NCBI RefSeq assembly: GCF_000244975.1
Contig: NZ_CM001440.1
Coordinates: 3,704,325-3,768,324 of the forward strand
Length of the DNA stretch: 64,000 nt
Direction of reading: 5' to 3'
Source: Saccharomonospora cyanea NA-134
GTDB lineage: Bacteria; Actinomycetota; Actinomycetes; Mycobacteriales; Pseudonocardiaceae
Each line of letters opens with the position of its first letter. Within the stretch, counting starts at the first letter, position 1. A program made the position numbers and the translations under genes. The notes under the pieces are model-generated. The model saw only the letters and a program-made list of their open reading frames with translations, was not told where the DNA came from and searched no databases. Below are positions 1-64,000 of the stretch, piece after piece.

Positions 1-117
1 CTCGGGAACGTCGAAGGTGATGGCCACCGCGTCGTCGCACAGCCTGGTGACGTCGGCGACGGTGAGGGTGTGGAACTCCCCGCGCAGCCGGGGCTTCGGG
101 CTTGCGGTCGACGTCAA
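1..117 (-). CDS. paaE: Phenylacetyl-CoA epoxidase subunit E (reductase), N-terminal part only
   Basis: Reading leftward from a TTG at 117, the first 39 codons give a peptide beginning MTSTASPKPRLRGEFHTLTV and ending DDAVAITFDVPE, where the window stops. This matches the start of the FAD/2Fe-2S reductase that feeds NADPH electrons to the PaaA di-iron centre; the segment seen is the beginning of the FAD-binding barrel. The start lies one base after the paaD stop codon, so the two are translationally coupled. No other start is better placed. The catalytic and iron-sulfur parts lie outside the window and cannot be checked. Confidence 0.85.
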   Translation of the reverse strand, partial: MTSTASPKPRLRGEFHTLTVADVTRLCDDAVAITFDVPE

Positions 118-118
118 C

Positions 119-619
119 TCAGATCTCCTTGACGTGCTCGAACGGCTCGTGGCAGGTGCGGCATCGGCGCAGCGCCTTGCACGCGGTGGCGCCGAAGCGC
201 GACATCTCCTCGGTGTCGGGAGAACCGCACTGCGGGCAGCACACCCTCGATGCGGGCGGGGTGAGCGTCAGCGGGACGGGCCCCGACCTTCGGGACGCGT
301 TCCCCGGCGGGGCGATCCCCGCCTCCGCGAGCTTGCGGCGCCCCTCCTCGGTGATCCAGTCCGAGGACCACGCCGGGTGCAGGACGGTACGCACCTCCAC
401 GTCGGCGAACCCGGCTTCCCGCAGGGCGTGCACGAGGTCGTCGCGCATGGTGTCCATGGCGGGGCAGCCGGTGTAGGTCGGCGTGATCGACACGACGACC
501 CGGCCGTCCTCCTCACGCACCTCCCGGAGCACGCCGAGATCGGCGAGCGTGAGCATCGGCAGCTCGGGATCGGTCACCGTCTCCGCCACCTCTCGGGCGG
601 TGCGCGTCGCGGTCACCAT
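119..619 (-). CDS. paaD: Phenylacetyl-CoA epoxidase assembly protein PaaD
   Basis: This 166-residue protein has the two parts of PaaD/PaaJ. Residues about 5-100 form a DUF59/MIP18-like domain, with a TYTGCPAMDTM stretch and a basic middle. The C-terminus is a zinc ribbon with CCPQC followed by CRTC and the terminal FEHVKEI. The family is thought to help mature the iron centres of the ring epoxidase. The start overlaps the end of paaC by 7 bases and the stop is followed at once by paaE, so the gene lies inside a tightly coupled paaZABCDE operon. Confidence 0.95.
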   Translation of the reverse strand: MVTATRTAREVAETVTDPELPMLTLADLGVLREVREEDGRVVVSITPTYTGCPAMDTMRDDLVHALREAGFADVEVRTVLHPAWSSDWITEEGRRKLAEAGIAPPGNASRRSGPVPLTLTPPASRVCCPQCGSPDTEEMSRFGATACKALRRCRTCHEPFEHVKEI

Positions 620-1506
620 GTCGCGTCCGGATGGGCGCGGGCGATGCTCTGCAGCTCGGCGAGCAGGTAGCCGAGGGCCTCGGTGTGGACGCCGTGCCGC
701 CCGGTCCGACCCGACACGCCGGGCACGCCGGGGACGTCGGGCGCGTCGAGAGTGGCGGCGCGGAACACCTGCGTCAGGACGTCGTCGAACTCATCCCGCG
801 CCCGGGCCGGGTCGACGCCGACTCCCGCCTCCGCCAGGCGGCTTTCGACCTCGTGGGCGGTGAACAGCTCGTCGACGTACGGCCAGACACTCTCCAGTCC
901 CGCACGCATCCGCTCGTGGGAGAACTCCGTGCCGTCGCCGAGACGGACGGCCCACTGGGCCGCGTAGTCGCGGTGGTAGGTCAGTTCCTTGACCGACTTG
1001 GCGGCGACGGCCGCGAGCACCGGGTCCCGGGACGCGCACAACCGCTGGAACACCGCGAGCCGCCACGTGGAGAACACCAGCAGCCGGGCGACGAACTCGC
1101 CGAAGTCGCCGCGCGGCAGTTCGGCCAGCCGCACGTTGCGGAACTCGTGCTCGGCGCGGAAGAACGCGAGTTCGTCCTCGCCGCGCCCGCTGCCCGTCGC
1201 GGCCTCCTCCGCCGCACCGGCTCGCGTGAGCAGGAGGCGCGCCTGGCCGAGCAGGTCCAGCGCGATGTTGGCGATGGCGACCTCGTCCTCCAGCTCGGGC
1301 GCGTTGGTGCACCACTCCTGCAACCGGTGGGAGAGGATCAGCGCGTCGTCTCCGAGCATGAGGCAGTACTCGGCGAGGTCCGCCGGGCTCACCTCGGCGG
1401 GCACCGTGGTGTCCACTCCGGACAGGGGGTCGGCGAACCCGGTGCCGAAGGCCCAGCGGGGATCGCCGGCCTCGGTCAGCGCCTCGTAGGCGTTGTCGAA
1501 GGACAT
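613..1506 (-). CDS. paaC: Phenylacetyl-CoA 1,2-epoxidase structural subunit PaaC
   Basis: The 297-residue protein is the ferritin-like, catalytically inactive subunit that pairs with PaaA in the ring 1,2-epoxidase. Helical blocks typical of PaaC are visible, such as ANIALDLLGQARLLL near residue 82 and YHRDYAAQWAVRLGDG near residue 178. The length is slightly above the usual 250 or so because of an N-terminal extension and a short glycine/valine-rich insertion near residue 265. It follows paaB after a 12-base gap and overlaps paaD. Confidence 0.95.
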   Translation of the reverse strand: MSFDNAYEALTEAGDPRWAFGTGFADPLSGVDTTVPAEVSPADLAEYCLMLGDDALILSHRLQEWCTNAPELEDEVAIANIALDLLGQARLLLTRAGAAEEAATGSGRGEDELAFFRAEHEFRNVRLAELPRGDFGEFVARLLVFSTWRLAVFQRLCASRDPVLAAVAAKSVKELTYHRDYAAQWAVRLGDGTEFSHERMRAGLESVWPYVDELFTAHEVESRLAEAGVGVDPARARDEFDDVLTQVFRAATLDAPDVPGVPGVSGRTGRHGVHTEALGYLLAELQSIARAHPDATW

Positions 1507-1518
1507 GTGCTCACCCGC

Positions 1519-1827
1519 TCACATGTGGGGAACGTCGTCGGGGATGTCGTAGAACGTCGGGTGCCGGTACACCTTGTCGGCCGAGGGCGCGAAGAACGGG
1601 TCCTTCTCGTCGGGGCTGGAGGCGGTGATGTCCGTGGCCCTGACCACCCAGATGCTGACGCCCTCGTTGCGTCGCGTGTAGAGGTCGCGGGCGTTGCGCA
1701 GGGCCATCTCGGGGTCCGCCGCGTGCAGCGAGCCGACGTGCACGTGGTTGAGTCCCCGCTTGCCGCGCACGAAGACCTCGTACAGTGGCCACCGGTCCGG
1801 CCGCTCGTCCGGCCGCTCGCCGCTCAT
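1519..1827 (-). CDS. paaB: Phenylacetyl-CoA epoxidase subunit PaaB
   Basis: This 102-residue protein begins [20 protein letters not shown] and carries the PaaB signature region [20 protein letters not shown]. PaaB is a small bridging subunit of the PaaABCE complex with no catalytic role of its own. The ATG at 1827 overlaps the paaA stop in an ATGA arrangement, which fixes the start even though the open frame continues upstream inside paaA. The C-terminus [12 protein letters not shown] is typical of the family. Confidence 0.95.
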
Positions 1828-2759
1828 GCCGCCGCCACCTTCCTCTCCGTCCGCTTCGCCGCGTGTGCCGCGGCGGCTTCGCGTACCCAGGCACCGTTCT
1901 CGTGCGCGGCACGGCGTCGCGCCGCGCGCTGGGCGTTGCACGGCCCGTTGCCCGAGAGGACGCGTTTGAACTCGGCCCAGTCGATCTCGCCGAAGTCGTA
2001 GTGCCCGCGCTGCGCGTTCCACCGCAGGTCGGGATCCGGCAGGGTGACGCCCAACGCCTCGGCCTGCGGCACGGTCATGTCGACGAACTTCTGCCGCAGC
2101 TCGTCGTTGGTGTGGCGCTTGATCTTCCACGCCATCGACCGCTCGGTGTGGGACGAGTCGGCGTCGGGCGGGCCGAACATCATCAGCGAAGGCCACCACC
2201 AGCGGTCGGTGGCGTCCTGGACCATGCGGCGCTGCGCCTCGGTGCCCTTCATCATCGTCATCAGCAGCTCGTAGCCCTGCCGCTGGTGGAACGACTCCTC
2301 CTTGCAGATGCGGATCATCGCGCGTGCGTATGGCCCGTAGCTGCTGCGACACAGCGGCACCTGGTTGCAGATCGCGGCGCCGTCCACCAGCCACCCGATC
2401 ACGCCGACGTCGGCGAACGTCAACGTGGGGTAGTTGAAGATCGAGGAGTACTTCTGTCTGCCCGAGACGAGCTTCTCGGTCAGCTCGCCCCGGTCGACAC
2501 CCAGCGTCTCGGCGGCGGAGTAGAGGTAGAGCCCGTGCCCGGCCTCGTCCTGCACCTTAGCGAGCAGGATCGCCTTGCGGCGCAACGACGGTGCGCGCGT
2601 GATCCAGTTGCCCTCCGGCTGCATACCGATGATCTCGGAGTGCGCGTGCTGCGCGATCATGCGGACGAGCGTGGCGCGATAGGCGTCGGGCATCCAGTCC
2701 CTCGGCTCGATGCGCTGGTCCTTCCGGACCGTCCGCTCGAAGTGCTCTTCCAGATTCAC
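1824..2759 (-). CDS. paaA: Phenylacetyl-CoA 1,2-epoxidase catalytic subunit PaaA
   Basis: The 311-residue protein is the di-iron oxygenase subunit that epoxidises the aromatic ring of phenylacetyl-CoA. Carboxylate and histidine iron ligands sit in the expected helices: [11 protein letters not shown] near residue 80 and [12 protein letters not shown] near residue 150. The best start is the GTG at 2759, giving [20 protein letters not shown], because it overlaps the paaZ stop (GTGA) and matches the usual PaaA N-terminus. Longer starts lie inside paaZ. It is the second gene of the leftward operon. Confidence 0.95.
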
Positions 2760-4822
2760 CGCTCGTTCTCCTTCGCGACCAGCGTGAGCACGTCGTACTT
2801 GGCCACCGACTCGCCGTCGGCGTTGGTGACGTCGGTGTCCCACCGCACCTCGCCGTAGTCGGCGTTCTCCCGTGGCGTGATCTGTTTGCAGGTCAACGTC
2901 ACCGTCAACGCGTCACCCGGCTTGACCGGGGTGAGGAAGCGGAGGTTCTCCAGGCCGTAGTTCGCGAGCACCGGGCCCGGCTCGGGTGACACGAACAGGC
3001 CCGCCGCGAACGACACGACGAGATAGCCGTGGGCGACGATGCCGCCGAACAGCGGGTTCGCCTCGGCGGCGGCCTCGTCGGTGTGGGCGTAGAAGGTGTC
3101 GCCGGTGAACTCCGCGAAGTGCGCGACGTCGGCGTCGGTCACGGTGCGCGGGCCGGCCACCACCGAGTCGCCGATCCGGAGTTCGGCCAGGGACTTGCGG
3201 AACGGGTGGACTCCCTCCGACCTCGGTGCGCCCGGCACCCAGGCGTTGCCCACCGCGGTGAGCACCTCCGGGCTGCCCTGAACGGCCGTGCGCTGCATGT
3301 GGTGCAGTACCCCGCGGATGCCACCCATCTCCTCGCCACCACCCGCGCGTCCCGGACCGCCGTGCACGAGCATCGGCAGCGGCGAGCCGTGTCCTGTGGA
3401 CTCCTGCGCGTCGTCGGCGTCGAGCACGAGCAGCCTCCCGTGCCAGGGCGCGGCCCCGAGCACGACGTCCCGCGCGAACTCCGTGTCACCGGTGACGACT
3501 GACCCGACCAGGCTGCCCTGGCCGCGAGCCGCCAGCTCCACCACCTGCTCGACGGAGGTGTAGGGCAGCAGGGTCGACACCGGGCCGAACGCCTCCACCT
3601 CGTGGGGCTCGGCACGGTCGGGGTCGTCGGCTCGCAGCAGCACCGGCGACAGGAACGCCCCGCGCTCCGGATCGGCGCCCACGACGTCGACGTGCTCGGG
3701 GTCTCCGAAGACGATGCGGCCGGCGTCGCGCAGTGCCTTCAGCGACCGGCGGACCTCCTCGCGCTGTTCGAGACTGGCCAGCGCACCCATGCGCACCTCG
3801 GGGTTCGACGGGTCGCCCACGCTGACCCGCTCCAGCCGCTCGCAGACCGCCTGTTGCACGTCGTCGAGCAGCTCGGCGGGCACGAAAGCGCGGCGGATGG
3901 CGGTGCACTTCTGCCCCGCCTTGACGGTCATCTCGGTGACCAGTTGCTTCACGTAGAGGTCGAACTCGGCCGTGCCGGGCGTGGCGTCGGGGCCGAGGAT
4001 CGAGCAGTTGAGCGAGTCGGCCTCGGCGTTGAACCGCACGGCACCGCGCACGATCGCCGGGTGCGCCCGCAACCGCTGGGCCGTGGCCGCCGAACCGGTG
4101 AAGGACACGAGATCCTGGCCGGTGACGTGGTCCAGCAGGTCACCCGCGCTGCCGCACACGAGTTGGAGGGTGCCTTCGGGCAGCAGTTCCGAGCCGAGCA
4201 TCAGCTCCACGAGCTTCTCGGTGAGGTAGGCCGTCTGGCTGGCCGGCTTGACCAGGCTCGGCACTCCGGCGAGGAACGCGGGCGCGAACTTCTCCAGCGG
4301 CCCCCACACGGGGAAGTTGAACGCGTTGATCTGCACGGCGACCCCGCGCAGCGGCGTGCAGACGTGGCGCCCGACGAACGTGCCGCCCTTGCCCAGCGGC
4401 TCTACCGGCCCGTCGAGGTACACGGTGTCGTTCGGCAGTTCGCGCCTGCCCTTGCTCGCGTAGGAGAACAGCACGCCGATGCCGCCGTCGACGTCGAACT
4501 TCGAGTCGCCCCGGGTGGCGCCGGTCCTCGCCGACAACGCGTACAGCTCGTCGCGGTGTTCCCGCAGGTACGAGGCCAGCGCCTTCAGCAGCGCGGCACG
4601 TTGGTGGAAGGTCAGCTCACGCAACGCGGGGCCGCCCACGCGCCTGCCGTGTTCCAGCGCGGCGCCCATGTCGATGCCCGCCGAGGAGATGCGCGCGACT
4701 TCCTCGCCCGTCACGGCGTCGCGCAGGGGCGCACCCTCGTCGGCGGCGGTGTGCCAGCCTCCGCTGACGTAGCTGCGCAGCAGTCGCGTCGACGACATCG
4801 GTGGCGTCGCCTGCGTACCCAT
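2756..4822 (-). CDS. paaZ: Bifunctional oxepin-CoA hydrolase / aldehyde dehydrogenase PaaZ
   Basis: The 688-residue protein has two enzymes in one chain. The first 520 or so residues are an aldehyde dehydrogenase with the catalytic cysteine in [11 protein letters not shown] near residue 300. The last 150 are a MaoC-type hydratase with [13 protein letters not shown]. Together they open the oxepin-CoA ring and oxidise the semialdehyde. The start at 4822 is preceded by a strong GAGGAGG ribosome site. It is the first gene of the leftward operon, and a candidate PaaR operator lies 17 bases upstream of the start codon. Confidence 0.95.
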
Positions 4823-4838
4823 CGAGCCTCCTCGAATT

Positions 4839-4860
4839 ACCAACCGACCGTTCAGGAAGT
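4839..4860. promoter_or_regulatory. Candidate PaaR operator in front of paaZABCDE
   Basis: An imperfect 22-bp palindrome, ACC-A-ACCG-AC-CG-TT-CAGG-A-AGT, lies directly upstream of the paaZ ribosome site. It shares its spacing and most fixed bases with the palindrome at 5834-5855. The cluster contains a single TetR-type PaaR, so this is the likely repressor site, released when phenylacetyl-CoA accumulates. Assignment to PaaR is inference; the sequence pattern is seen directly. Confidence 0.65.
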
Positions 4861-4907
4861 CATGGTAGCGCGGAGCCGCCGTTCTGGGAAGGAACAGCGA
4901 CGTCCAC

Positions 4908-5777
4908 TCAGCTCCAGTCGTAGAAGCCGCGCCCGCTCTTGCGCCCGAGTTCGCCCGCGGCGACCTTGTCGCGCAGCAGCTTCGGCGGCGCGAACCGCTC
5001 ACCCAGCGTGGAGTGCAGGTGTTCGGCGATCGCGAGCCGCACGTCGAGCCCCACGAGGTCGGTGGAACGCAGCGGCCCCATCGGATGGCGGTAGCCGAGC
5101 TCCATGGCGTCGTCGATGGCTTTGGCGTCGGCGACGCCCTCCTCCAGCATTCGGATGGCCTCCAGTCCCAGCAGCACGCCGAGCCTGCTCGTCGCGAATC
5201 CCGGCGAATCGCGCACGACGACGTCCGTCTTGCCCAGGGCCCGTACCCATCCCCGCACCAGGCCGGTCACGGACTCGCGCGTGGCGGGCGCGGTCACCAC
5301 CTCGACGAGCTTGGAGGCCGGGACCGGATTGAAGAAGTGCATACCGAGGAAGCGCCCAGGCCCACGTAGTGCCGCGCCCAGTTCCGCGATGGACAGCGAA
5401 CTCGTGTTGCTGGCCAGGACGGTGTTCTCGGAGACCACGGACTCGGCCCGGGTCAACACGTCCACCTTGGCCTCGGCCCGCTCGGGTACCGCCTCGACGA
5501 CGAGGTCCGCGTTCGGGGACAACCGCGCGAGGTCCGCGAACACGGTCACGCGGCCGAGCACCACCTCCGGTTCCTCGGCCAGCTTCCCACGCTCGGCGGC
5601 CTTGGCCAGGCCGTCGGCGATCCGTTGCCTGGCGGCGGCGACCGCGGAGTCGTCACTTTCCACGACGGACACCGTCGCCCCTCCGGCGGCGAACACCTGC
5701 GCGATACCCGCGCCCATCCGGCCACCACCGATCACCCCGACCACACCGGGCATCGTCACCGCCATCTCGCCGTCCAC
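4908..5777 (-). CDS. paaH: 3-hydroxyacyl-CoA dehydrogenase, PaaH type
   Basis: The 289-residue protein has an N-terminal NAD fold with VIGGGRMGAGIAQVF at residues 15-29. The catalytic region carries ASNTSSLSIAEL and GMHFFNPVPASKLVEVV. The C-terminal dimerisation domain has YRHPMGPLRSTDLVGLD. It oxidises 3-hydroxyacyl-CoA with NAD; in this cluster the substrate is probably 3-hydroxyadipyl-CoA. The GTG start at 5777 has a GGGAGG site 6 bases upstream. It reads the same way as paaZ but is separated from it by 85 bases containing an operator. It is divergent from paaI. Confidence 0.9.
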   Translation of the reverse strand: MDGEMAVTMPGVVGVIGGGRMGAGIAQVFAAGGATVSVVESDDSAVAAARQRIADGLAKAAERGKLAEEPEVVLGRVTVFADLARLSPNADLVVEAVPERAEAKVDVLTRAESVVSENTVLASNTSSLSIAELGAALRGPGRFLGMHFFNPVPASKLVEVVTAPATRESVTGLVRGWVRALGKTDVVVRDSPGFATSRLGVLLGLEAIRMLEEGVADAKAIDDAMELGYRHPMGPLRSTDLVGLDVRLAIAEHLHSTLGERFAPPKLLRDKVAAGELGRKSGRGFYDWS

Positions 5778-5833
5778 AACGTCCTCCCGCCTCTTGACAC
5801 CCGAACACCCGCTGGCTTTACTGAGGCCACCTT

Positions 5834-5855
5834 ATTTACCGTCCATTCGGTCAGT
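5834..5855. promoter_or_regulatory. Candidate PaaR operator between paaH and paaI
   Basis: A 22-bp imperfect palindrome, ATT-T-ACCG-TC-CA-TT-CGGT-C-AGT, sits in the 100-base gap between divergent paaH and paaI. It could control both directions. It closely matches the element at 4839-4860. The outer arms ACCG and CGGT are a perfect inverted pair. Confidence 0.7.
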
Positions 5856-5877
5856 CAGCAAGGCGGTGGGGCAAGCC

Positions 5878-6303
5878 GTGGTGGAACCGGAACCCGAGAT
5901 CACGGACGCGGCCAAGGCCATGCTCGACGCCGACGTCGCGTCGGCCACGCTGGGGATCACCGTCCTGAAGGCGTGGGACGGACACGCCGTCGCACGCATG
6001 CGGGTGACCGAGCAGATGGTCAACGGCCACGGCATCGCTCACGGCGGATACGTGTTCCTCCTGGCCGACACCACGTTCGCGTGTGCCTGCAACAGCCACG
6101 GCCCGGTGACGGTCGCGGCGGGCGCCGACATCTCCTTCGTCGCCAGTGCCCGGCTCGGCGACGAGCTGGTCGCCACCGCCGAGGAACGCACCCGCTACGG
6201 CCGCAACGGGATCTACGACGTCACCGTGCACCGCGAGACGCCCCAGGGGCGCGAGGTGATCGCCGAGTTCCGGGGCCGCAGCCGCACGGTCGGGAAGATC
6301 TGA
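5878..6303 (+). CDS. paaI: Hydroxyphenylacetyl-CoA thioesterase PaaI
   Basis: This hotdog-fold protein of about 141 residues has the PaaI core VNGHGIAHGGYVFLLADTTF, followed by RTRYGRNGIYDVTV. The family hydrolyses aryl-CoA esters and is thought to rescue CoA from dead-end intermediates. The start is uncertain. The GTG at 5878 is preferred because a GGTGGGG stretch lies 6 bases upstream; GTG codons at 5866 and 5881 are alternatives. It is the first gene of the rightward paaI-paaK-paaR unit. Confidence 0.9.
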   Translation: MVEPEPEITDAAKAMLDADVASATLGITVLKAWDGHAVARMRVTEQMVNGHGIAHGGYVFLLADTTFACACNSHGPVTVAAGADISFVASARLGDELVATAEERTRYGRNGIYDVTVHRETPQGREVIAEFRGRSRTVGKI

Positions 6304-6324
6304 AAACCTCCGAGGAGTTCCGGC

Positions 6325-7686
6325 ATGACCACCACGCACAGCGACGTGCCCCACCTCCGGCGTCTCGGCCGCGCACCGGCCCCGGACGAACTGTCCCCCG
6401 CCGAGCGGCTCGGAACGGACGAACTGCGCGCTCTGCAACTCGAACGTCTCCAGTGGACTCTTCGGCACGCCTACACCAACGTGCCGTTCTACCGCAGGAA
6501 GTTCGACGAGGCCGGAGTCCATCCCGACGACTGCAGGCAGCTCGACGACCTCGCGAAGTTCCCGTTCACCACCAAGCAGGACCTGCGCGACAACTATCCG
6601 TACGGCATGTTCGCCGTCCCCAGGGACCGGGTGAGGCGGATCCACGCCTCGAGCGGCACCACCGGCATCCCCACCGTCGTCGGCTACACGGAGGCGGACC
6701 TCGACACGTGGGCGACCGTGGTCGCCCGATCGATCCACGCCGCGGGCGGGCGCCCGGGAGACACGGTGCACGTCGCCTACGGTTACGGCCTGTTCACCGG
6801 CGGACTCGGCGCCCACTACGGCGCCGAGAAACTCGGCTGCACGGTGGTCCCCGCCTCCGGCGGCATGACCGCACGCCAGGTGCGGCTGATCACCGACCTG
6901 CGGCCCGAGGTCATCATGGTCACCCCGTCGTACATGCTCACGTTGCTCGACGAGTTCGAACGTCAGGGCATCGACCCGCGCACCACCTCCCTGAGGGTCG
7001 GCATCTTCGGCGCCGAGCCGTGGACCGAGCGGATGCGCCACGAGATCGAGCAACGGACGAACCTCGACGCGGTGGACATCTACGGGCTGTCCGAGGTGAT
7101 GGGGCCCGGGGTCGCGCAGGAGTGCGTCGAGACCAAGGACGGCCTGCACGTCTGGGAGGACCACTTCTACCCCGAGATCGTCGACCCCCTCGACGAGAAC
7201 GTGCTCGCCGACGGCGAGACCGGCGAGCTCGTGTTCACCTCGCTCACCAAACAGGCCATGCCGGTCATCCGGTACCGCACCCGCGACCTCACCGCACTGC
7301 GACCCGGCACCGCACGCCCGGCCTTCCGGCGGATGGACAAGGTCACCGGACGCAGCGACGACATGATCATCCTGCGGGGCGTCAACGTCTTCCCCACCCA
7401 GATCGAGGAGATCGTGCTCGGCACGGACGGCCTCGCCCCGCACTTCCAGATCCGGCTGAGCCACAAGGACCGCATGGACCACCTGACCGTGGTGGTGGAG
7501 GCCGACTCCGGCGCCTCCGCCGACCGGCGCGCCGCCGCCGCGGCCGAGATCACCGCTCGCGTGAAGGACGGCGTCGGGGTCAGCGTCGGCGTGGAGATCG
7601 TCGACCCGGAAACGCTCGAACGCTCCGTGGGCAAACTCAAGCGAGTCGTCGACCAACGACCGACCGCCGGAACGAGCCGGGGATAA
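6325..7686 (+). CDS. paaK: Phenylacetate-CoA ligase PaaK
   Basis: The 453-residue protein activates phenylacetate with ATP and CoA, the entry step of the pathway. The nucleotide-binding motif HASSGTTGIPTVVGYT is near residue 110, YGLSEVMGPG near residue 252, and YRTRDLTAL near residue 317. The C-terminal domain contains the swinging-domain lysine segment SVGKLKRVVDQRP. An N-terminal extension of about 20 residues, compared with short family members, begins MTTTHSDVPHLRR. The start has a GAGGAG ribosome site. It lies 21 bases after paaI and 7 bases before paaR. Confidence 0.95.
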   Translation: MTTTHSDVPHLRRLGRAPAPDELSPAERLGTDELRALQLERLQWTLRHAYTNVPFYRRKFDEAGVHPDDCRQLDDLAKFPFTTKQDLRDNYPYGMFAVPRDRVRRIHASSGTTGIPTVVGYTEADLDTWATVVARSIHAAGGRPGDTVHVAYGYGLFTGGLGAHYGAEKLGCTVVPASGGMTARQVRLITDLRPEVIMVTPSYMLTLLDEFERQGIDPRTTSLRVGIFGAEPWTERMRHEIEQRTNLDAVDIYGLSEVMGPGVAQECVETKDGLHVWEDHFYPEIVDPLDENVLADGETGELVFTSLTKQAMPVIRYRTRDLTALRPGTARPAFRRMDKVTGRSDDMIILRGVNVFPTQIEEIVLGTDGLAPHFQIRLSHKDRMDHLTVVVEADSGASADRRAAAAAEITARVKDGVGVSVGVEIVDPETLERSVGKLKRVVDQRPTAGTSRG

Positions 7687-7693
7687 TGGAGCC

Positions 7694-8311
7694 ATGACCG
7701 ACACACCGCCGAGAAGGGCCGCCCGGCGGGGCAGGCCCGGCTACGACCTGGAGTCGCTGCTCGCGGTGGCGGTCGAGCTGTTCAACGAGCGCGGCTACGA
7801 CGGCACGAGCATGGAGGACCTCTCCCGCAAGCTCGGCATCACCAAGTCGGCCATCTACCACCACGTGCGCAGCAAGGACGAACTCCTCAGCCTCGCCGTG
7901 AACCGTGGTCTGGACGCGTTGTTCGCCGAGGCGGGCAAGCTCGACGACGTCGAGGGCCGGGCCATCGACAAGCTGGAACACCTGGTGCGGGCCAGCGTGC
8001 GGGTACTGGTCGAGCAGTTGCCGTTCGTGACCCTGCTGCTTCGGGTGCGCGGCAACAGCCAGGTGGAGCGCGACGCGCTCGCCCGGCGGCGGGAGTTCGA
8101 CCAGATCGTCGCCGATCTGGTGAGCAAGGCCGCCGCCGACGGCGACCTGCGTCCCGACGTCGACCCCGCGACCTCGGCCCGCCTGCTGTTCGGCATGGTG
8201 AACTCGCTGGTCGAGTGGTACCGCCCACGCGGCGGGGTCGGCGCCGACGCGATGGCCGACATCGTCGCCACCGTGGCGTTCGACGGGCTGCGGGTGCGCG
8301 CCCCCCGCTGA
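7694..8311 (+). CDS. paaR: TetR-family repressor of the paa cluster, PaaR
   Basis: The 205-residue protein has an N-terminal DNA-binding domain with the recognition segment MEDLSRKLGITKSAIYHHVR near residues 37-56. An all-helical ligand domain follows. It is the last gene of the paaI-paaK unit, starting 7 bases after paaK, which is where PaaR lies in other actinobacteria. Expected role: repression of the paa promoters until phenylacetyl-CoA binds. The two palindromes at 4839 and 5834 are its likely targets. Confidence 0.85.
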   Translation: MTDTPPRRAARRGRPGYDLESLLAVAVELFNERGYDGTSMEDLSRKLGITKSAIYHHVRSKDELLSLAVNRGLDALFAEAGKLDDVEGRAIDKLEHLVRASVRVLVEQLPFVTLLLRVRGNSQVERDALARRREFDQIVADLVSKAAADGDLRPDVDPATSARLLFGMVNSLVEWYRPRGGVGADAMADIVATVAFDGLRVRAPR

Positions 8312-8312
8312 C

Positions 8313-9287
8313 TCACCCCTGGTCCTCGTCCAGCACGGCCAGCAGAGCGAGGGCCCGCTCCGTCGCCCCGTACAGCACGCTGTGGCCCTCCCGCCGTCGC
8401 GCCACCAGGTCGTCCGCGCGCAACCGCGCCAGGTGGTAGGACACCGTGGCGGGACTGAGCCCGTGGCGGGACGAGAGTTCCGACGTCGAGCGAGCGGTGC
8501 GCAGGTCCGCCAGCAGGGTCAGTCGCCGCGGGCCCAGAACCGGTGCGCCCAGCACCGGCCGGGGCGACGACCAGACGGTGCCCCGGCCGCGCGCCGGGTA
8601 GCCCACCAGGATCTGGTCCTGCGTCCCGTTCCACAGGGCGGGCCACGGCAGGAAGACCGACGGCAGCAACACCAGCCCCGGCCGCGCGTCGACCGTCAGC
8701 TCGTACGAGGTGGCTCTCGTCAACGTCGTCCCGTCCCAGTGCAGTGTGGGGTGCAGACCGGTGAGGATGCCGCCGAAGCCCTCCCTCGCGGCGTCGGCCG
8801 CGCGCTGCCGGACGTCCTCGTCGAGCACTCGGCGCAGGGCGGGCCACGCGTCGGCGAGGACGACGTCCCAGCAGTGCCGCAACTGATCGGCCGCCGCTTC
8901 GGCCACCGCGCGTTCGCCGCCATCGTCGAGCACGTCGACGACCGCGCGGGGCAGTCGCGTGCCGAACGCGCGCGCCAACTGCCGCCGGACGATCTCCGCC
9001 GGGGTCGCCGCCACGGCCGCCAGCTCAGCGTCCAGCGTCGGCTCGTACTCGGTGGGCAGCGGGACGAGGAAGTCCGGCACGTAGGAGGAGTCGGGCTCGA
9101 CCAGCGCGTACACCAGCGCCACGGAGTCACGGTCCAGGCGGGGCCGCACGAGCTTCACCCAGCCGAGAGCGAACGGCGCCCGGTCCGGATGCGTCAGCAC
9201 CTCCAGCGCACACGACAGCTCCGCGAGCCGCGACACGGCGAACCGGGACCGCGCGAGTGACTCCGGCCCCACGTGCAAGGTCAGCAT
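8313..9287 (-). CDS. ArsR-type winged-helix regulator with long N-terminal domain
   Basis: The 324-residue protein has a C-terminal winged-helix domain (about residues 245-320), with LLADLRTARSTSELSSRHG followed by LSPATVSYHLARLRADDLVA. The first 240 residues form the DUF5937-like domain common in actinobacterial ArsR-type proteins and probably sense a ligand. No cysteine pair for metal sensing is visible, so a metal role is unlikely. It is read divergently from a metallo-beta-lactamase-fold gene with a perfect palindrome between them, so it probably controls itself and that gene. Confidence 0.8.
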   Translation of the reverse strand: MLTLHVGPESLARSRFAVSRLAELSCALEVLTHPDRAPFALGWVKLVRPRLDRDSVALVYALVEPDSSYVPDFLVPLPTEYEPTLDAELAAVAATPAEIVRRQLARAFGTRLPRAVVDVLDDGGERAVAEAAADQLRHCWDVVLADAWPALRRVLDEDVRQRAADAAREGFGGILTGLHPTLHWDGTTLTRATSYELTVDARPGLVLLPSVFLPWPALWNGTQDQILVGYPARGRGTVWSSPRPVLGAPVLGPRRLTLLADLRTARSTSELSSRHGLSPATVSYHLARLRADDLVARRREGHSVLYGATERALALLAVLDEDQG

Positions 9288-9303
9288 GGAAAAGGCCTCC
9301 CCC

Positions 9304-9325
9304 GGATTCGAGGGCCGTCGAATCC
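9304..9325. promoter_or_regulatory. Palindromic operator between regulator and metallo-hydrolase genes
   Basis: Perfect 8-bp arms GGATTCGA and TCGAATCC are separated by 6 bases. The element lies 17 bases upstream of the ArsR-like start and 75 bases upstream of the hydrolase start. Its position suggests the binding site of the neighbouring winged-helix regulator. Confidence 0.6.
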
Positions 9326-9399
9326 GTCGCGTCCGTGATCACTGTCTGATCGACTTTCCGCCTCGCAGCATCCCAGACCAGTGGACTCCGGAGGCTCTC

Positions 9400-10371
9400 A
9401 TGACGAAATCCGTACGCAGGCGCGTGTTCCTTCTCGGCGGTGTGGCGGCCGGGCTGAGCACGGTCGCCGGAACGACCACGCCCACCGCCGCGGCTCAGGC
9501 TCCCCTGTCGCGCTGGACGGGAGCGGCCGTCCGGCGGGTCGGGCCGTTCGAGATCGTCGCGCTGCTCGACGCCAGTGGTCCGTTCTTCCTCCCCCGGCGC
9601 GACGCGTTCACGGGAGCGACCGAGGAGGTCTGGGCCAGGGCCGAGCGACTCGATCCCGGGGCGTTCGGCCCGGACGGGACGTGGAACCTGGACTTCCGCT
9701 GCTTCGCGGTGCGCCTTCCCTCCGGCGGTGTCGCGCTCGTCGACGCGGGAGTGGGCCCCGCCGAGAGTCCGGCGAAGTCGTGGGCTCCCGTGCCCGGCGT
9801 CCTCCTCGACCGCCTCGCCGCGGCGGGTATCGCGCGCGACGACGTGCGCCTCGTGGTGCTGACCCACCTGCACGAGGACCACTTCGGCTGGTCGGTGTCG
9901 CCCGAGGGCGTGCCGTACTTCCCCAGCGCACGGTACGTCGTCCAGCGCACCGAGATCAGCGCGTTGGAGCGGGCGGGCGACGAGGTGGTGCTGTCCTATG
10001 TGGTGGAACCGCTGCGGCGGACCGGACAACTCGACCCGGTGGACGGCGAGGTGTGTCTCGGCCGTGGTCGTGGCGGCCGCCTCTCGACGATGCCGACGCC
10101 GGGCCACACGCCCGGCCACCAGTCGGTGCTGGTGCACGGAACCGACAGCCGCGTCGTGATCACCGGAGACGTCCTGGTCCACGCCGTTCAGCTGGTGGAC
10201 CCGGACGTCTCCTACCGGTTCGAGGCCGATCAGGACACGGCACGCCGGACGAGACGGGCGCTGCTCGACGACGCCCGGCCGCGGCCCACCTGGCTCGCCA
10301 CCGCACACCTGAGCCGGCCGTTCGTCCGCGCCGACGAAGGCCGGTGCCGGGTGGGAACGCACCGGCACTGA
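9400..10371 (+). CDS. Exported metallo-beta-lactamase-fold hydrolase with Tat-like signal
   Basis: The 323-residue protein starts at an ATG with a GGAGG site 5 bases upstream. The N-terminus MTKSVRRRVFLLGGVAAGL looks like a twin-arginine signal, with cleavage probably after the AAAQ region near residue 32. The metal-binding motif THLHEDHFG is near residues 154-162, followed by TPGHTPGHQS and ITGDVLV. This fits the AHL-lactonase-like branch of the fold. The substrate is not evident. It is divergent from an ArsR-like regulator, which suggests induction by a small molecule. Confidence 0.8.
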   Translation: MTKSVRRRVFLLGGVAAGLSTVAGTTTPTAAAQAPLSRWTGAAVRRVGPFEIVALLDASGPFFLPRRDAFTGATEEVWARAERLDPGAFGPDGTWNLDFRCFAVRLPSGGVALVDAGVGPAESPAKSWAPVPGVLLDRLAAAGIARDDVRLVVLTHLHEDHFGWSVSPEGVPYFPSARYVVQRTEISALERAGDEVVLSYVVEPLRRTGQLDPVDGEVCLGRGRGGRLSTMPTPGHTPGHQSVLVHGTDSRVVITGDVLVHAVQLVDPDVSYRFEADQDTARRTRRALLDDARPRPTWLATAHLSRPFVRADEGRCRVGTHRH

Positions 10372-10443
10372 GCCATCCCGCGCTCACCACCGGCTGCCCG
10401 GCGGCGGGAGTCTCCGCGATCCGCGGTGCCCCCGCCCGCGCAT

Positions 10444-10478
10444 GGGCTGCGGACACGCGTACGTGGGCTGCGGACACG
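10444..10478. repeat. Tandem 14-bp repeat between convergent genes
   Basis: GGGCTGCGGACACG occurs at 10444-10457 and again at 10465-10478, a period of 21 bases, with CGTACG between the copies. The 11-mer CTGCGGACACG recurs in the inverted repeat at 37157-37250, which also lies between convergent genes and also contains CGTACG. It may be one member of a dispersed repeat family, possibly acting in transcript ends. Confidence 0.7.
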
Positions 10479-10494
10479 GTTTTCGGGATGGGCC

Positions 10495-11691
10495 TCAGTC
10501 GGGCAGCGTGAACGACGACAGCGCGCTGCTCACCCCCCGGGCGAGCAACCGGCGGTGCGCCCATCCCGGGAGGCGAGGCAGCAGCCGCAGGGCCGCGGTG
10601 TTGGCCGCCCGGTGGGCTCGCGACGACGGGATGCCGTCCCGCATCGCCCGCGGCGCCGCGTCGCGGCACGTGCGCACGTAGTCGCGAACCCGGGACTCGT
10701 AGGCGGCGAGCGCGGCCACGTGGTCGCCACGCGCCTCGGCGAGGGCGTGCGCCAGCACGTAGGCCGACACGACGGCCAGTGTCGTCCCGCCTCCCACCGC
10801 CGGTCCGGGCGCGAACCCCGCGTCTCCCACGAGCGTGACGCGGCCTCGTGACCACGAGCCCAGCCGCACCTGGCTGATGGAGTCGAAGTAGAAGTCGTCG
10901 GCGTGCTCCATCGCGTCGAGCAGCGCGGGGACCTCCCATCCCTCACCGGCGTAGGTGTCCCGGACGAACTGTCGCTGCGCGGCGACGTCCCGGTGGTCGC
11001 GCGGCCCCGGCCCGGTCCTACGGAACACCAGCACCGCCCGCGCCCGCCCCGTCTGTTTCACCGGATACACCGCCGCGATGCGGTTCACCCCGTTGTAGAG
11101 GACGGTGCGACCCGCAAGAGCGAGGTGGCTCGGCACGGAGAACACGGCCAGGTAACCCCCGAGATGGTGCAGCGTCCTGCCCTCCTCCCCGAAGGTCAGC
11201 CGCCGCACCGCCGAGTGCAACCCGTCGGCACCCACCACGAGATCGAACCGCCGGGTGCTCCCACTCTCGAAGGTGACCTCCACTCCGTCGACGTCCTCGT
11301 GCAGGGAGCGGACCGAGTCCCCGAAGCGGTACTCGACGTCGTCGCGCGTGGCCGCATGCAACATCGTCGTCAGTTCCCCGCGCATGATCTCGACGTGTCG
11401 ATCGTCGGCGAAGGCCGGAGCCAAGGCGTCGAACGCGATCTCGACCATCGGTTTCCCCGGTCGCACGAGGGCCATGGTGTCGAGTTCGGTCCGGGCTTCC
11501 CGCAACGCCCTGTCGAGTCCCATCCGGGCGGTGACCTCCACGGCCGGGGCGAACAGGTCCACGGCATGCCCGCCCAGACCGACGCGGGGCGCGGACGTCC
11601 GCTCCACCACCACCGGGGACAGACCACGCCGGTTCGACCAGTACGCCAGCACCGGCCCCGCGACACCCGCACCGGAGATCAGGATTCTCAC
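10495..11691 (-). CDS. FAD-dependent monooxygenase, aromatic hydroxylase family
   Basis: The 398-residue protein has the FAD dinucleotide motif ISGAGVAGPVLAYWSNRRG at residues 5-23. The DG motif is LVVGADGLHSAVRRL near residue 155, and the GD motif VTLVGDAGFAPGPAVGGG near residue 285. It belongs to the p-hydroxybenzoate hydroxylase/TetX-like family and uses NAD(P)H and oxygen. The substrate cannot be told. It is divergent from a TetR gene with two operator-like palindromes in the gap, suggesting a drug- or aromatic-inducible oxidation. Confidence 0.88.
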   Translation of the reverse strand: MRILISGAGVAGPVLAYWSNRRGLSPVVVERTSAPRVGLGGHAVDLFAPAVEVTARMGLDRALREARTELDTMALVRPGKPMVEIAFDALAPAFADDRHVEIMRGELTTMLHAATRDDVEYRFGDSVRSLHEDVDGVEVTFESGSTRRFDLVVGADGLHSAVRRLTFGEEGRTLHHLGGYLAVFSVPSHLALAGRTVLYNGVNRIAAVYPVKQTGRARAVLVFRRTGPGPRDHRDVAAQRQFVRDTYAGEGWEVPALLDAMEHADDFYFDSISQVRLGSWSRGRVTLVGDAGFAPGPAVGGGTTLAVVSAYVLAHALAEARGDHVAALAAYESRVRDYVRTCRDAAPRAMRDGIPSSRAHRAANTAALRLLPRLPGWAHRRLLARGVSSALSSFTLPD

Positions 11692-11708
11692 GCCCCCACC
11701 CTTCGTTT

Positions 11709-11746
11709 ACTTACCGGAAGGTAAATGAGTTTACCTACCGGTCGGT
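11709..11746. promoter_or_regulatory. Two tandem TetR-type operators
   Basis: ACCTACCGGTCGGT at 11733-11746 is a palindrome with one mismatched pair. ACTTACCGGAAGGT at 11709-11722 is a weaker copy of the same pattern. Their centres are 24 bases apart. They occupy the 69-base gap between the divergent monooxygenase and TetR genes and overlap where both promoters must lie. Confidence 0.7.
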
Positions 11747-11760
11747 CGAGACGCTAGGGT

Positions 11761-12318
11761 GTGGTCGTGCCCAGACCGAGGACCAGTGAGACCCGCGAGC
11801 GCATCCAGGCCGCGGCTCTGGAGCTGTTCACAGCCCACGGTGTTCGACAGACCAGCCTCCGGCAGATCGCCGAGCATCTCGGCCTCACCAAACCCGCGCT
11901 CTACTACCACTTCTCGTCCCGCGACGAGCTGGTGGCCAGCCTCGTGCAGCCACTCGTGGACGACGTCGAGGCGCTTTTGGCCGAGGACGAGGAAACCGGA
12001 CGTTCCGAACCTCGTGACCTTCTGGGCCGGTACTTCGACATCTCCTACCGGCACCGTGCGGTGACGGCCCTGCTGGTGCGGGAACTCGGCGCGCTGAGCG
12101 AACTCGGTTTCGTGGAACGTGTCGTGTCGTGGCGCCACCGCCTCATGACGCTGCTCGTGGGGCCCGACGCCGACGTCGCCGACCGCGCACGCGCCATCGT
12201 GGCACTCGGCGGTCTCGGCGACTGCCTGGTGCTGCTCGGCGACACGCCGGTGGAGAAGCTCAGGTCCGCCGCCCTCGACGCGGCCTGCGCGGCCCTCGGC
12301 CCCCTCGCCCAGCGGTGA
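11761..12318 (+). CDS. TetR-family regulator next to FAD monooxygenase
   Basis: The 185-residue protein begins MVVPRPRTSETRERIQAAAL and has the recognition helix region LRQIAEHLGLTKPALYYHF near residues 34-52. The C-terminal domain is all-helical. A second possible start lies two codons later (GTG, giving MPRPRTSE). Its position and the double operator upstream suggest that it represses itself and the divergent monooxygenase. The ligand is unknown. Confidence 0.85.
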   Translation: MVVPRPRTSETRERIQAAALELFTAHGVRQTSLRQIAEHLGLTKPALYYHFSSRDELVASLVQPLVDDVEALLAEDEETGRSEPRDLLGRYFDISYRHRAVTALLVRELGALSELGFVERVVSWRHRLMTLLVGPDADVADRARAIVALGGLGDCLVLLGDTPVEKLRSAALDAACAALGPLAQR

Positions 12319-12426
12319 CCGGCGCGGCCGCCGGAGATCGATTCCCTACTCCCGTCGGTTCCGCAGGCACCTTCCCGCCCCTCATGATCGAAACGCCCGG
12401 GCCCTGAATCCGAGAGGAGTACGCCC

Positions 12427-13050
12427 GTGCGTCGTCTCGCCGTGGCGGTCGTCAGCGCGACCGTCCTCGCCACCGGACTGCTCGCCCAACCCGCCGCCGC
12501 CTACCCGCCCACCCCGCCGGGCGAGTCCGTCACCCGCGACCACCTAGCCCAGCTCACGGTCGCACCCGACGGGTCCATGGACGGCTACGACCGGGAACTG
12601 TTCCCCCACTGGTCGTCCCAGAGCGGGACCTGCGACACGCGGGAGACCGTGCTGCGCCGCGACGGTGCCGGCGTCACCGTCGACGACGCCTGCGAACCGA
12701 CGTCCGGAAGCTGGTACAGCGTCTACGACGGGGTGTGGGTCTCCGACGACTCCGACGTGCACATCGACCACGTCGTCCCGCTGGCCGAGGCGTGGCGCAC
12801 GGGCGCCCGCGACTGGAGCGAGAGCAGACGGGAGGCGTTCGCCAACGACCTCGCCTCCCAGCAGCTGATCGCGGTCTCGGGCTCCAGCAACATGTCCAAG
12901 GGAGACAGAGCACCCGAGGAGTGGCGACCGGGGAACAGCGGCTACTGGTGCATGTACGCGCGGTCGTGGGTCAACGTCAAGTACACCTACGACCTCACGG
13001 TGTCCGGCGCCGAGGTGACCGCCCTGGAGGACATGCTGGCCACCTGCTGA
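12427..13050 (+). CDS. Secreted HNH-type nuclease (DUF1524-like)
   Basis: The 207-residue protein has a clear Sec signal peptide, MRRLAVAVVSATVLATGLL, with likely cleavage after QPAAA. The mature part carries a His-Me finger pattern. DSDVHIDHVVPLAEAWRTGA near residues 109-128 resembles the GmrSD C-terminal/DUF1524 motif, and it is followed by SGSSNMSKGDRAPEEWRP with the Asn and Lys typical of the fold. It contains several cysteines that could form disulfides outside the cell. A nutrient-scavenging or competition role is inferred. It is one of two secreted nuclease genes in the window. Confidence 0.85.
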   Translation: MRRLAVAVVSATVLATGLLAQPAAAYPPTPPGESVTRDHLAQLTVAPDGSMDGYDRELFPHWSSQSGTCDTRETVLRRDGAGVTVDDACEPTSGSWYSVYDGVWVSDDSDVHIDHVVPLAEAWRTGARDWSESRREAFANDLASQQLIAVSGSSNMSKGDRAPEEWRPGNSGYWCMYARSWVNVKYTYDLTVSGAEVTALEDMLATC

Positions 13051-13145
13051 ACCTATTTCCACGAAGGACGCCCCGAAGCTCCGGTCGCTTCCTAGAATGC
13101 CGGTGACGTGCCCGAGAAGGTGCGCACTGAACCCTGGGGAGGGAC

Positions 13146-13673
13146 GTGGATTTCCACAAGTCGCGGACACTGACCTGGTTCTCGCTGGCCATGGTCGTGG
13201 TCGGCGCCGTCGGAACGGTGTTGTTCGTGGGCTGGCTGCTGGGCGAGGGTGGGCGGCGGACGAGCCTGATCCTCATCGTCTGCCCGTTCATCCTGCTCAT
13301 CGGCCTGCTGGGATTGGTGGCCACGCTCACGCCGCTGAAACTACGCATCGACGAGTACGGCGTGCGCGTCCGCAACAGGCGCGAACGCGTGAACCTGCCG
13401 GACCCGGTGCCGTGGCAGGTGTTCGACGCCGTCACCATCGAACACAAACCGGATGAGCAGGACAAGGATCCCTATCTCGTCGTCTGGCCCAAGGGGCCGG
13501 TTCCGGGGCTTCCAGCGGAGAGGGCGATCCGGCGGGGCGGCACCGTGGGCTTCGCGCTGGTACAGGTCGGCGATCTCACCGAACCCGTGGAGCGGTTGGC
13601 CGAAGCACTGCGCCACTACGCCGGGCCGCTGTTCCGCGACACGACGGTGCGGCAACGGGCGAACGACGCGTGA
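13146..13673 (+). CDS. Two-helix membrane protein of unknown function
   Basis: The 175-residue protein has two membrane helices at about residues 10-32 and 38-62, with only a short GEGGRRT loop between them. A soluble part follows that reads like a small pleckstrin-homology-type domain (TPLKLRIDEYGVRVRNRRER, then strands). No catalytic motif is visible. The start is a GTG at 13146. It does not form an obvious operon with its neighbours. Function not recognised. Confidence 0.7.
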   Translation: MDFHKSRTLTWFSLAMVVVGAVGTVLFVGWLLGEGGRRTSLILIVCPFILLIGLLGLVATLTPLKLRIDEYGVRVRNRRERVNLPDPVPWQVFDAVTIEHKPDEQDKDPYLVVWPKGPVPGLPAERAIRRGGTVGFALVQVGDLTEPVERLAEALRHYAGPLFRDTTVRQRANDA

Positions 13674-13713
13674 CGACGCGCGGACAGGTGTAGACGCCGA
13701 CGCCGAGCCGTGT

Positions 13714-14886
13714 TCATCGATTGGCGGCCAGCACCGCCGCGAGGCCCTCTTGTAGATCTTTGACGAAGTACTCGGGAACCTCCAGCGACGGGAAATGTCC
13801 CCCGGTTTCGGGCGACCTCCATCGGACGATCTGTCGGTACCGCTCCTGCGCCCAGGGGCGCGGACACTTCTCGATGTCGCGGGGATACATCGTGACTGCC
13901 GTCGGGACGTCGACCCGAAGTTCGGGGTCCAGCGAGTTGTGGCTTTCGTAGTAGATGCGGGCCGACGATGCACCGGTTCGCGTCAGCCAGTACAGGGTGA
14001 CGTCGTCGAGAACTCTGTCTCTGGAAACCGTCTCGAACGGGCTGTCGTCGGTGTCTGTCCACTCGTAGAACTTGTCGAGGATCCAGGCGAGAAGCCCGAC
14101 CGGTGAGTCGACGAGCGAGTAGCCGATGGTCTGCGGCCGGGTGGCCTGCTGCTTCGCGTACGCCGCGCGGTGGCGCCAGAAATCCCGGGTTTCCTCGGTC
14201 CATCTGCGCTCGGCCGCCGTCAGCCCGTCCGTCGTCAGCCCGGGTGGCGCCTCCGCGAACGTTGTGTGGATGCCGAGAACGTTCGCCGGGAACCTGCCGC
14301 CGAGGACCGTGGTGATGTTGCCTCCCCAGTCGCCGCCGTGGGCGACGAACTTGTTGTAGCCGAGTCTTCCCATCAGTTCCACCCAGGCGGCCGCGATCCT
14401 CTCGGTTCCCCAACCGGTGGTGGCCGGCTTGTCGCTGTAGCCGAAACCCGGTAGCGATGGGACCACGACGTGGAACGCCAGCGCGTCCGCGTCTTTCGGA
14501 TCCGCCAGTTCGTCCACTACGTCGACGAACTCGGCGATACTGCCCGGCCAGCCGTGCGTCAAGATCAGAGGAGTGGCATCTGTGCGCGCGGATCGGCGGT
14601 GCAGGAAGTGGATTCCCAGATCGTCGATGGTCGTGCGGAACTGGCCGATACGGTCGAGACGCTCTTCGAACGACCGCCAGTCGTACCCGGTGCGCCAGTA
14701 GTCCACGACATCGACGAGGTCGGCGAGGGGAACACCCTGATCCCATCGGCGAGGGCCGGGTGCGGCTCGGTAGACCGTTTCGGCCTCCGGCAGCCGCGCC
14801 GCGGCCAGTCGCGCGCGAAGATCGTCGAGGTCGGCCTCGGTTGCGTGGACTTCGAACGCTTGCACGTCGCTGGCTGGACGGGGCAT
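13714..14886 (-). CDS. Epoxide hydrolase with N-terminal EHN domain
   Basis: The 390-residue alpha/beta hydrolase begins with an EHN-type lid domain (FEVHATEADLDDLRARLAA). The oxyanion motif HGWPGS is near residue 105, the nucleophile region HGGDWGGN near residue 183, and the catalytic histidine in ETGGHFPSLEVP near residue 363. These are the juvenile-hormone/microsomal-type epoxide hydrolase features. The reaction is hydration of an epoxide to a diol; the substrate is unknown. It is divergent from a CGNR zinc-finger regulator. Confidence 0.88.
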   Translation of the reverse strand: MPRPASDVQAFEVHATEADLDDLRARLAAARLPEAETVYRAAPGPRRWDQGVPLADLVDVVDYWRTGYDWRSFEERLDRIGQFRTTIDDLGIHFLHRRSARTDATPLILTHGWPGSIAEFVDVVDELADPKDADALAFHVVVPSLPGFGYSDKPATTGWGTERIAAAWVELMGRLGYNKFVAHGGDWGGNITTVLGGRFPANVLGIHTTFAEAPPGLTTDGLTAAERRWTEETRDFWRHRAAYAKQQATRPQTIGYSLVDSPVGLLAWILDKFYEWTDTDDSPFETVSRDRVLDDVTLYWLTRTGASSARIYYESHNSLDPELRVDVPTAVTMYPRDIEKCPRPWAQERYRQIVRWRSPETGGHFPSLEVPEYFVKDLQEGLAAVLAANR

Positions 14887-14988
14887 GAGACCTCCTGGTC
14901 ATCGCGGAACCGGCTACGACCTGTCGCGAACCATCTATGACGGTTCTAGCAGCCTCTATGCCTGCGTGCAACCTGCTAAGGTGGTTCC

Positions 14989-15564
14989 ATGCGTGCCGAG
15001 TTCCCTGGCTTTCGCCTCGGTAACGTGCTGGCGACCAGCTTCACGGCAACCCTGACTGAGCGTCATGGCGATGCCGTGGAGCGCATTCCCACGCCGCACC
15101 GACTCGTCGACTGGCTGGCGGTGAACGGCCTCGCCGTGGACTCCTGCACCACCGCCCAACTCGAACTCGCGCGGGAACTGAGGGAGTCGATTCACGCCGC
15201 CGCCACAGCGGCCGCGTTACAGGACGCTCTTCCCGCGTCCGCCGTCCAAGTCATCAACGACCGCAGCGCCCAGGGCCGGGCCGCGGCCATCCTGACGCCC
15301 GAGGGCAAGCGGCGATGGCGGCTCAGCTCGGCCTCCCGCGTGGAAGACGCCCTCGGCGTGATCGCCGCCGACGCGATCAGCGTCATCTCGGGCGAACGAG
15401 ACGGAAAACTGGCCCTGTGCGCATCACCAACCTGCCAAGCCGCCTTCTTCGACACCAGCCGAAGTCGCACCCGCAAATGGTGTGACATGAACACGTGCGG
15501 GAATCGCCAGAAGAAAGCGCGCTTCAATGCCAAGCAGCGCAGGAACTCCGGATCGGCGGAGTGA
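14989..15564 (+). CDS. ABATE/CGNR zinc-finger transcription regulator
   Basis: The 191-residue protein has an N-terminal stress-sensing ABATE-like domain of about 130 residues. A C-terminal zinc finger with LCASPTCQAAFFD and KWCDMNTCGNRQKKARFNAK follows, whose CxxxxC and CxxxxCGNR cysteines bind zinc. Such proteins are thought to be ligand-dependent regulators. It is divergent from the epoxide hydrolase gene. The gap holds two similar 13-mers, GAACCGGCTACGA and GAACCATCTATGA, which are possible binding sites. Confidence 0.85.
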   Translation: MRAEFPGFRLGNVLATSFTATLTERHGDAVERIPTPHRLVDWLAVNGLAVDSCTTAQLELARELRESIHAAATAAALQDALPASAVQVINDRSAQGRAAAILTPEGKRRWRLSSASRVEDALGVIAADAISVISGERDGKLALCASPTCQAAFFDTSRSRTRKWCDMNTCGNRQKKARFNAKQRRNSGSAE

Positions 15565-15653
15565 TCGTCACCTCGGTACGTCCAAGTGGACCCCACGCCT
15601 GCGCCACAGCTGTCGCGGCGGGTGCGCCCCAACGACACCATGGGAAACGACCG

Positions 15654-16286
15654 CTAAACCGCCGGCACGCCAGCCAAGGACGCCACGCCGCGACGCACCA
15701 CGTCCGGCCAGTCTCCCGCGAACCCGCTCACGGCCGAGGCGAGGTGGGGCGACGAGGCCAACTCCACCGCCTCGTAGCCGAGATCGGCACGGCGTGAGTC
15801 GCGGGCGTTCTCGTAGGCGATCGCGTGCCCGGCCACCAGCGCGGTGATCGTGTAAGAACGCCCGAGCACGTCGTGGGCGGGGACACCTGCCACACCCAGA
15901 AGGCGGCACAGTTCGTCGGCCAGTGCCAGATACGAAGGCCCCAGAGGCGTGCGCTCCAGCACGAGCGGCGCCGCCCACGGATGCCGCGTGAGGTGACCGA
16001 ACCAGCCGACCGCCAAGGCCACGACATCGCCACCGGCATCGTGAAGCAGGCGCTCCAGTTCCCGGCCGAGAGCATGGTCGAGCGCGAGGTCGCGGAGGTC
16101 GTCGCGCCCCCTCACGTGACCGTAGAGGCTGGACTGCGCGACACCGAGCACGTCGGCGACGCGGCGCATGGACAACGCCTGCGGCCCCTCCCGGTCGAGG
16201 ACAGCTACGGCCGCGTCCGCGAGCGCCTCGCTCGAGAGCACACGCCTGCGCACCCGGCCCCGTGGTTCTGTCAGCCAGTAGGACAT
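15654..16286 (-). CDS. TetR-family regulator
   Basis: The 210-residue protein has the helix-turn-helix MRRVADVLGVAQSSLYGHVR near residues 40-59. The C-terminal part (EYENAR-like helices, HPWAAPLVLERTPLGPSYLA) resembles the TetR/AcrR C-terminal domain seen with tetracycline-type regulators. It is divergent from a GNAT acetyltransferase, with a CGAAC-atc-GTTCG palindrome in the gap. Probable target: itself and the acetyltransferase gene. Confidence 0.85.
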   Translation of the reverse strand: MSYWLTEPRGRVRRRVLSSEALADAAVAVLDREGPQALSMRRVADVLGVAQSSLYGHVRGRDDLRDLALDHALGRELERLLHDAGGDVVALAVGWFGHLTRHPWAAPLVLERTPLGPSYLALADELCRLLGVAGVPAHDVLGRSYTITALVAGHAIAYENARDSRRADLGYEAVELASSPHLASAVSGFAGDWPDVVRRGVASLAGVPAV

Positions 16287-16304
16287 GGCACCATCGTAGC
16301 TATC

Positions 16305-16317
16305 CGAACATCGTTCG
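16305..16317. promoter_or_regulatory. Operator palindrome between TetR and GNAT genes
   Basis: Perfect 5-bp arms CGAAC and GTTCG are separated by ATC. The site lies 18 bases before the TetR start and just upstream of the AGGAG ribosome site of the acetyltransferase. The 46-base gap leaves room for overlapping divergent promoters only. Confidence 0.6.
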
Positions 16318-16332
16318 CTTAGGAGTACTGTC

Positions 16333-16878
16333 GTGGGGATAACCGACCTCCTGCCAGTCGCCTGTGACGGGGTGCTGTTGCGCCCTCTGGCCGAAGTCGA
16401 CGCCGAGGCGTACGCGGCCGGAACGGAGGACGCCGCCGTGCGGCGCTACGCCCATCTCCCCCTTCCCGAGTACACGCCCGACACCGTGCGCGAACTCGCA
16501 CGTTCGGACGTCCGAAAAGGACTGATGAGCGGGAACCTCGCGGTGCTGAGCATCGTCGACGAGAAGGACGAGGCGTTCCTCGGAAGCCTCGTGCTCTTCG
16601 ACATCACGGCCCACGAGGCGGAAGTCGGTTTCTGGCTCTCCCCGCACGCGCGAGGCCGCGGCGTGGCAACGCGCGCGCTGACCGCGTCAGCGCACCTCGC
16701 CCGGAAGCTCGGACTCCGCGCGCTCACAGCCCGCACCGAGCCGGCGAACACCGCGTCCCGCCGCACACTGGACACCGCCGGTTTTCTCCCGGACGGAGCG
16801 CCGCGGCAGAGCACCACCCCGTCGGGCGCGCAACTCACCACTCAGCACTACCGTCTGCCGCTGGAGTCACTGGAGTGA
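16333..16878 (+). CDS. GNAT-family N-acetyltransferase
   Basis: The 181-residue protein has the RimJ/RimL-like acetyltransferase pattern. LLRPLAEVDAEAYAAG is at the start, acetyl-CoA loop GFWLSPHARGRGVATRAL near residues 98-115, and EPANTASRRTLDTAGF near residue 137. It would transfer acetyl to an amine or protein N-terminus; the substrate is unknown. The GTG start at 16333 has an AGGAG site 7 bases upstream. Its stop directly abuts the stop of the convergent XRE gene. Confidence 0.88.
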   Translation: MGITDLLPVACDGVLLRPLAEVDAEAYAAGTEDAAVRRYAHLPLPEYTPDTVRELARSDVRKGLMSGNLAVLSIVDEKDEAFLGSLVLFDITAHEAEVGFWLSPHARGRGVATRALTASAHLARKLGLRALTARTEPANTASRRTLDTAGFLPDGAPRQSTTPSGAQLTTQHYRLPLESLE

Positions 16879-18291
16879 TCACGGCGCCGCCCGCCGACCC
16901 ACCTCGAGTACATGGGTACGAGCGGCGAGCTGCCTGATTCCGGGCAACGAGGCCTGCCTCGGATGATGGAGCAGTTCGGAGACCAGACGACGCACCGTCG
17001 CGCGGGTTCGGACCTCCCCGGGAGCCGCCCGCTCCGCGGCGAGCAACGTCTGGAACGCGCGTTCCGGCTTGTCCCACTGCGCGAGGCACAACGCCACGTC
17101 GACGAGGAACCGCGCACGGCGCTCCGTGTCGGGGAACTGACCGAGCTGCGCGGCCTGAGAGTCGTGGAGGGCGGCACCCGCGTTGCCGAGCACGTAGTGC
17201 GCGGACACGCGGTGACTCACCACGTTGGCCGCCAGCGCCGCCTGCTGCGCCGGGTGGCCGGCAAGGCGCGCGGCGGTGGCGTCGGCCTCGTCCAGGAGTT
17301 CGACGGCCCGCTCCTGGTCACCGCCGCGCGCTGCCGCGTATCCGGCCGAGCACAACAGCACCCCGTGTAGTGCGAGGTGTCTGGGATCCGGATCCCTGCC
17401 GCCGAGTTCGAGTTGTCCCGCCGCGCTCAGCGTCAGCGCCTGGGCGCGGTCGTGGTGTCCCGCCCTGCGGCACACCGAGCCGAGCAGGCGCGTCGCCTCC
17501 GCGAGGACGAGCGGGTCTTCGGCGGTGGCGGCCGCCCGCAGCGCCCGGTCCGCGGAAACCCACTCCAGCCCGCTGGCCTCGAGCTTTATCAACGCACGGG
17601 TGGCCAGGTTGTAGGCGTCGGCCACCAGCCGGGCCGCCTGGGCGTCCCCGTGCTGCCGCTGCGCCGACTCCGCAGCAGTGATCAACTCGGGTAGTCGTGC
17701 GGCGAGTTCGAGGTACCGGCAGGCATGGAAGTCGGCGCGCGCGGAGGCCAACGTCGCGTGGAGCTTGGCGCGGGACACCGGTTCGGCCTCCATGGCGGCG
17801 GGACCGAGCAGTGCGCCTTCCAGGCGGGCGGCCAAAAACGCCGCGGGATCGACCTCGACTTCCGTTGCGGCGAAGGCACTCGGCGCGGCGACCGCAGTGC
17901 CCGCGAGACCCGCTGCGAACAGGAATGCACGTCGTCGCACCTGACCGTCCCCTTTGTGACCGGAGTTGATCTTAACCCTAGAGACGTGCGTTTCACTTCC
18001 GGAGGAGACAGGCCGTTCGTGTTTCGCCGCGGTCAGCCCGAACGCTTCGGCGGGAAGTCCCAGAACATTGGCGAACCTGCGCAGTACGGCCACGTCACGC
18101 AATCCCCGGCGGCCGTTCTCGAAACGCGAAATGGTGGAAGCCGAACAACCGAACTTCTCACCCAGACGGCCCTGTGACCAGCCCAGTTCCTCGCGGGCAC
18201 GGCGTAACACCGCCGCGTAGTCACCACGACTCGCGGCGTCCCACAGCGCGGGCGACGCCCAGTTCGGCACAGCGCACCCCCGATACTCCAT
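16879..18291 (-). CDS. XRE-family regulator with TPR-like C-terminal domain
   Basis: The 470-residue protein has a Cro/C1-type helix-turn-helix at about residues 27-80 (RAREELGWSQGRLGEKFGCS, then ASTISRFENGRRGLRD). A linker with a short hydrophobic run, RRRAFLFAAGLAGTAVAAPS, follows near residue 119. The rest is about 300 residues of helical, TPR-like repeats. Such proteins usually sense a peptide or small signal through the TPR part. The hydrophobic run looks Tat-like but is internal, so it is not a signal peptide. The start could also be the GTG at 18270 (MPNWASPALW). Confidence 0.85.
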   Translation of the reverse strand: MEYRGCAVPNWASPALWDAASRGDYAAVLRRAREELGWSQGRLGEKFGCSASTISRFENGRRGLRDVAVLRRFANVLGLPAEAFGLTAAKHERPVSSGSETHVSRVKINSGHKGDGQVRRRAFLFAAGLAGTAVAAPSAFAATEVEVDPAAFLAARLEGALLGPAAMEAEPVSRAKLHATLASARADFHACRYLELAARLPELITAAESAQRQHGDAQAARLVADAYNLATRALIKLEASGLEWVSADRALRAAATAEDPLVLAEATRLLGSVCRRAGHHDRAQALTLSAAGQLELGGRDPDPRHLALHGVLLCSAGYAAARGGDQERAVELLDEADATAARLAGHPAQQAALAANVVSHRVSAHYVLGNAGAALHDSQAAQLGQFPDTERRARFLVDVALCLAQWDKPERAFQTLLAAERAAPGEVRTRATVRRLVSELLHHPRQASLPGIRQLAARTHVLEVGRRAAP

Positions 18292-18350
18292 GCACGGTTG
18301 GTGGCATCAGGGTAGTTTCTCCGACGCGCGGGGAAGGCGTTTTGCCTAAA

Positions 18351-18378
18351 TGGCACAGCTTGTGCCTCACTGGCACAA
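18351..18378. promoter_or_regulatory. Three alternating TGGCACA half-sites
   Basis: GGCACA-GCT-TGTGCC (18352-18366) is a perfect palindrome. A third half-site, TGGCACAA (18371-18378), follows after TCAC, making a second, overlapping palindrome GTGCC-TCACT-GGCAC. The cluster lies 60-87 bases upstream of the XRE-TPR start, so autoregulation is likely. Confidence 0.55.
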
Positions 18379-18786
18379 CTCCTTCTGCCGGAAGGCCGGG
18401 CGTTCTAACGTCGTTCGCATCCGGTTCGGCGGAACCGCCTCCGACCTCCGTCGGACCGGCCGGCTGGCAGGAGTGACCACGCACCGACCGCCACTCCTCG
18501 GCATCGGTACTTCTGCCAGCCTATCCACGGCCGGAAGAAGCGCCTGCGCTGCGAGCACGCCGAACGACGTCGGCGGGAAGCCGACACGATTCGCCTCGGG
18601 CCTGGGGATTCGTCTCCGCACGCGACCCGGCAAACCCGGTCAGGGCCTCGACGGACGGTGACCGAAAGCGGTCGCGAAAGGTTCGGCCGACGACCGTCAC
18701 CGTGGTTGCGGAAGGTCGCGCCACATGACCGGAGCGCACGGCACGGTCATGTTCCCCCTTCGACACGACCTCCCACATGAGCACTA

Positions 18787-18827
18787 CTGTTAACAGTTGT
18801 TGCCAACAGCCGTCAACACTTGTTGCA
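18787..18827. promoter_or_regulatory. Three consecutive palindromes upstream of XRE-ImmA operon
   Basis: CTGTTAACAG (18787-18796), TGTTG-C-CAACA (within 18796-18810) and CAACA-CT-TGTTG (within 18813-18827) form a row of related palindromes with TGTTR half-sites. A possible minus-10 element, TAAGGT, lies near 18842. They are placed to let the XRE protein encoded at 18882 repress its own operon. Confidence 0.65.
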
Positions 18828-18881
18828 GGACGGCCCGGCCAGTAAGGTCCCAGCAGCCCGCCGCTGACCCTCGGAGTCCCG

Positions 18882-19370
18882 ATGAGTACGAGCCCCACGA
18901 CCTTCGCCGAGAAGCTGGCCTTCCTCATCGAGACGATGCATCCCGCGTCCCGGGGTCCCTACGACGACGAGGAACTCGCTCAGGTCTGGGGTGTTTCACG
19001 GCAGTACGTGTGGCAACTGCGTACCGGCAGGCGCGCGGAACCGAGACACAGCGTCGCGATGAAGATCGTCCGGTTCTTCGGCGTGCCCGAGGACTACTTC
19101 GTCGACGACGACGTCACCGTCGCCGTGATGCGGCAGATCCAGGACCTCATCCACCGGCGCGACGGCTTCACGGGCGAGAGCGACCCCGGCGAGGACGTGG
19201 AGCTTCGCAGGCTGGCCCTGCGCATCCTGAGTCTTTCCACCGACGAACGCGAGATCCTGTCGAACATGGTGGACAAACTGAGCGCGTACGAGGCCGGCCC
19301 GCGCGGCCGGCGCCCCCGCCGCAAGCCGTCCCCACCGACCAGGGTTGACGGCGACCATGCGAGAGAATGA
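18882..19370 (+). CDS. XRE-family regulator of the ImmA/MAB_1171c module
   Basis: The 162-residue protein has an N-terminal helix-turn-helix with DEELAQVWGVSRQYVWQLRT near residues 29-48, followed by FFGVPEDYFVDDDV. A helical tail rich in Arg and Glu follows. It resembles the small XRE proteins that precede ImmA/IrrE-type proteases in actinobacteria. In known pairs of this kind the protease relieves repression by cutting the XRE protein. It overlaps the next gene by 14 bases and is preceded by three palindromes. Confidence 0.88.
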   Translation: MSTSPTTFAEKLAFLIETMHPASRGPYDDEELAQVWGVSRQYVWQLRTGRRAEPRHSVAMKIVRFFGVPEDYFVDDDVTVAVMRQIQDLIHRRDGFTGESDPGEDVELRRLALRILSLSTDEREILSNMVDKLSAYEAGPRGRRPRRKPSPPTRVDGDHARE

Positions 19371-20013
19371 TCGTCGAGCGTCCCTCGGGGACGTCTCGCC
19401 CTGGTGCGTGCGGACCGCGCCGCACGTCGCCAGGCTGATCGACCGGTTCTTTCGGAAGGGCGACACGGTGACACGCTCCGACGTTCGACGCCGCTGCGAG
19501 GCACTGGTGGACGAGGTCCTGGAGGCGACCGGGGTTCCACAGCCGTGGAGCATCAACGACTGGTTGGACCGGCTGGAGCGCGTCCGTGGGCGCGACATCG
19601 ACCTGTGCGCTGTCACGTGGTCTCCCGGAGATCCCACGGGCGCGTGGCAGAGCCGCCGCGACCACGACCTCATCGCCTATCCCGGCAACACCGCCGGGTT
19701 CCACCAGGACCACATCATCCTGCACGAGATCGGGCACATGCTGTTCGAGCACACCGGGCGGTGTGCGCTGTCCGACGAGGAGGCGCACCGCCTCGCCCCG
19801 AGCCTGCGTCCCAGCGCGTTCGCTCACCTCTTCGGCCGCGCCACCGCCGCCGAGGAGGAGTACGAGGCCGAACAGTTCGCCCACCTCATGCACGCGCGCG
19901 TGGCCGCGAGCGCGGTGCCCCGGCCTCGCCGTCACCGCACGCCCCGGAACCGCGCCACCGTATCGGATATGGCCACGGTCGCCCGGATCGTCGCCACGTT
20001 CGACCGGCTGTGA
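19357..20013 (+). CDS. ImmA/IrrE-family metallopeptidase
   Basis: The 218-residue protein carries the zinc-protease motif LHEIGHMLFEH near residues 126-136 and a downstream acidic segment, AEEEYEAEQFAHLMHARV, with the third ligand. The family includes ImmA and IrrE/PprI, which cleave XRE repressors. The most likely partner is the XRE protein encoded just upstream. The ATG at 19357 is preferred; a TTG at 19345 would add four residues. The stop overlaps the start of the next gene in a TGATG arrangement. Confidence 0.88.
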   Translation: MRENDRRASLGDVSPWCVRTAPHVARLIDRFFRKGDTVTRSDVRRRCEALVDEVLEATGVPQPWSINDWLDRLERVRGRDIDLCAVTWSPGDPTGAWQSRRDHDLIAYPGNTAGFHQDHIILHEIGHMLFEHTGRCALSDEEAHRLAPSLRPSAFAHLFGRATAAEEEYEAEQFAHLMHARVAASAVPRPRRHRTPRNRATVSDMATVARIVATFDRL

Positions 20014-21194
20014 TGGAAACCCTCGTGATGGCGGTCGCCGGGTCCGCGGCCATCGCCGGTGGAGTGGCACGGCTCGTACTGGCGCGCAGGCACCTGACCC
20101 CGGCGACTCTGTACCTGTGCGCCGGGGTCATCGCCGTGGGCCTCTCCTCGGCACTGTCGGCACCGGCCGTGCTCGCGGTCGCGGCACGCGTCGAGCCGGT
20201 GCCGAACCTGAGCCGCCTGCTCGTCAACGGCGCGGGCATGATCGCCGCCTGGTGCGTTCACAGCCTGCTCATCCACCTGGTGACCGACGACGGCGCGCGG
20301 GCGCGGTCGGCGGTCCGGATCCAGGCCGTGATCCTGCTGACCACACTCGCCACCATGGCCGCGCTGTTCCTGTCGGCCGGCACGACGTACCGGCCGGACT
20401 TCCTGGCGGAGTTCTCGCGGCTTCCCGGGATCTTCGGGTACCTGCTGCTGTTCAGCGGCTACGTCGCCTGGAGCCTCGCCCGTTTCGTGCTGCTCATGGG
20501 CCGGTACGTGGAGCTCACCGACCGGCGATGGCTCCAGCGCGGGCTACGTGCCATGCAGGCCGGAGCGGCTTTCGGTCTCGCCTGGTCGATGCACAAGGTC
20601 GTGGCCGCCACCGCCGTGTTCACCACCGGTTCGCCCTATCCCGGCGCGGACTTCCTCGCCTCGGCGCTGCCCGCCGCGTGCGTCACGCTGGTCACCGTCG
20701 GCGTGTTCCTCCCGGTGTGCGCACCACCCGTCGCCCTGCGGGTGGTGGAAGCCAGGCGACGATGGCGGCACCGGAGGCTTCGCGGCCTGTGGGAGACCGT
20801 GTCCCCGGTCCTCGCGAGGACCCGCGCAGCGGAACCGCCGCCGGGTTCGACCGCACACGAGCGCCTGAGCACCCGCGTCGTCGACATCCTCGACGCGCTG
20901 CTGGTGCTGTCGCCGTACCGTGACCGGGCCGCTGCCACGTCGCGCACGCCCGAGAACGCGAGACGCGAGGCCGAGGCTCTCGTGGTGGCGCTCGCGAGGT
21001 GGTCGGCCGGGAAGGCCCCGGTGAACGGTGAGCACCTCGCCGAACCCACCGAGGGGGCCTCACCCGCCTCCGCGACGACCATGGATGATCTCGACGGCGA
21101 GGCCGCATGGCTGTGTCGGGTCGCGGAGGCGCTGCGCCGACTGCCCGCACCGAACTCGCCCGGCGCCACGACGAGCAGTACCACCACGAGCTGA
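20013..21194 (+). CDS. MAB_1171c-like multi-spanning membrane protein
   Basis: The 393-residue protein has about seven membrane helices in the first 250 residues, for example VMAVAGSAAIAGGVARLVL, then TLYLCAGVIAVGLSSAL. A cytoplasmic C-terminal domain with RRRWRHRRLRGLWETVSPVL follows, and then a low-complexity tail. This layout matches the family labelled as a MAB_1171c-type putative transporter, which commonly follows XRE and ImmA genes in actinobacteria. No transport motif is evident. The start overlaps the ImmA-like stop by one base. Confidence 0.8.
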   Translation: METLVMAVAGSAAIAGGVARLVLARRHLTPATLYLCAGVIAVGLSSALSAPAVLAVAARVEPVPNLSRLLVNGAGMIAAWCVHSLLIHLVTDDGARARSAVRIQAVILLTTLATMAALFLSAGTTYRPDFLAEFSRLPGIFGYLLLFSGYVAWSLARFVLLMGRYVELTDRRWLQRGLRAMQAGAAFGLAWSMHKVVAATAVFTTGSPYPGADFLASALPAACVTLVTVGVFLPVCAPPVALRVVEARRRWRHRRLRGLWETVSPVLARTRAAEPPPGSTAHERLSTRVVDILDALLVLSPYRDRAAATSRTPENARREAEALVVALARWSAGKAPVNGEHLAEPTEGASPASATTMDDLDGEAAWLCRVAEALRRLPAPNSPGATTSSTTTS

Positions 21195-21203
21195 GAGGAA
21201 CCC

Positions 21204-21812
21204 GTGACCGTTCGGACGGACACCCCGCCTGTCACCGGACCGGTATGGGCGAGAGTACTGAGTGAGGTCTTCGCCCCCTGGGTGATCGTCATCGCGCTGT
21301 CGGGCGCGGTGGCGTGGCGAGCCACCCAGGAGGCGCTACCGACGGTCCTGTGGGGACTGCTGATCGCCCTGACCAGCAGCGTCCTGCCGATGGGCGTCAT
21401 CGTGTGGGGGGCTCGCCGGGGCCGCTGGGACGGGCACCACGTGCGCGACCGCAGGGGTCGCCTCGTCCCGTTCGTGACACTCATCGTGCTGAGTGCCCTG
21501 TGCCTGGGCCTGCTCCTGGCGTGGGAAGCGCCGCGCATGCTGGTGGCGCTGGACGTCGCCATGCTCGCGGCCCTCCTCGTCAGCGGCGTCATCACCGCCT
21601 GGTGGAAGGTGTCGATGCACGCGGCGGTCGCCGCGGGGGCGGTGGTGATCCTGGCCGCCGCGTACACGGCGTGGGTGTTGCCACTGCTGCTCGTGGTGGC
21701 CTCGGTGTGCTGGTCACGGGTACGGCTCGGGGACCACACGGTCGCACAGGTCACGGTCGGGACGGTGCTCGGCATCGTCGTGGGTGGAGGGGTCTTCGTC
21801 CTCGCCCTCTGA
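21204..21812 (+). CDS. PAP2-like integral membrane protein
   Basis: The 202-residue protein has about six membrane helices. Two conserved spots resemble the PAP2 phosphatase site: TAWWKVSMHAAVAAG in place of the PSGH motif, and CWSRVRLGDHTVAQV in place of SRxxxGxHxxxDV. The final aspartate is replaced by Ala-Gln, so activity is uncertain. It starts 10 bases after the MAB_1171c-like gene and closes the four-gene module. A role on a membrane lipid phosphate is inferred. Confidence 0.75.
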   Translation: MTVRTDTPPVTGPVWARVLSEVFAPWVIVIALSGAVAWRATQEALPTVLWGLLIALTSSVLPMGVIVWGARRGRWDGHHVRDRRGRLVPFVTLIVLSALCLGLLLAWEAPRMLVALDVAMLAALLVSGVITAWWKVSMHAAVAAGAVVILAAAYTAWVLPLLLVVASVCWSRVRLGDHTVAQVTVGTVLGIVVGGGVFVLAL

Positions 21813-21894
21813 CCGGGTTGCCTTTGTCACACGCGGTAACCGATTGGTCTACAGTTCGTTGAGCTGCCGACGGCATCGGCGTGTGGAGGACCCC

Positions 21895-22773
21895 ATGAAC
21901 ACATCTGTCGCCCCGCTGGTCGAGCAGGTGGTCGACACTGAGCGGTACCCGTTGTTCCGGCCGGGCGGCGACGCGTGGCTCGCCGCGGTGGAGAAGGTGC
22001 GGGCAGACCTCGACCGTGACGGCTGCAGCGTGTTGAGCGACTTCGTCCGCCCGGCCCACCACGACCTCCTGCGGCACGAAGGCGCGGGCATGGCGCCACG
22101 CGCACACTACGACGTCGAGGTCGTCAACGCCTACAACGTCCCTCTGGACGGCCCCGGCGCGGACCTGCCCGACGACCACCCGGCACGCGTTCCGCTGCGC
22201 AGGCGCAACGCGTTCGTGGCCCGCGACCACATCCCTGCCGACGCGCTCATCCATCGCCTCTACGGCGACGCGCACCTCAAACGCTTCCTCGCCGCGTGCT
22301 TCGGGTTGCCTGAGATCCACGAGCTCGCCGACCCGCTCGCCGCGCTGGTGCTCAACGTCGTACGCCCCGGCATGGATCACCCGTGGCACTTCGACACTAA
22401 CGAGTTCGCCGTCTCACTGCTGACCCAGGCGCCGGAGGCCGGGGGTGTGTTCGAGTACTGCCCGGGCATCCGGTCGAAAACCGACGAGAACTTCGCCGAC
22501 GTCCGAGCGGTGTTGACCGGCGAAGCGCGGCACCTGGTGCGACGGTTGACCCTGCGCACCGGTGACCTGCAACTGTTCCGTGGCCGTTTCGCCCTGCACC
22601 GGGTGACTCCCGTGGAAGGAGGAACCGAACGACACACCGCGATCTTCGCCTACAGCGCGAGGCCCGGCGTGGTGGGCAGCGTCGCCCGCACGCGACAGCT
22701 GTTCGGCCGTGTCACCGAAGCCCACCTCGCCGCCGAGGGGCGGGCCGTGCGGGGCGACTCGCTGCTCGACTGA
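21895..22773 (+). CDS. Fe(II)/2-oxoglutarate oxygenase related to HalD/BesD-type enzymes
   Basis: The 292-residue protein contains the facial-triad pattern in HPWHFDTNEFAVSLL (H165, D167). The distal histidine is in RGRFALHRVTPV (H235), followed by R246 in ERHTAIF for 2-oxoglutarate. The overall sequence resembles the HalD/BesD group that acts on free amino acids. The aspartate in HxD is intact, so hydroxylation rather than halogenation is expected. The ATG at 21895 has a GGAGG site. It has its own upstream gap and is followed after 30 bases by an acyltransferase. Confidence 0.75.
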   Translation: MNTSVAPLVEQVVDTERYPLFRPGGDAWLAAVEKVRADLDRDGCSVLSDFVRPAHHDLLRHEGAGMAPRAHYDVEVVNAYNVPLDGPGADLPDDHPARVPLRRRNAFVARDHIPADALIHRLYGDAHLKRFLAACFGLPEIHELADPLAALVLNVVRPGMDHPWHFDTNEFAVSLLTQAPEAGGVFEYCPGIRSKTDENFADVRAVLTGEARHLVRRLTLRTGDLQLFRGRFALHRVTPVEGGTERHTAIFAYSARPGVVGSVARTRQLFGRVTEAHLAAEGRAVRGDSLLD

Positions 22774-22803
22774 CCGAGACCACCGACCTTTTCGAGGACC
22801 ACC

Positions 22804-24585
22804 GTGACCCACACCGAACCGACGTCCACGTTCGCACACGAGGACCGGCTGCCCCGTGTGCCCCTGCCGACGCTGGAGGACACCTGCTCACGCTTCGTCG
22901 AGTGGTGCGCTCCGCTGCTGACCGACGAGCAGCGGGCGAGCACGGAGAAGGCGGTGGCCGAGTTCCTGCGCGAGGACAGCCCCGCGCGCACGCTGCACGC
23001 CGCGCTGGAGGAGTTCGACGCCTCCGACGGCGTGCGTAGCTGGCTGGACCTCTTCTGGCCCTCCCGTTACCTCGGCAGGCGCGACCGCATCGCGCTCAAC
23101 GCCAACTTCTTCTTCCTGTTCCAGGAGTCCGAACACGGCCGGACCGCCAGGGCCGCCCGCCTCATCGCGTCCACAGTGGACTACAAACTGCGCCTCGACG
23201 CCGAGGAGATCCCGCCGGTGGTGCAGCGGGGCAGGCCACTGTCCATGGACCAGGTCAGGTACCTGTTCTCCACCACGCGCATCCCCGGCGCCCGGCAGGA
23301 CACCGTCCGCGCCCCGTACAGCGACTCCGAGCCCGGCCCTTCCCGCGCTCGGCACGTCGCCGTGTTCCACCGGGGCAACCTCTTCCGCATGGACGTCATC
23401 GACCCGCACGGTGAGCCGCTGTCGGTGACCGATCTGGAGAACGGGCTGCGGGCGATCGTCGACGCGAGTGCCACGCCCGCCGAGTTCCCGGTCGGTCACC
23501 TCACCACCAAGGCCCGCGCCGAGTGGGCCGAGAGCAGGAACGCCCTACTGCTTCTCGACGGCAACGCCGACGCGCTCGACGCGGTGGAGACCGCACTGTT
23601 CTGCGTCTGCCTCGACGACCACACCCCGACCGACACGAAGGACGCGTGCGACCACCTGTTGCACGGCGACAGCGGCAACCGTTGGTTCGACAAGTCGGTG
23701 TCGTTCGTCGTGTTCGCGGACGGGACGGCGGGCATCAACATCGAGCACTGTGAGCTCGACGGCACCACGGTGCTGTCGTTCGTCGACACGGTGCTCACGA
23801 CGGAGCCCGCCGCCCGTGAGCCGAAGGGCACGCCCCCCGTCGATCTCGTCGAGTTCACCCTCGACGAGACGCTGCGGCACGACGTGCGGTCCGCCGCGAC
23901 CGCGTTCGCCGACTACGCCGCCGCCACGGCCTCGACCCTGGTGTCGTTCGACGACATCGGCTCGGCCCGTATCAAGCGGCTGGGTATCTCCCCCGACGCG
24001 TTCATGCAACTGGCCTACCAGTTGGCGCACCAGCGCGCGAAGGGGTTCGTCGGCGCGACCTACGAGTCCATCGCCACCCGCCAGTACCGGGCCGGGCGAA
24101 CCGAGGCCATGCGGGTGGTCACGCCCGAGGTGGTGCGGTTCGTCGAGGTCATGGAGAACCCGGACGCCGACGTCGACGAGCGTGTGGCCGCGTTGAAGAG
24201 CGCCGCCGACAAGCACGTCGCCAGGGCCAGGGAGTGCCAGGCCGGGATGGCACCCGAACAGCACCTGTGGGAACTCCAGCTCATCGCGGCCCGGCGCCCG
24301 GAGCTCGGCGTGAGCCCGGACCTACCGCTGTACTCCACGCCGGGCTGGACGGTCATGCGCGACGACTATCTCAGCACCAGCTCGGCGCCGTCGGAGCACA
24401 TCCGGTACTTCGGCTTCGGCTCCACGAGCAGCCACTGCATCGGCGTGGCGTACGTGCTGCTGCCCGACCGCGTCAACATCTACCTGAGCACACCGGCGGC
24501 GGTCGCCGACGAGATGGCCGCGTTCGCCGACCACCTCACCACGGCGGTCTACGAACTGGAGGACCTGCTCGACCCCGAACTCTGA
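22804..24585 (+). CDS. Choline/carnitine O-acyltransferase family protein
   Basis: The 593-residue protein has the full length of carnitine acyltransferases. The general base is H315 in GINIEHCELDG, and the family STS motif appears in LSTSSAPSEHIRYFGFGS near residue 523. It would move an acyl group between CoA and a hydroxylated small molecule. Such enzymes are uncommon in bacteria, and the acceptor may not be carnitine itself. It is co-directional with the upstream 2-oxoglutarate oxygenase, which could supply the hydroxyl group. Confidence 0.85.
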   Translation: MTHTEPTSTFAHEDRLPRVPLPTLEDTCSRFVEWCAPLLTDEQRASTEKAVAEFLREDSPARTLHAALEEFDASDGVRSWLDLFWPSRYLGRRDRIALNANFFFLFQESEHGRTARAARLIASTVDYKLRLDAEEIPPVVQRGRPLSMDQVRYLFSTTRIPGARQDTVRAPYSDSEPGPSRARHVAVFHRGNLFRMDVIDPHGEPLSVTDLENGLRAIVDASATPAEFPVGHLTTKARAEWAESRNALLLLDGNADALDAVETALFCVCLDDHTPTDTKDACDHLLHGDSGNRWFDKSVSFVVFADGTAGINIEHCELDGTTVLSFVDTVLTTEPAAREPKGTPPVDLVEFTLDETLRHDVRSAATAFADYAAATASTLVSFDDIGSARIKRLGISPDAFMQLAYQLAHQRAKGFVGATYESIATRQYRAGRTEAMRVVTPEVVRFVEVMENPDADVDERVAALKSAADKHVARARECQAGMAPEQHLWELQLIAARRPELGVSPDLPLYSTPGWTVMRDDYLSTSSAPSEHIRYFGFGSTSSHCIGVAYVLLPDRVNIYLSTPAAVADEMAAFADHLTTAVYELEDLLDPEL

Positions 24586-24603
24586 CGACTCCGACGAAGA
24601 CGC

Positions 24604-24644
24604 GAGAAGGCGGGGTGGGCGCGAACGACCCACCCCGCCTTCTC
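24604..24644. terminator. Strong bidirectional terminator hairpin
   Basis: A perfect 16-bp stem has arms GAGAAGGCGGGGTGGG and CCCACCCCGCCTTCTC with a loop of about 9 bases. It lies between the acyltransferase stop (24585) and the stop of the convergent ABC permease (24655), so it can end both transcripts. Confidence 0.9.
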
Positions 24645-24654
24645 CTTCCCCCGG

Positions 24655-25797
24655 TCAGTCCGCGTGCGCCCATGCCTTCGACAGCGCGACCTTGCCGCGC
24701 GTCTGGAGCAGTGCACCCGAGTACAGCCTCGCCCCGAACAGGGTCACGAGCGCCGCGAACACCGCCAGCAGTCCGAGCGAGGCCACGGCCTCCCACACCA
24801 CGGCCTCACCGTTGAACATCCGCACCGGCATCGCCACGGCGGCGGAGAACGGCACGTACGACAGCACGGTCATCACGGTCTCGTTGTCGGAGAAGAACAT
24901 CACCGCGAAGTACGGCCCCATCACCAGCATCATGGCCAGTCCCATGGTGGCACCGAGATCCTCCTGACGGCTCACCAGCGACCCCGTCACCGCCCACATC
25001 GCGGCGAGCAGCAGGAACCCGAGGATCATGAACGGCACGAACCAGCCGAGCGCGGGCAGGACCACCGTCAGCAGGTCGCCGTGGCCGCCTGCCCGCAGTG
25101 CGAGAGGCGCGGCGATCGCCACCACCACGACCTGACCGAGCGTCAGCAGCGTGTGGCCCACGATCTTGCCCGCGAGCAGCGCCTTCACCGGTACGGTCGA
25201 CACGAGGATCTCCACGACCCGGGTCTGTTTCTCCGTCACCGTGCTCTGGGCGATGGCGACCCCGCCCATGCCGAACATCAGGAACAACACCGCCAGGACC
25301 ATCACCACGACGGCGTTCTCACCGTTGGACACCTCGGACGTCTCCAACAGGTCCACCGGTGGAACCGCGCCCAGCCCCGCGACGATCTCGGCGGGTGGGT
25401 CGGACAAGGCGACGACGCGCACGCCCGTCACCGACTCGCCCGTCGTGTCGGGCACGACAGCCGCGTCCACCTCCTCCGCGCGGACGAGTTCCCTCGCGGT
25501 GGCGACGTCCTCCGCCTCGACGATCTCGGTGTCGAGTCGCTCCAGTACGGGCCGGACCTCGGCGCTGCCCACGACGGCGACGCTCGTCTGCCCCCCGCCG
25601 AACACGGACGGCAGCACGGACATCGCGAACAGGCCGACGACGACGACCGCGAGTCCGATCCAGAAACTCTTGAGCTGCAGGAACGACTTGGCCTCGCGTT
25701 CCGCGACGAGCCAGGTCGCCGACCAGAACGAGGTGCCGCCCGCCTTGCCGTGTTCCGAACCGCTCTCCGGGGACTGCCGCACAGTCGTGGTGGTCAT
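24655..25797 (-). CDS. ABC-2 type transporter permease, NatB-like
   Basis: The 380-residue protein has one N-terminal membrane helix (FWIGLAVVVVGLFAMSVLP). An extracytoplasmic domain of about 110 residues follows, and then a block of five or six helices including VVVMVLAVLFLMFGMGGVAI. The segment STVTEKQTRVVEILVSTV is typical of NatB/ABC-2 permeases. The ATG at 25797 overlaps the ATPase stop by one base. Together they form an exporter, perhaps for sodium or a drug. Confidence 0.88.
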   Translation of the reverse strand: MTTTTVRQSPESGSEHGKAGGTSFWSATWLVAEREAKSFLQLKSFWIGLAVVVVGLFAMSVLPSVFGGGQTSVAVVGSAEVRPVLERLDTEIVEAEDVATARELVRAEEVDAAVVPDTTGESVTGVRVVALSDPPAEIVAGLGAVPPVDLLETSEVSNGENAVVVMVLAVLFLMFGMGGVAIAQSTVTEKQTRVVEILVSTVPVKALLAGKIVGHTLLTLGQVVVVAIAAPLALRAGGHGDLLTVVLPALGWFVPFMILGFLLLAAMWAVTGSLVSRQEDLGATMGLAMMLVMGPYFAVMFFSDNETVMTVLSYVPFSAAVAMPVRMFNGEAVVWEAVASLGLLAVFAALVTLFGARLYSGALLQTRGKVALSKAWAHAD

Positions 25798-26678
25798 CAG
25801 ATGGCCTCCTTGAAGATCTCTTCCAGCGAGGGCAGCATCGGGGCGAAGCTGCGTACGGCACCCTTGCCGAGCGCGGCGTGCAGCACGTCCTGGTCGCTGG
25901 TGCCGTCGGTGAGCTCGAACACCGCGCGAGGCCCGTCCAGGTCGACCACGCGCACCCCCGCGAGGTCGCGCAGCCACCCGGCGTCGGAGTCCACCACGAT
26001 TTCCCAACGCGCCGTGCCGTAGTCGCGGCGCAGTTCCTCCCGGTCACCGCTCGCGGCGATCGTGCCGCCGGAGAGGATCACGAGATCGTCGCAGAGCTGT
26101 TCCACGATGGCGAGCTGGTGGCTGGAGAACAGCACGGGCACGCCCCGCGCGGCCCGCTCTCGCAGCACACCGAGCACCACCCCGACAGCGATGGGGTCGA
26201 GCCCGGAGAACGGCTCGTCGAGGATCAGCAGCACGGGGTCGTGCACCAGCGCGGCCGCCACCTGGACCCGCTGCTGGTTGCCCAGCGACAGATCCTCCAG
26301 CTTGTCGTTCGCCCGGGAGGTGAGGTCGAGCTGGTCGAGCAGCTCCTCGGTGTTACGCCGGGCGGTGGCGCGGTCCAGACCGTGCAGCTGGCCGAGCCAC
26401 GCGACCTGCTCGGCGATCTTCATCTTCGGATACAGCCCGCGTTCCTCCGGCATGTAGCCGAAACGTTGCCGCAGTGACCCCGTGACCGGCTCGCCGTTCC
26501 ACGTCACCGAGCCACCGTGCGCGGCGAGCACCCCCAGGATGATGCGCATCGTGGTGGTCTTGCCCGCGCCGTTGGCACCGAGGAAACCCGTCATCCGGCC
26601 GGGGCGCACCTCGAACGACACGTCGTCGAGCACCCTGTGTTCGCCGAAGCGGCGGCTGATGCTGGTCACTGTCAACAT
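25797..26678 (-). CDS. ABC transporter ATPase, NatA-like
   Basis: The 293-residue protein has Walker A GANGAGKTTTMR near residues 34-45, signature LSLGNQQRVQVAAALVHDP near residue 130, and Walker B LLILDEPFSGLDP. The C-terminal 80 residues form the DUF4162-type tail found in NatA-like subunits. It is coupled to the permease gene. An 86-base gap separates it from the response regulator upstream, so both may share one transcript. Confidence 0.92.
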   Translation of the reverse strand: MLTVTSISRRFGEHRVLDDVSFEVRPGRMTGFLGANGAGKTTTMRIILGVLAAHGGSVTWNGEPVTGSLRQRFGYMPEERGLYPKMKIAEQVAWLGQLHGLDRATARRNTEELLDQLDLTSRANDKLEDLSLGNQQRVQVAAALVHDPVLLILDEPFSGLDPIAVGVVLGVLRERAARGVPVLFSSHQLAIVEQLCDDLVILSGGTIAASGDREELRRDYGTARWEIVVDSDAGWLRDLAGVRVVDLDGPRAVFELTDGTSDQDVLHAALGKGAVRSFAPMLPSLEEIFKEAI

Positions 26679-26764
26679 GCCGGTCAGTCAAGCAGGAACG
26701 GGCCCCCGCGTCGTCAGGCACCGGAACGATCATCGGCGTCCTCCGCGAGGAGGATGCCGACCGG

Positions 26765-27505
26765 TCACGCTCCGCCAGGGGTGACGATGCCGTTCTCGTA
26801 GGCGAAGACGACGGCATGAGTGCGGTCGCGCAGGTCCAGTTTGGAGAGAATGCGCGACACGTGGGTCTTGACGGTGGTCTCGCCGAGGAAGAGCTGTTCG
26901 GCGATCTCGGCGTTGCTCGCGCCCTTGGCCAGCAGGGACAACACCTCGAACTCGCGGTCGGTGAGTTCCGGTGGGCGACGAGGAGGTGTGGCCGCCACCG
27001 GCGTGGAGAACCGCGCGATCACTCTGCGCGTCACCTCGGGGGACAGCAACGCGTCCCCTCGGGCGACCACGCGCACCGACTCGATCAGGTCCTCGGGCGA
27101 GGCGTTCTTCAACAGGAACCCGCTCGCACCCGCCCGCAGGGCCTCGAAGAGGTAGTCCTCGCGGTCGAACGTCGTGAGGATGATGACCTTCGTGGGATGG
27201 TCGCTTCCGGCGGAGCCGAGCAGGCGGCGCGTGGCTTCCAACCCGTCGAGCTTCGGCATCTGGACGTCCATGAGCACCACGTCGGCGCGCAGCCGCCTCG
27301 CGAGTTCGACGGCCTCCGCGCCGTCACCGGCCTCGCCGACCACCTCGATGCCCTCGCCGGAGGACAGGATCACCCGGAACCCGGCACGCACGAGAGCCTG
27401 GTCGTCCGCGAGGAGGACCCGCAACGATCCGTCGTCGTGGTCCTGGGCTTCGGTGCCGGCGTCGGTCACGAGTTCACTGTCCTCCTCACGGGACGTCGTC
27501 CCCAC
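26765..27505 (-). CDS. NarL/LuxR-type response regulator
   Basis: The 246-residue protein has a receiver domain (RVLLADDQALVRAGFRVIL) with the phosphorylated aspartate in VVLMDVQMPKLDG near residue 80. The C-terminal LuxR helix-turn-helix is LTDREFEVLSLLAKGASNAE, then IAEQLFLGETTVKTHVSRIL. The GTG at 27505 overlaps the kinase gene by 20 bases; a GTG at 27469 is the alternative. Its partner kinase is directly upstream, and the likely target is the NatAB-like transporter downstream. Confidence 0.9.
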   Translation of the reverse strand: MGTTSREEDSELVTDAGTEAQDHDDGSLRVLLADDQALVRAGFRVILSSGEGIEVVGEAGDGAEAVELARRLRADVVLMDVQMPKLDGLEATRRLLGSAGSDHPTKVIILTTFDREDYLFEALRAGASGFLLKNASPEDLIESVRVVARGDALLSPEVTRRVIARFSTPVAATPPRRPPELTDREFEVLSLLAKGASNAEIAEQLFLGETTVKTHVSRILSKLDLRDRTHAVVFAYENGIVTPGGA

Positions 27506-28826
27506 TCACCTGCTGGCGGCGGGTGGGTTCGGGAAAGGTGGCCCGAACACGGTACCCGCCGGAGCGCCTCGCCCCTGTCTCCAGCTCCCCGCCGTGGACG
27601 GCGACCCGTTCGCGCATGCCCACCAGGCCGAGTCCACTCCCCTGCCTGCGTCCGGGCCCCGACGGGCCTCGGCCGTCGTCGGTGATCTCCACCTCCACCC
27701 CCGTGCCGAGGTAACGCAACCTCACCTCCACGGAGCGGGCCGCGGCGTGTTTGACGACGTTGGTCAACGCCTCCTGCACCACGCGGTAGACCGAGAGCGC
27801 GACACCCTCCGACACGGGGTAGGCCTCGCCGTAGACGGCGAACGCCGCGTCGAGGGAGGCTGAGCGCGTGCGCTCCACCAGGTCGGGCAGGTCGTCCAGC
27901 CCCGGGGACGCCGCGTGCGAGGTCGCGGGTTCCTCCGGCTCCGCCCGCGTGCCGGTCGGCTCCGCACGCAACACCCCGAGCAGTCCCCGCAACTCCGTGA
28001 TCGCTGTGCGCGCGGTCTCCTCCACCGTGTCCAGCGCGGTGCGCGCGAGTTCGCGGTCGGAGTCGAGCACCCGGCGTGCGGCACCCGCCTGGATTCCCAT
28101 CACCGACACGTGGTGGGCCACGACGTCGTGCAGTTCACGCGCGATCCGGAGTCGTTCGGCCACGATCGCGCCCCGCGTGTTCTCCTCCTGGGAACGCCTC
28201 AGTTGCTCCGCCCGGTACTTCAGCTCCGCCTGCCTGCGCGCCGACAGCCACGCCATCTCGCCGAAGAAGTAGGCCGCCAGGAAGAACATCACGTTGAATC
28301 CGAGGCCGTACAGCACCGTGGCCAGTACCGGATTGAGCGGGCCGCTCGCGCCGGGAAAGTCGGGGGCGGGGTTCAGCAGCAGTTCGACGAGCCCCACCCC
28401 GAGCCAGACGAACATCGCCGCGATGACACCGACTCTCGCCCACCGGGCCACGGTGCGATTGCGTTCCCACGCGCCTGTGCTGTAGATCGCGAGGAACAGG
28501 GCGATGGACGGTACGAAGTTGTCACCGATCTGGCGTGCCTGCACGACGATGAACAGCACGCCGACCGCGATCAGGGTGACCAGCGGGTACCGTCGCCGCA
28601 CGGCCAGCGGCGCGGTGACGGCGGCGCCCAGCAGGAGCTGTTCGCCCAACGACGGGGCCTTGCCGAAGGCCAGCACCCCCATGCTGTTGACGACGACGAC
28701 CGTGAACGCCGCACCGGCGAGCACGACCAGCGCCAACAGGACGTCGTTGCGTTGCTGCCTCGGCGTGGGCGGTGGGCGCCGCCATCGCTGCCAGACCGGT
28801 TCGGCGCCCGTGTTCTCCCTCGCCAC
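27486..28826 (-). CDS. Sensor histidine kinase, HisKA_3 family
   Basis: The protein of about 446 residues has roughly six N-terminal membrane helices and the phospho-acceptor box ARELHDVVAHHVSVMGIQAG near residue 225. The C-terminal ATPase has ALTNVVKHA and DDGRGPSGPGRRQGSGLGLV. The membrane part has almost no outside loops, as in intramembrane-sensing kinases. Start choice is uncertain: GTG at 28826 is preferred over TTG at 28835, and neither has a clear ribosome site. It pairs with the response regulator it overlaps. Confidence 0.88.
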   Translation of the reverse strand: MARENTGAEPVWQRWRRPPPTPRQQRNDVLLALVVLAGAAFTVVVVNSMGVLAFGKAPSLGEQLLLGAAVTAPLAVRRRYPLVTLIAVGVLFIVVQARQIGDNFVPSIALFLAIYSTGAWERNRTVARWARVGVIAAMFVWLGVGLVELLLNPAPDFPGASGPLNPVLATVLYGLGFNVMFFLAAYFFGEMAWLSARRQAELKYRAEQLRRSQEENTRGAIVAERLRIARELHDVVAHHVSVMGIQAGAARRVLDSDRELARTALDTVEETARTAITELRGLLGVLRAEPTGTRAEPEEPATSHAASPGLDDLPDLVERTRSASLDAAFAVYGEAYPVSEGVALSVYRVVQEALTNVVKHAAARSVEVRLRYLGTGVEVEITDDGRGPSGPGRRQGSGLGLVGMRERVAVHGGELETGARRSGGYRVRATFPEPTRRQQVSGDDVP

Positions 28827-28870
28827 GCACGTCAACGTAACAGGGCGGGATGTCGCGTTCGGGCGAAGGC

Positions 28871-29599
28871 TCAGGCCGGTGAGGTGAACGCCACCGAGGT
28901 GAAGTCGCCCCGTTCCCGCACGACGCGATCACCGTAGGTGGAGGGCCGGACGACCTCCAGGATGAGGCAGAACCGACCGTCCAACCCGTGCCGTGACGCC
29001 AGCGTCCGGTAGTTCCTCGTGAGGTAGCGAGCGGCTGCCCGGTTGGTGACGGCCGTCTGCCCGCACACGAGGAACAGCGGCCGCCCCTCCTTCCCGGTGT
29101 CGACCTTGGCGAGCAGGACGAACTCCGCCTCCCCCGGCTTGCGGGGGAACTCCTCGTCCCCGACCCTCAGGGTGAGCAGGTCGCCCACCTCCTCGTAGGG
29201 GTCCATCGACGCACCGGGCACGAACGTCGCGAGGTGCGCCCCCGTTCGCCTGTTCCCTTCGGGCCCCCCGACGCAGAACTCCGTCGCGGAGTCGAACGCG
29301 CTGTCGAACAGGACGCTGTGCCCCTGCACCTTCAACGCGACGTCCGCACCGCACTCCCTGGCCACGGTGGCGAGCTCGACGATCGCGGCGACGTCGAGCT
29401 GGTTCACGCTGTGCGGCGAGGGCGACGACGCGTGCCTCGGCGCCACGATCACGCACTCGGCGCGGGTGGAGAGCCCGAAGAAACGCCTGCGCCGTTCGTC
29501 GCGCCGCCTGCGCCGGAAGCGTTGGAACGACCACACCGCGGTACCGGCGATGACACTGGCGAGCAGGTTGATGACGAGATCACCGACGCTGGACACCAC
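28871..29599 (-). CDS. Conserved actinobacterial membrane-anchored protein of unknown function
   Basis: The 242-residue protein has one N-terminal membrane helix (VGDLVINLLASVIAGTAVW) and then a very basic stretch, RRRRRDERRRR. A compact alpha/beta domain follows with ECVIVAPRHASSPSPHSVN, EFCVGGPEGNRRTGAHL and LVCGQTAVTNRAAARYLTRN. The glycine- and threonine-rich turns look like a nucleotide- or phosphate-binding fold, but no known motif fits. It is divergent from another unknown protein at 30020; the two look like a pair. Function not recognised. Confidence 0.7.
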   Translation of the reverse strand: MVSSVGDLVINLLASVIAGTAVWSFQRFRRRRRDERRRRFFGLSTRAECVIVAPRHASSPSPHSVNQLDVAAIVELATVARECGADVALKVQGHSVLFDSAFDSATEFCVGGPEGNRRTGAHLATFVPGASMDPYEEVGDLLTLRVGDEEFPRKPGEAEFVLLAKVDTGKEGRPLFLVCGQTAVTNRAAARYLTRNYRTLASRHGLDGRFCLILEVVRPSTYGDRVVRERGDFTSVAFTSPA

Positions 29600-30019
29600 G
29601 GACCCCTTCTCGTCGCGTTGTCGATCACCGTAGTGGATCGGACCCGATCCGGGGACCGTTCACGCGCGCACGGCACCGGCTACGACGGCCACGAGCAGTC
29701 CCGCCACGAGACACCAGATCGCCGGGGGTCACGCTCCGGTCTTGGTGGCGGCGACCTTGACCCAGTCGTTCGCGATCGTCAGCGTCTTCCACCGTCCTCG
29801 GTGTCGGTCACCCCCGAAGTGTCCCGACCCGCGCACCCACGGCCAACCCCGTTTCCGCCGCGGGCCGAAAGACTGCTCTGAAAGAGCGGAATTCACGCGA
29901 AGTGGTCGCGTGGGGACCCGTCGTACCGGTACGCCGGGACCGAAGGCTCACCGTGACGGACGGTACGACGGCGGCGCCCAGGACCGCGGTCCGTCATTCC
30001 TTCTGAAAGGACCCCAGCA
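29600..30019. other. 420-bp gap between divergent unknown genes
   Basis: No complete gene is convincing here. On the minus strand one frame stays open from a GTG at 29836 to 29660 except for a TGA at 29729-29731. On the plus strand the region ends with an AAAGGA ribosome site for the gene at 30020. Confidence 0.5.
29660..29836 (-). pseudogene. Interrupted small membrane-protein ORF
   Basis: From a GTG at 29836 the frame encodes 35 residues ending DWVKVAATKTGA, then a TGA. It continues in the same frame for 22 more codons that end in a hydrophobic run, IWCLVAGLLVAVVAGAVRA. Without the stop it would be a 58-residue protein with one C-terminal membrane helix. It may be a decayed small gene or chance. 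Codon use is compatible with coding, but no homologue was recognised. Confidence 0.25.
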
Positions 30020-31105
30020 ATGACCGCCATTCCGAACCGCATCGCCGTGGGTGTGGGCACGGCCGTCTCCGTGCTCGTCGTCGTCCTCGCCCTCGTCTTC
30101 GACTGGGCGACGTGGGTGTGGCTTCCGCTGGCCGCGGTCCTCGGTCCGGCCACGGCGATCGTGCTGCGGTCGGTCCTGCTGGACCGCGACGACGAACCGG
30201 CGCCCCACCCGCAACGGGCCACTCCGGCGGCTCCCCAGCCACCACCGCCTCCCGCTCCTCGGCGCGAGGCCGTCTCCGGTCTGCCGCTACCCACCAAGGA
30301 TCGCGACTACCGTTTCCTGTTCTCCGCCACCGTGTCGTGGCTGCACGACCCCCATGTTCCCGCGATGACCGCCGATCTGGCCGCGATGGCGAAACAGAAC
30401 GTCATCGCGAGGGCCGTCGACCGGGCACGGCAGTACGGGCCCGACGAACACGCCGTCGCGACGGTCGATCTGGGCGCGATCCTGTCGGAACGGATCACGG
30501 TCGCCAACGGTCACTACGTGTGGGCCACCGACGTGACGCTCACGTTGTCCGACGCCGACGCCCGGCGCCTGGAAAGGATCGCCGAACTCCGCAAGCAGCG
30601 GGCGCTGTGGGAACTCGAACGCGCTCACGAACTCGGTGTCCGGGACTATCTCGGCAAAGAGGTGCTGCGTGATCCCGGCTCGGCGGTCACCTGGTGGTTC
30701 GCCCGCAATCTCGACAAACCCGATGCGATCGCCACCACGGTGCGCGACATCGACAACCTGCGCAGGCTGACCTCGGCCGCGCACGCGACACACGTCCCCA
30801 CCTGGGATTCCGGCAGTGGAGGACCGCTCACCGTGTTCCCGGCCCAGCCATCGCCTCCCGTCACGCCGAACGGAAACGACGATCCGGTCCGACGTCTCAC
30901 GGCCGCTGTGGACGAACTCGCCGAAGGCCACGAACCCGCGTTGCGGGCCACGCTGCACCGTCGGCTGGCTGAGCTCCTGCGTGTCCACGGGCTCACCGCG
31001 GCGGCGGACACGCTGTCCCGCCCGGACGACGTCGTGGAGGCGGAACCCGGGAACCGCGACGACGGCCCCGAGGACGGGATCACCCGGCCTGCGCTCCCGT
31101 CCTGA
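30020..31105 (+). CDS. Conserved actinobacterial membrane protein of unknown function
   Basis: The 361-residue protein has two N-terminal membrane helices (residues about 7-25 and 29-50) and a proline-rich linker near residues 60-85. A conserved domain starting KDRDYRFLFSATVSW follows, then a helical stretch RRLERIAELRKQRALWELER, and GSAVTWWFARNLDKPDA. The helix-rich middle recalls SPFH/stomatin-like proteins, but the resemblance is weak. It is divergent from the unknown gene at 28871, and its last 26 bases overlap the convergent response-regulator gene. Confidence 0.7.
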   Translation: MTAIPNRIAVGVGTAVSVLVVVLALVFDWATWVWLPLAAVLGPATAIVLRSVLLDRDDEPAPHPQRATPAAPQPPPPPAPRREAVSGLPLPTKDRDYRFLFSATVSWLHDPHVPAMTADLAAMAKQNVIARAVDRARQYGPDEHAVATVDLGAILSERITVANGHYVWATDVTLTLSDADARRLERIAELRKQRALWELERAHELGVRDYLGKEVLRDPGSAVTWWFARNLDKPDAIATTVRDIDNLRRLTSAAHATHVPTWDSGSGGPLTVFPAQPSPPVTPNGNDDPVRRLTAAVDELAEGHEPALRATLHRRLAELLRVHGLTAAADTLSRPDDVVEAEPGNRDDGPEDGITRPALPS

Positions 31106-31754
31106 GGAAGTGGAGCACGGCGAGCACTCTGCGGTTCGCGTCGTCGGTGGGGGGCAGGTTCAGCTTCGCGAAGATGTTGCCGATGTGCTTGCCCACCGCC
31201 GCGTCACTCACCACGAGTGCGCGCGCGATGCCGGCGTTCGAGCGGCCTTCGGCCATCAGCGCCAACACCTCGCGTTCCCTCGGGCTGAGCGGGGCGAGCG
31301 GGTCACGTCGGCGCCGCAGCAGTTGGCGCACCACCTCGGGATCCACCACCGTGTTGCCGGAGGCGACGCGCTCGACGGCGTCGGCGAACTCGGTGACGTC
31401 GGTGATGCGGTCCTTGAGCAGGTAGCCGACCCCCGAACCGCCCGGGGCCTCCAGCAGCTCCGCGGCGTAGGTCTGCTCGATGTACTGGCTCAGCACCAGA
31501 ACGGCCGGTGCCGGATCACGACGGCGCAGTTCGATGGCGGCACGCAGACCCTCGTCGACGAAACCGGGCGGCATGCGCACATCGGTGAGCACGAGGTCCG
31601 GCCGGTAGGCCGACACGGCCGACACCAACGTGTCCGCGTCGCCGACCTGAGCCACGACGTCGTGACCGAACCGAGCGAGCAGCCCCGCGATGCCCTCGCG
31701 GATCAGCAGGCCGTCCTCGGCGAGGACGACGCGGAGGGGACGGTCGGGACGCAC
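31080..31754 (-). CDS. NarL/LuxR-type response regulator
   Basis: The 224-residue protein has a receiver domain (LRVVLAEDGLLIREGIAGLL) with the aspartate in LVLTDVRMPPGFVDEG near residue 58. The LuxR helix-turn-helix is LSPREREVLALMAEGRSNAG, then IARALVVSDAAVGKHIGNIF. The GTG at 31754 lies inside the kinase gene, an overlap of 52 bases. The divergent ABC transporter at 33142 is the likely target. The 3' end overlaps the convergent gene at 30020. Confidence 0.9.
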   Translation of the reverse strand: MRPDRPLRVVLAEDGLLIREGIAGLLARFGHDVVAQVGDADTLVSAVSAYRPDLVLTDVRMPPGFVDEGLRAAIELRRRDPAPAVLVLSQYIEQTYAAELLEAPGGSGVGYLLKDRITDVTEFADAVERVASGNTVVDPEVVRQLLRRRRDPLAPLSPREREVLALMAEGRSNAGIARALVVSDAAVGKHIGNIFAKLNLPPTDDANRRVLAVLHFLRTGAQAG

Positions 31755-33007
31755 GGTACCTCCAGACGCAACAGCGTGGGACCACCCGGCGGACTGGACA
31801 ACGACAGTCTGCCGTCCACCACCGCCACGCGGTCCGCCAGCCCGGTCAACCCGCTTCCGCGCGCCGGGTCGGCCCCTCCCACGCCGTCGTCGCGCACGGT
31901 CAGCACGAGCCGGTCGTCCACCAGCCGCCCGGTGACCACCGCTCGGCGTGCTTCGCTGTGTTTGGCGATGTTGGCCACCGCTTCGGCGACCACGAAGTAC
32001 GCCGCCGACTCCACCGGCGTCGGCAGCCTGCGGGGCAGATCCACGTCCACGTCCACCGGGACGACCGAGCGGTCGGACAGCTCCTCCACCGCGGCGGGAA
32101 GTCCCCGGTCCGACAGCACCCGGGGATGGATGCCGCGGACCAGTTCTCTGAGGTCGGCAAGCGCTGCCTTCGCCTGCTCGTGCGCGGTGACGACCAGGGC
32201 TGGGATCTCCGCCTCGGTGGCCACCCGGGCCAGTCCGAGCGTCATGCCGAGGGCGACGAGGCGCTGCTGGGCTCCGTCGTGCAGATCGCGTTCGATGCGC
32301 CGCCGTTCGGCCTCGAACACCTCCGACAACCGGGCGCGGGACCGCACTAGTTCCACGACCCGGCCCTGCAGCTCCGAGTCGCGTCCACCCAGGAGTGAGC
32401 GGGTCAGAGCGAGCCGGACCACCGCCCAGAACGTGGTGGTGTACGCGGCGAGCGCGAACACTACGAATCCCACCAGCACCGCGAGCACCGCCTGCCACCC
32501 GCTTGTGACCAGCACGGCCTTGAGCACCTTGACCTCTTCGCCGTCCACCGCGAGCAACAGCGGGGTGGCGAGCAACGCCCCGGGCACGACGACGAGCAGC
32601 GCCACCGCCACGGCATCGATCGGCCACAGCACCACAGCCAGCAGCACGGCGTAGGCCAGTTCCCTCCAGGTGGCCGGTTCCGACCACCTGGTCCGCAGCC
32701 ACGGCACCAGCCCGGGTCGGTCGGGCACGCTGTGAGGGTTCGGCACGGGATCGTCGCCCAACAGCCGCGCCCGGACGCGTTCCACCGCGGCCACGGGCAA
32801 CCCGAGCAGACCGAAGGCCACCAGCAGCGGAAGTCCCACCAGAAGCACCGCGAACACCGCGCCCACGGCCAGCAACGACACCACGACGACGAGCGTGGCG
32901 ACACCCACCACGACGCCCGAGGCGAGATAAACGCACGCACGCCAGGGCCACGCCGACACGACGAACCCGCGCCGCCGCATCGCTTTCCGCACGATCTCCG
33001 CGATCAC
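31703..33007 (-). CDS. Sensor histidine kinase, HisKA_3 family
   Basis: The protein of about 434 residues has an N-terminal sensor domain with four membrane helices, for example GVATLVVVVSLLAVGAVFAV. The acceptor box is RRRIERDLHDGAQQRLVAL, and the ATPase domain has VANIAKHSEAR and DDGVGGADPARGSGLTGL. Start choice: GTG at 33007, with ATG at 32983 as an alternative that has a better ribosome site. It is coupled to the response regulator at 31080 and divergent from a MacB-like ABC transporter. Confidence 0.88.
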   Translation of the reverse strand: MIAEIVRKAMRRRGFVVSAWPWRACVYLASGVVVGVATLVVVVSLLAVGAVFAVLLVGLPLLVAFGLLGLPVAAVERVRARLLGDDPVPNPHSVPDRPGLVPWLRTRWSEPATWRELAYAVLLAVVLWPIDAVAVALLVVVPGALLATPLLLAVDGEEVKVLKAVLVTSGWQAVLAVLVGFVVFALAAYTTTFWAVVRLALTRSLLGGRDSELQGRVVELVRSRARLSEVFEAERRRIERDLHDGAQQRLVALGMTLGLARVATEAEIPALVVTAHEQAKAALADLRELVRGIHPRVLSDRGLPAAVEELSDRSVVPVDVDVDLPRRLPTPVESAAYFVVAEAVANIAKHSEARRAVVTGRLVDDRLVLTVRDDGVGGADPARGSGLTGLADRVAVVDGRLSLSSPPGGPTLLRLEVPCVPTVPSASSSPRTAC

Positions 33008-33141
33008 AGCTGGGACCCTAGGGCGCCGGGCAGCGGTCGACCCAGGTGGTCGGTACGACTCGTGGGGTGTAGAAAACCCCACCACCGAACTCCCCCTCGG
33101 CACCGTGTGCGCGACCCGAGTCGGCGGCTTGACTTCCGGCC

Positions 33142-33863
<722 letters not shown>

Positions 33864-33870
<7 letters not shown>

Positions 33871-36296
33871 GACTGTTGCTCAGGCTCGTTCGTTCCCGCG
33901 CGGCCGGACTGCTCGCGACCATCCCCGCACTGGCGTTGGGCGTCGCCCTGGTCACCGCGACGGGCCTGGTTCTGGCCGCGACACTCGACACTCCGGCCCG
34001 GGAACCACAGCGTTACGCCGCCGCCCCCGTCGTGGTCGTACCCCACGACGAGTTGCGCGTCACCACCCCGCACGGCGAACGCGTGGCGACGCTGACCGAC
34101 CCGCCCGGCCTCGGCACCGGGCTGCGCGACCTGCTCGCCGAGGTCGGTGCCGTGGTGGAGGACCGGACCTTCGACGTCGGTGACGGAGTGGTGGGACATC
34201 CGTGGTCGGCCGCGGCGTTCACGCCGTATCGCCTCACCGCCGGGAACGCCCCGCGTACGGACTCCGACGTCGTGGTGACGCAAGGGATCGCCGAACTCGG
34301 CGGCACGCTGAGAGTCGGCGCCGCGGAGTACACCGTCACCGGTGTCGTACCGGCGAGGTCGTTCGAGCGGGCGGCCTTCTTCACCGACGCCGAAGCCCGC
34401 AGGCTCTCGCCCCGGCTCGACGCTCTGGTGGTCCACGCGGACCCCACGGTGGTGACCCGCGAGGTGGGTGACGCCGCGACAGTGGTCGCCGGACCCGAAC
34501 GCCGATCGCTCGATCCCGACGTCGACCGGGACGCCGAGGCACTGATCAGCGCCAACGCACTCGTCGGCACGGCGAGCGGCATCGCGGTCTTCGTCGCCGC
34601 GTTCCTGGTCGCGTCCTCCTTCGCCTACACGGTGTCGCAGCGCCGTCGGGAGTTCGCGCTCCTGCGCGTCGCCGGGGCCACTCCGCGGCAGGTCCGGACA
34701 GTCGTCCTCGCCGAGGCCCTCGTCGTCGGCTGCCTCGGCTCGGTGCTGGGGTGTCTCGCGGGCCGGGCCGTCAGCCCCGCGCTCACGTCCTGGCTGGTCG
34801 ACCGAGGTCTCGCCCCCCACTGGTTCCAGCTGGGTGGTAGCGGGCTGGCTGACTGGCCGCTCGTTCTCGCCGGTGGCACGGGACTGGTGATGGCTCAACT
34901 CGGCGCATGGGCCGCCTCCCGGCGAGCGGCCTCCGTGCACCCGGCAGAGGCGTTGCGCGAGTCCGCCACCGAGCGGCGCGCCATGCCGTTGTCACGGTGG
35001 CTGCTGGGCGCAGGCCTGCTCGCGACGGGTGTGGCGATGGGCGTGGCTCCGCTGGTGTCCGATCCCGGCTCGGCGTTGAAGAGCAAACACTACGTGCCGA
35101 TGGTCATGGTGCTTCTCATGGCGGTGGCGGTACTCGCGCCGGCACTGGTGTCGCCGCTGGCCCGGTTGCTCGTCGCTCCGCTGTCCCGGTCGCGCGGTGC
35201 GGTGGGCCTCGTGGCCGGAGCCAGCGCCGCCGGCTTCGCCCGGAGGACGGCGACCACGGCCACTCCCGTGTTGCTCACCGTCGGGCTCGCGGCCGGACTG
35301 CTGGGCAGCGCGACGAGCGTGGAACACGCGAGAGCCGACGAGGTGCGCGACCGGCTGGGCGCCGACTACGTGGTGACGTCCGACGGTGGGCGGGACGTAC
35401 CGGACGGCGCACTGCAGCGGCTTCGGGACACGGCGAGCGTCGAGGTCGCGGCGATGGCGGACACGACGCTGTACGACGTGGAGGACGGCACGGCGCTGCT
35501 GAAGCGGACGGCGACAGCCGTCGATCCGTCGGCGTTGCGACAGGGGCTCCTCCACCTGCCGGTCGAGGAGGGATCACTCGCCGACCTCACCGACGACACC
35601 GTCGTGGTGGACACCGAATGGCGGCGGGCCGTCGGCGACGAGGTCGACGTGTGGCGCGCCGACGGCACCTCGGCCCGGCTGCGGGTGGTGGCGGTGATCA
35701 GCACCGGCGCCGGGGGCAACGGGGCGTTCGTCACCCGCGCCCACGTGCGCGGCGGGGAAGCGCACCGGTTGCTCGTGCGGACGGAACGCACCCGCGACGA
35801 TCTCACCGGGGTGTTGTCCGGGCTCGGGGTCAGCGTGTCACCTGTGGCGGAGTGGTCGGCGTCTTCGGCGGAAGGCGGATCGGACGTGCGCGAGCTCGGA
35901 ATGTGGGCCGTCCTGGGACTCGCCCTGGTCTACACGGGACTGTCGGTCAGCAGCACGTTGATCAGCTCGACACGGCTTCGTGGTGAGGAGTTCCGGACAC
36001 TGCGGCTGTCCGGCGCGACGAACGGGCAGCTCCTGCGCGTGGTGGCGACCGACGCGCTGTCGGTGGTCGCGCTCGGGACCGGTCTGGCCGCGGTCACGAC
36101 GGCGACCGTCCTCACCGGACTCGGTGCTGCCCTGACGCGGCTCGGCGCGCCCGTGGCCGTCTCCCTGCCGTGGCCCGTCCTCGCAGCCGTGACGGGTGCG
36201 TGCGGACTCGTCGCCGTACTGTCAGCGGTCGTTCCGGCAGCCGCCATGTTGCGGAAACCTTCACGTGCCTCCAAGCAACACGACTACCTTCAGTAG
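33864..36296 (+). CDS. FtsX-family ABC transporter permease
   Basis: The 810-residue protein has ten or so membrane helices arranged as two FtsX units: an N-terminal helix with a large outside domain, three helices near residues 235-345, four more near residues 375-480, a second outside domain, and three C-terminal helices. The segments FAYTVSQRRREFALLRVAGA and LRGEEFRTLRLSGATNGQLL are the paired FtsX motifs. It probably expels or senses an envelope-active compound. The GTG start overlaps the ATPase stop. Confidence 0.9.
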
Positions 36297-36388
36297 TCAC
36301 AACGATCGTCGGTGTCGCCAAAGAGTGAATCCATGCCACCGTCCACATGACCCAGTTCGATGCTGCGCACAGAAACGAGGTCGGGGAC

Positions 36389-37159
36389 ATGCGTAATCGG
36401 ACCGGACGTCTGATCGCGGGCTCGCTCGCGGCTCTCGTCGTCGGCGTGGGAGTGCCCGCGTCGGCCGAGGCACCGTCCGACGACTACTACTCCGGAACCG
36501 AGGGGCTCAGCGGTGAGGCCCTGAAGGACGCCCTGCACGACATCATCAGCGACGCCGAACAACTGTCCTACAGCGAGATCTGGGACGGGATCAAGGCCAC
36601 GGACGAGGACCCCGCGAACCCGAACAACGTGATCCTGCTCTACAGCGGCGAGTCCCGGTCGAAGAACGACAACGGCGGCAACGTCGGTGACTGGAACCGG
36701 GAACACGTGTGGGCGAAGTCCCACGGAGACTTCGGTACGTCCGGGCCCGGCGCCGACCTGCACCACCTGCGTCCCACCGACGTGCAGGTGAACAGCGTCC
36801 GGGGCAACAAGGACTTCGACAACGGCGGTGGCGCCGTCGACGGTGCCCCGGACAACTACACCGACGACGACTCCTTCGAGCCGCGGGACGAGGTCAAGGG
36901 CGACGTCGCCCGGATGGTCTTCTACATGGCGGTCCGGTACGAGGGCACCGACAGCTACCCCGACCTGGAACTCAACGACCAGGTCAACAACGGATCAGCG
37001 CCGTACCACGGCAGGCTGTCCGTGCTGCTGGAGTGGCACGAGGCCGACCCGGTGGACGACTTCGAGCGCAACCGCAACGAAGTCGTCTACGAGCGGTTCC
37101 AGCACAACCGCAACCCGTTCATCGACCACCCGGAGTGGGCGGCCGAGATCTGGGGCTGA
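36389..37159 (+). CDS. Secreted endonuclease I family nuclease
   Basis: The 256-residue protein starts at an ATG preceded by GAGGTCGGGG. It has a Sec signal peptide, MRNRTGRLIAGSLAALVVGV, with cleavage probably after SAEA. The catalytic region has GDWNREHVWAKSHGDFG near residues 99-115, then GADLHHLRPTDVQVNS, the His-Me finger motifs of the endonuclease I/NucM family. It degrades DNA, and perhaps RNA, outside the cell. Its TGA stop forms one end of the inverted repeat at 37157-37250. Confidence 0.9.
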   Translation: MRNRTGRLIAGSLAALVVGVGVPASAEAPSDDYYSGTEGLSGEALKDALHDIISDAEQLSYSEIWDGIKATDEDPANPNNVILLYSGESRSKNDNGGNVGDWNREHVWAKSHGDFGTSGPGADLHHLRPTDVQVNSVRGNKDFDNGGGAVDGAPDNYTDDDSFEPRDEVKGDVARMVFYMAVRYEGTDSYPDLELNDQVNNGSAPYHGRLSVLLEWHEADPVDDFERNRNEVVYERFQHNRNPFIDHPEWAAEIWG

Positions 37160-37250
37160 CCCACGACATCGTGTCCGCATCTCTCGTACGGGTGTTCACG
37201 TCACACGGCGCGGACACCCGGACACAGACTGCGGACACGATGTCGGGTCA
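37157..37250. repeat. Long inverted repeat spanning both stop codons of convergent genes
   Basis: The left arm 37157-37179 (TGACCCACGACATCG then TGTCCGCA) pairs with the right arm 37230-37250 (TGCGGACACGATG then TCGGGTCA). One base is bulged. The 50-base loop holds a second stem, CGGGTGT with ACACCCG, and CGTACG. The outer TGA of each arm is the stop codon of the endonuclease gene on one side and the glycosyltransferase fusion on the other. It shares CTGCGGACACG with the repeat at 10444. It could act as a bidirectional terminator. Confidence 0.8.
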
Positions 37251-40200
37251 CCGGCGGAGCAGTGGCCGGGCGTGTCGGGGTTTCGGCGGTGCCCCCGGCA
37301 GCAGCCGGACCCGGCGCCGTGCGGCGAGGTCCTCGGCCCAGCCGAACGCGAGCACCGCCGCCGCCGTCAGCGCCACGGCGAGAGCGAAGTGCTCCGTTCG
37401 CGAGTAATCGCCCCACCACACGACGATCGGCGCCGCCAGGTAGATAGCCACGTTGTGCCACAGGTACACGGTGACCGCCCTGGCGTTGAGCACGGTGACG
37501 AGCCGCCCCAGTACGGGAACGCGATCGAGCCACGCCATCGACGGCGACACCCGCAGCGCCACGAGAACGAAGCCCGCACTGACCAGCGCCTGTGCCAGCG
37601 GGATCTCGTTGAGGTCGTAGGAACCCCACGACGGATGGGTCGCCGCCCACCACAGTCCCGCCGACATCGACACCGCCGCCACGGCGCCGAGCACGGCGAA
37701 GCGAACGCGGGCCAGCGACCCGTCACGGTGGGCGAAGCCGAGCACCCAGCAGGCACCGAACGTGCAGAAGTCCAGCAAGCCCTGACCGAAGTCCGCCATC
37801 CCCGACAGCGGGGATCCCGTCAGCGCGTCCGCGGCGACGAGCGCCAGCGGTGTCAGGATCGTCAGCAGTGGCCGACGGCGGTACAGGCGCAGGAGCAACG
37901 GCGTCAGCAGCACGAACCACAGGTACGCGCGGACGTACCAGAGGACGATCGCCGCGTCGCGGCCCAACCCCCAGTCGCTGTGTGGCGGATCGAGGATCGG
38001 GAAGATCCACAGTATGAGTTCGGACCAGCGCAGCGTGTCGCTCGCCCAGCTCTCCCCGGTGGCCGCGCTCCAGCCGAACACCAGCATCAGCGGCACCATC
38101 ACCACGGCCAGCACCCACAGCGGCGGCAGCAACCGCACGATGCGCCTGCCGACGACGTCCACGGGCGGTTGCCGCTCCATCGAGCGGGCCATCAGCGACC
38201 CGCCGACGGCGAACATGACGCCCATCGCGGGAAACACCATGCTCAGCCAAGGCCAGCCGACGGTGTGGTAGAGCATCACCCGGCCCAGCGCCGCGGCCCT
38301 GAGCACGTCCAGCCAGCGTTCGCGGCGGGGACGTTCCGCCACAGGTGCCGGTTCCTTCCGCGCGCCGCTGTCGTCCGGAGTCCTCGGCGCGGGGACGGCG
38401 GGTCGCGCCGCGCGCTGTGGCGCGGTGGGTTGAGCCTCGTGCGGTGGCGGGGCGGGTCGCACCCTGGACGGCAGTGCGGCGCTACCTGCCCTGCGCATGT
38501 GCTGCCATCGCACCCGCACCCCCGAGGCCGCCGCGGTGAGCGACTGCACGAGCACCACGTACATGAGCTGGCGGTAGAGGAGCTGCTGAGCGGGCAGCAA
38601 CCACAGCACCGTCCGGCGTTCGCCGTCGAGGTGGAACGCGTACGCGGCCACTCCCGTCTGCACGGCGAGCATGCCCAGCCACAGCAACACGGTGGTCTGC
38701 GAATCGAGGAACAGCAGACCGTAGAGAAGAAAGATGTCGATCACCGGCGCGATGACGGGCAGCACGATCTGGAAGAGCACCACGTGCAACAGCCCGAAGC
38801 GGCCGACACGTCCCGCCGCCCCGCGCTGCACGACGGCGCGGCGGTGCTTCCACAACGCCTGCATGGTGCCGAAGGTCCACCGGTAGCGCTGTTGCCAGAG
38901 CTGTCGGACGGTGGTCGGCGCCTCGGTCCACGTCACCGCATTCTCCTGGAACACCGTGCGCCAACCCGCCCGGCCGATGCTGATGGTGAGGTCGGTGTCC
39001 TCCGCGAGCGTCTGGGAACTCAGTCCCCCCACCTGCAGCAGTGCCGAACGCCGGAAGGCACCACCCGCACCCGGCACGGTCGGCATCGAGCGCAACACGT
39101 CGTGGACACGGCGGTCGACGTTGAAACCGATGACGTACTCGATGTGCTGGAGGCGAGCCAGCAGCGTCTCCCGGTTGGCGACCTTGACGTTGGCGGAGAC
39201 AGCTCCGACCTGTGGATCGGCGAACGGCTGCACGAGTTCGTGCACGGTGGTCGGTTCGAACACGGTGTCGCCGTCCACCATGACGATGAGCTCGTACTTC
39301 GCGGCGGCGATGCCCGCGTTGAGAGCGGCGGCCTTGCCGCCGTTGGGCCTGCGCAGCACCCGAACCTCCGACAACCCGAGGCTCTCCACGAGGTCGGCTG
39401 TGCCGTCGGTCGACCCGTCGTCGACCACGATCACCTCGACGTGGTGGTTGCTGGCGACCGCCGACCGCACCGTGGCCTCGATGCCGGCGGCTTCGTTGTA
39501 GGCGGGAACGATCACCGAAACCGGGTCGTGGACAGGCGGCCCCCACTGTGGTCGGGGCCGGTGGCGCCGCGCGGCGTGCCTGCGTGCCACGAATACGAGC
39601 AACAGCAACCGCAACACCGTCAGGGCGCCCACCGCGAAGAGGAGCCACTTCAGACCCTCCACCACGGCCAGGGCGACGTTGACGAAGACGGCCAGTGCGG
39701 TACCCGACGCCTGGTCCACGGTGGAGGCCGGATCGGCACGGTTGGTCCCCAGTACGTCCGTGATCGTGGTGAACCGGTACCCCTGCTCCTTGAGCCGGGG
39801 AATGAGCACGTCCAGCGCGGCGACGGTCTGCGACCGGTCGCCCCCGGCGTCGTGTAGTAACACCGTGGCGCCGCGCCCGTCGGGTGGTGTGGAGTTGCGC
39901 ACGATGGCCTCCACCCCGGGGCGCTTCCAGTCGGCACTGTCGATGTCGCTGAACACGCTGACGTAGCCGAGCTCCCCCGCTGTGCGCACCACGTCGTACG
40001 CGGGGTTGTCGATGGCCTCCACACCGGACGAGTACGGCGGGCGGAACAACCGGGTCGTCACACCGGCCGCTCCCGCGATCACGAGCTGGGTCTGGTGCAG
40101 TTCACGTTCCACCCGCCAGGGCGAGACCAGCGCGAGATCAGGGTGGGTGAACGTGTGTACGCCGAGCTCGGAGCCGGATTCGTGGATCCGCCGCACGAGC

Positions 40201-40553
40201 TCGGGGTGCCGGGCGGCCATGGACCCGACCACGAAGAACGTCGCGGGCACGTCATGGCGTTCGAGCACCTCCAACACCTTCGGTGTCCACGTCGGGTCGG
40301 GTCCGTCGTCGAAGGTCAACGCGAGGGTGCGCGGTGGCATCGCCGTGGACACCACCGAGTCACCGTCGGCGTGAACGAGGGCTCCACCCTCGTTCACCGA
40401 GTTCGGTACCTCCGACCGACTCTGGAAGCTCCGCCCGGGCTTCGCGTCGTTGCCTATCTCGGACGTGGCCCAGCCGGCCACGAGCAGCAGCAGCGCGAAA
40501 AGCAGACCGAGCACACCGGCCACGATCCACGATCCCCGTACGCGCACGAGCAC
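37248..40553 (-). CDS. Trifunctional polysaccharide deacetylase - GT2 glycosyltransferase - acyltransferase 3
   Basis: The 1101-residue membrane protein joins three enzymes. Residues 75-270, after one membrane helix, are a NodB-type deacetylase with TFDDGPDPTW (80-89), VHTFTHPD (132-139) and RPPYSSG (171). Residues 344-680 are a processive family 2 glycosyltransferase with VVDDGS, MVDGDT (425-430), AEDTD and QQRYRW (554-559), followed by membrane helices. After a proline/alanine-rich linker (690-740), residues 746-1085 are an acyltransferase 3 with about ten helices and LYHTVG (H763). The set suggests synthesis, N-deacetylation and O-acylation of a surface amino-sugar polymer. The GTG start is 3 bases after the preceding stop. 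Confidence 0.9.
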   Translation of the reverse strand: MLVRVRGSWIVAGVLGLLFALLLLVAGWATSEIGNDAKPGRSFQSRSEVPNSVNEGGALVHADGDSVVSTAMPPRTLALTFDDGPDPTWTPKVLEVLERHDVPATFFVVGSMAARHPELVRRIHESGSELGVHTFTHPDLALVSPWRVERELHQTQLVIAGAAGVTTRLFRPPYSSGVEAIDNPAYDVVRTAGELGYVSVFSDIDSADWKRPGVEAIVRNSTPPDGRGATVLLHDAGGDRSQTVAALDVLIPRLKEQGYRFTTITDVLGTNRADPASTVDQASGTALAVFVNVALAVVEGLKWLLFAVGALTVLRLLLLVFVARRHAARRHRPRPQWGPPVHDPVSVIVPAYNEAAGIEATVRSAVASNHHVEVIVVDDGSTDGTADLVESLGLSEVRVLRRPNGGKAAALNAGIAAAKYELIVMVDGDTVFEPTTVHELVQPFADPQVGAVSANVKVANRETLLARLQHIEYVIGFNVDRRVHDVLRSMPTVPGAGGAFRRSALLQVGGLSSQTLAEDTDLTISIGRAGWRTVFQENAVTWTEAPTTVRQLWQQRYRWTFGTMQALWKHRRAVVQRGAAGRVGRFGLLHVVLFQIVLPVIAPVIDIFLLYGLLFLDSQTTVLLWLGMLAVQTGVAAYAFHLDGERRTVLWLLPAQQLLYRQLMYVVLVQSLTAAASGVRVRWQHMRRAGSAALPSRVRPAPPPHEAQPTAPQRAARPAVPAPRTPDDSGARKEPAPVAERPRRERWLDVLRAAALGRVMLYHTVGWPWLSMVFPAMGVMFAVGGSLMARSMERQPPVDVVGRRIVRLLPPLWVLAVVMVPLMLVFGWSAATGESWASDTLRWSELILWIFPILDPPHSDWGLGRDAAIVLWYVRAYLWFVLLTPLLLRLYRRRPLLTILTPLALVAADALTGSPLSGMADFGQGLLDFCTFGACWVLGFAHRDGSLARVRFAVLGAVAAVSMSAGLWWAATHPSWGSYDLNEIPLAQALVSAGFVLVALRVSPSMAWLDRVPVLGRLVTVLNARAVTVYLWHNVAIYLAAPIVVWWGDYSRTEHFALAVALTAAAVLAFGWAEDLAARRRVRLLPGAPPKPRHARPLLRR

Positions 40554-40556
40554 TCC

Positions 40557-41630
40557 TTACAACTCGAACACGTGCGGCCGGGTGGTCGGCCGATCGCCGA
40601 CGGACGAGAACCACTCTTCCGCGGAGAAGCTGAACACCGAAGGCTTCACCGACTCGGTGCCTTCGGTGCCTTCGGTATCTTCAGCACCCCCTGTCCCCCC
40701 AGCTTCCTCAGCTTCCTCAGCTTCCTCAGCGCCTTCGGAGCCTTCGGAGCCTTCGGCGTTCTCGGTACCCTCGGTGCCCGCGACGTCTTCGGGTTCCTCG
40801 GCGCCTTCGGAGTCGTACGGGGTCGCACCGTCCGTTCCGTCCTCGCCCCCCTCCACACCACCGGGGTACTCAGGACTTCCGAAGTCTTCGGCGTCCTCGG
40901 TGCTTCCAGTGTCTTCGGTGTCCTCGGTGTCCTCGGTGTCCTCGACGTTGTCCGCACCGGAGTGCTGATCGTGCTCCCGGTCGGACTCCCCACCGTCGGC
41001 GCCTTCGTCACTGCCGGTGCCCTCCTCGGTTTCCTCCCCCGTGTCCTCCTCGGTTTCCCCCTGCTCGTCCTCCGGCTCCGCCTCTGCGGTCGGCTCCTCG
41101 TCGGAGTCGGCGGTCTCGTCCGGCTCGGCGTCCTCGAGAACGGCCTCGTCCACCTCGGGCTCACCATCGGGGTCCTCGGTGAACGGCGAGGTCACCCGGA
41201 CCTGGCCGAGGTACGACGACTGGGGCCGCGGCGTCAGCTCGTCCCCCACAGGTTCCGCTTCCTCGAACTCGTCCCCGACCAGGTTTCGCGTCGGAGCCTC
41301 GGCTCCGTTCCGGGTAGCGTCCTCGGTCGCGTTCTCCGCCGGACTCGCCTCGGGTTCGGTGGGTGCCACGCGGTCTCCACCGGCGCGTGAGGTCATCGTG
41401 TCGCCGAGGGGGTCAGGGGACATCGCCTGCCGGATCGGTAGCGCGAACGACGCGGTCGCGGACGGGCTGTCGGCGAAGAGCACGCCGCAGGCGGCCAGGG
41501 CCATGACACTGCTGCCCGCGGTCACCCCGGCCGTCATCCGCAACCACATCCGCCGGCGTCCACGGGTGTCCAGGAAGATGGGCTGGTCCGGGGCGACCGA
41601 GTGGTCCTCGGCCCCTCTGGGCTGGGTCAC
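40557..41630 (-). CDS. Membrane-anchored, extremely acidic repeat protein
   Basis: The 357-residue protein starts at a GTG overlapping the stop of the GH18-like gene (GTGA). One membrane helix at about residues 30-52 (TAGVTAGSSVMALAACGVLF) is followed by roughly 300 residues of Glu, Asp, Thr, Ser and Gly with short repeats such as EDTEDTEDTEDTGSTEDAED and EGSEGAEEAEEAEEAGGTGG. The chain ends with a less acidic tail, SAEEWFSSVGDRPTTRPHVF. No domain was recognised. It is probably an external polyanionic spacer or a partner of the polysaccharide machinery in the same operon. Confidence 0.8.
   Translation of the reverse strand: MTQPRGAEDHSVAPDQPIFLDTRGRRRMWLRMTAGVTAGSSVMALAACGVLFADSPSATASFALPIRQAMSPDPLGDTMTSRAGGDRVAPTEPEASPAENATEDATRNGAEAPTRNLVGDEFEEAEPVGDELTPRPQSSYLGQVRVTSPFTEDPDGEPEVDEAVLEDAEPDETADSDEEPTAEAEPEDEQGETEEDTGEETEEGTGSDEGADGGESDREHDQHSGADNVEDTEDTEDTEDTGSTEDAEDFGSPEYPGGVEGGEDGTDGATPYDSEGAEEPEDVAGTEGTENAEGSEGSEGAEEAEEAEEAGGTGGAEDTEGTEGTESVKPSVFSFSAEEWFSSVGDRPTTRPHVFEL
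40650..40960. repeat. Imperfect tandem repeats coding for acidic tracts
   Basis: Short units such as GTCCTCGGT, GCCTTCGGA and AGCTTCCTC repeat with small changes within the acidic-protein gene. Units keep the reading frame, so the length can change by slippage without breaking the protein. Confidence 0.7.
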
Positions 41631-42676
41631 GGTTGGTTCCCTCCTGCTTGCTGGTGAGTCGATCGCGGCTCCTGCGCCAGCGACCGGGTGAAGGCGTGTG
41701 GACGTTGCCGAAGGCCGCTGCACCGGCTGGACGCGGTGCTGAGTCCGGGACAGTCGCCGTTGTCACGGTTGAGCGACCAGAAGCCGAGGAACCCCACGGA
41801 ACGGTCGGTGGCGAACTCACGCAACGCTCGCGCGTTCGCGACCGTCGTGACGGGTCCGGTGTCGTTGCGCCCGGCCATGTACGTGATGCCGAGACGCGCG
41901 TACGCGTCGGCCCGGTCGTCGTGTCCCCAGAGCCGCTGGATCTGGTCGGTGACCCGCTCGGCCGAGGTGGTCAGGGTGGTGAGCCAGTCACCGCGTGCGG
42001 GCAGGTTCATCACCATCGCGTTCACCGTCACGTCCAGCCCCCGCTCCCGCAGTGCCCGCAGCAGGGCTAGTCCCGAGGGGGTGAGGCCCGTCGCCGCGTC
42101 CTCGACCGGGACGGTGACGACGAGCGCGACGGCGTGCCGTTGCCGCACGAGTGCGAGCGCCTCCGCGACCCGAACGACCGGTACGTCCTGTTCGACATCG
42201 ACGTCGAGGGTGTCGGCCCCCAGTTTCGTCAGAGCGGTGCCGTAGGCGGTGGCGAGCTGTTCGGGCGTGGCGCACTCGTTCTCGAGGTAGTGCCCGCGGG
42301 CGCCTCCCGAAGCGACCGTCACCGCACCACCTCTGTCGCGCAGCCGATCCACCTCCGCGGTGATGGCGGGGTCGGCCACCGGGCGTCGACCGTTCCACGC
42401 GGGCGCGCAACGTCCGTCCTCCGCGAGGAGGAACGACAGCACGAACCGGTCGACCCCCGTGGAGACGGCGATGTCCGTCAGCGGTGGAAGGTCTTTTCCA
42501 ACGTAGACGTACGGGGCGGCGGGAACCCGTCGGGCGACCGGCTCGGCCGAGCACGCTCCCAGGAGCAGCAGGGCGAGCACGACACAGCCCGTCCGGGCCA
42601 GGTCGCGACCGTTTCCCGTGGGGCCTGCAGTCGAAGCGGTGTCGGCGGCGGGCGTCCGGAGAACCCCGAAAGACAC
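41627..42676 (-). CDS. GH18-like glycoside hydrolase lipoprotein
   Basis: The 349-residue protein starts at a GTG with a GGAGGAAGG ribosome site, although the open frame extends upstream. A lipoprotein signal ends in the lipobox LLGAC (C42). The mature part carries the GH18 active-site pattern DTLDVDVE at residues 155-162, with E162 as the acid. The DYxxFYxxG-type surroundings are partly changed, for example MVMNLPARGDW. It is first in an operon with the acidic protein and the deacetylase-GT2 fusion, so trimming of the same polymer is likely. Confidence 0.8.
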   Translation of the reverse strand: MSFGVLRTPAADTASTAGPTGNGRDLARTGCVVLALLLLGACSAEPVARRVPAAPYVYVGKDLPPLTDIAVSTGVDRFVLSFLLAEDGRCAPAWNGRRPVADPAITAEVDRLRDRGGAVTVASGGARGHYLENECATPEQLATAYGTALTKLGADTLDVDVEQDVPVVRVAEALALVRQRHAVALVVTVPVEDAATGLTPSGLALLRALRERGLDVTVNAMVMNLPARGDWLTTLTTSAERVTDQIQRLWGHDDRADAYARLGITYMAGRNDTGPVTTVANARALREFATDRSVGFLGFWSLNRDNGDCPGLSTASSRCSGLRQRPHAFTRSLAQEPRSTHQQAGGNQP

Positions 42677-43027
42677 GTCTGCCCTTCCTCCCTGGCGGTC
42701 GTCGACATCGCTCGTCACCGTGCCGGCACGCTCCGCAGCCACCCTGGCGCACGTGTCGTCCGTGCTCGGTCCAAAACGACAGAGCAGTGACCAACAGTCC
42801 GGGATGGACGTATCTGAGTAAGCGTGAGGCGCGAGCCGATACGACGCCCACGCCTGGGGCACATCGAAATCTACGGCTGCGCAAGAGGAAGAGTTGACGC
42901 CCTGTCCGAGCGAAAAGCCCGATTGCTATGTCTATTGTGGACATTCAGGGCGAGTGTTCCGGACACGACGAAACCACCCTGGTCCGCCGGACAGGGTGGT
43001 TCGTCCGTTGCCGAACGCGCGAAAGCG
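42677..43027. other. 351-bp non-coding gap
   Basis: This is the upstream region of the GH18-like operon and the downstream region of DUF4383. It holds the terminator at 42973-43000. The open frame that runs in from the GH18-like gene looks untranslated, because its codon choice changes and the better ribosome site is at 42676. Nothing else is recognised. Confidence 0.55.
42973..43000 (-). terminator. Terminator downstream of DUF4383 gene
   Basis: On the minus strand ACCACCCTGTCC and GGACCAGGGTGGT form a stem with one bulged base and a tight loop, followed by TTTCGTCG. It lies 28 bases after the DUF4383 stop. Confidence 0.8.
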
Positions 43028-43507
43028 TCAGCGCGACGTTTCGGCCTGTTGGCGACCTCCCGCTCCCAGCAGCAAGCCCAGCCCGATCATGCCGATCGCC
43101 AGACCCAGGTGAAGCCAGTCGTCAGCGGTGTTGAGAGGCACGAAGTTCGCGGCGGACTCGTTGCCGACGATCAAGCCGTAGATCCACAACGCGAGGTAGA
43201 TCAGGCCACCGCCGATGAGGAACGCGCGAGCAGCGCTCGCCGTACGCATCATGGCGAGCCCGGCGATACCGAACAGCAGGTGCACGATGTTGTGCAGGAT
43301 CGACACCTGGAACACGCCGAACAGCATGGCTTCGGATTCGTGCCCGGCGAACTGCATTTCGCCGTAGTTGGTCGTGACACCGGGAATGAATCCCAGGATT
43401 CCGACCAGCAAGAACACCGCGCCGACCACACCCGCGGCCGTCTGCAGCGCCGGACGCGAACGCATGCCCGCCGTGGCACGCCAGGGCTGCGCGGACGAGT
43501 AACTCAT
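43028..43507 (-). CDS. DUF4383 four-helix membrane protein
   Basis: The 159-residue protein has four membrane helices and the family pattern FLLVGILGFIPGVTTNYGEM, VSILHNIVHLLFGIAG, IYLALWIYGLIVG and DDWLHLGLAIGMIG. DUF4383 proteins are common in actinobacteria, often near stress genes, with no assigned activity. It stands alone, with a strong terminator downstream. Confidence 0.9.
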   Translation of the reverse strand: MSYSSAQPWRATAGMRSRPALQTAAGVVGAVFLLVGILGFIPGVTTNYGEMQFAGHESEAMLFGVFQVSILHNIVHLLFGIAGLAMMRTASAARAFLIGGGLIYLALWIYGLIVGNESAANFVPLNTADDWLHLGLAIGMIGLGLLLGAGGRQQAETSR

Positions 43508-43647
43508 CGTTCCCTCCCTCCTCGGGTAGTGGGGAATTCCCCCCTACGTGCGTTTCACACCTGATCGGCGTAATCCACCTGGACGAACCACGCCCGGTTC
43601 CACCCGGACGTGGTCCGCGCTCGGAGAAGGTCCTCCGTGAGGGTGAC

Positions 43648-44775
43648 TCAGGGCTTGAGCACCACCTTCGTGTAGCCCTCCTCGCGCCGGTCGAACCGGG
43701 CATAGGCATCGGCGGCCTCGTCGAGGGGGCGGCGCTGCGAGACCACGAAGCTCGGTTCCGCCCGTCCCGCGATGATGAGGTCACGGAGCTGCCGGTTGTA
43801 CGCCTTGACGTTCGCCTGACCGGTGCCCATCCTCAGCCCCTTCTCGAAGAAGCGACCGATGTTGATGAGCAGCCTTCCGTTGCGGGCGTCCTCCGTCGGG
43901 CCTCCGGGGTCCTTCGGCAGGTAGAGCCCCACGACACCCAGCGAACCCGTCGGCCGCACCGTCTCGATGAGGTCGTTCAACACCACGGCGGGCTGCTCCT
44001 CACCCTCGGGCACCGTGGCCTGGTAGCCCACCGCGTCGAGACCGCGGTCGACCCCACCGTCCGTCTGGTCCACGATCTGTTCGGGTGCGCTGCCCTTGGT
44101 GAAGTCGATCGGGATCGCGCCGATCTCCTCGGCGACCCGCAGCCGGTTGGCCACCCGGTCGACCACGAACACCTTCGAGGCACCCCGGAGGATCGAGGAG
44201 TACGCGGCCATGAGCCCGACCGGCCCCGCCCCGTACACGGCGACGGTGTCGCCCGGGGAGACCCCGGCCATCTCCGTCGAGTGATAGCCGGTGGGGAAGA
44301 TGTCGGCCAGCATGGCGAAGTCGTCCTCGTGCTCTTCACCGCGTGGCAGTTGCAGGCAGTTGAAGTCCGCGAACGGCACCCTCAGGTACTCGGCCTGGCC
44401 GCCCTTGTACGGGCCCATGCCGACATAGCCGTACGCACTTCCCGCGAACCCCGGGTTCGCGGTCAGGCAGAACCCCGTCTTGCCCGCGAGGCAGTTACGG
44501 CAGAAACCACACGCGATGTTGAACGGCAGGACGACGCGGTCGCCCTTCTTCACACTCGCGACGCCGGAGCCGACCTCCTCGACCACGCCCATGTTCTCGT
44601 GACCGAACACGATGCCGGGCTCGGCCACCGTGCGGCCTTCGTACATGTGGAGGTCGGACCCGCAGATCGCCGTCGTGGTGACCCGTATGATCACGTCGGT
44701 CGGCTGCTCGATCCTGGGGTCCTCCACCTGCTCGACCTGGATTTCGTTGGGACCCCGGTACACCACGGCCTTCAT
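43648..44775 (-). CDS. Zinc-dependent alcohol dehydrogenase, formaldehyde-dehydrogenase-like
   Basis: The 375-residue medium-chain dehydrogenase has catalytic zinc ligands in ICGSDLHMYEG (C38) and FGHENMG (H59, E60). Structural zinc cysteines are in ACGFCRNCLAGKTGFC (89, 92, 95, 103). The NAD fold is VAVYGAGPVGLMAAY near residue 178. The long insertion and the GGQAEYLRVPFAD segment are typical of glutathione-independent formaldehyde dehydrogenase-like enzymes. The substrate is not certain. It is divergent from the propeller/MoaD pair. Confidence 0.9.
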   Translation of the reverse strand: MKAVVYRGPNEIQVEQVEDPRIEQPTDVIIRVTTTAICGSDLHMYEGRTVAEPGIVFGHENMGVVEEVGSGVASVKKGDRVVLPFNIACGFCRNCLAGKTGFCLTANPGFAGSAYGYVGMGPYKGGQAEYLRVPFADFNCLQLPRGEEHEDDFAMLADIFPTGYHSTEMAGVSPGDTVAVYGAGPVGLMAAYSSILRGASKVFVVDRVANRLRVAEEIGAIPIDFTKGSAPEQIVDQTDGGVDRGLDAVGYQATVPEGEEQPAVVLNDLIETVRPTGSLGVVGLYLPKDPGGPTEDARNGRLLINIGRFFEKGLRMGTGQANVKAYNRQLRDLIIAGRAEPSFVVSQRRPLDEAADAYARFDRREEGYTKVVLKP

Positions 44776-45011
44776 GTCGTCCTCCCTGGTCAGACACGTC
44801 CCGTCGAGTTCCGGCTACCCGGGTGGGGATGGCCCATGCAGGGGTAGTCGAGGCAGAAGGTCCCTTTTTGTCGGAGTCGGCTGGTAGACGTCGAAGTGGC
44901 TCGAAATCGAACACACGAACGATGCATTATCCGAAGTAACGACTTGTTATTTGAAAGTGACTTCCGTTACATTCATGACGTCACCGCTGTGACCTCGAAG
45001 GAGAGATCAAG

Positions 45012-46127
45012 ATGAGCCGAGTCCGGGTACTCGTGGGGACACGCAAGGGCGCGTTCGTGCTGACCGCCGACGGCCGACGCGACGAGTGGGAGGTCGACGG
45101 TCCCTTCTTCGGGGGCTGGGAGATCTACCACGTCGCCGCTTCTCCCGCCGACCCCGACCGGCTGTACGCGTCACAGTCGGGTGGCTGGTTCGGCCAGCAG
45201 GTGCAACGCTCCGACGACGGAGGGAAGACCTGGCAACCCGTGGGCAACGAGTTCGCCTACGTCGGTGAGCCGGGCACCCACCAGTGGTACGACGGCAGTC
45301 AGCGGCCGTGGGAGTTCACACGCGTCTGGCACCTCGAACCCTCCCCCACGGACCCGGATCGGGTCTACGCGGGCGTGGAGGACGCCGCCCTCTTCCGCAG
45401 CGACGACGGTGGCGGCACGTGGCAGGAGCTGCCGGGGCTCCGGACGCACGAGTCCGGCCCGTCGTGGCAACCCGGCGCGGGAGGCATGTGCCTGCACACC
45501 ATCCTGCTCGATCCACGCGACGAGCAGCGCCTCCGCGTGGCCATCTCGGCGGCCGGGGTGTTCGCCAGCGACGACGGCGGCGTGAATTGGACGCCTGCCA
45601 ACAAGGGCTTGGTCAGCGAGGGCATCCCCGACCCCGACGCCGAGGTCGGGCACTGCGTGCACAATCTCGCCCGCCATCCCGACCGGCCCGACACGCTGTA
45701 CATGCAGAAGCACTGGCACGTGATGCGTTCCGACGACGACGGCCGGAGCTGGTACAAGATCTCAGGCGACCTGCCCACCGACTTCGGCTTCCCGATCGAC
45801 GTCCACGCCCACGACCCCGACACGGTGTACGTCGTCCCCATCACCAGCGACTCCCTGCACGTCCCGCTCGACGGCCGGTTGCGCGTGTACCGCAGCCGCA
45901 GCGGCGGACACGAATGGGAACCGCTCACAGGCGGACTGCCCCAGGAACACTGCTATGTCAACGTGCTGCGGGACGCCATGGCCGTCGACTCCCTCGACGA
46001 GTGCGGCGTCTACTTCGGCACCACCGGCGGGCAGGTGTACGCGTCCGCCGACGCCGGGGACAACTGGACGCCGATCGTTCGCGACCTTCCGCCCGTGCTC
46101 TCCGTGGAGGTGCAGACACTGCCATGA
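45012..46127 (+). CDS. Asp-box (BNR) beta-propeller protein, sialidase-like fold
   Basis: The 371-residue protein has at least six Asp-box repeats: [60 protein letters not shown] and [12 protein letters not shown]. It folds as a beta-propeller of the sialidase/Vps10 type. No signal peptide is present, so it is cytoplasmic, and sialidase catalytic residues are not evident. The start has a GGAGAG site. Its stop overlaps the start of a MoaD/ThiS-like gene (ATGA), so the two act together. Confidence 0.85.
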
Positions 46128-46420
46128 TCCGTGTGACTCTTCCTCCGCATCTGCGCACCCTGGCCCGCGTCGACGGGGAGGTGGTGCTCGACGTCACCGG
46201 GGCGGTGACGCTGGGCGCTGTGCTCGATGCCCTCGAATCCGACTACCCGGTGCTGCGCGGCGCGATCCGCGACCACAACACCAAGCGGCGACGGGCCTTC
46301 GTGCGGTTCTTCGCATGTGAGGAGGACCTGTCGCACCAGCCGCCCGACACCCCGCTGCCCACCGCCGTGGTCAGCGGGACCGAGCCGCTGCTCGTGGTCG
46401 GAGCGATGGCGGGCGGCTGA
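46124..46420 (+). CDS. MoaD/ThiS-family ubiquitin-like sulfur carrier
   Basis: The 98-residue protein has the beta-grasp pattern of MoaD/ThiS, beginning [20 protein letters not shown], and ends in the functional Gly-Gly (VVGAMAGG). The Gly-Gly end is what E1-like enzymes adenylate. No E1-like or JAMM gene is nearby. The overlap with the propeller gene suggests a partner role rather than molybdopterin synthesis. The family is clear, the function is not. Confidence 0.85.
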
Positions 46421-46429
46421 ACCGCGCGG

Positions 46430-47704
46430 TCAGTCGACGAGGACGGGGAGCTTCTCCACGCCGTAGACGATCGACGTCTTGCGGAACTCCAGCTCCTCGG
46501 CGGGAACGGCCAGCCGCATCTTCGGGAACCGTCGCACAAGGGCCGGGTAGGCCGCGCGCAGCTCCATACGGGCCAACTCGGCCCCGACACAACGGTGCAC
46601 GCCGTAACCGAACGCGAGGTGGGACGACGCGGGCCTGGTGCCGTCGAAGATCTCGAGGCTCTCCCCCAGCTTCTCGTCACGGTTGGCACCGCTCAGCGAC
46701 ACCACCACCATGTCGCCCTTCCCGATGTTCTTGCCGCCGATCTCGATGTCCTCCCGCGCGAAGCGGGGGAACGCCACCTGCACCACGGTGAGGTACCGCA
46801 GGAGTTCCTCGACGAAGCCGTGCACCACCTCGTCGTCGTCGTGGACGCGCTTGAAGGAGTCCTGGTCGCGCAGCAGCACGAGAGCCCCGAGCGAGAGCAT
46901 GCTCGCCGTCGTCTCGAAGCCACCCGTCAGCACCCCGTCGGCCAACCCGGCGAGCTCACGGTCCTCGACCTCGTCGCCGTGCTCCTTGATGATCATGCCG
47001 AGGAGTCCGTCACCGGGGTTCTCGCGCTCCTTGCGCACCACCCCCAGCAGGTACTCCAGTGACTCGGAGATCGCACCGAGCGAGGCTCCCGCGCCACCGA
47101 AGAGGTCGAACCTCTGCACCGCGAGGTGCTGGAACTCGTCGCGGTCCTCGTACGGAACGCCGAGAAGCTCACAGATCACCAGCGACGGAATCGGCAGCGC
47201 GAACTCCTCCACGAGGTCGACCGGACCGTCGGCCCTGGCCATGGCGTCGAGGCGCTCGTTCACGATCCGCTCGATACCGGGCTTCAGGCGGGACAGGCGG
47301 CGCATCGTGAACTCGGGCGTCAACAGCCGCCGCAGGCGCGTGTGCACGGGCGGGTCCGCGAAACCGAGGCCGCCGGGATTGTCGTCGGCCTGAACGCTGG
47401 TCTTGCCGACGAGGTTGGTGAAGTCGTTGCTGAAGGTCTTGGCGTCACCGAGTACGGCCTTGGCCTCGTCGTAACCCGACACCAACCACAGGTTGAGACC
47501 GAACGGCACGGGCAACTTGCTGACCGGTTCCTCGGCCCGCTTCCGCCTCAGTTCCGCCACCGGGTCCAGACCGTCGCGACGCAGTGGCATCAACACGCCG
47601 TCCGGCAACAAGGCCATCTTCGAAAGGTCGAGGCCTTTTTTCTGTACACGCGCGAAGTAGCGACGCGTGAACCACGACACCACTCGCGACCGGAGATTCC
47701 CCAC
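46430..47704 (-). CDS. Cytochrome P450
   Basis: The protein of about 424 residues has the heme-binding motif LAFGYGVHRCVGAELARMEL, with the cysteine near residue 371. The K-helix ExxR is in EELLRYL, and the I-helix segment is GVLTGGFETTASML. It resembles actinobacterial soluble P450s of the CYP105/107 kind. No ferredoxin gene is next to it and the substrate is unknown. The GTG at 47704 is preferred; a TTG at 47722 would add six residues. It ends 10 bases from the convergent MoaD-like gene. Confidence 0.9.
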   Translation of the reverse strand: MGNLRSRVVSWFTRRYFARVQKKGLDLSKMALLPDGVLMPLRRDGLDPVAELRRKRAEEPVSKLPVPFGLNLWLVSGYDEAKAVLGDAKTFSNDFTNLVGKTSVQADDNPGGLGFADPPVHTRLRRLLTPEFTMRRLSRLKPGIERIVNERLDAMARADGPVDLVEEFALPIPSLVICELLGVPYEDRDEFQHLAVQRFDLFGGAGASLGAISESLEYLLGVVRKERENPGDGLLGMIIKEHGDEVEDRELAGLADGVLTGGFETTASMLSLGALVLLRDQDSFKRVHDDDEVVHGFVEELLRYLTVVQVAFPRFAREDIEIGGKNIGKGDMVVVSLSGANRDEKLGESLEIFDGTRPASSHLAFGYGVHRCVGAELARMELRAAYPALVRRFPKMRLAVPAEELEFRKTSIVYGVEKLPVLVD

Positions 47705-47800
47705 GGCTGCACACAGTATCAACCGGGTGAATCCCGCAGGTGGTGACCGGTGAAAACACCTCGGTCACCGCACCTGAGTGGCACTCCCGGCAAGGCCTCG

Positions 47801-48259
47801 TCAGGGATGCAACCGCGCTCCCCTGACCACTTTGTCCACGGAATTGCGCGGACCGAACACGAGCAGTCCCACCAGGTCCAGATCGTTTCCTCGCACGGCC
47901 CTCACAGCCGCGCGGTTGGCCTCGTCGTTGCCGGTGGCGAACAACTCCGACGTGAACACGGCCGGGCGCAGTCCCCGCTCCAACGCCCGTGTGCGGGCAC
48001 TGGTGAGTACCTCCTTCTCCGCTTCGAAGACCAGGACGGGATGGCCGAGCATCGGAAGGTACCCAGTGCCGTCGGCGTCCTGATAGGGCTTGCCGACCAG
48101 CGTCGGCTCGGTGGCGGCGAGCCCGCTCACCAGGAAGGAACACACGTTCAACCGTTGCCAGGTCTGCAGGTCGGTACGCAGCACGACCGCGATCTTGGTG
48201 GAAGTCACGAACACACCGTCGCAGGGAACCGCCGCCTGGGTCTTGTACGTTCGTCGCAT
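47801..48259 (-). CDS. DUF2000 family protein
   Basis: The 152-residue protein begins MRRTYKTQAAVPCDGVFVTS and contains the DUF2000 features KIAVVLRTDLQTWQRLNVCS, GTGYLPMLGHPVLVFEA and the NDEANRAAVRAV stretch. The function is unknown; the family resembles small peptidyl-tRNA-hydrolase-like folds. Its ATG overlaps the ATG of a divergent AraC-type gene by two bases (CATG). The pair is probably regulator and target. Confidence 0.88.
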   Translation of the reverse strand: MRRTYKTQAAVPCDGVFVTSTKIAVVLRTDLQTWQRLNVCSFLVSGLAATEPTLVGKPYQDADGTGYLPMLGHPVLVFEAEKEVLTSARTRALERGLRPAVFTSELFATGNDEANRAAVRAVRGNDLDLVGLLVFGPRNSVDKVVRGARLHP

Positions 48260-49073
48260 GGTCGGCCCCTTCCGGCACACCGCGCGCGTCGCCGCATGGG
48301 CACCCTCGGTGGAGGGCATCCGCGAGGTCTTCCACGCCCACTTCACCGACCACGCCTACCCGCTCCACACCCACGAGACCTGGGCGCTGTTGATCGTCGA
48401 CCACGGCGCCGTGCGGTACATCCTTCACCGGCACGACCACGGTGCTCTGCGCTCGGTCGTCACGGTGCTGCCGCCACACGTGGCTCACGACGGGAGCGCC
48501 GCGACATCACACGGGTTCCGGAAGCGGGTGGTGTACCTGGATTCCGCGGTGTTCGGCATGGACGCCGAACGGCTCATAGGCCCAGCGGTCGACCGTCCCT
48601 CCGTACGGGACGTGTGGTTGTGCAGGCGACTCCATCACCTGCACACCACCGTCGCGATGAAAGGCGAGGGCCTCGCCGTGGAGAGCGAACTCGCACTCGT
48701 CGTCGACCGGCTCCGAAAACACCTACGCCACGCCACAGCGCCTCCGCGCCGGCACGACGGCAAACTCGCCCGCGTTCTCCGGGAACTGCTCGACGCCCGT
48801 GTGGTCCCGGGTGTGACGCTGGAGGAGTCCGCACGACAGCCGCACACCCACCGAGCACACCTGGTACGGACCTTCGGCCGCGAGTACGGGGCGCCTCCGC
48901 ACCGTTGTCTCACCCAGCGCCGCATCGAGCTCGCTCGCCGCCACATCCTCGCAGGAAGCACCTGCGCCGAGGCGGCGGCATCGGCCGGGTTCTACGACCA
49001 GGCGCATCTGACCCGGCACTTCACCCGCCTGCTCGGTGTCACACCCTCCGCTTACGCCCGGGGACGGCGCTGA
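48258..49073 (+). CDS. AraC-family regulator paired with DUF2000
   Basis: The 271-residue protein has an N-terminal cupin-like sensing domain (HFTDHAYPLHTHETWALLIV). Two C-terminal helix-turn-helices follow: GVTLEESARQPHTHRAHLVR and ICAEAAASAGF-like TCAEAAASAGFYDQAHLTRH. The start at 48258 overlaps the divergent DUF2000 start codon, leaving no space for a leader between them. The transcripts must begin inside each other's coding region or be leaderless. Confidence 0.88.
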   Translation: MVGPFRHTARVAAWAPSVEGIREVFHAHFTDHAYPLHTHETWALLIVDHGAVRYILHRHDHGALRSVVTVLPPHVAHDGSAATSHGFRKRVVYLDSAVFGMDAERLIGPAVDRPSVRDVWLCRRLHHLHTTVAMKGEGLAVESELALVVDRLRKHLRHATAPPRRHDGKLARVLRELLDARVVPGVTLEESARQPHTHRAHLVRTFGREYGAPPHRCLTQRRIELARRHILAGSTCAEAAASAGFYDQAHLTRHFTRLLGVTPSAYARGRR

Positions 49074-49080
49074 ACGACGT

Positions 49081-50262
49081 TCACGCCGCGCCGGGGACGT
49101 GAACCTGCACGTCCGCGAGCAGCTTGGGCACCAGCTCGTCCAGCTCCATCCGGCGCTCGACGTTCACCAGCTGCGACGGGGTGGTTCTCGTGGCGACACG
49201 GGGAGGCGTCAACAGGCTGCAACAGTCCTCGTCGGGCAGCTTCGAGATGTCGGCCGTGCCGATGCGGCGTGCCTCGGCGATGATCTCCTCCTTGTCCCAG
49301 GCCAGGAGCGGGCGCAGCAGCGGCAGTTCCGCCGCCTGCTCGACCGTCGCCATGTTGGCGAGCGTCTGGCTCGCCACCTGACCGAGACTGTCGCCCGTGA
49401 CCAGCGCCTGCGCACCGAGTTCGGCGGCAAGCGCGTCGGCGGTGCGCACCATCAACCTGCGCTGCGCGACGATCTGGAGGTTTCCCGCGCCCGCCGTCGC
49501 CAGCGCACGCTGCGCGTTGCCGATGGGGATCACGTGCAGCCGGGAGCCGCCCTGGAACCGGTCGAGCTGACGCACCAACGCGTACGCCTTGTACGTCGAC
49601 GACGGCCCCGTCAACGGAGCTCCCGTGAAATGGACGAAGTCACATCGAAGGCCGCGTCGCATGGCACGGTAGGCGGCCACCGGCGAGTCGTACCCGCCCG
49701 AGAGCATGACGAGCGCCCGCCCGCTGGCACCGACCGGCAGGCCGCCCTGGCCGCGCTGCTTGTCCAGGGAGACGAACACCTCGCGCTGGTCCACCTCGAT
49801 GGTGATCTCGACCTCGGGGTTGCTGAGGTCGACGGGCCAGCCCCACTCCTCGACGACGCGGCTGCCCACGTGGGCGGCCACCTGCTCCGAACCCATCGGG
49901 AACGTCTTGTCCCTGCGGTGGGCGCGGACCGCGAACCGCCGCCGCTCGGCCGTCTCGGGGCTGCCGAACCGCTCGGTGAGCGCCTGCGACACCGCCGCCA
50001 CCGCGTCGTCCACGGTGCGGCTCGTGCGCAGTGCGGGTTGCACGACGCTGACGCCGATCACCCTGTGCGCACACTCGAGCAGCTCCGGCACCGGCGCTCC
50101 GGAGAGCACCACCACTCCCGGTCGCTGGGAGATCCGGACGGGAACGGACGCGCCCTCCACCGCATGCCGAAGGGACTCGCGCAGGTACTCCTCGAACCTG
50201 CCGCGATTGCGGCCCTTGAGCATCAGTTCGCCGTACTTCAACAGCACGCACGGCCGAGCCAT
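49081..50262 (-). CDS. thiI: tRNA 4-thiouridine synthase / thiamine sulfur-transfer protein ThiI
   Basis: The 393-residue protein has an N-terminal ferredoxin-like and THUMP region (residues about 1-165) and a PP-loop ATPase with ALVMLSGGYDSPVAAYRAM near residue 182. The conserved DEDCCSLLTPP is near residue 347. The C-terminal rhodanese domain of the E. coli protein is missing, as in many Gram-positive ThiI. It adenylates and thiolates U8 of tRNA or the ThiS carrier. It stands alone here. Confidence 0.93.
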   Translation of the reverse strand: MARPCVLLKYGELMLKGRNRGRFEEYLRESLRHAVEGASVPVRISQRPGVVVLSGAPVPELLECAHRVIGVSVVQPALRTSRTVDDAVAAVSQALTERFGSPETAERRRFAVRAHRRDKTFPMGSEQVAAHVGSRVVEEWGWPVDLSNPEVEITIEVDQREVFVSLDKQRGQGGLPVGASGRALVMLSGGYDSPVAAYRAMRRGLRCDFVHFTGAPLTGPSSTYKAYALVRQLDRFQGGSRLHVIPIGNAQRALATAGAGNLQIVAQRRLMVRTADALAAELGAQALVTGDSLGQVASQTLANMATVEQAAELPLLRPLLAWDKEEIIAEARRIGTADISKLPDEDCCSLLTPPRVATRTTPSQLVNVERRMELDELVPKLLADVQVHVPGAA

Positions 50263-50339
50263 CCGCTCACCTCCTCGCCTTCACCCGGAGCCTTCATCCG
50301 GCGTCTTCATCCGGACCATCATGACGACGATACCGGCCC

Positions 50340-51362
50340 TCACCTCGCGCTCGACACGGTCGGTCCCGCAATGCGCCGAGCAGGCAGTTCGGCCCTCGCC
50401 GCCCGCGTGTGCGGGGGCACCGGTCGCGGACCGGAACCGTTACCCGCCGCGGCCACCGACAGCACGGCAGGCAACCTGGGCAGCCCGGGCCCGGTGGGTG
50501 CTGCGGGCTTCGTCGCCTCGACCGGCGTCGGCTCCGGCGACTCGGCCGCGGCCTTCGGACCGGTGCGGTCGGCCGCGACCTCGTCGGGCAGCGGCTCCAA
50601 CAGCGGCAACGCACCGGCAAGCGCGTCGCGGGCCGCGCGCAGCTCCGAGGCCGCCTTGCGGCGCGCCGCCTCCAGAGTGCGCACGCGCGCGGTGGCGTCG
50701 GCCACGATGCGCTCGGCTCGCACGGTGGCTTCCGACAGGATCCGCTCGGCCTCGGCCTTCGCGGCCTCCTCGCGTCGCGCGAGCGCCCGGTTCAGCTCGT
50801 CCCTGCGCACGGCGAGATTCTTCGCGAAGTCCCGCTCGAGTTCCTGCCTGCGGCGCGTGGCGCGCTCGTCGGCCTCCCTGCGCTCGCGTTCGGCCCGCTC
50901 CGCCTCGGCGGCGGCATCGGCCTTGACGCGACGCACGAGTTCCCGGTGCTGCGACTCCAGCTCGGCCCGACGCTCCTCCAGCTCGGCCTCGCGCTTGTCG
51001 AGCTCGGCTCGTCGGCGGTCGGCTTCGGCCCGAGCCCCGGTGAGGATGTCCTGCGCCTCCCGCTGCGCGAGGTCCACCATGTGCCACAACCGCTCGGAAA
51101 GACCGTCGATCTCCACCGGAGTCCGGCACACGCGGTCGAGACGCTGCCGCAATTTCTCGTTTTCCTGGCGCAACGCGGCCAGTTCCGCCGACTGGGAGCG
51201 AACGTATTCGGCCGCGGCGTCCCGGTCGGCGGTCACCGCGTGAAGGGCGTCCAGCAGTTCTCGCACGTGCTTTCTGACTTCGTCACGATCGAAGCCCCGC
51301 CACGTCACGCGGAATTCACCTGGCTGTTGCGGCCGACCGTTGCGGTCCCGTGCACTCGTCAT
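50340..51362 (-). CDS. DivIVA-like coiled-coil protein
   Basis: The protein of about 340 residues begins with a DivIVA/Wag31-like segment, EFRVTWRGFDRDEVRKHVRE. It continues as an almost unbroken coiled coil from residue 60 to 250, rich in Glu, Arg and Ala (RRRAELDKREAELEERRAEL). A proline-rich tail follows. It resembles cytoskeletal or polar scaffolding proteins such as FilP or Scy of mycelial actinomycetes. The ATG at 51362 is preferred over 51380 because of a GAGGTGGG site. The role is inferred from architecture. Confidence 0.82.
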   Translation of the reverse strand: MTSARDRNGRPQQPGEFRVTWRGFDRDEVRKHVRELLDALHAVTADRDAAAEYVRSQSAELAALRQENEKLRQRLDRVCRTPVEIDGLSERLWHMVDLAQREAQDILTGARAEADRRRAELDKREAELEERRAELESQHRELVRRVKADAAAEAERAERERREADERATRRRQELERDFAKNLAVRRDELNRALARREEAAKAEAERILSEATVRAERIVADATARVRTLEAARRKAASELRAARDALAGALPLLEPLPDEVAADRTGPKAAAESPEPTPVEATKPAAPTGPGLPRLPAVLSVAAAGNGSGPRPVPPHTRAARAELPARRIAGPTVSSAR

Positions 51363-51459
51363 ACCCACCTCGCCCGGCATCAGTGCGAATCGCCAACCAT
51401 AGACGCATTGCCACTTCCCAGACTAGTAAGGGTTTCTGAGACGCCGCCGTGGCCCTCGG

Positions 51460-51963
51460 CTACGCGACGAGAGCCGAGACGGCGGACACAGTGAACACAA
51501 TGGACGCCGCCGCGGAGGTGGCCGTACGCACGTGGTTCCAGCGCGTCCACTCCTTCAGATAACGCGCCCACAATCGCGTCGCCTCCGGCCCGTCCGGAAC
51601 ATTGTCGAGCGCCCAATTCCTGGGCAGGTGGGCGATCCTGGTGATTCCCACGGTTCCGGCGACGTAGAGCACGCAGCCCACCGCGAGCGAACCCACGGAA
51701 TCGCCGTCACCGACCAGCGAAAGCACGAGCGGTGAGGGCGCGAGCACAGCCGTTCCCCCGAACACCGACAGGAACGCGGGCTTCAACGCGGCCGTGTTGA
51801 TCGCCCGCATCGCGGCGATCCCCGTGTCGGCGGGCAGGGTCGACAGTGCCCGCATCACGAAGGACGAGAACGCGAACAGCACGCCCGCGACCACACCGCT
51901 ACCCAGAGCGGCACCCACGGTGAGCAGAAACGGAAGATCGTGTGTCAGAAACGAGGTGTCCAC
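51460..51963 (-). CDS. DUF1772 membrane protein
   Basis: The protein of about 167 residues has four membrane helices, LTVGAALGSGVVAGVLFAFS, then FLSVFGGTAVLAPSPLVLSL and others. It carries the DUF1772 pattern INTAALKPAFLSVFG, with THLPRN-like RIAHLPRNWALDNV and LKEWTRWNHVRT. The family includes anthrone-oxygenase-like proteins, but most members have no known activity. The start is probably the GTG at 51963. Confidence 0.85.
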   Translation of the reverse strand: MDTSFLTHDLPFLLTVGAALGSGVVAGVLFAFSSFVMRALSTLPADTGIAAMRAINTAALKPAFLSVFGGTAVLAPSPLVLSLVGDGDSVGSLAVGCVLYVAGTVGITRIAHLPRNWALDNVPDGPEATRLWARYLKEWTRWNHVRTATSAAASIVFTVSAVSALVA

Positions 51964-52035
51964 ACCAGCAGTCAACCGGTGTGTGCGGTGTGGCGACCAT
52001 GGTCCAGCCACCACACCGCATACGCGAGCGTCGCG

Positions 52036-52070
52036 CAGCCGCCGCCCGGTTCACCACCGGGCGGCGGCTG
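52036..52070. terminator. Terminator overlapping the metF stop codon
   Basis: A perfect 15-bp stem has arms CAGCCGCCGCCCGGT and ACCGGGCGGCGGCTG with the loop TCACC. The loop contains the metF stop codon (read on the minus strand), so the last codons of metF form half of the stem. It ends the betaine/methyl-cycle operon. Confidence 0.85.
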
Positions 52071-52962
52071 CGGGCTCCGCCCGCGGTGATCGCAGACCGA
52101 GCCGGTCCACCAGCTCCCTGGTGGCCTTCGACCGGTTGAAGGTGTAGAAGTGCAGCTCCGGGACTCCCTCGGCGAGGAGCCGTTCGCACAGCTCCGTGAT
52201 GGTGTCGAGCCCCTCGGCCCGGAACGCCTTCGGGTCGCCGGTCAGCGGTTCGAGGCGCTCGGACAGCCACCGGGGTGGCGTCGCACCGGACAGTTCGATG
52301 GTCTTGTGCCAGGTCCGGGGAGTGGTGAGCGGCATGATGCCGGGCAGCATCAGCGCGTCACTGCCCGCCGCGGCCACCCGATCGCGCAACCTCAGGAAGT
52401 CCTCGGCCTCGAAGAACAACTGCGCGATCGCGAAGTCGGCTCCCGCGTTCAGTTTCCGCACGAGGTACCTGGTGTCCGTTTCCAGATCGGCGGAGCGCGG
52501 GTGGCCGTACGGGAACGCCGAAACACCCACGCAGAAGTCGCCCAGCTCACGGACGAGACGCACGAGCTCCTCGGCGTAGGACAGGCCCTGCGGGTGCGCC
52601 ACCCACTCCCCCATCGGGTCACCCGGCGGGTCACCGCGCAGCGCGAGGATGTTGCGCACACCCACCGCGGCGAAGTGCCCGATGACGTGGCGCAGTTCCG
52701 ACACGGAGTGGTTGACGGCCGTCAGATGCGCCATGGGCACCAGCGTGGTGTCGGTGGCGACGCGGGCGATGTTGCGGATGGTCCCCTCGCGGCTGGACCC
52801 GCCCGCTCCGTAGGTGATGGACATGTACGCGGGGTCAAGCGGCTCCAGCTCGCGGATCGACCGCCACAGGACGGCCTCGTCCGCCTCGTCGCGGGGTGGG
52901 AAGAACTCCACCGAGAAAGTCGGGCACCGCGCGCTCGCCAGCCGGTCGACAACCCTCCGCAC
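52051..52962 (-). CDS. metF: Methylenetetrahydrofolate reductase
   Basis: The 303-residue flavoenzyme reduces 5,10-methylene-THF to 5-methyl-THF, the methyl donor for MetH. Family features: CPTFSVEFFPPRDEADEA at the start, YMSITYGAGGSSREGT, MAHLTAVNHS, LALRGDPPGDP near residue 108, and AQLFFEAEDFLR. The GTG at 52962 is preferred because AGGGAG lies 6 bases upstream; the TTG at 52968 is too close to it. Last gene of the methyl-cycle operon, 76 bases after ahcY. Confidence 0.93.
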   Translation of the reverse strand: MRRVVDRLASARCPTFSVEFFPPRDEADEAVLWRSIRELEPLDPAYMSITYGAGGSSREGTIRNIARVATDTTLVPMAHLTAVNHSVSELRHVIGHFAAVGVRNILALRGDPPGDPMGEWVAHPQGLSYAEELVRLVRELGDFCVGVSAFPYGHPRSADLETDTRYLVRKLNAGADFAIAQLFFEAEDFLRLRDRVAAAGSDALMLPGIMPLTTPRTWHKTIELSGATPPRWLSERLEPLTGDPKAFRAEGLDTITELCERLLAEGVPELHFYTFNRSKATRELVDRLGLRSPRAEPAAAARW

Positions 52963-52985
52963 GATCAACTCCCTTCGGGCGCCGC

Positions 52986-53024
52986 GGAAGCGTCGGCGAT
53001 CCGTTCGGATCGCCGACGACTTCC
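52986..53024. terminator. Hairpin between ahcY and metF
   Basis: A 13-bp perfect stem, CGTCGGCGATCCG with CGGATCGCCGACG, is extended by GGAAG/CTTCC past one unpaired base and has a two-base loop. No T-run follows on the minus strand. It may attenuate metF relative to ahcY or protect the upstream message. Confidence 0.7.
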
Positions 53025-53038
53025 ACGAGCGAGCACCG

Positions 53039-54532
<1,494 letters not shown>

Positions 54533-54567
54533 GATGTCCTTTCTTCTCGTGGGAGTGAGCCCACTGG

Positions 54568-57500
54568 TCACGTGTTGAAGTACTTGGCCTCGGGGTGGTG
54601 GGCCACGATCGCATCCGTCGACTGCTCGGGATGCAGCTGGAACTCCTCGGACAACGTCACACCGATGCGTTCGGCGTCCAACAGCTCCACGATCTTCGCG
54701 CGGTCTTCGAGGTCCGGGCAAGCACCGTAGCCGAAGGAGAACCGCGCGCCCCGGTAGCCCAGTTTGAAGAACTGCCGCACGTCGTCCGGGTCCTCGGCCG
54801 CCACCGGCGTGCCCGATGAGAAGCGCAGCTCCTGCCGGATGCGGCGGTGCCAGTACTCGGCCAGCGCCTCCGTGAGCTGCACGCCGAGCCCGTGGACCTC
54901 CAGGTAGTCCCGGTAGGCGTTGCGGGCGAACAACTCGTTCGCGTGGTCGGCGATGGGCTGCCCCATCGTCACGAGCTGCAGCGGCAGCACGTCGACCTGT
55001 CCCGTCTGCTCGGCCTTCTCCCTCGACCGGAAGAAGTCCGCGAGGCACAGCCTGCGGTCGCGGCGCTGCCGGGGGAAGCTGAACCGCAACCGTTCGGCGG
55101 CGTCCGGTTCGTCCTTGTCCACCACGACGAGGTCGTTGCCGTCGGAGTAGCAGGGGAAGTAGCCGTACACGAGTGCGGCATGCGCGAGCACGCCGCGGGT
55201 GGACAGCTCGTCGATCCAGGCCCGCAGTCTCGGCCTGCCCTCGGTCTCCACGAGTTCCTCGTACGAGGGGCCCTCGCCCTTCCTCGCGCCGCGCAGCCCC
55301 CACTGCCCGAGGAACGTCGCGCGCTCGTCGAGCATCGACAGGTAGTCCGCCACGGCGATGCCCTTGACCACCTTGGAGCCCCAGAAAGGCGGCGTGGGCA
55401 CGGGTACGTCGGGGTCGACGTCCGAACGGGCGGTGTCGTGCAGGCTGGGTTCGGGACCCTGTTCGGCCCTGCGCTTCTCGGCGATGCGCAGCGACCGCTC
55501 ACGGCGGGCCTTGCGTTCCGCCTTCTTCGCCCGCTCGGCCTCGTCCTCCTCGGGGGCCTCGCCACGCTTGACGGCCATCACGCGGTCCATCAACTTCAGG
55601 CCCTCGAAGGCGTCCTTGGCGTAGCGGACGTCGCCCTCGTACACCTCGTCCAGGTCGTTCTCGACGTACGTGCGGGTCAGCGCGGCCCCACCGAGCAACA
55701 CCGGGTACTTCCGCGCGACCCCCCGGGAGTTCATCTCCTGCAGGTTGTCCTTCATGACCACCGTGGACTTCACCAGCAGGCCCGACATCCCGATGGCGTC
55801 GACCCGGTGCTCCTCCGCCGCCTCCAGGATCGCGTTGATGGGCTGCTTGATGCCGATGTTCACGACGTCGTAGCCGTTGTTCGACACGATGATGTCGACG
55901 AGGTTCTTGCCGATGTCGTGAACATCGCCCTTCACCGTGGCCAGCAGGAGCTTGCCCTTGCCACCGGAGTCGGTCTTCTCCATGTGCGGTTCGAGGTGGG
56001 CCACCGCCGTCTTCATCACCTCGGCCGACTGCAGCACGAACGGGAGCTGCATCTGACCGGAGCCGAACAGCTCGCCGACGACCTTCATGCCCGCGAGCAG
56101 GTTCTCGTTGATGATGTCGATCGGGTTCTTCTCCCGCATGGCGGCGTCGAGGTCGGCTTCGAGGCCGTTGACCTCACCCTCGACGATGCGTTTCTCCAGC
56201 CGTTCGAACAGCGGCAGCCTCGCGAGTTCCTCCGCGCGGGAGGCCCGGGCGGAAGACGCGGTCTTGCCCTCGAACAGCTCCATGAGCCGCCGCAGTGGGT
56301 CGTAACCGTCACGCCGGCGGTCGTAGACGAGGTCGAGCGCCACCTGCCGCGCCTCGTCGTCGATCTTGTTCATCGGCAGGATCTTCGACGAGTTCAGGAT
56401 CGCGGAGTCGAGTCCCGCCTCCCGGCACTCGTGCAGGAACACGGAGTTCAGCACCTGGCGCGCCGCCGGGTTCAGACCGAACGACACGTTGGACAACCCC
56501 AGGGTGGTCAGGACGTCCGGGTGGCGCTTCTTCAGCTCGCGGATCGCCTCGATCGTCTCGAGAGCGTCCCTGCGGACCTCCTCCTGACCGGTGGTGATCG
56601 GGAAGACGAGGCAGTCGATGATGATCGACGACGTCGTCAGGCCCCAGTTGGTGGTCAGGTCCTCGATGGCGCGCTCGGCCACCCGGAGCTTCCAGTCTGC
56701 CGTGCGAGCCTGGCCCTCCTCGTCGATGCAGGTGACGACCACCGCGGCGCCGTGCTCGACCGCGAGTTCCATGACGCGCTGGTAGCGGCTTTCCGGTCCG
56801 GTGCCGTCCTCGTAGTTCACCGAGTTGATCGCACACCGCCCGCCGAAGTGTTCGAGGCCGGTGCGCACGACGTCGGGTTCGGTGGAGTCGACCATGATCG
56901 GCAGCGTCGACGCCGTGGCGAGCCGGGAGGCCAGCTCGGCCATGTCGCGCGTGCCGTCACGGCCCACGTAGTCGACGCACAGATCGAGCACGTGCGCGCC
57001 CTCGCGGGTCTGTGCCTTGGCGATCTCGACGCAGTCGTCGTAGCGCTCGTCGAGCATCGCCTCGCGGAACTTCTTCGAGCCGTTCGCGTTGGTCCGCTCC
57101 CCCACGTTCAGGATCGAGGCGTCCTGCTCGAACGGAACCGACTGGTAGACCGACGACACCGACGGCAGGTGCCGAGACCGCCGTTGTGCGGGCGACAGCG
57201 ACGAGACCGCCTCCACCACCGCGCGCAAGTGCTCCGGCGTCGTGCCGCAGCACCCGCCCACCAGGCGGGCCCCGAAGTCCTTGGCGAACGTGGCCAGCGC
57301 CTCGGCGAGTTCGTCCGGCCGCAACGGGTACACCGCGCCGTTCGGGCCGAGTTCCGGCAGGCCCGCGTTCGGCATCACCGAGATAGGCACACGCGCCTGC
57401 TCGGACAGCACCCGCAGGTGCTCGCTCATCTCGGCGGGCCCGGTGGCACAGTTCATGCCGATCACGTCGATGCCCAGCGGCTCAAGCGCCGTGAGCGCCG

Positions 57501-58116
57501 CACCGATCTCCGAGCCGACGAGCATCGTTCCCGTCTGTTCCACCGTCACCTGCGCGATGATCGGCACCCGGCGCCCGGCTCGCGCCATCGCCCGCTTCGC
57601 GCCGACGACGGCCGCCTTGGTCTGCAACAGGTCCTGCGACGTCTCCACGAGCACGGCGTCCACGCCGCCGTCGAGCATTCCCAGCGTGTTCTCGACGTAG
57701 GCGTCGCGCAGCACGGAGTAGGGAGCGTGCCCGAGCGTGGGCAGTTTCGTGCCCGGTCCCACCGACCCCAGGACGAACCGGGGGCGCTCGGGTGTCGAGT
57801 ACTCGTCGGCACACTGCCGCGCCAGGACCGTGCCCTTCTCGGCCAGCTCCCGGATGCGGTCGAGGATGCCGTACTCACCGAAGTTGCCGTAGTTCGTGCC
57901 GAACGTGTTGGTCTCGACGGCGTCGCACCCGGCTTCGAGGAAACTGCGATGAACCGCCGACACCACGTCGGGACGGGTGTCGTTGAGGATCTCGTTACAG
58001 CCCTCCAGCTGGGCGAAGTCGTCGAGCGACAGGTCGAAGGCCTGGAGGGCGGTACCCATACCGCCGTCCGCGACGAGGATTCGCCGGTCCAGCTCGACGA
58101 GAAACCGACTGTCCAT
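54568..58116 (-). CDS. metH: Cobalamin-dependent methionine synthase
   Basis: The 1182-residue protein has all four modules. The homocysteine module has zinc cysteines in GMNCATGP and [11 protein letters not shown] (residues about 222 and 287). The folate module (about 330-610) contains [16 protein letters not shown]. The B12 module has the DxHxxG ligand motif in [11 protein letters not shown] near residue 731. The C-terminal reactivation module (about 910-1182) has [17 protein letters not shown] and [19 protein letters not shown]. It remethylates homocysteine. The ATG is 2 bases after the kinase stop. Confidence 0.96.
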
Positions 58117-58118
58117 GT

Positions 58119-59096
58119 TCACACCCGCAGCTTGGATTCGATCTCGGCCGCGGCGTCGTTGCCGTAGGTCGTGGCCACCCGTTTGGAGAATTCCGCCCGA
58201 TCCAGGGTGTATTCCTGCGTGCCGACAGTCTCCAGGACGATGGCAGCCAGGGTACACCCGACCTGCGCGGATCGCTCCGGCCCGAGCTTCGCGGCAAGGC
58301 CCCACAGGAAACCGGCGCGGAAGGCGTCGCCGACCCCCGTCGGGTCCACCTCGTCGACCACCCGCACCGCAGGAACGGCCAGGGGAACGGCGTCCTTCGA
58401 CTCGATCCGCACGCCGTCGGGCCCGTAGGTCTTCACCCAGCACCCGACCCGGTCGAGGACCTCCGCCTCGGTCCAGCCCGTCTCCTTCAGCAGCAGTGAC
58501 GTCTCGTACTCGTTGGTGAACAGGTAGGCGGCGCCGTCCACCAGGACGCGGATCTCGGGGCCGTCCATGCGCGCCAACTGCTGGGACGGATCGGCGGCGA
58601 ACGGGATGCCCCGCGCCCGGCACTCCTCGGTGTGACGCACCATCGCCACCGGGTCGTTCGGCGCGACGATCACCAGGTCGAGGGCGCCCACGCGGTCGGC
58701 CACGGCCTGGAGTTCGATGTCACGGGCCTCCTCCATCGCCCCGGCGTAGAACGACGCGATCTGCGCCTGCGCCTGGTCGGTCGTGCACAGGAACCGCGAC
58801 GTGTGTTTGGTCTGTGACACGTGCACCGACCTGGTGTCGACCCCGTGCCGTTCCAGCCACGAGCGGTAGTCGTCGAAGTCCTGGCCGACCGCGCCCACCA
58901 GCACCGGTGTCATCCCGAGGCTGCCCAGACCGAACGCGATGTTGGCTGCCACGCCACCTCTGCGGATGTCGAGCTTGTCGACCAGGAACGACAGGGACAC
59001 CCTGTCGAGCTGGTCGGTCACGAACTGGTCGGCGAACTTTCCGGGGAAGACCATCAGATGGTCGGTGGCGATGGAGCCGGTCACCGCTATGCGCAT
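58119..59096 (-). CDS. adoK: PfkB-family adenosine kinase
   Basis: The 325-residue sugar/nucleoside kinase has the N-terminal MRIAVTGSIATDHLMVFPGK and the catalytic motif DEVDPTGVGDAFRAGFLWGL near residue 248. The sequence is of the mycobacterial adenosine-kinase type rather than the eukaryotic one. In this operon it would phosphorylate the adenosine released by AhcY, pulling the reversible hydrolase forward. It lies between metK (136-base gap) and metH (2-base gap). Confidence 0.88.
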   Translation of the reverse strand: MRIAVTGSIATDHLMVFPGKFADQFVTDQLDRVSLSFLVDKLDIRRGGVAANIAFGLGSLGMTPVLVGAVGQDFDDYRSWLERHGVDTRSVHVSQTKHTSRFLCTTDQAQAQIASFYAGAMEEARDIELQAVADRVGALDLVIVAPNDPVAMVRHTEECRARGIPFAADPSQQLARMDGPEIRVLVDGAAYLFTNEYETSLLLKETGWTEAEVLDRVGCWVKTYGPDGVRIESKDAVPLAVPAVRVVDEVDPTGVGDAFRAGFLWGLAAKLGPERSAQVGCTLAAIVLETVGTQEYTLDRAEFSKRVATTYGNDAAAEIESKLRV

Positions 59097-59232
59097 GCAA
59101 ACACACTCCTGGTGGGGTGTCGTGGACCTCGGGAACTGGAAGCAACGGGCGGGCTCGCCAGGGTGGCCGAGGCTCTCGGCCCCCGGCAGCGCGCCGTCGA
59201 ACGGTTCGAAGGGAGTGAGCGCCCTCGGAAGA

Positions 59233-60432
59233 TCACGCCCTCGCGGCGTCCTTCAGCGCGGGCGCCCGGTCGGTCCTCTCCCAGGGAAGGTCGAGGTCGG
59301 TACGACCGAAGTGACCGTAGGCCGCCGTGGGCGCGTAGATCGGCCGCAACAGGTCGAGGTCGCGGATGATCGCGGCCGGACGCAGGTCGAACACCTCGGT
59401 GATCGCAGCCTGGATCTTGGCCGGATCGACCTTCTCGGTACCGAAGGTCTCCACGAACAACCCCACCGGCGCCGCCTTACCGATGGCGTACGCCACCTGG
59501 ATCTCGGCGCGCTCGGCCAACCCGGCGGCGACGATGTTCTTGGCGACCCACCGCATCGCGTAGGCCGCCGAGCGGTCCACCTTCGACGGGTCCTTACCCG
59601 AGAAGGCACCCCCACCGTGCCGCGCCATACCGCCGTAGGTGTCGACGATGATCTTGCGACCCGTCAACCCCGCGTCCCCCATCGGACCACCCACCACGAA
59701 CCGGCCCGTCGGGTTGATCAGCGTCCTCGGCTCGGCGGCGTCAAGCCCCAGCGACTCGATCTCCGGGGTGATGACGTGCTGCACCAGGTCACGAGCGAGC
59801 ATTCCGTCGAGGTCGATGCCCTCGGCGTGCTGGCTGGAGATCACCACGGTGTCCAGCCGCACCGGGCGGTCACCCTCGTACTCGATGGTCACCTGCGTCT
59901 TGCCGTCCGGCCGCAGGTACGGCACCGTGCCGTCCTTGCGGACCGCCGTCAGCCGGCGGGACAAGCGGTGGGCCAGCGCGATGGGCAGCGGCATCAGCTC
60001 CGGGGTGTCCGAGCACGCGTAGCCGAACATCAACCCCTGGTCACCCGCACCCTGGCGGTCGAGCTCGTCGAGCGCGCTCTCCAACCGGGTCTCGTAGGCG
60101 GTGTCCACGCCCTGCGCGATGTCGGGCGACTGCGAACCGATGGCCACGTTCACGCCGCACGAGGCACCGTCGAAGCCCTTCGCCGACGAGTCGTAGCCGA
60201 TCTCCAGGATCGTGTCACGCACCAACGTGGGCACGTCCACGTACGCCTCGGTGGTCACCTCACCGGCCACGTGCACCTGCCCGGTGGTGATGAGGGACTC
60301 CACCGCGACCCGGCTGCTGGGGTCTGCGGCCAGCAGGGCGTCCAGGATGGTGTCGCTGATGGCGTCACACATCTTGTCGGGGTGGCCCTCCGTGACGGAC
60401 TCACTGGTGAACAGCCTTCGATTAGCAGTCAC
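59233..60432 (-). CDS. metK: S-adenosylmethionine synthetase
   Basis: The 399-residue enzyme makes S-adenosylmethionine from ATP and methionine. Signatures are [20 protein letters not shown] at the N-terminus, [12 protein letters not shown] near residue 125, and [19 protein letters not shown] near residue 275. The start is the GTG at 60432 with a GAGGA site 8 bases upstream. It comes second in the operon, 58 bases after the betaine methyltransferase, so methyl donor supply is coupled to demand. Confidence 0.96.
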
Positions 60433-60490
60433 TTATGCATCCTCGTCTCTCGTCGCTGACAATTCGCCGTTCGCCTCCCGGAGTTCCACG

Positions 60491-62200
<1,710 letters not shown>

Positions 62201-62829
62201 CACACATTCCTTCCACGCTCGACCAGAATGCTTTTTCCACGACTTCTTCGTCGTCATTCCTCCTCAACGCAGACACGCAGGGAACGACATTTTCCAGGCA
62301 CGCCGAACCGCATACCCGGACCGGAACGAACCGCACTCCGGAGTCACTTTCTCCACGCGCACGACTCGGCCTCCCCGGCAGCCGATTTCCCGACTCCGGG
62401 ACGACCGGGCCCGATTGCAACACATCGACGATGATCTCCGCAATATGCCATGGCTCGACCTCCGGGAGCACTACGTCGGCAGCGATGGGTCTTTTGCGTG
62501 ACCCGGATTCTCACCCGCCGTACAACTCGGAAGGGCGGGATTCGGTGCCGAATTCGGCCGGTACCGGGAAATGCGACACACCCGGCGAACATCTCCGACA
62601 CGAAAGAAAGCCGTGGTCCGGGCTTTGCGCAGGACAACCACCTCAGGCCTGCGGCGCTGTCACGTCGAGGGGAGTCCGGATCACCCGGCACAGGAAATCA
62701 CCGTTCACCCGACCAGAGCAGCACCACCGATGGTGATTCTCGAAAGAAGACACCCTTGGTGATCATGTCGGCCGAGTGTGAGTTTGATTTCTCATCGGTT
62801 GTGTGCCGCATCCGGCAACTCGTTGCGCC

Positions 62830-63129
62830 ATGAACAACCAGGACACCACGACAAGGCGGCCCAACGACAACAAAACCGACGCGCCCACAGCGGATTCCCA
62901 GCACGCTCCGCCCACCCCTTCGCGACCAGCGAGAAATGCGGAGACGAACGCGCCACGACAAAACGTTCGAAGTCCGGATCCGTCGACGAAGAGCTGCCGA
63001 TGCGGACGAAACCGGTGGCACCCAAACAAGTGTCCCGGTGCTGCTGGGGGTTCAGCACCGGGACACTTCACTGCCAGTGCGCCTTGGGGAGGGATGCAGG
63101 CGCACGGCCGGCCGACAAAACATGAATGA
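62830..63129 (+). CDS. Doubtful small ORF with cysteine motif
   Basis: From the ATG at 62830 a 99-residue peptide begins MNNQDTTTRRPNDNKTDAPT, is rich in Asn, Thr and Pro, and contains KSCRCGRNRWHPNKCPGAAG, a possible small zinc-binding site. There is no ribosome site. The codon bias weakens in the second half, where the frame runs through the hairpin at 63028-63068. It may be spurious. No family was recognised. Confidence 0.25.
   Translation: MNNQDTTTRRPNDNKTDAPTADSQHAPPTPSRPARNAETNAPRQNVRSPDPSTKSCRCGRNRWHPNKCPGAAGGSAPGHFTASAPWGGMQAHGRPTKHE
63028..63068. terminator. Perfect 16-bp terminator-like hairpin
   Basis: Arms AAGTGTCCCGGTGCTG and CAGCACCGGGACACTT pair perfectly around a 9-base loop. 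On the minus strand it lies about 140 bases downstream of the unknown gene ending at 63205 and probably terminates it. Confidence 0.8.
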
Positions 63130-63204
63130 CAGTCCGTCGGCTTCATGTCCGAGCATACGCGGGAGCCTGATGCTTGCATAGTTTTCCACCTAGCCGCATT
63201 CCGT

Positions 63205-64000
63205 TCACCGGAACACGGACCGCGCCTCGTCGGCGAACTTCTTCCACACCGCGACAGCGGCCCTCCCGAGCACATCGGCCACCACCGACGGTTGCCCGAG
63301 ATCGGCTTCGACCGCGTCGTAGTCGTCCCACAGAGCCGTCGCGGCGTGAGGCTGGAGCATCGCGGCCGGATGCACCCGTCGCCCCTCGCCATCGACGTAA
63401 CCGTCGTCAGCTCGAAGGTCGACAACCCGGGCGGCGGTCCGCCCCGCGTCGTCGACGACCGTCGCGGCGAGTTCCGCCGCGCGGGCCGGCGCCTCCCCCG
63501 GACCGGCCAGGCACAGCACCCGGTGACGTACCCGCCACAAGCGCAGCTCGGGGTCGTCGGCGCACAGCGACGGCCCGTCGTCCGCCCTCGCGGGGCCCAC
63601 CGCCACCGAGGGCTCCAGCAGCCGAGCCCGCGCCAGAGCGAGCCCCTGGACATAGGCGGCGACATGAGCCCGCTCCAGCTCCCCGAACGGCGTCCGATCG
63701 TGGCGGCACGCCCGCGCGCCACTCGGATAGGTCGCCAGGTCGTCACCCCCGGAGGCATCGGGCTCGGGCACGCCGGTATGCCGGAGCACGGGGACGTCAC
63801 CGATCCGATGCTGGGGCCTGCGCACGTAGCGGCTCAGTCGGAATTCGGCCTCGACGGCATCGCATGCGGCGGCGCGGACCTCCAGGCACACCACCCACAA
63901 CCGCACGTGGCGCCGACGGCGACGCGACTCCCAGCGCTCCACGTCGGCCGCCTCACGCCTCACACGCTCGACGGCCGGACCGGACCCGGTGACACACTCA
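63205..64000 (-). CDS. Unknown protein, N-terminus outside the window
   Basis: The frame is open to the window edge; a GTG at 63963 is the first start inside it, but coding bias continues upstream. The visible part begins with a very basic helix, RREAADVERWESRRRRRHVR, followed by a helical, Ala- and Arg-rich domain of about 230 residues with ELERAHVAAYVQGLALARAR and ending ADEARSVFR. No motif or family was recognised. A strong hairpin lies downstream. Confidence 0.6.
   Translation of the reverse strand, partial: ECVTGSGPAVERVRREAADVERWESRRRRRHVRLWVVCLEVRAAACDAVEAEFRLSRYVRRPQHRIGDVPVLRHTGVPEPDASGGDDLATYPSGARACRHDRTPFGELERAHVAAYVQGLALARARLLEPSVAVGPARADDGPSLCADDPELRLWRVRHRVLCLAGPGEAPARAAELAATVVDDAGRTAARVVDLRADDGYVDGEGRRVHPAAMLQPHAATALWDDYDAVEADLGQPSVVADVLGRAAVAVWKKFADEARSVFR

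Follow-up and report, generated by a model that had tools for sequence, protein, structure and literature searches.

Within the 64,000-nucleotide stretch of Saccharomonospora cyanea DNA analysed here (the window), one gene encodes a CE4 deacetylase, a family 2 glycosyltransferase (GT2) and an acyltransferase 3 (AT3) in a single chain. We consider it likely that this protein serves a mat-type operon as its synthase, MatB and an IcaC/SCO2961-like AT3 having become one polypeptide that couples synthesis, deacetylation and acylation. The split mat-type set is known; new is the presence of all three enzymes in one chain. The domains, their motifs, the gene order, the coupling and the recurrence of the fusion were all observed directly.

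Three enzymes share one open reading frame

The gene and its parts were assigned as follows, with coordinates counted within the window:

37248..40553, minus strand: CE4-GT2-AT3 fusion gene, 1101 aa, likely 1099 aa from GTG 40547
39750..40340, minus strand: CE4 (NodB-type) deacetylase domain, residues 72-268 (Pfam, PDB sequence and fold matches, motifs)
38868..39524, minus strand: GT2 synthase catalytic domain, residues 344-562 (D,D / DxD / ED / QxxRW)
38346..38486, minus strand: Pro/Arg-rich disordered linker, residues 690-736 (pLDDT <50 and composition)
37347..38318, minus strand: AT3 (Acyl_transf_3) domain, residues 746-1069, about ten membrane helices
40553..40558, minus strand: Shine-Dalgarno-like AAGGAG, found by eye, overlapping the stop codon TAA 40559-40557 of the MatA-like gene and preceding GTG 40547

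The minus-strand frame from 40553 to 37248 comprises 1101 amino acids and contains no internal stop. GTG 40547 is the more likely start than GTG 40553, since the AAGGAG at 40558-40553 would serve it better; the protein would then have 1099 residues. A preliminary description had placed a deacetylase, a GT2 enzyme and an acyltransferase in one 1101-residue chain, with intact motif sets in that order and a proline-rich linker ahead of the acyltransferase. Pfam recovered all three domains above the cut-offs, the protein of the window carries every residue of the three catalytic motif sets in an alignment of 24 fused proteins, and 14 prolines fall within the 53 residues 691-743. This 24-row alignment is the basis of all conserved-residue counts given below.

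CE4 enzymes are defined by an Asp-Asp motif, an HxxxH motif and a catalytic His, here D82, D83, H133, H137, D208 and H234. The Pfam model Polysacc_deac_1 covers residues 72-177 (E 3.4e-35, above cut-off). D82, D83, H133, H137, R171, P173, D208, W209, L232, H234 and D235 are present in 24 of 24 fused proteins, P172 in 21, and Y174 in 16, with F in the other eight. The domain is flanked by helices at 2-30 and 278-330, so that a membrane helix separates it from the GT2 domain that follows in the same chain (Pfam, helix prediction), and it presumably lies outside the cell. The earlier label "PgaB-like" is not the best name: among the best 25 of 35 matched NCBIfam models, those that pick up this domain are of the PdaB, NodB and PgdA types.

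The GT2 Pfam models span residues 344-562 (best E 6.4e-39, above cut-off), and D378, D379, D427, D429, E518, D519, Q555, R558 and W559 are invariant in the 24 fused proteins. By fold, the domain matches hyaluronan and cellulose synthases.

Residues 690-736 of the linker are predicted to be disordered (pLDDT <50), and judging by its positive charge and the published AT3 topology the linker is probably cytoplasmic. Acyl_transf_3 (PF01757) follows at 746-1069 (E 2.5e-21, 76.5 bits against a cut-off of 31), with about ten membrane helices in the predicted structure. The two motifs described for AT3 proteins in PMC9833829, R-X10-H and RxxR, are present as R752-X10-H763 and R804xxR807; H763 and R804 occur in all 24 fused proteins, R752 and R807 in 23. 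No SGNH domain was found in the fusion protein by Pfam, and NCBIfam gave no useful match for the AT3 domain. A fold search of solved structures returned no hit at E ≤0.001; the weak top match was HGSNAT (E 0.27, probability 0.90). In the Pseudonocardia and Actinomycetospora fusions, the C-terminal extensions look proline-rich and disordered by eye.

The fusion gene resembles part of a mat-type operon

Two genes lie directly upstream of the fusion gene:

40557..41630, minus strand: MatA-like gene, 357 aa (PIFLDTRGRRR, one membrane helix, held-out HMM)
41627..42862, minus strand: GH18 exochitinase-like gene (PDB matches), sharing a 4-base GTGA stop/start overlap with the MatA-like gene

A PxFxDxxGRR sequence together with a membrane helix is the signature of genes upstream of matB-type genes, and because the 357-aa protein carries it we regard this protein as MatA-like. 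A MatA HMM from which the window and its genus had been left out matches it at the expected position (E 9.6e-7); its 24 rows were picked by hand from pattern-bearing loci, which favours the pattern. The likeness to MatA-type proteins is confined to a 49-residue N-terminal signature, and the tail, a long acidic low-complexity stretch, differs.

DxxDxDxE is the catalytic motif of GH18 chitinases. The product of the second gene contains it as DTLDVDVE, aligned with the chitinases 9buf (E 6.4e-35) and 2dsk (E 4.5e-31), its PDB matches. The sequence LLLLGACS, spotted by eye, makes it a probable lipoprotein, and its true start probably lies inside the open reading frame. Pfam yielded no match for either the GH18-like or the MatA-like gene.

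The preliminary description had held that deacetylases and synthases of this kind are usually separate proteins, with some fusions. It missed that the split version of the present arrangement is the known matA-matB-SCO2961 system, and also the MatA-like nature of the gene upstream. The Streptomyces mat locus consists of matA (SCO2963), matB (SCO2962, CE4 plus GT2) and SCO2961, an IcaC-like acyltransferase; MatAB produces PNAG in S. lividans (PMC5972031, PMC4391728). Published matA mutants of this species lack the PNAG signal. In the mat locus, as at the split loci related to the window, the acyltransferase gene directly follows the CE4-GT2 gene, and a domainless membrane protein is encoded ahead of it with translational coupling (PMC5972031, PMC4391728). 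By gene order, domain content and coupling, the split form of the fusion matches the mat locus. The window differs in joining MatB and the acyltransferase in one chain, in the acidic tail of its MatA-like protein and in the GH18 gene added to the operon. Based on the gene order, the match of the split form and the MatA-like neighbor, we read the window as a mat-type operon composed of GH18, matA-like and matB fused to an SCO2961-like gene. This indicates such an operon in Saccharomonospora, with the GH18 enzyme as a further candidate component.

Other systems share parts of this architecture. The staphylococcal icaADBC operon, to which the Streptomyces mat locus has already been likened in print, also combines a GT2 synthase, a deacetylase, an AT3 acyltransferase and a small membrane partner, but as separate proteins, whereas the three enzymes are fused in the window (PMC4391728). 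AT3 domains joined to a partner are likewise found in the AT3-SGNH fusions OafB and OatA (PMC9833829), while the AT3 of the window is joined to the very enzyme that makes the polymer. A Deinococcus chain combines a CE4-GT2 core with a chitinase-type partner (GH18-CE4-GT2, PF00704), but there GH18 is fused rather than encoded by a separate operon gene, and no AT3 match was found. A relative from Sphingobium has a similarly long N-terminal part without Pfam match and also lacks an AT3 match. In E. coli, cellulose synthase and a pEtN transferase exemplify a modifier kept next to a processive synthase. The corresponding PDB title reads "synthase:pEtN transferase complex"; chemistry and protein arrangement (separate proteins) differ from the window. 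Among the titles and abstract openings of the open-licence papers listed by literature searches, none described a NodB-GT2-AT3 single chain.

A proposed coupled machine for synthesis, deacetylation and acylation

In the mat-type machine that we propose, the cytoplasmic GT2 domain would polymerise UDP-GlcNAc and, as its processive-synthase fold suggests, extrude the chain via its own membrane helices. The outward-facing CE4 domain would remove part of the N-acetyl groups as the chain comes out, and AT3, tied to the synthase by the flexible cytoplasmic linker, would move an acyl group from acyl-CoA across the membrane to that chain as well. The MatA-like protein, itself in the membrane, may act as an accessory, and the GH18 protein may trim or release the polymer. 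That the three activities cooperate in one complex, as proposed earlier, gains good support from the comparison of loci, because AT3 is fused in some relatives and encoded by the coupled next gene in others. We infer the identity of the polymer, the acyl group, its acceptor and the topology; the polymer would be PNAG, with the acyl group presumably placed on one of its oxygens. Speculation in the literature has AT3-only IcaC acting by way of a close association with the synthase (PMC9833829).

The polymer could instead be a beta-1,4 GlcNAc chain of the chitin or chitosan type, deacetylated and acylated by the same machine and trimmed by GH18, a reading compatible with the proposed mechanism that we regard as possible but doubtful. 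A chitinase-like GH18 enzyme in the operon fits a beta-1,6 polymer poorly; the GH18 gene overlaps the MatA-like gene, a GH46 chitosanase gene adjoins the related synthase at locus L033, and Deinococcus carries GH18 in the synthase chain itself. Of the 80 other loci, 12 have relatives of the GH18 gene nearby; none was found at the remaining 68, with flanks of up to 6 kb and less where a contig ends sooner. The match at locus L009 lacks the middle of the domain. The GT2 domain scores higher with the PgaC/IcaA model (TIGR03937; 179 bits) than with NodC (85), yet its 179.4 bits remain far under the curated equivalog cut-off of 422.3; three Streptomyces split-locus proteins score similarly (195, 189 and 182). 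The PNAG made by MatAB, the one characterised relative, is dispersin B-sensitive (PMC5972031).

A more tentative idea is a self-contained machine making a polymer new to bacteria, a partly de-N-acetylated, O-acylated chain of the chitosan or PNAG type that receives its acyl groups from the tethered AT3 while being extruded. How AT3-only enzymes manage without an SGNH domain is a question raised in the literature (PMC9833829); if the idea is true, extrusion-coupled acylation by a tethered AT3 would account for such function without an SGNH partner.

AT3 and the CE4-GT2 synthase occur together across genomes

The 81 loci compared (the window and 80 others) fall into 28 with the same three domains fused in a single open reading frame, 43 split loci with the AT3 gene directly downstream and ten without a match to the AT3 query. 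Nearly all split loci are from Streptomyces, and in 39 of the 43 the synthase stop codon lies within an ATGA/GTGA overlap. The fusions are distributed over three clades of the synthase tree. Of the five other AT3 genes of the own genome, considered as an outgroup, the AT3 profile detected L089 alone, and that in fragments; it is not part of the tree. Synthase and AT3 distances correlate (r 0.91, 69 loci), much of which is expected from shared species history alone.

AT3 proteins modify many substrates (PMC9558356), and sequence reveals neither donor nor acceptor. AT3 might thus act on another target, such as a cell-wall glycan, a lipid-linked sugar or a lipid, with the fusion merely equalising dosage. 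We think this unlikely. In a census of 40 places drawn from the AT3 class and not via the synthase, 35 have a CE4-GT2 gene on the same strand just upstream (broken into two frames at L133) and four do not; with the ambiguous L126 included, 36 places have AT3 adjacent to CE4-GT2 or in one chain with it. This adjacency and the fusion in three clades argue for a shared product, and the five further Acyl_transf_3 matches in the own genome are free for other tasks.

The original proposal for IcaC was transport, and its role in exporting or acylating PNAG has been described as an outstanding problem (PMC9558356). By analogy, AT3 could move the chain or serve structurally without acyl transfer, but this seems improbable given that the acyl-transfer residues of both motifs, R-X10-H and RxxR, persist in 23 or all of the 24 fused proteins and that the GT2 fold resembles synthases extruding their own product. 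Such extrusion is a property of the synthases matched by the GT2 fold. Three clades carry a natural fusion that unites the synthase with the deacetylase and the acyltransferase. This is evidence for the three acting side by side and offers one protein for studying acylation during synthesis, and the fusion bears on the proposed IcaC-synthase association.

The possibility that two genes were joined in error during annotation or sequencing deserves practically no weight, since the identical single-ORF layout recurs across many independent assemblies, relatives have long open frames and the one-ORF fusion at 28 of 81 loci rules out a frameshift or sequencing error. Judged by length over the acyltransferase region only, an open frame of 1084-1495 aa spans the acyltransferase in eight of nine genomes of the genus, the own included.

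AT3 is dispensable within the family: no match to it was found at ten of the 81 loci, and the AT3 of locus L021 has lost R752 and R807. No relative covering 80% of the query was found among 42 plasmid records, and on viral contigs the matched spans of 11 relatives reach no further than residue 755, so that the AT3 part is missing from all of them. G152, a genome of this genus that is 99% complete, gave no match, and no MatA-like gene was seen at the Saccharomonospora loci L010, L011 and L013. The dispensable AT3, the few fused loci with a MatA-like gene and the patchy locus speak against a mat-type machine. A MatA-like gene was seen at only ten of the 28 fused loci, eight of them through the pattern and two through the profile (L007, and L008 with a weak hit), although some contigs end soon upstream. 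Within the family, 12 of 150 genomes have the locus itself.

One reading frame for three enzymes

The fusion of CE4 deacetylase, GT2 synthase and AT3 acyltransferase is real, conserved and recurrent. In the window, the single 1101-residue protein of the preliminary description was confirmed as a stop-free minus-strand ORF from 40553 to 37248, and Polysacc_deac_1, the GT2 models and Acyl_transf_3 (Pfam) all scored over their cut-offs. The features of this region are:

37248-40553, minus strand: fusion gene
40557-41630, minus strand: MatA-like gene of 357 residues (GTG at 41630, stop ending at 40557), directly upstream of the fusion gene
36347-37159, plus strand: endonuclease I-like gene that converges on the fusion gene and also adjoins it in loci L007, L008 and L009
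36828-39857, plus strand: open frame of 1009 codons lying antisense to the fusion gene, which probably arises from the high G+C content

Because an AAGGAG read by eye at 40558-40553 precedes the second GTG (40547), this codon is the likelier start of the fusion gene rather than the first GTG. All examined catalytic-motif residues are present in the window protein, so that the motif sets are intact as first described, and the proposed proline-rich linker also held up (14 prolines in a stretch of 53 residues, disordered in the model). When the window was aligned with 23 of the remaining 27 fused loci, most motif residues appeared in 24 of 24 rows, the exceptions being P172 (21/24), Y174 (16/24, F elsewhere) and the AT3 residues R752 and R807 (23/24 each). 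Both arginines are missing from the Amycolatopsis acididurans fusion (L021:6001-9195), whose AT3 also sits on a long branch (1.28); this AT3 may therefore be losing activity although still fused.

The full-chain model (mean pLDDT 85.7, pTM 0.64) matched hyaluronan and cellulose synthases in its GT2 part and CE4 deacetylases in its N-terminal part, and none of the 50 fold matches listed was an AT3 protein by title. Modelled alone (pLDDT 90.5, pTM 0.89), the AT3 part matched no solved structure at E 0.001 or better. Its top match was human HGSNAT with acetyl-CoA, a weak one (E 0.27, probability 0.90), while the remaining matches listed had probabilities of 0.09 or less. HGSNAT and AT3 have been placed in one superfamily (PMC12423673).

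Fused and split loci

One scan of a genome collection yielded at least 591 relatives of the fused query, the best 80 of which were combined with the window. In these 81 loci, the three parts share one ORF in 28 (window included), AT3 is a separate gene just downstream on the same strand ("split") in 43, and the AT3 query found no match in 10; these shares are not natural frequencies, since the 80 loci are those most similar to a fused query.

Distribution of fused and split loci
Fused (28): Actinomycetospora 9; Saccharomonospora 5; Pseudonocardia 5 (two identical across the compared domains); Micromonospora 3; Streptomyces 3; Amycolatopsis 1; actinomycete bin 1; window 1
Split (43): Streptomyces 42 and Actinacidiphila 1 by tally, although L035 and L039 are both titled Actinacidiphila

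The fused locus L013 matched half of AT3 only, and AT3 is spread over two frames in the split locus L069. The synthase stop lies within ATGA or GTGA in 39 of the 43 split loci and within TGATG in L072 and L078; in L025, a GTG directly follows the TGA, and L036 shows none of these junctions. Judging by these junctions, translation of the synthase and AT3 genes looks coupled in almost every non-fused locus having both.

An AT3-led census

As an independent sample, we ran a profile of the AT3 part on genomes of the genus, family and class. It matched in 8 of 13 genomes: 8 of the 9 from the genus (own included) but none of the 4 that represent other families; the genus genome without a match is 83% complete. 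In the family, AT3 was found in at least 12 of 150 genomes and 3 of 46 genera, each time within an open frame of 1084-1359 aa, and in the class in at least 31 of 394 genomes and 41 places, these counts being lower bounds because at most 14 (family) or 5 (class) candidates were scored per genome. G152, a 99% complete genome of the same genus, gave no AT3 profile match in the family sample.

We analyzed 40 places fetched from the class sample, outside the own genome. A CE4-GT2 coding region lies upstream of AT3 on the same strand in 35, including L133, whose region is broken across two frames. L126 is ambiguous, with the first synthase part in frame with AT3 and the remaining GT2 in another frame. 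The other four lack an upstream CE4-GT2: in L159 and L160 the AT3 gene stands alone, and L161 (3707-4440) and L162 (1816-2970) retain only about the last 155 AT3 residues beside a MatA-like start, with no synthase in the stretch, and therefore look like remnants of a mat locus. A MatA-like match was present in 35 of the 40 places.

Upstream genes

The product of the MatA-like gene combines PIFLDTRGRRR with a membrane helix and a tail that is acidic and of low complexity; this putative counterpart has the position and make-up of matA. Of the 79 loci examined, 56 have a MatA-type pattern upstream of the synthase; L072 and L078, left out by the selection for the pattern search, were nevertheless matched by a MatA profile. 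This profile, built from 24 rows of genera other than that of the window, matched at the expected place in the window (E 9.6e-7), L009 (8.8e-7), L007 (5.3e-4) and L008 (0.015, under the inclusion line). It gave no significant match in the nine Pseudonocardia and Actinomycetospora fused loci searched or in Saccharomonospora L010, L011 and L013. With pattern and profile pooled, 10 of the 28 fused loci carry the gene, and most showed none.

Further upstream lies a GH18 gene whose terminal GTGA shares 4 bases with the start of the MatA-like gene. Among solved structures, the best matches to its product are exochitinase 9buf (6.4e-35) and chitinase 2dsk (4.5e-31), and the acidic motif is present. 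Of the 80 other loci, 12 have a GH18 relative nearby (four on the same strand, eight on the opposite one). In L009 (4385-5041), the central part of the domain is missing from the GH18-like match, so not every locus has kept the chitinase part.

History of the fusion

Across the 81 rows of the CE4-GT2 tree, fusions occur in three clades (22 in Pseudonocardiaceae, 3 in Micromonospora and 3 in Streptomyces), and the fused state requires three changes; starred branches likewise force three. The AT3 tree (69 rows, without L013 and L069) requires two, and its starred branches force one only. Since both trees are unrooted quick searches with long branches for L021 and L028, gain of the fusion is indistinguishable from loss. 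Distances of the synthase and AT3 parts correlate (r 0.91), which is predicted by co-inheritance and also by shared species history. The window is 83% identical to its most similar relative in AT3 and 85% in the synthase part; at the sequence level, its AT3 domain shows no decay.

Relation to known systems

The split loci share the layout of the Streptomyces mat locus (matA-matB-SCO2961), a likeness in gene order, domain content and coupling. PMC9833829 (eLife 2023) speculates that IcaC, if close to IcaAD, could add acyl groups to the chain as it emerges and would need no SGNH domain; given such an association, a fusion would be expected. Our literature search of open-licence papers found no published description of NodB-GT2-AT3 in a single chain. 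We propose that the fusion is a new form of a mat/ica-type system, which brings the acylation question into one testable protein. The GT2 part scores under the PgaC cut-off, and the polymer may be β-1,4-linked, given the chitinase-type neighbor.

Other arrangements were also seen. Deinococcus carries GH18-CE4-GT2 as a single chain, and Sphingobium has a similarly long N-terminal part with no Pfam match there (L095:1510-4959 and L093:1699-4998, the Deinococcus and Sphingobium pair). In Actinomycetospora L033, the CE4-GT2 gene, with no AT3 match, has a MatA-like gene upstream and a GH46 chitosanase gene (8090-8896) tail to tail with it.
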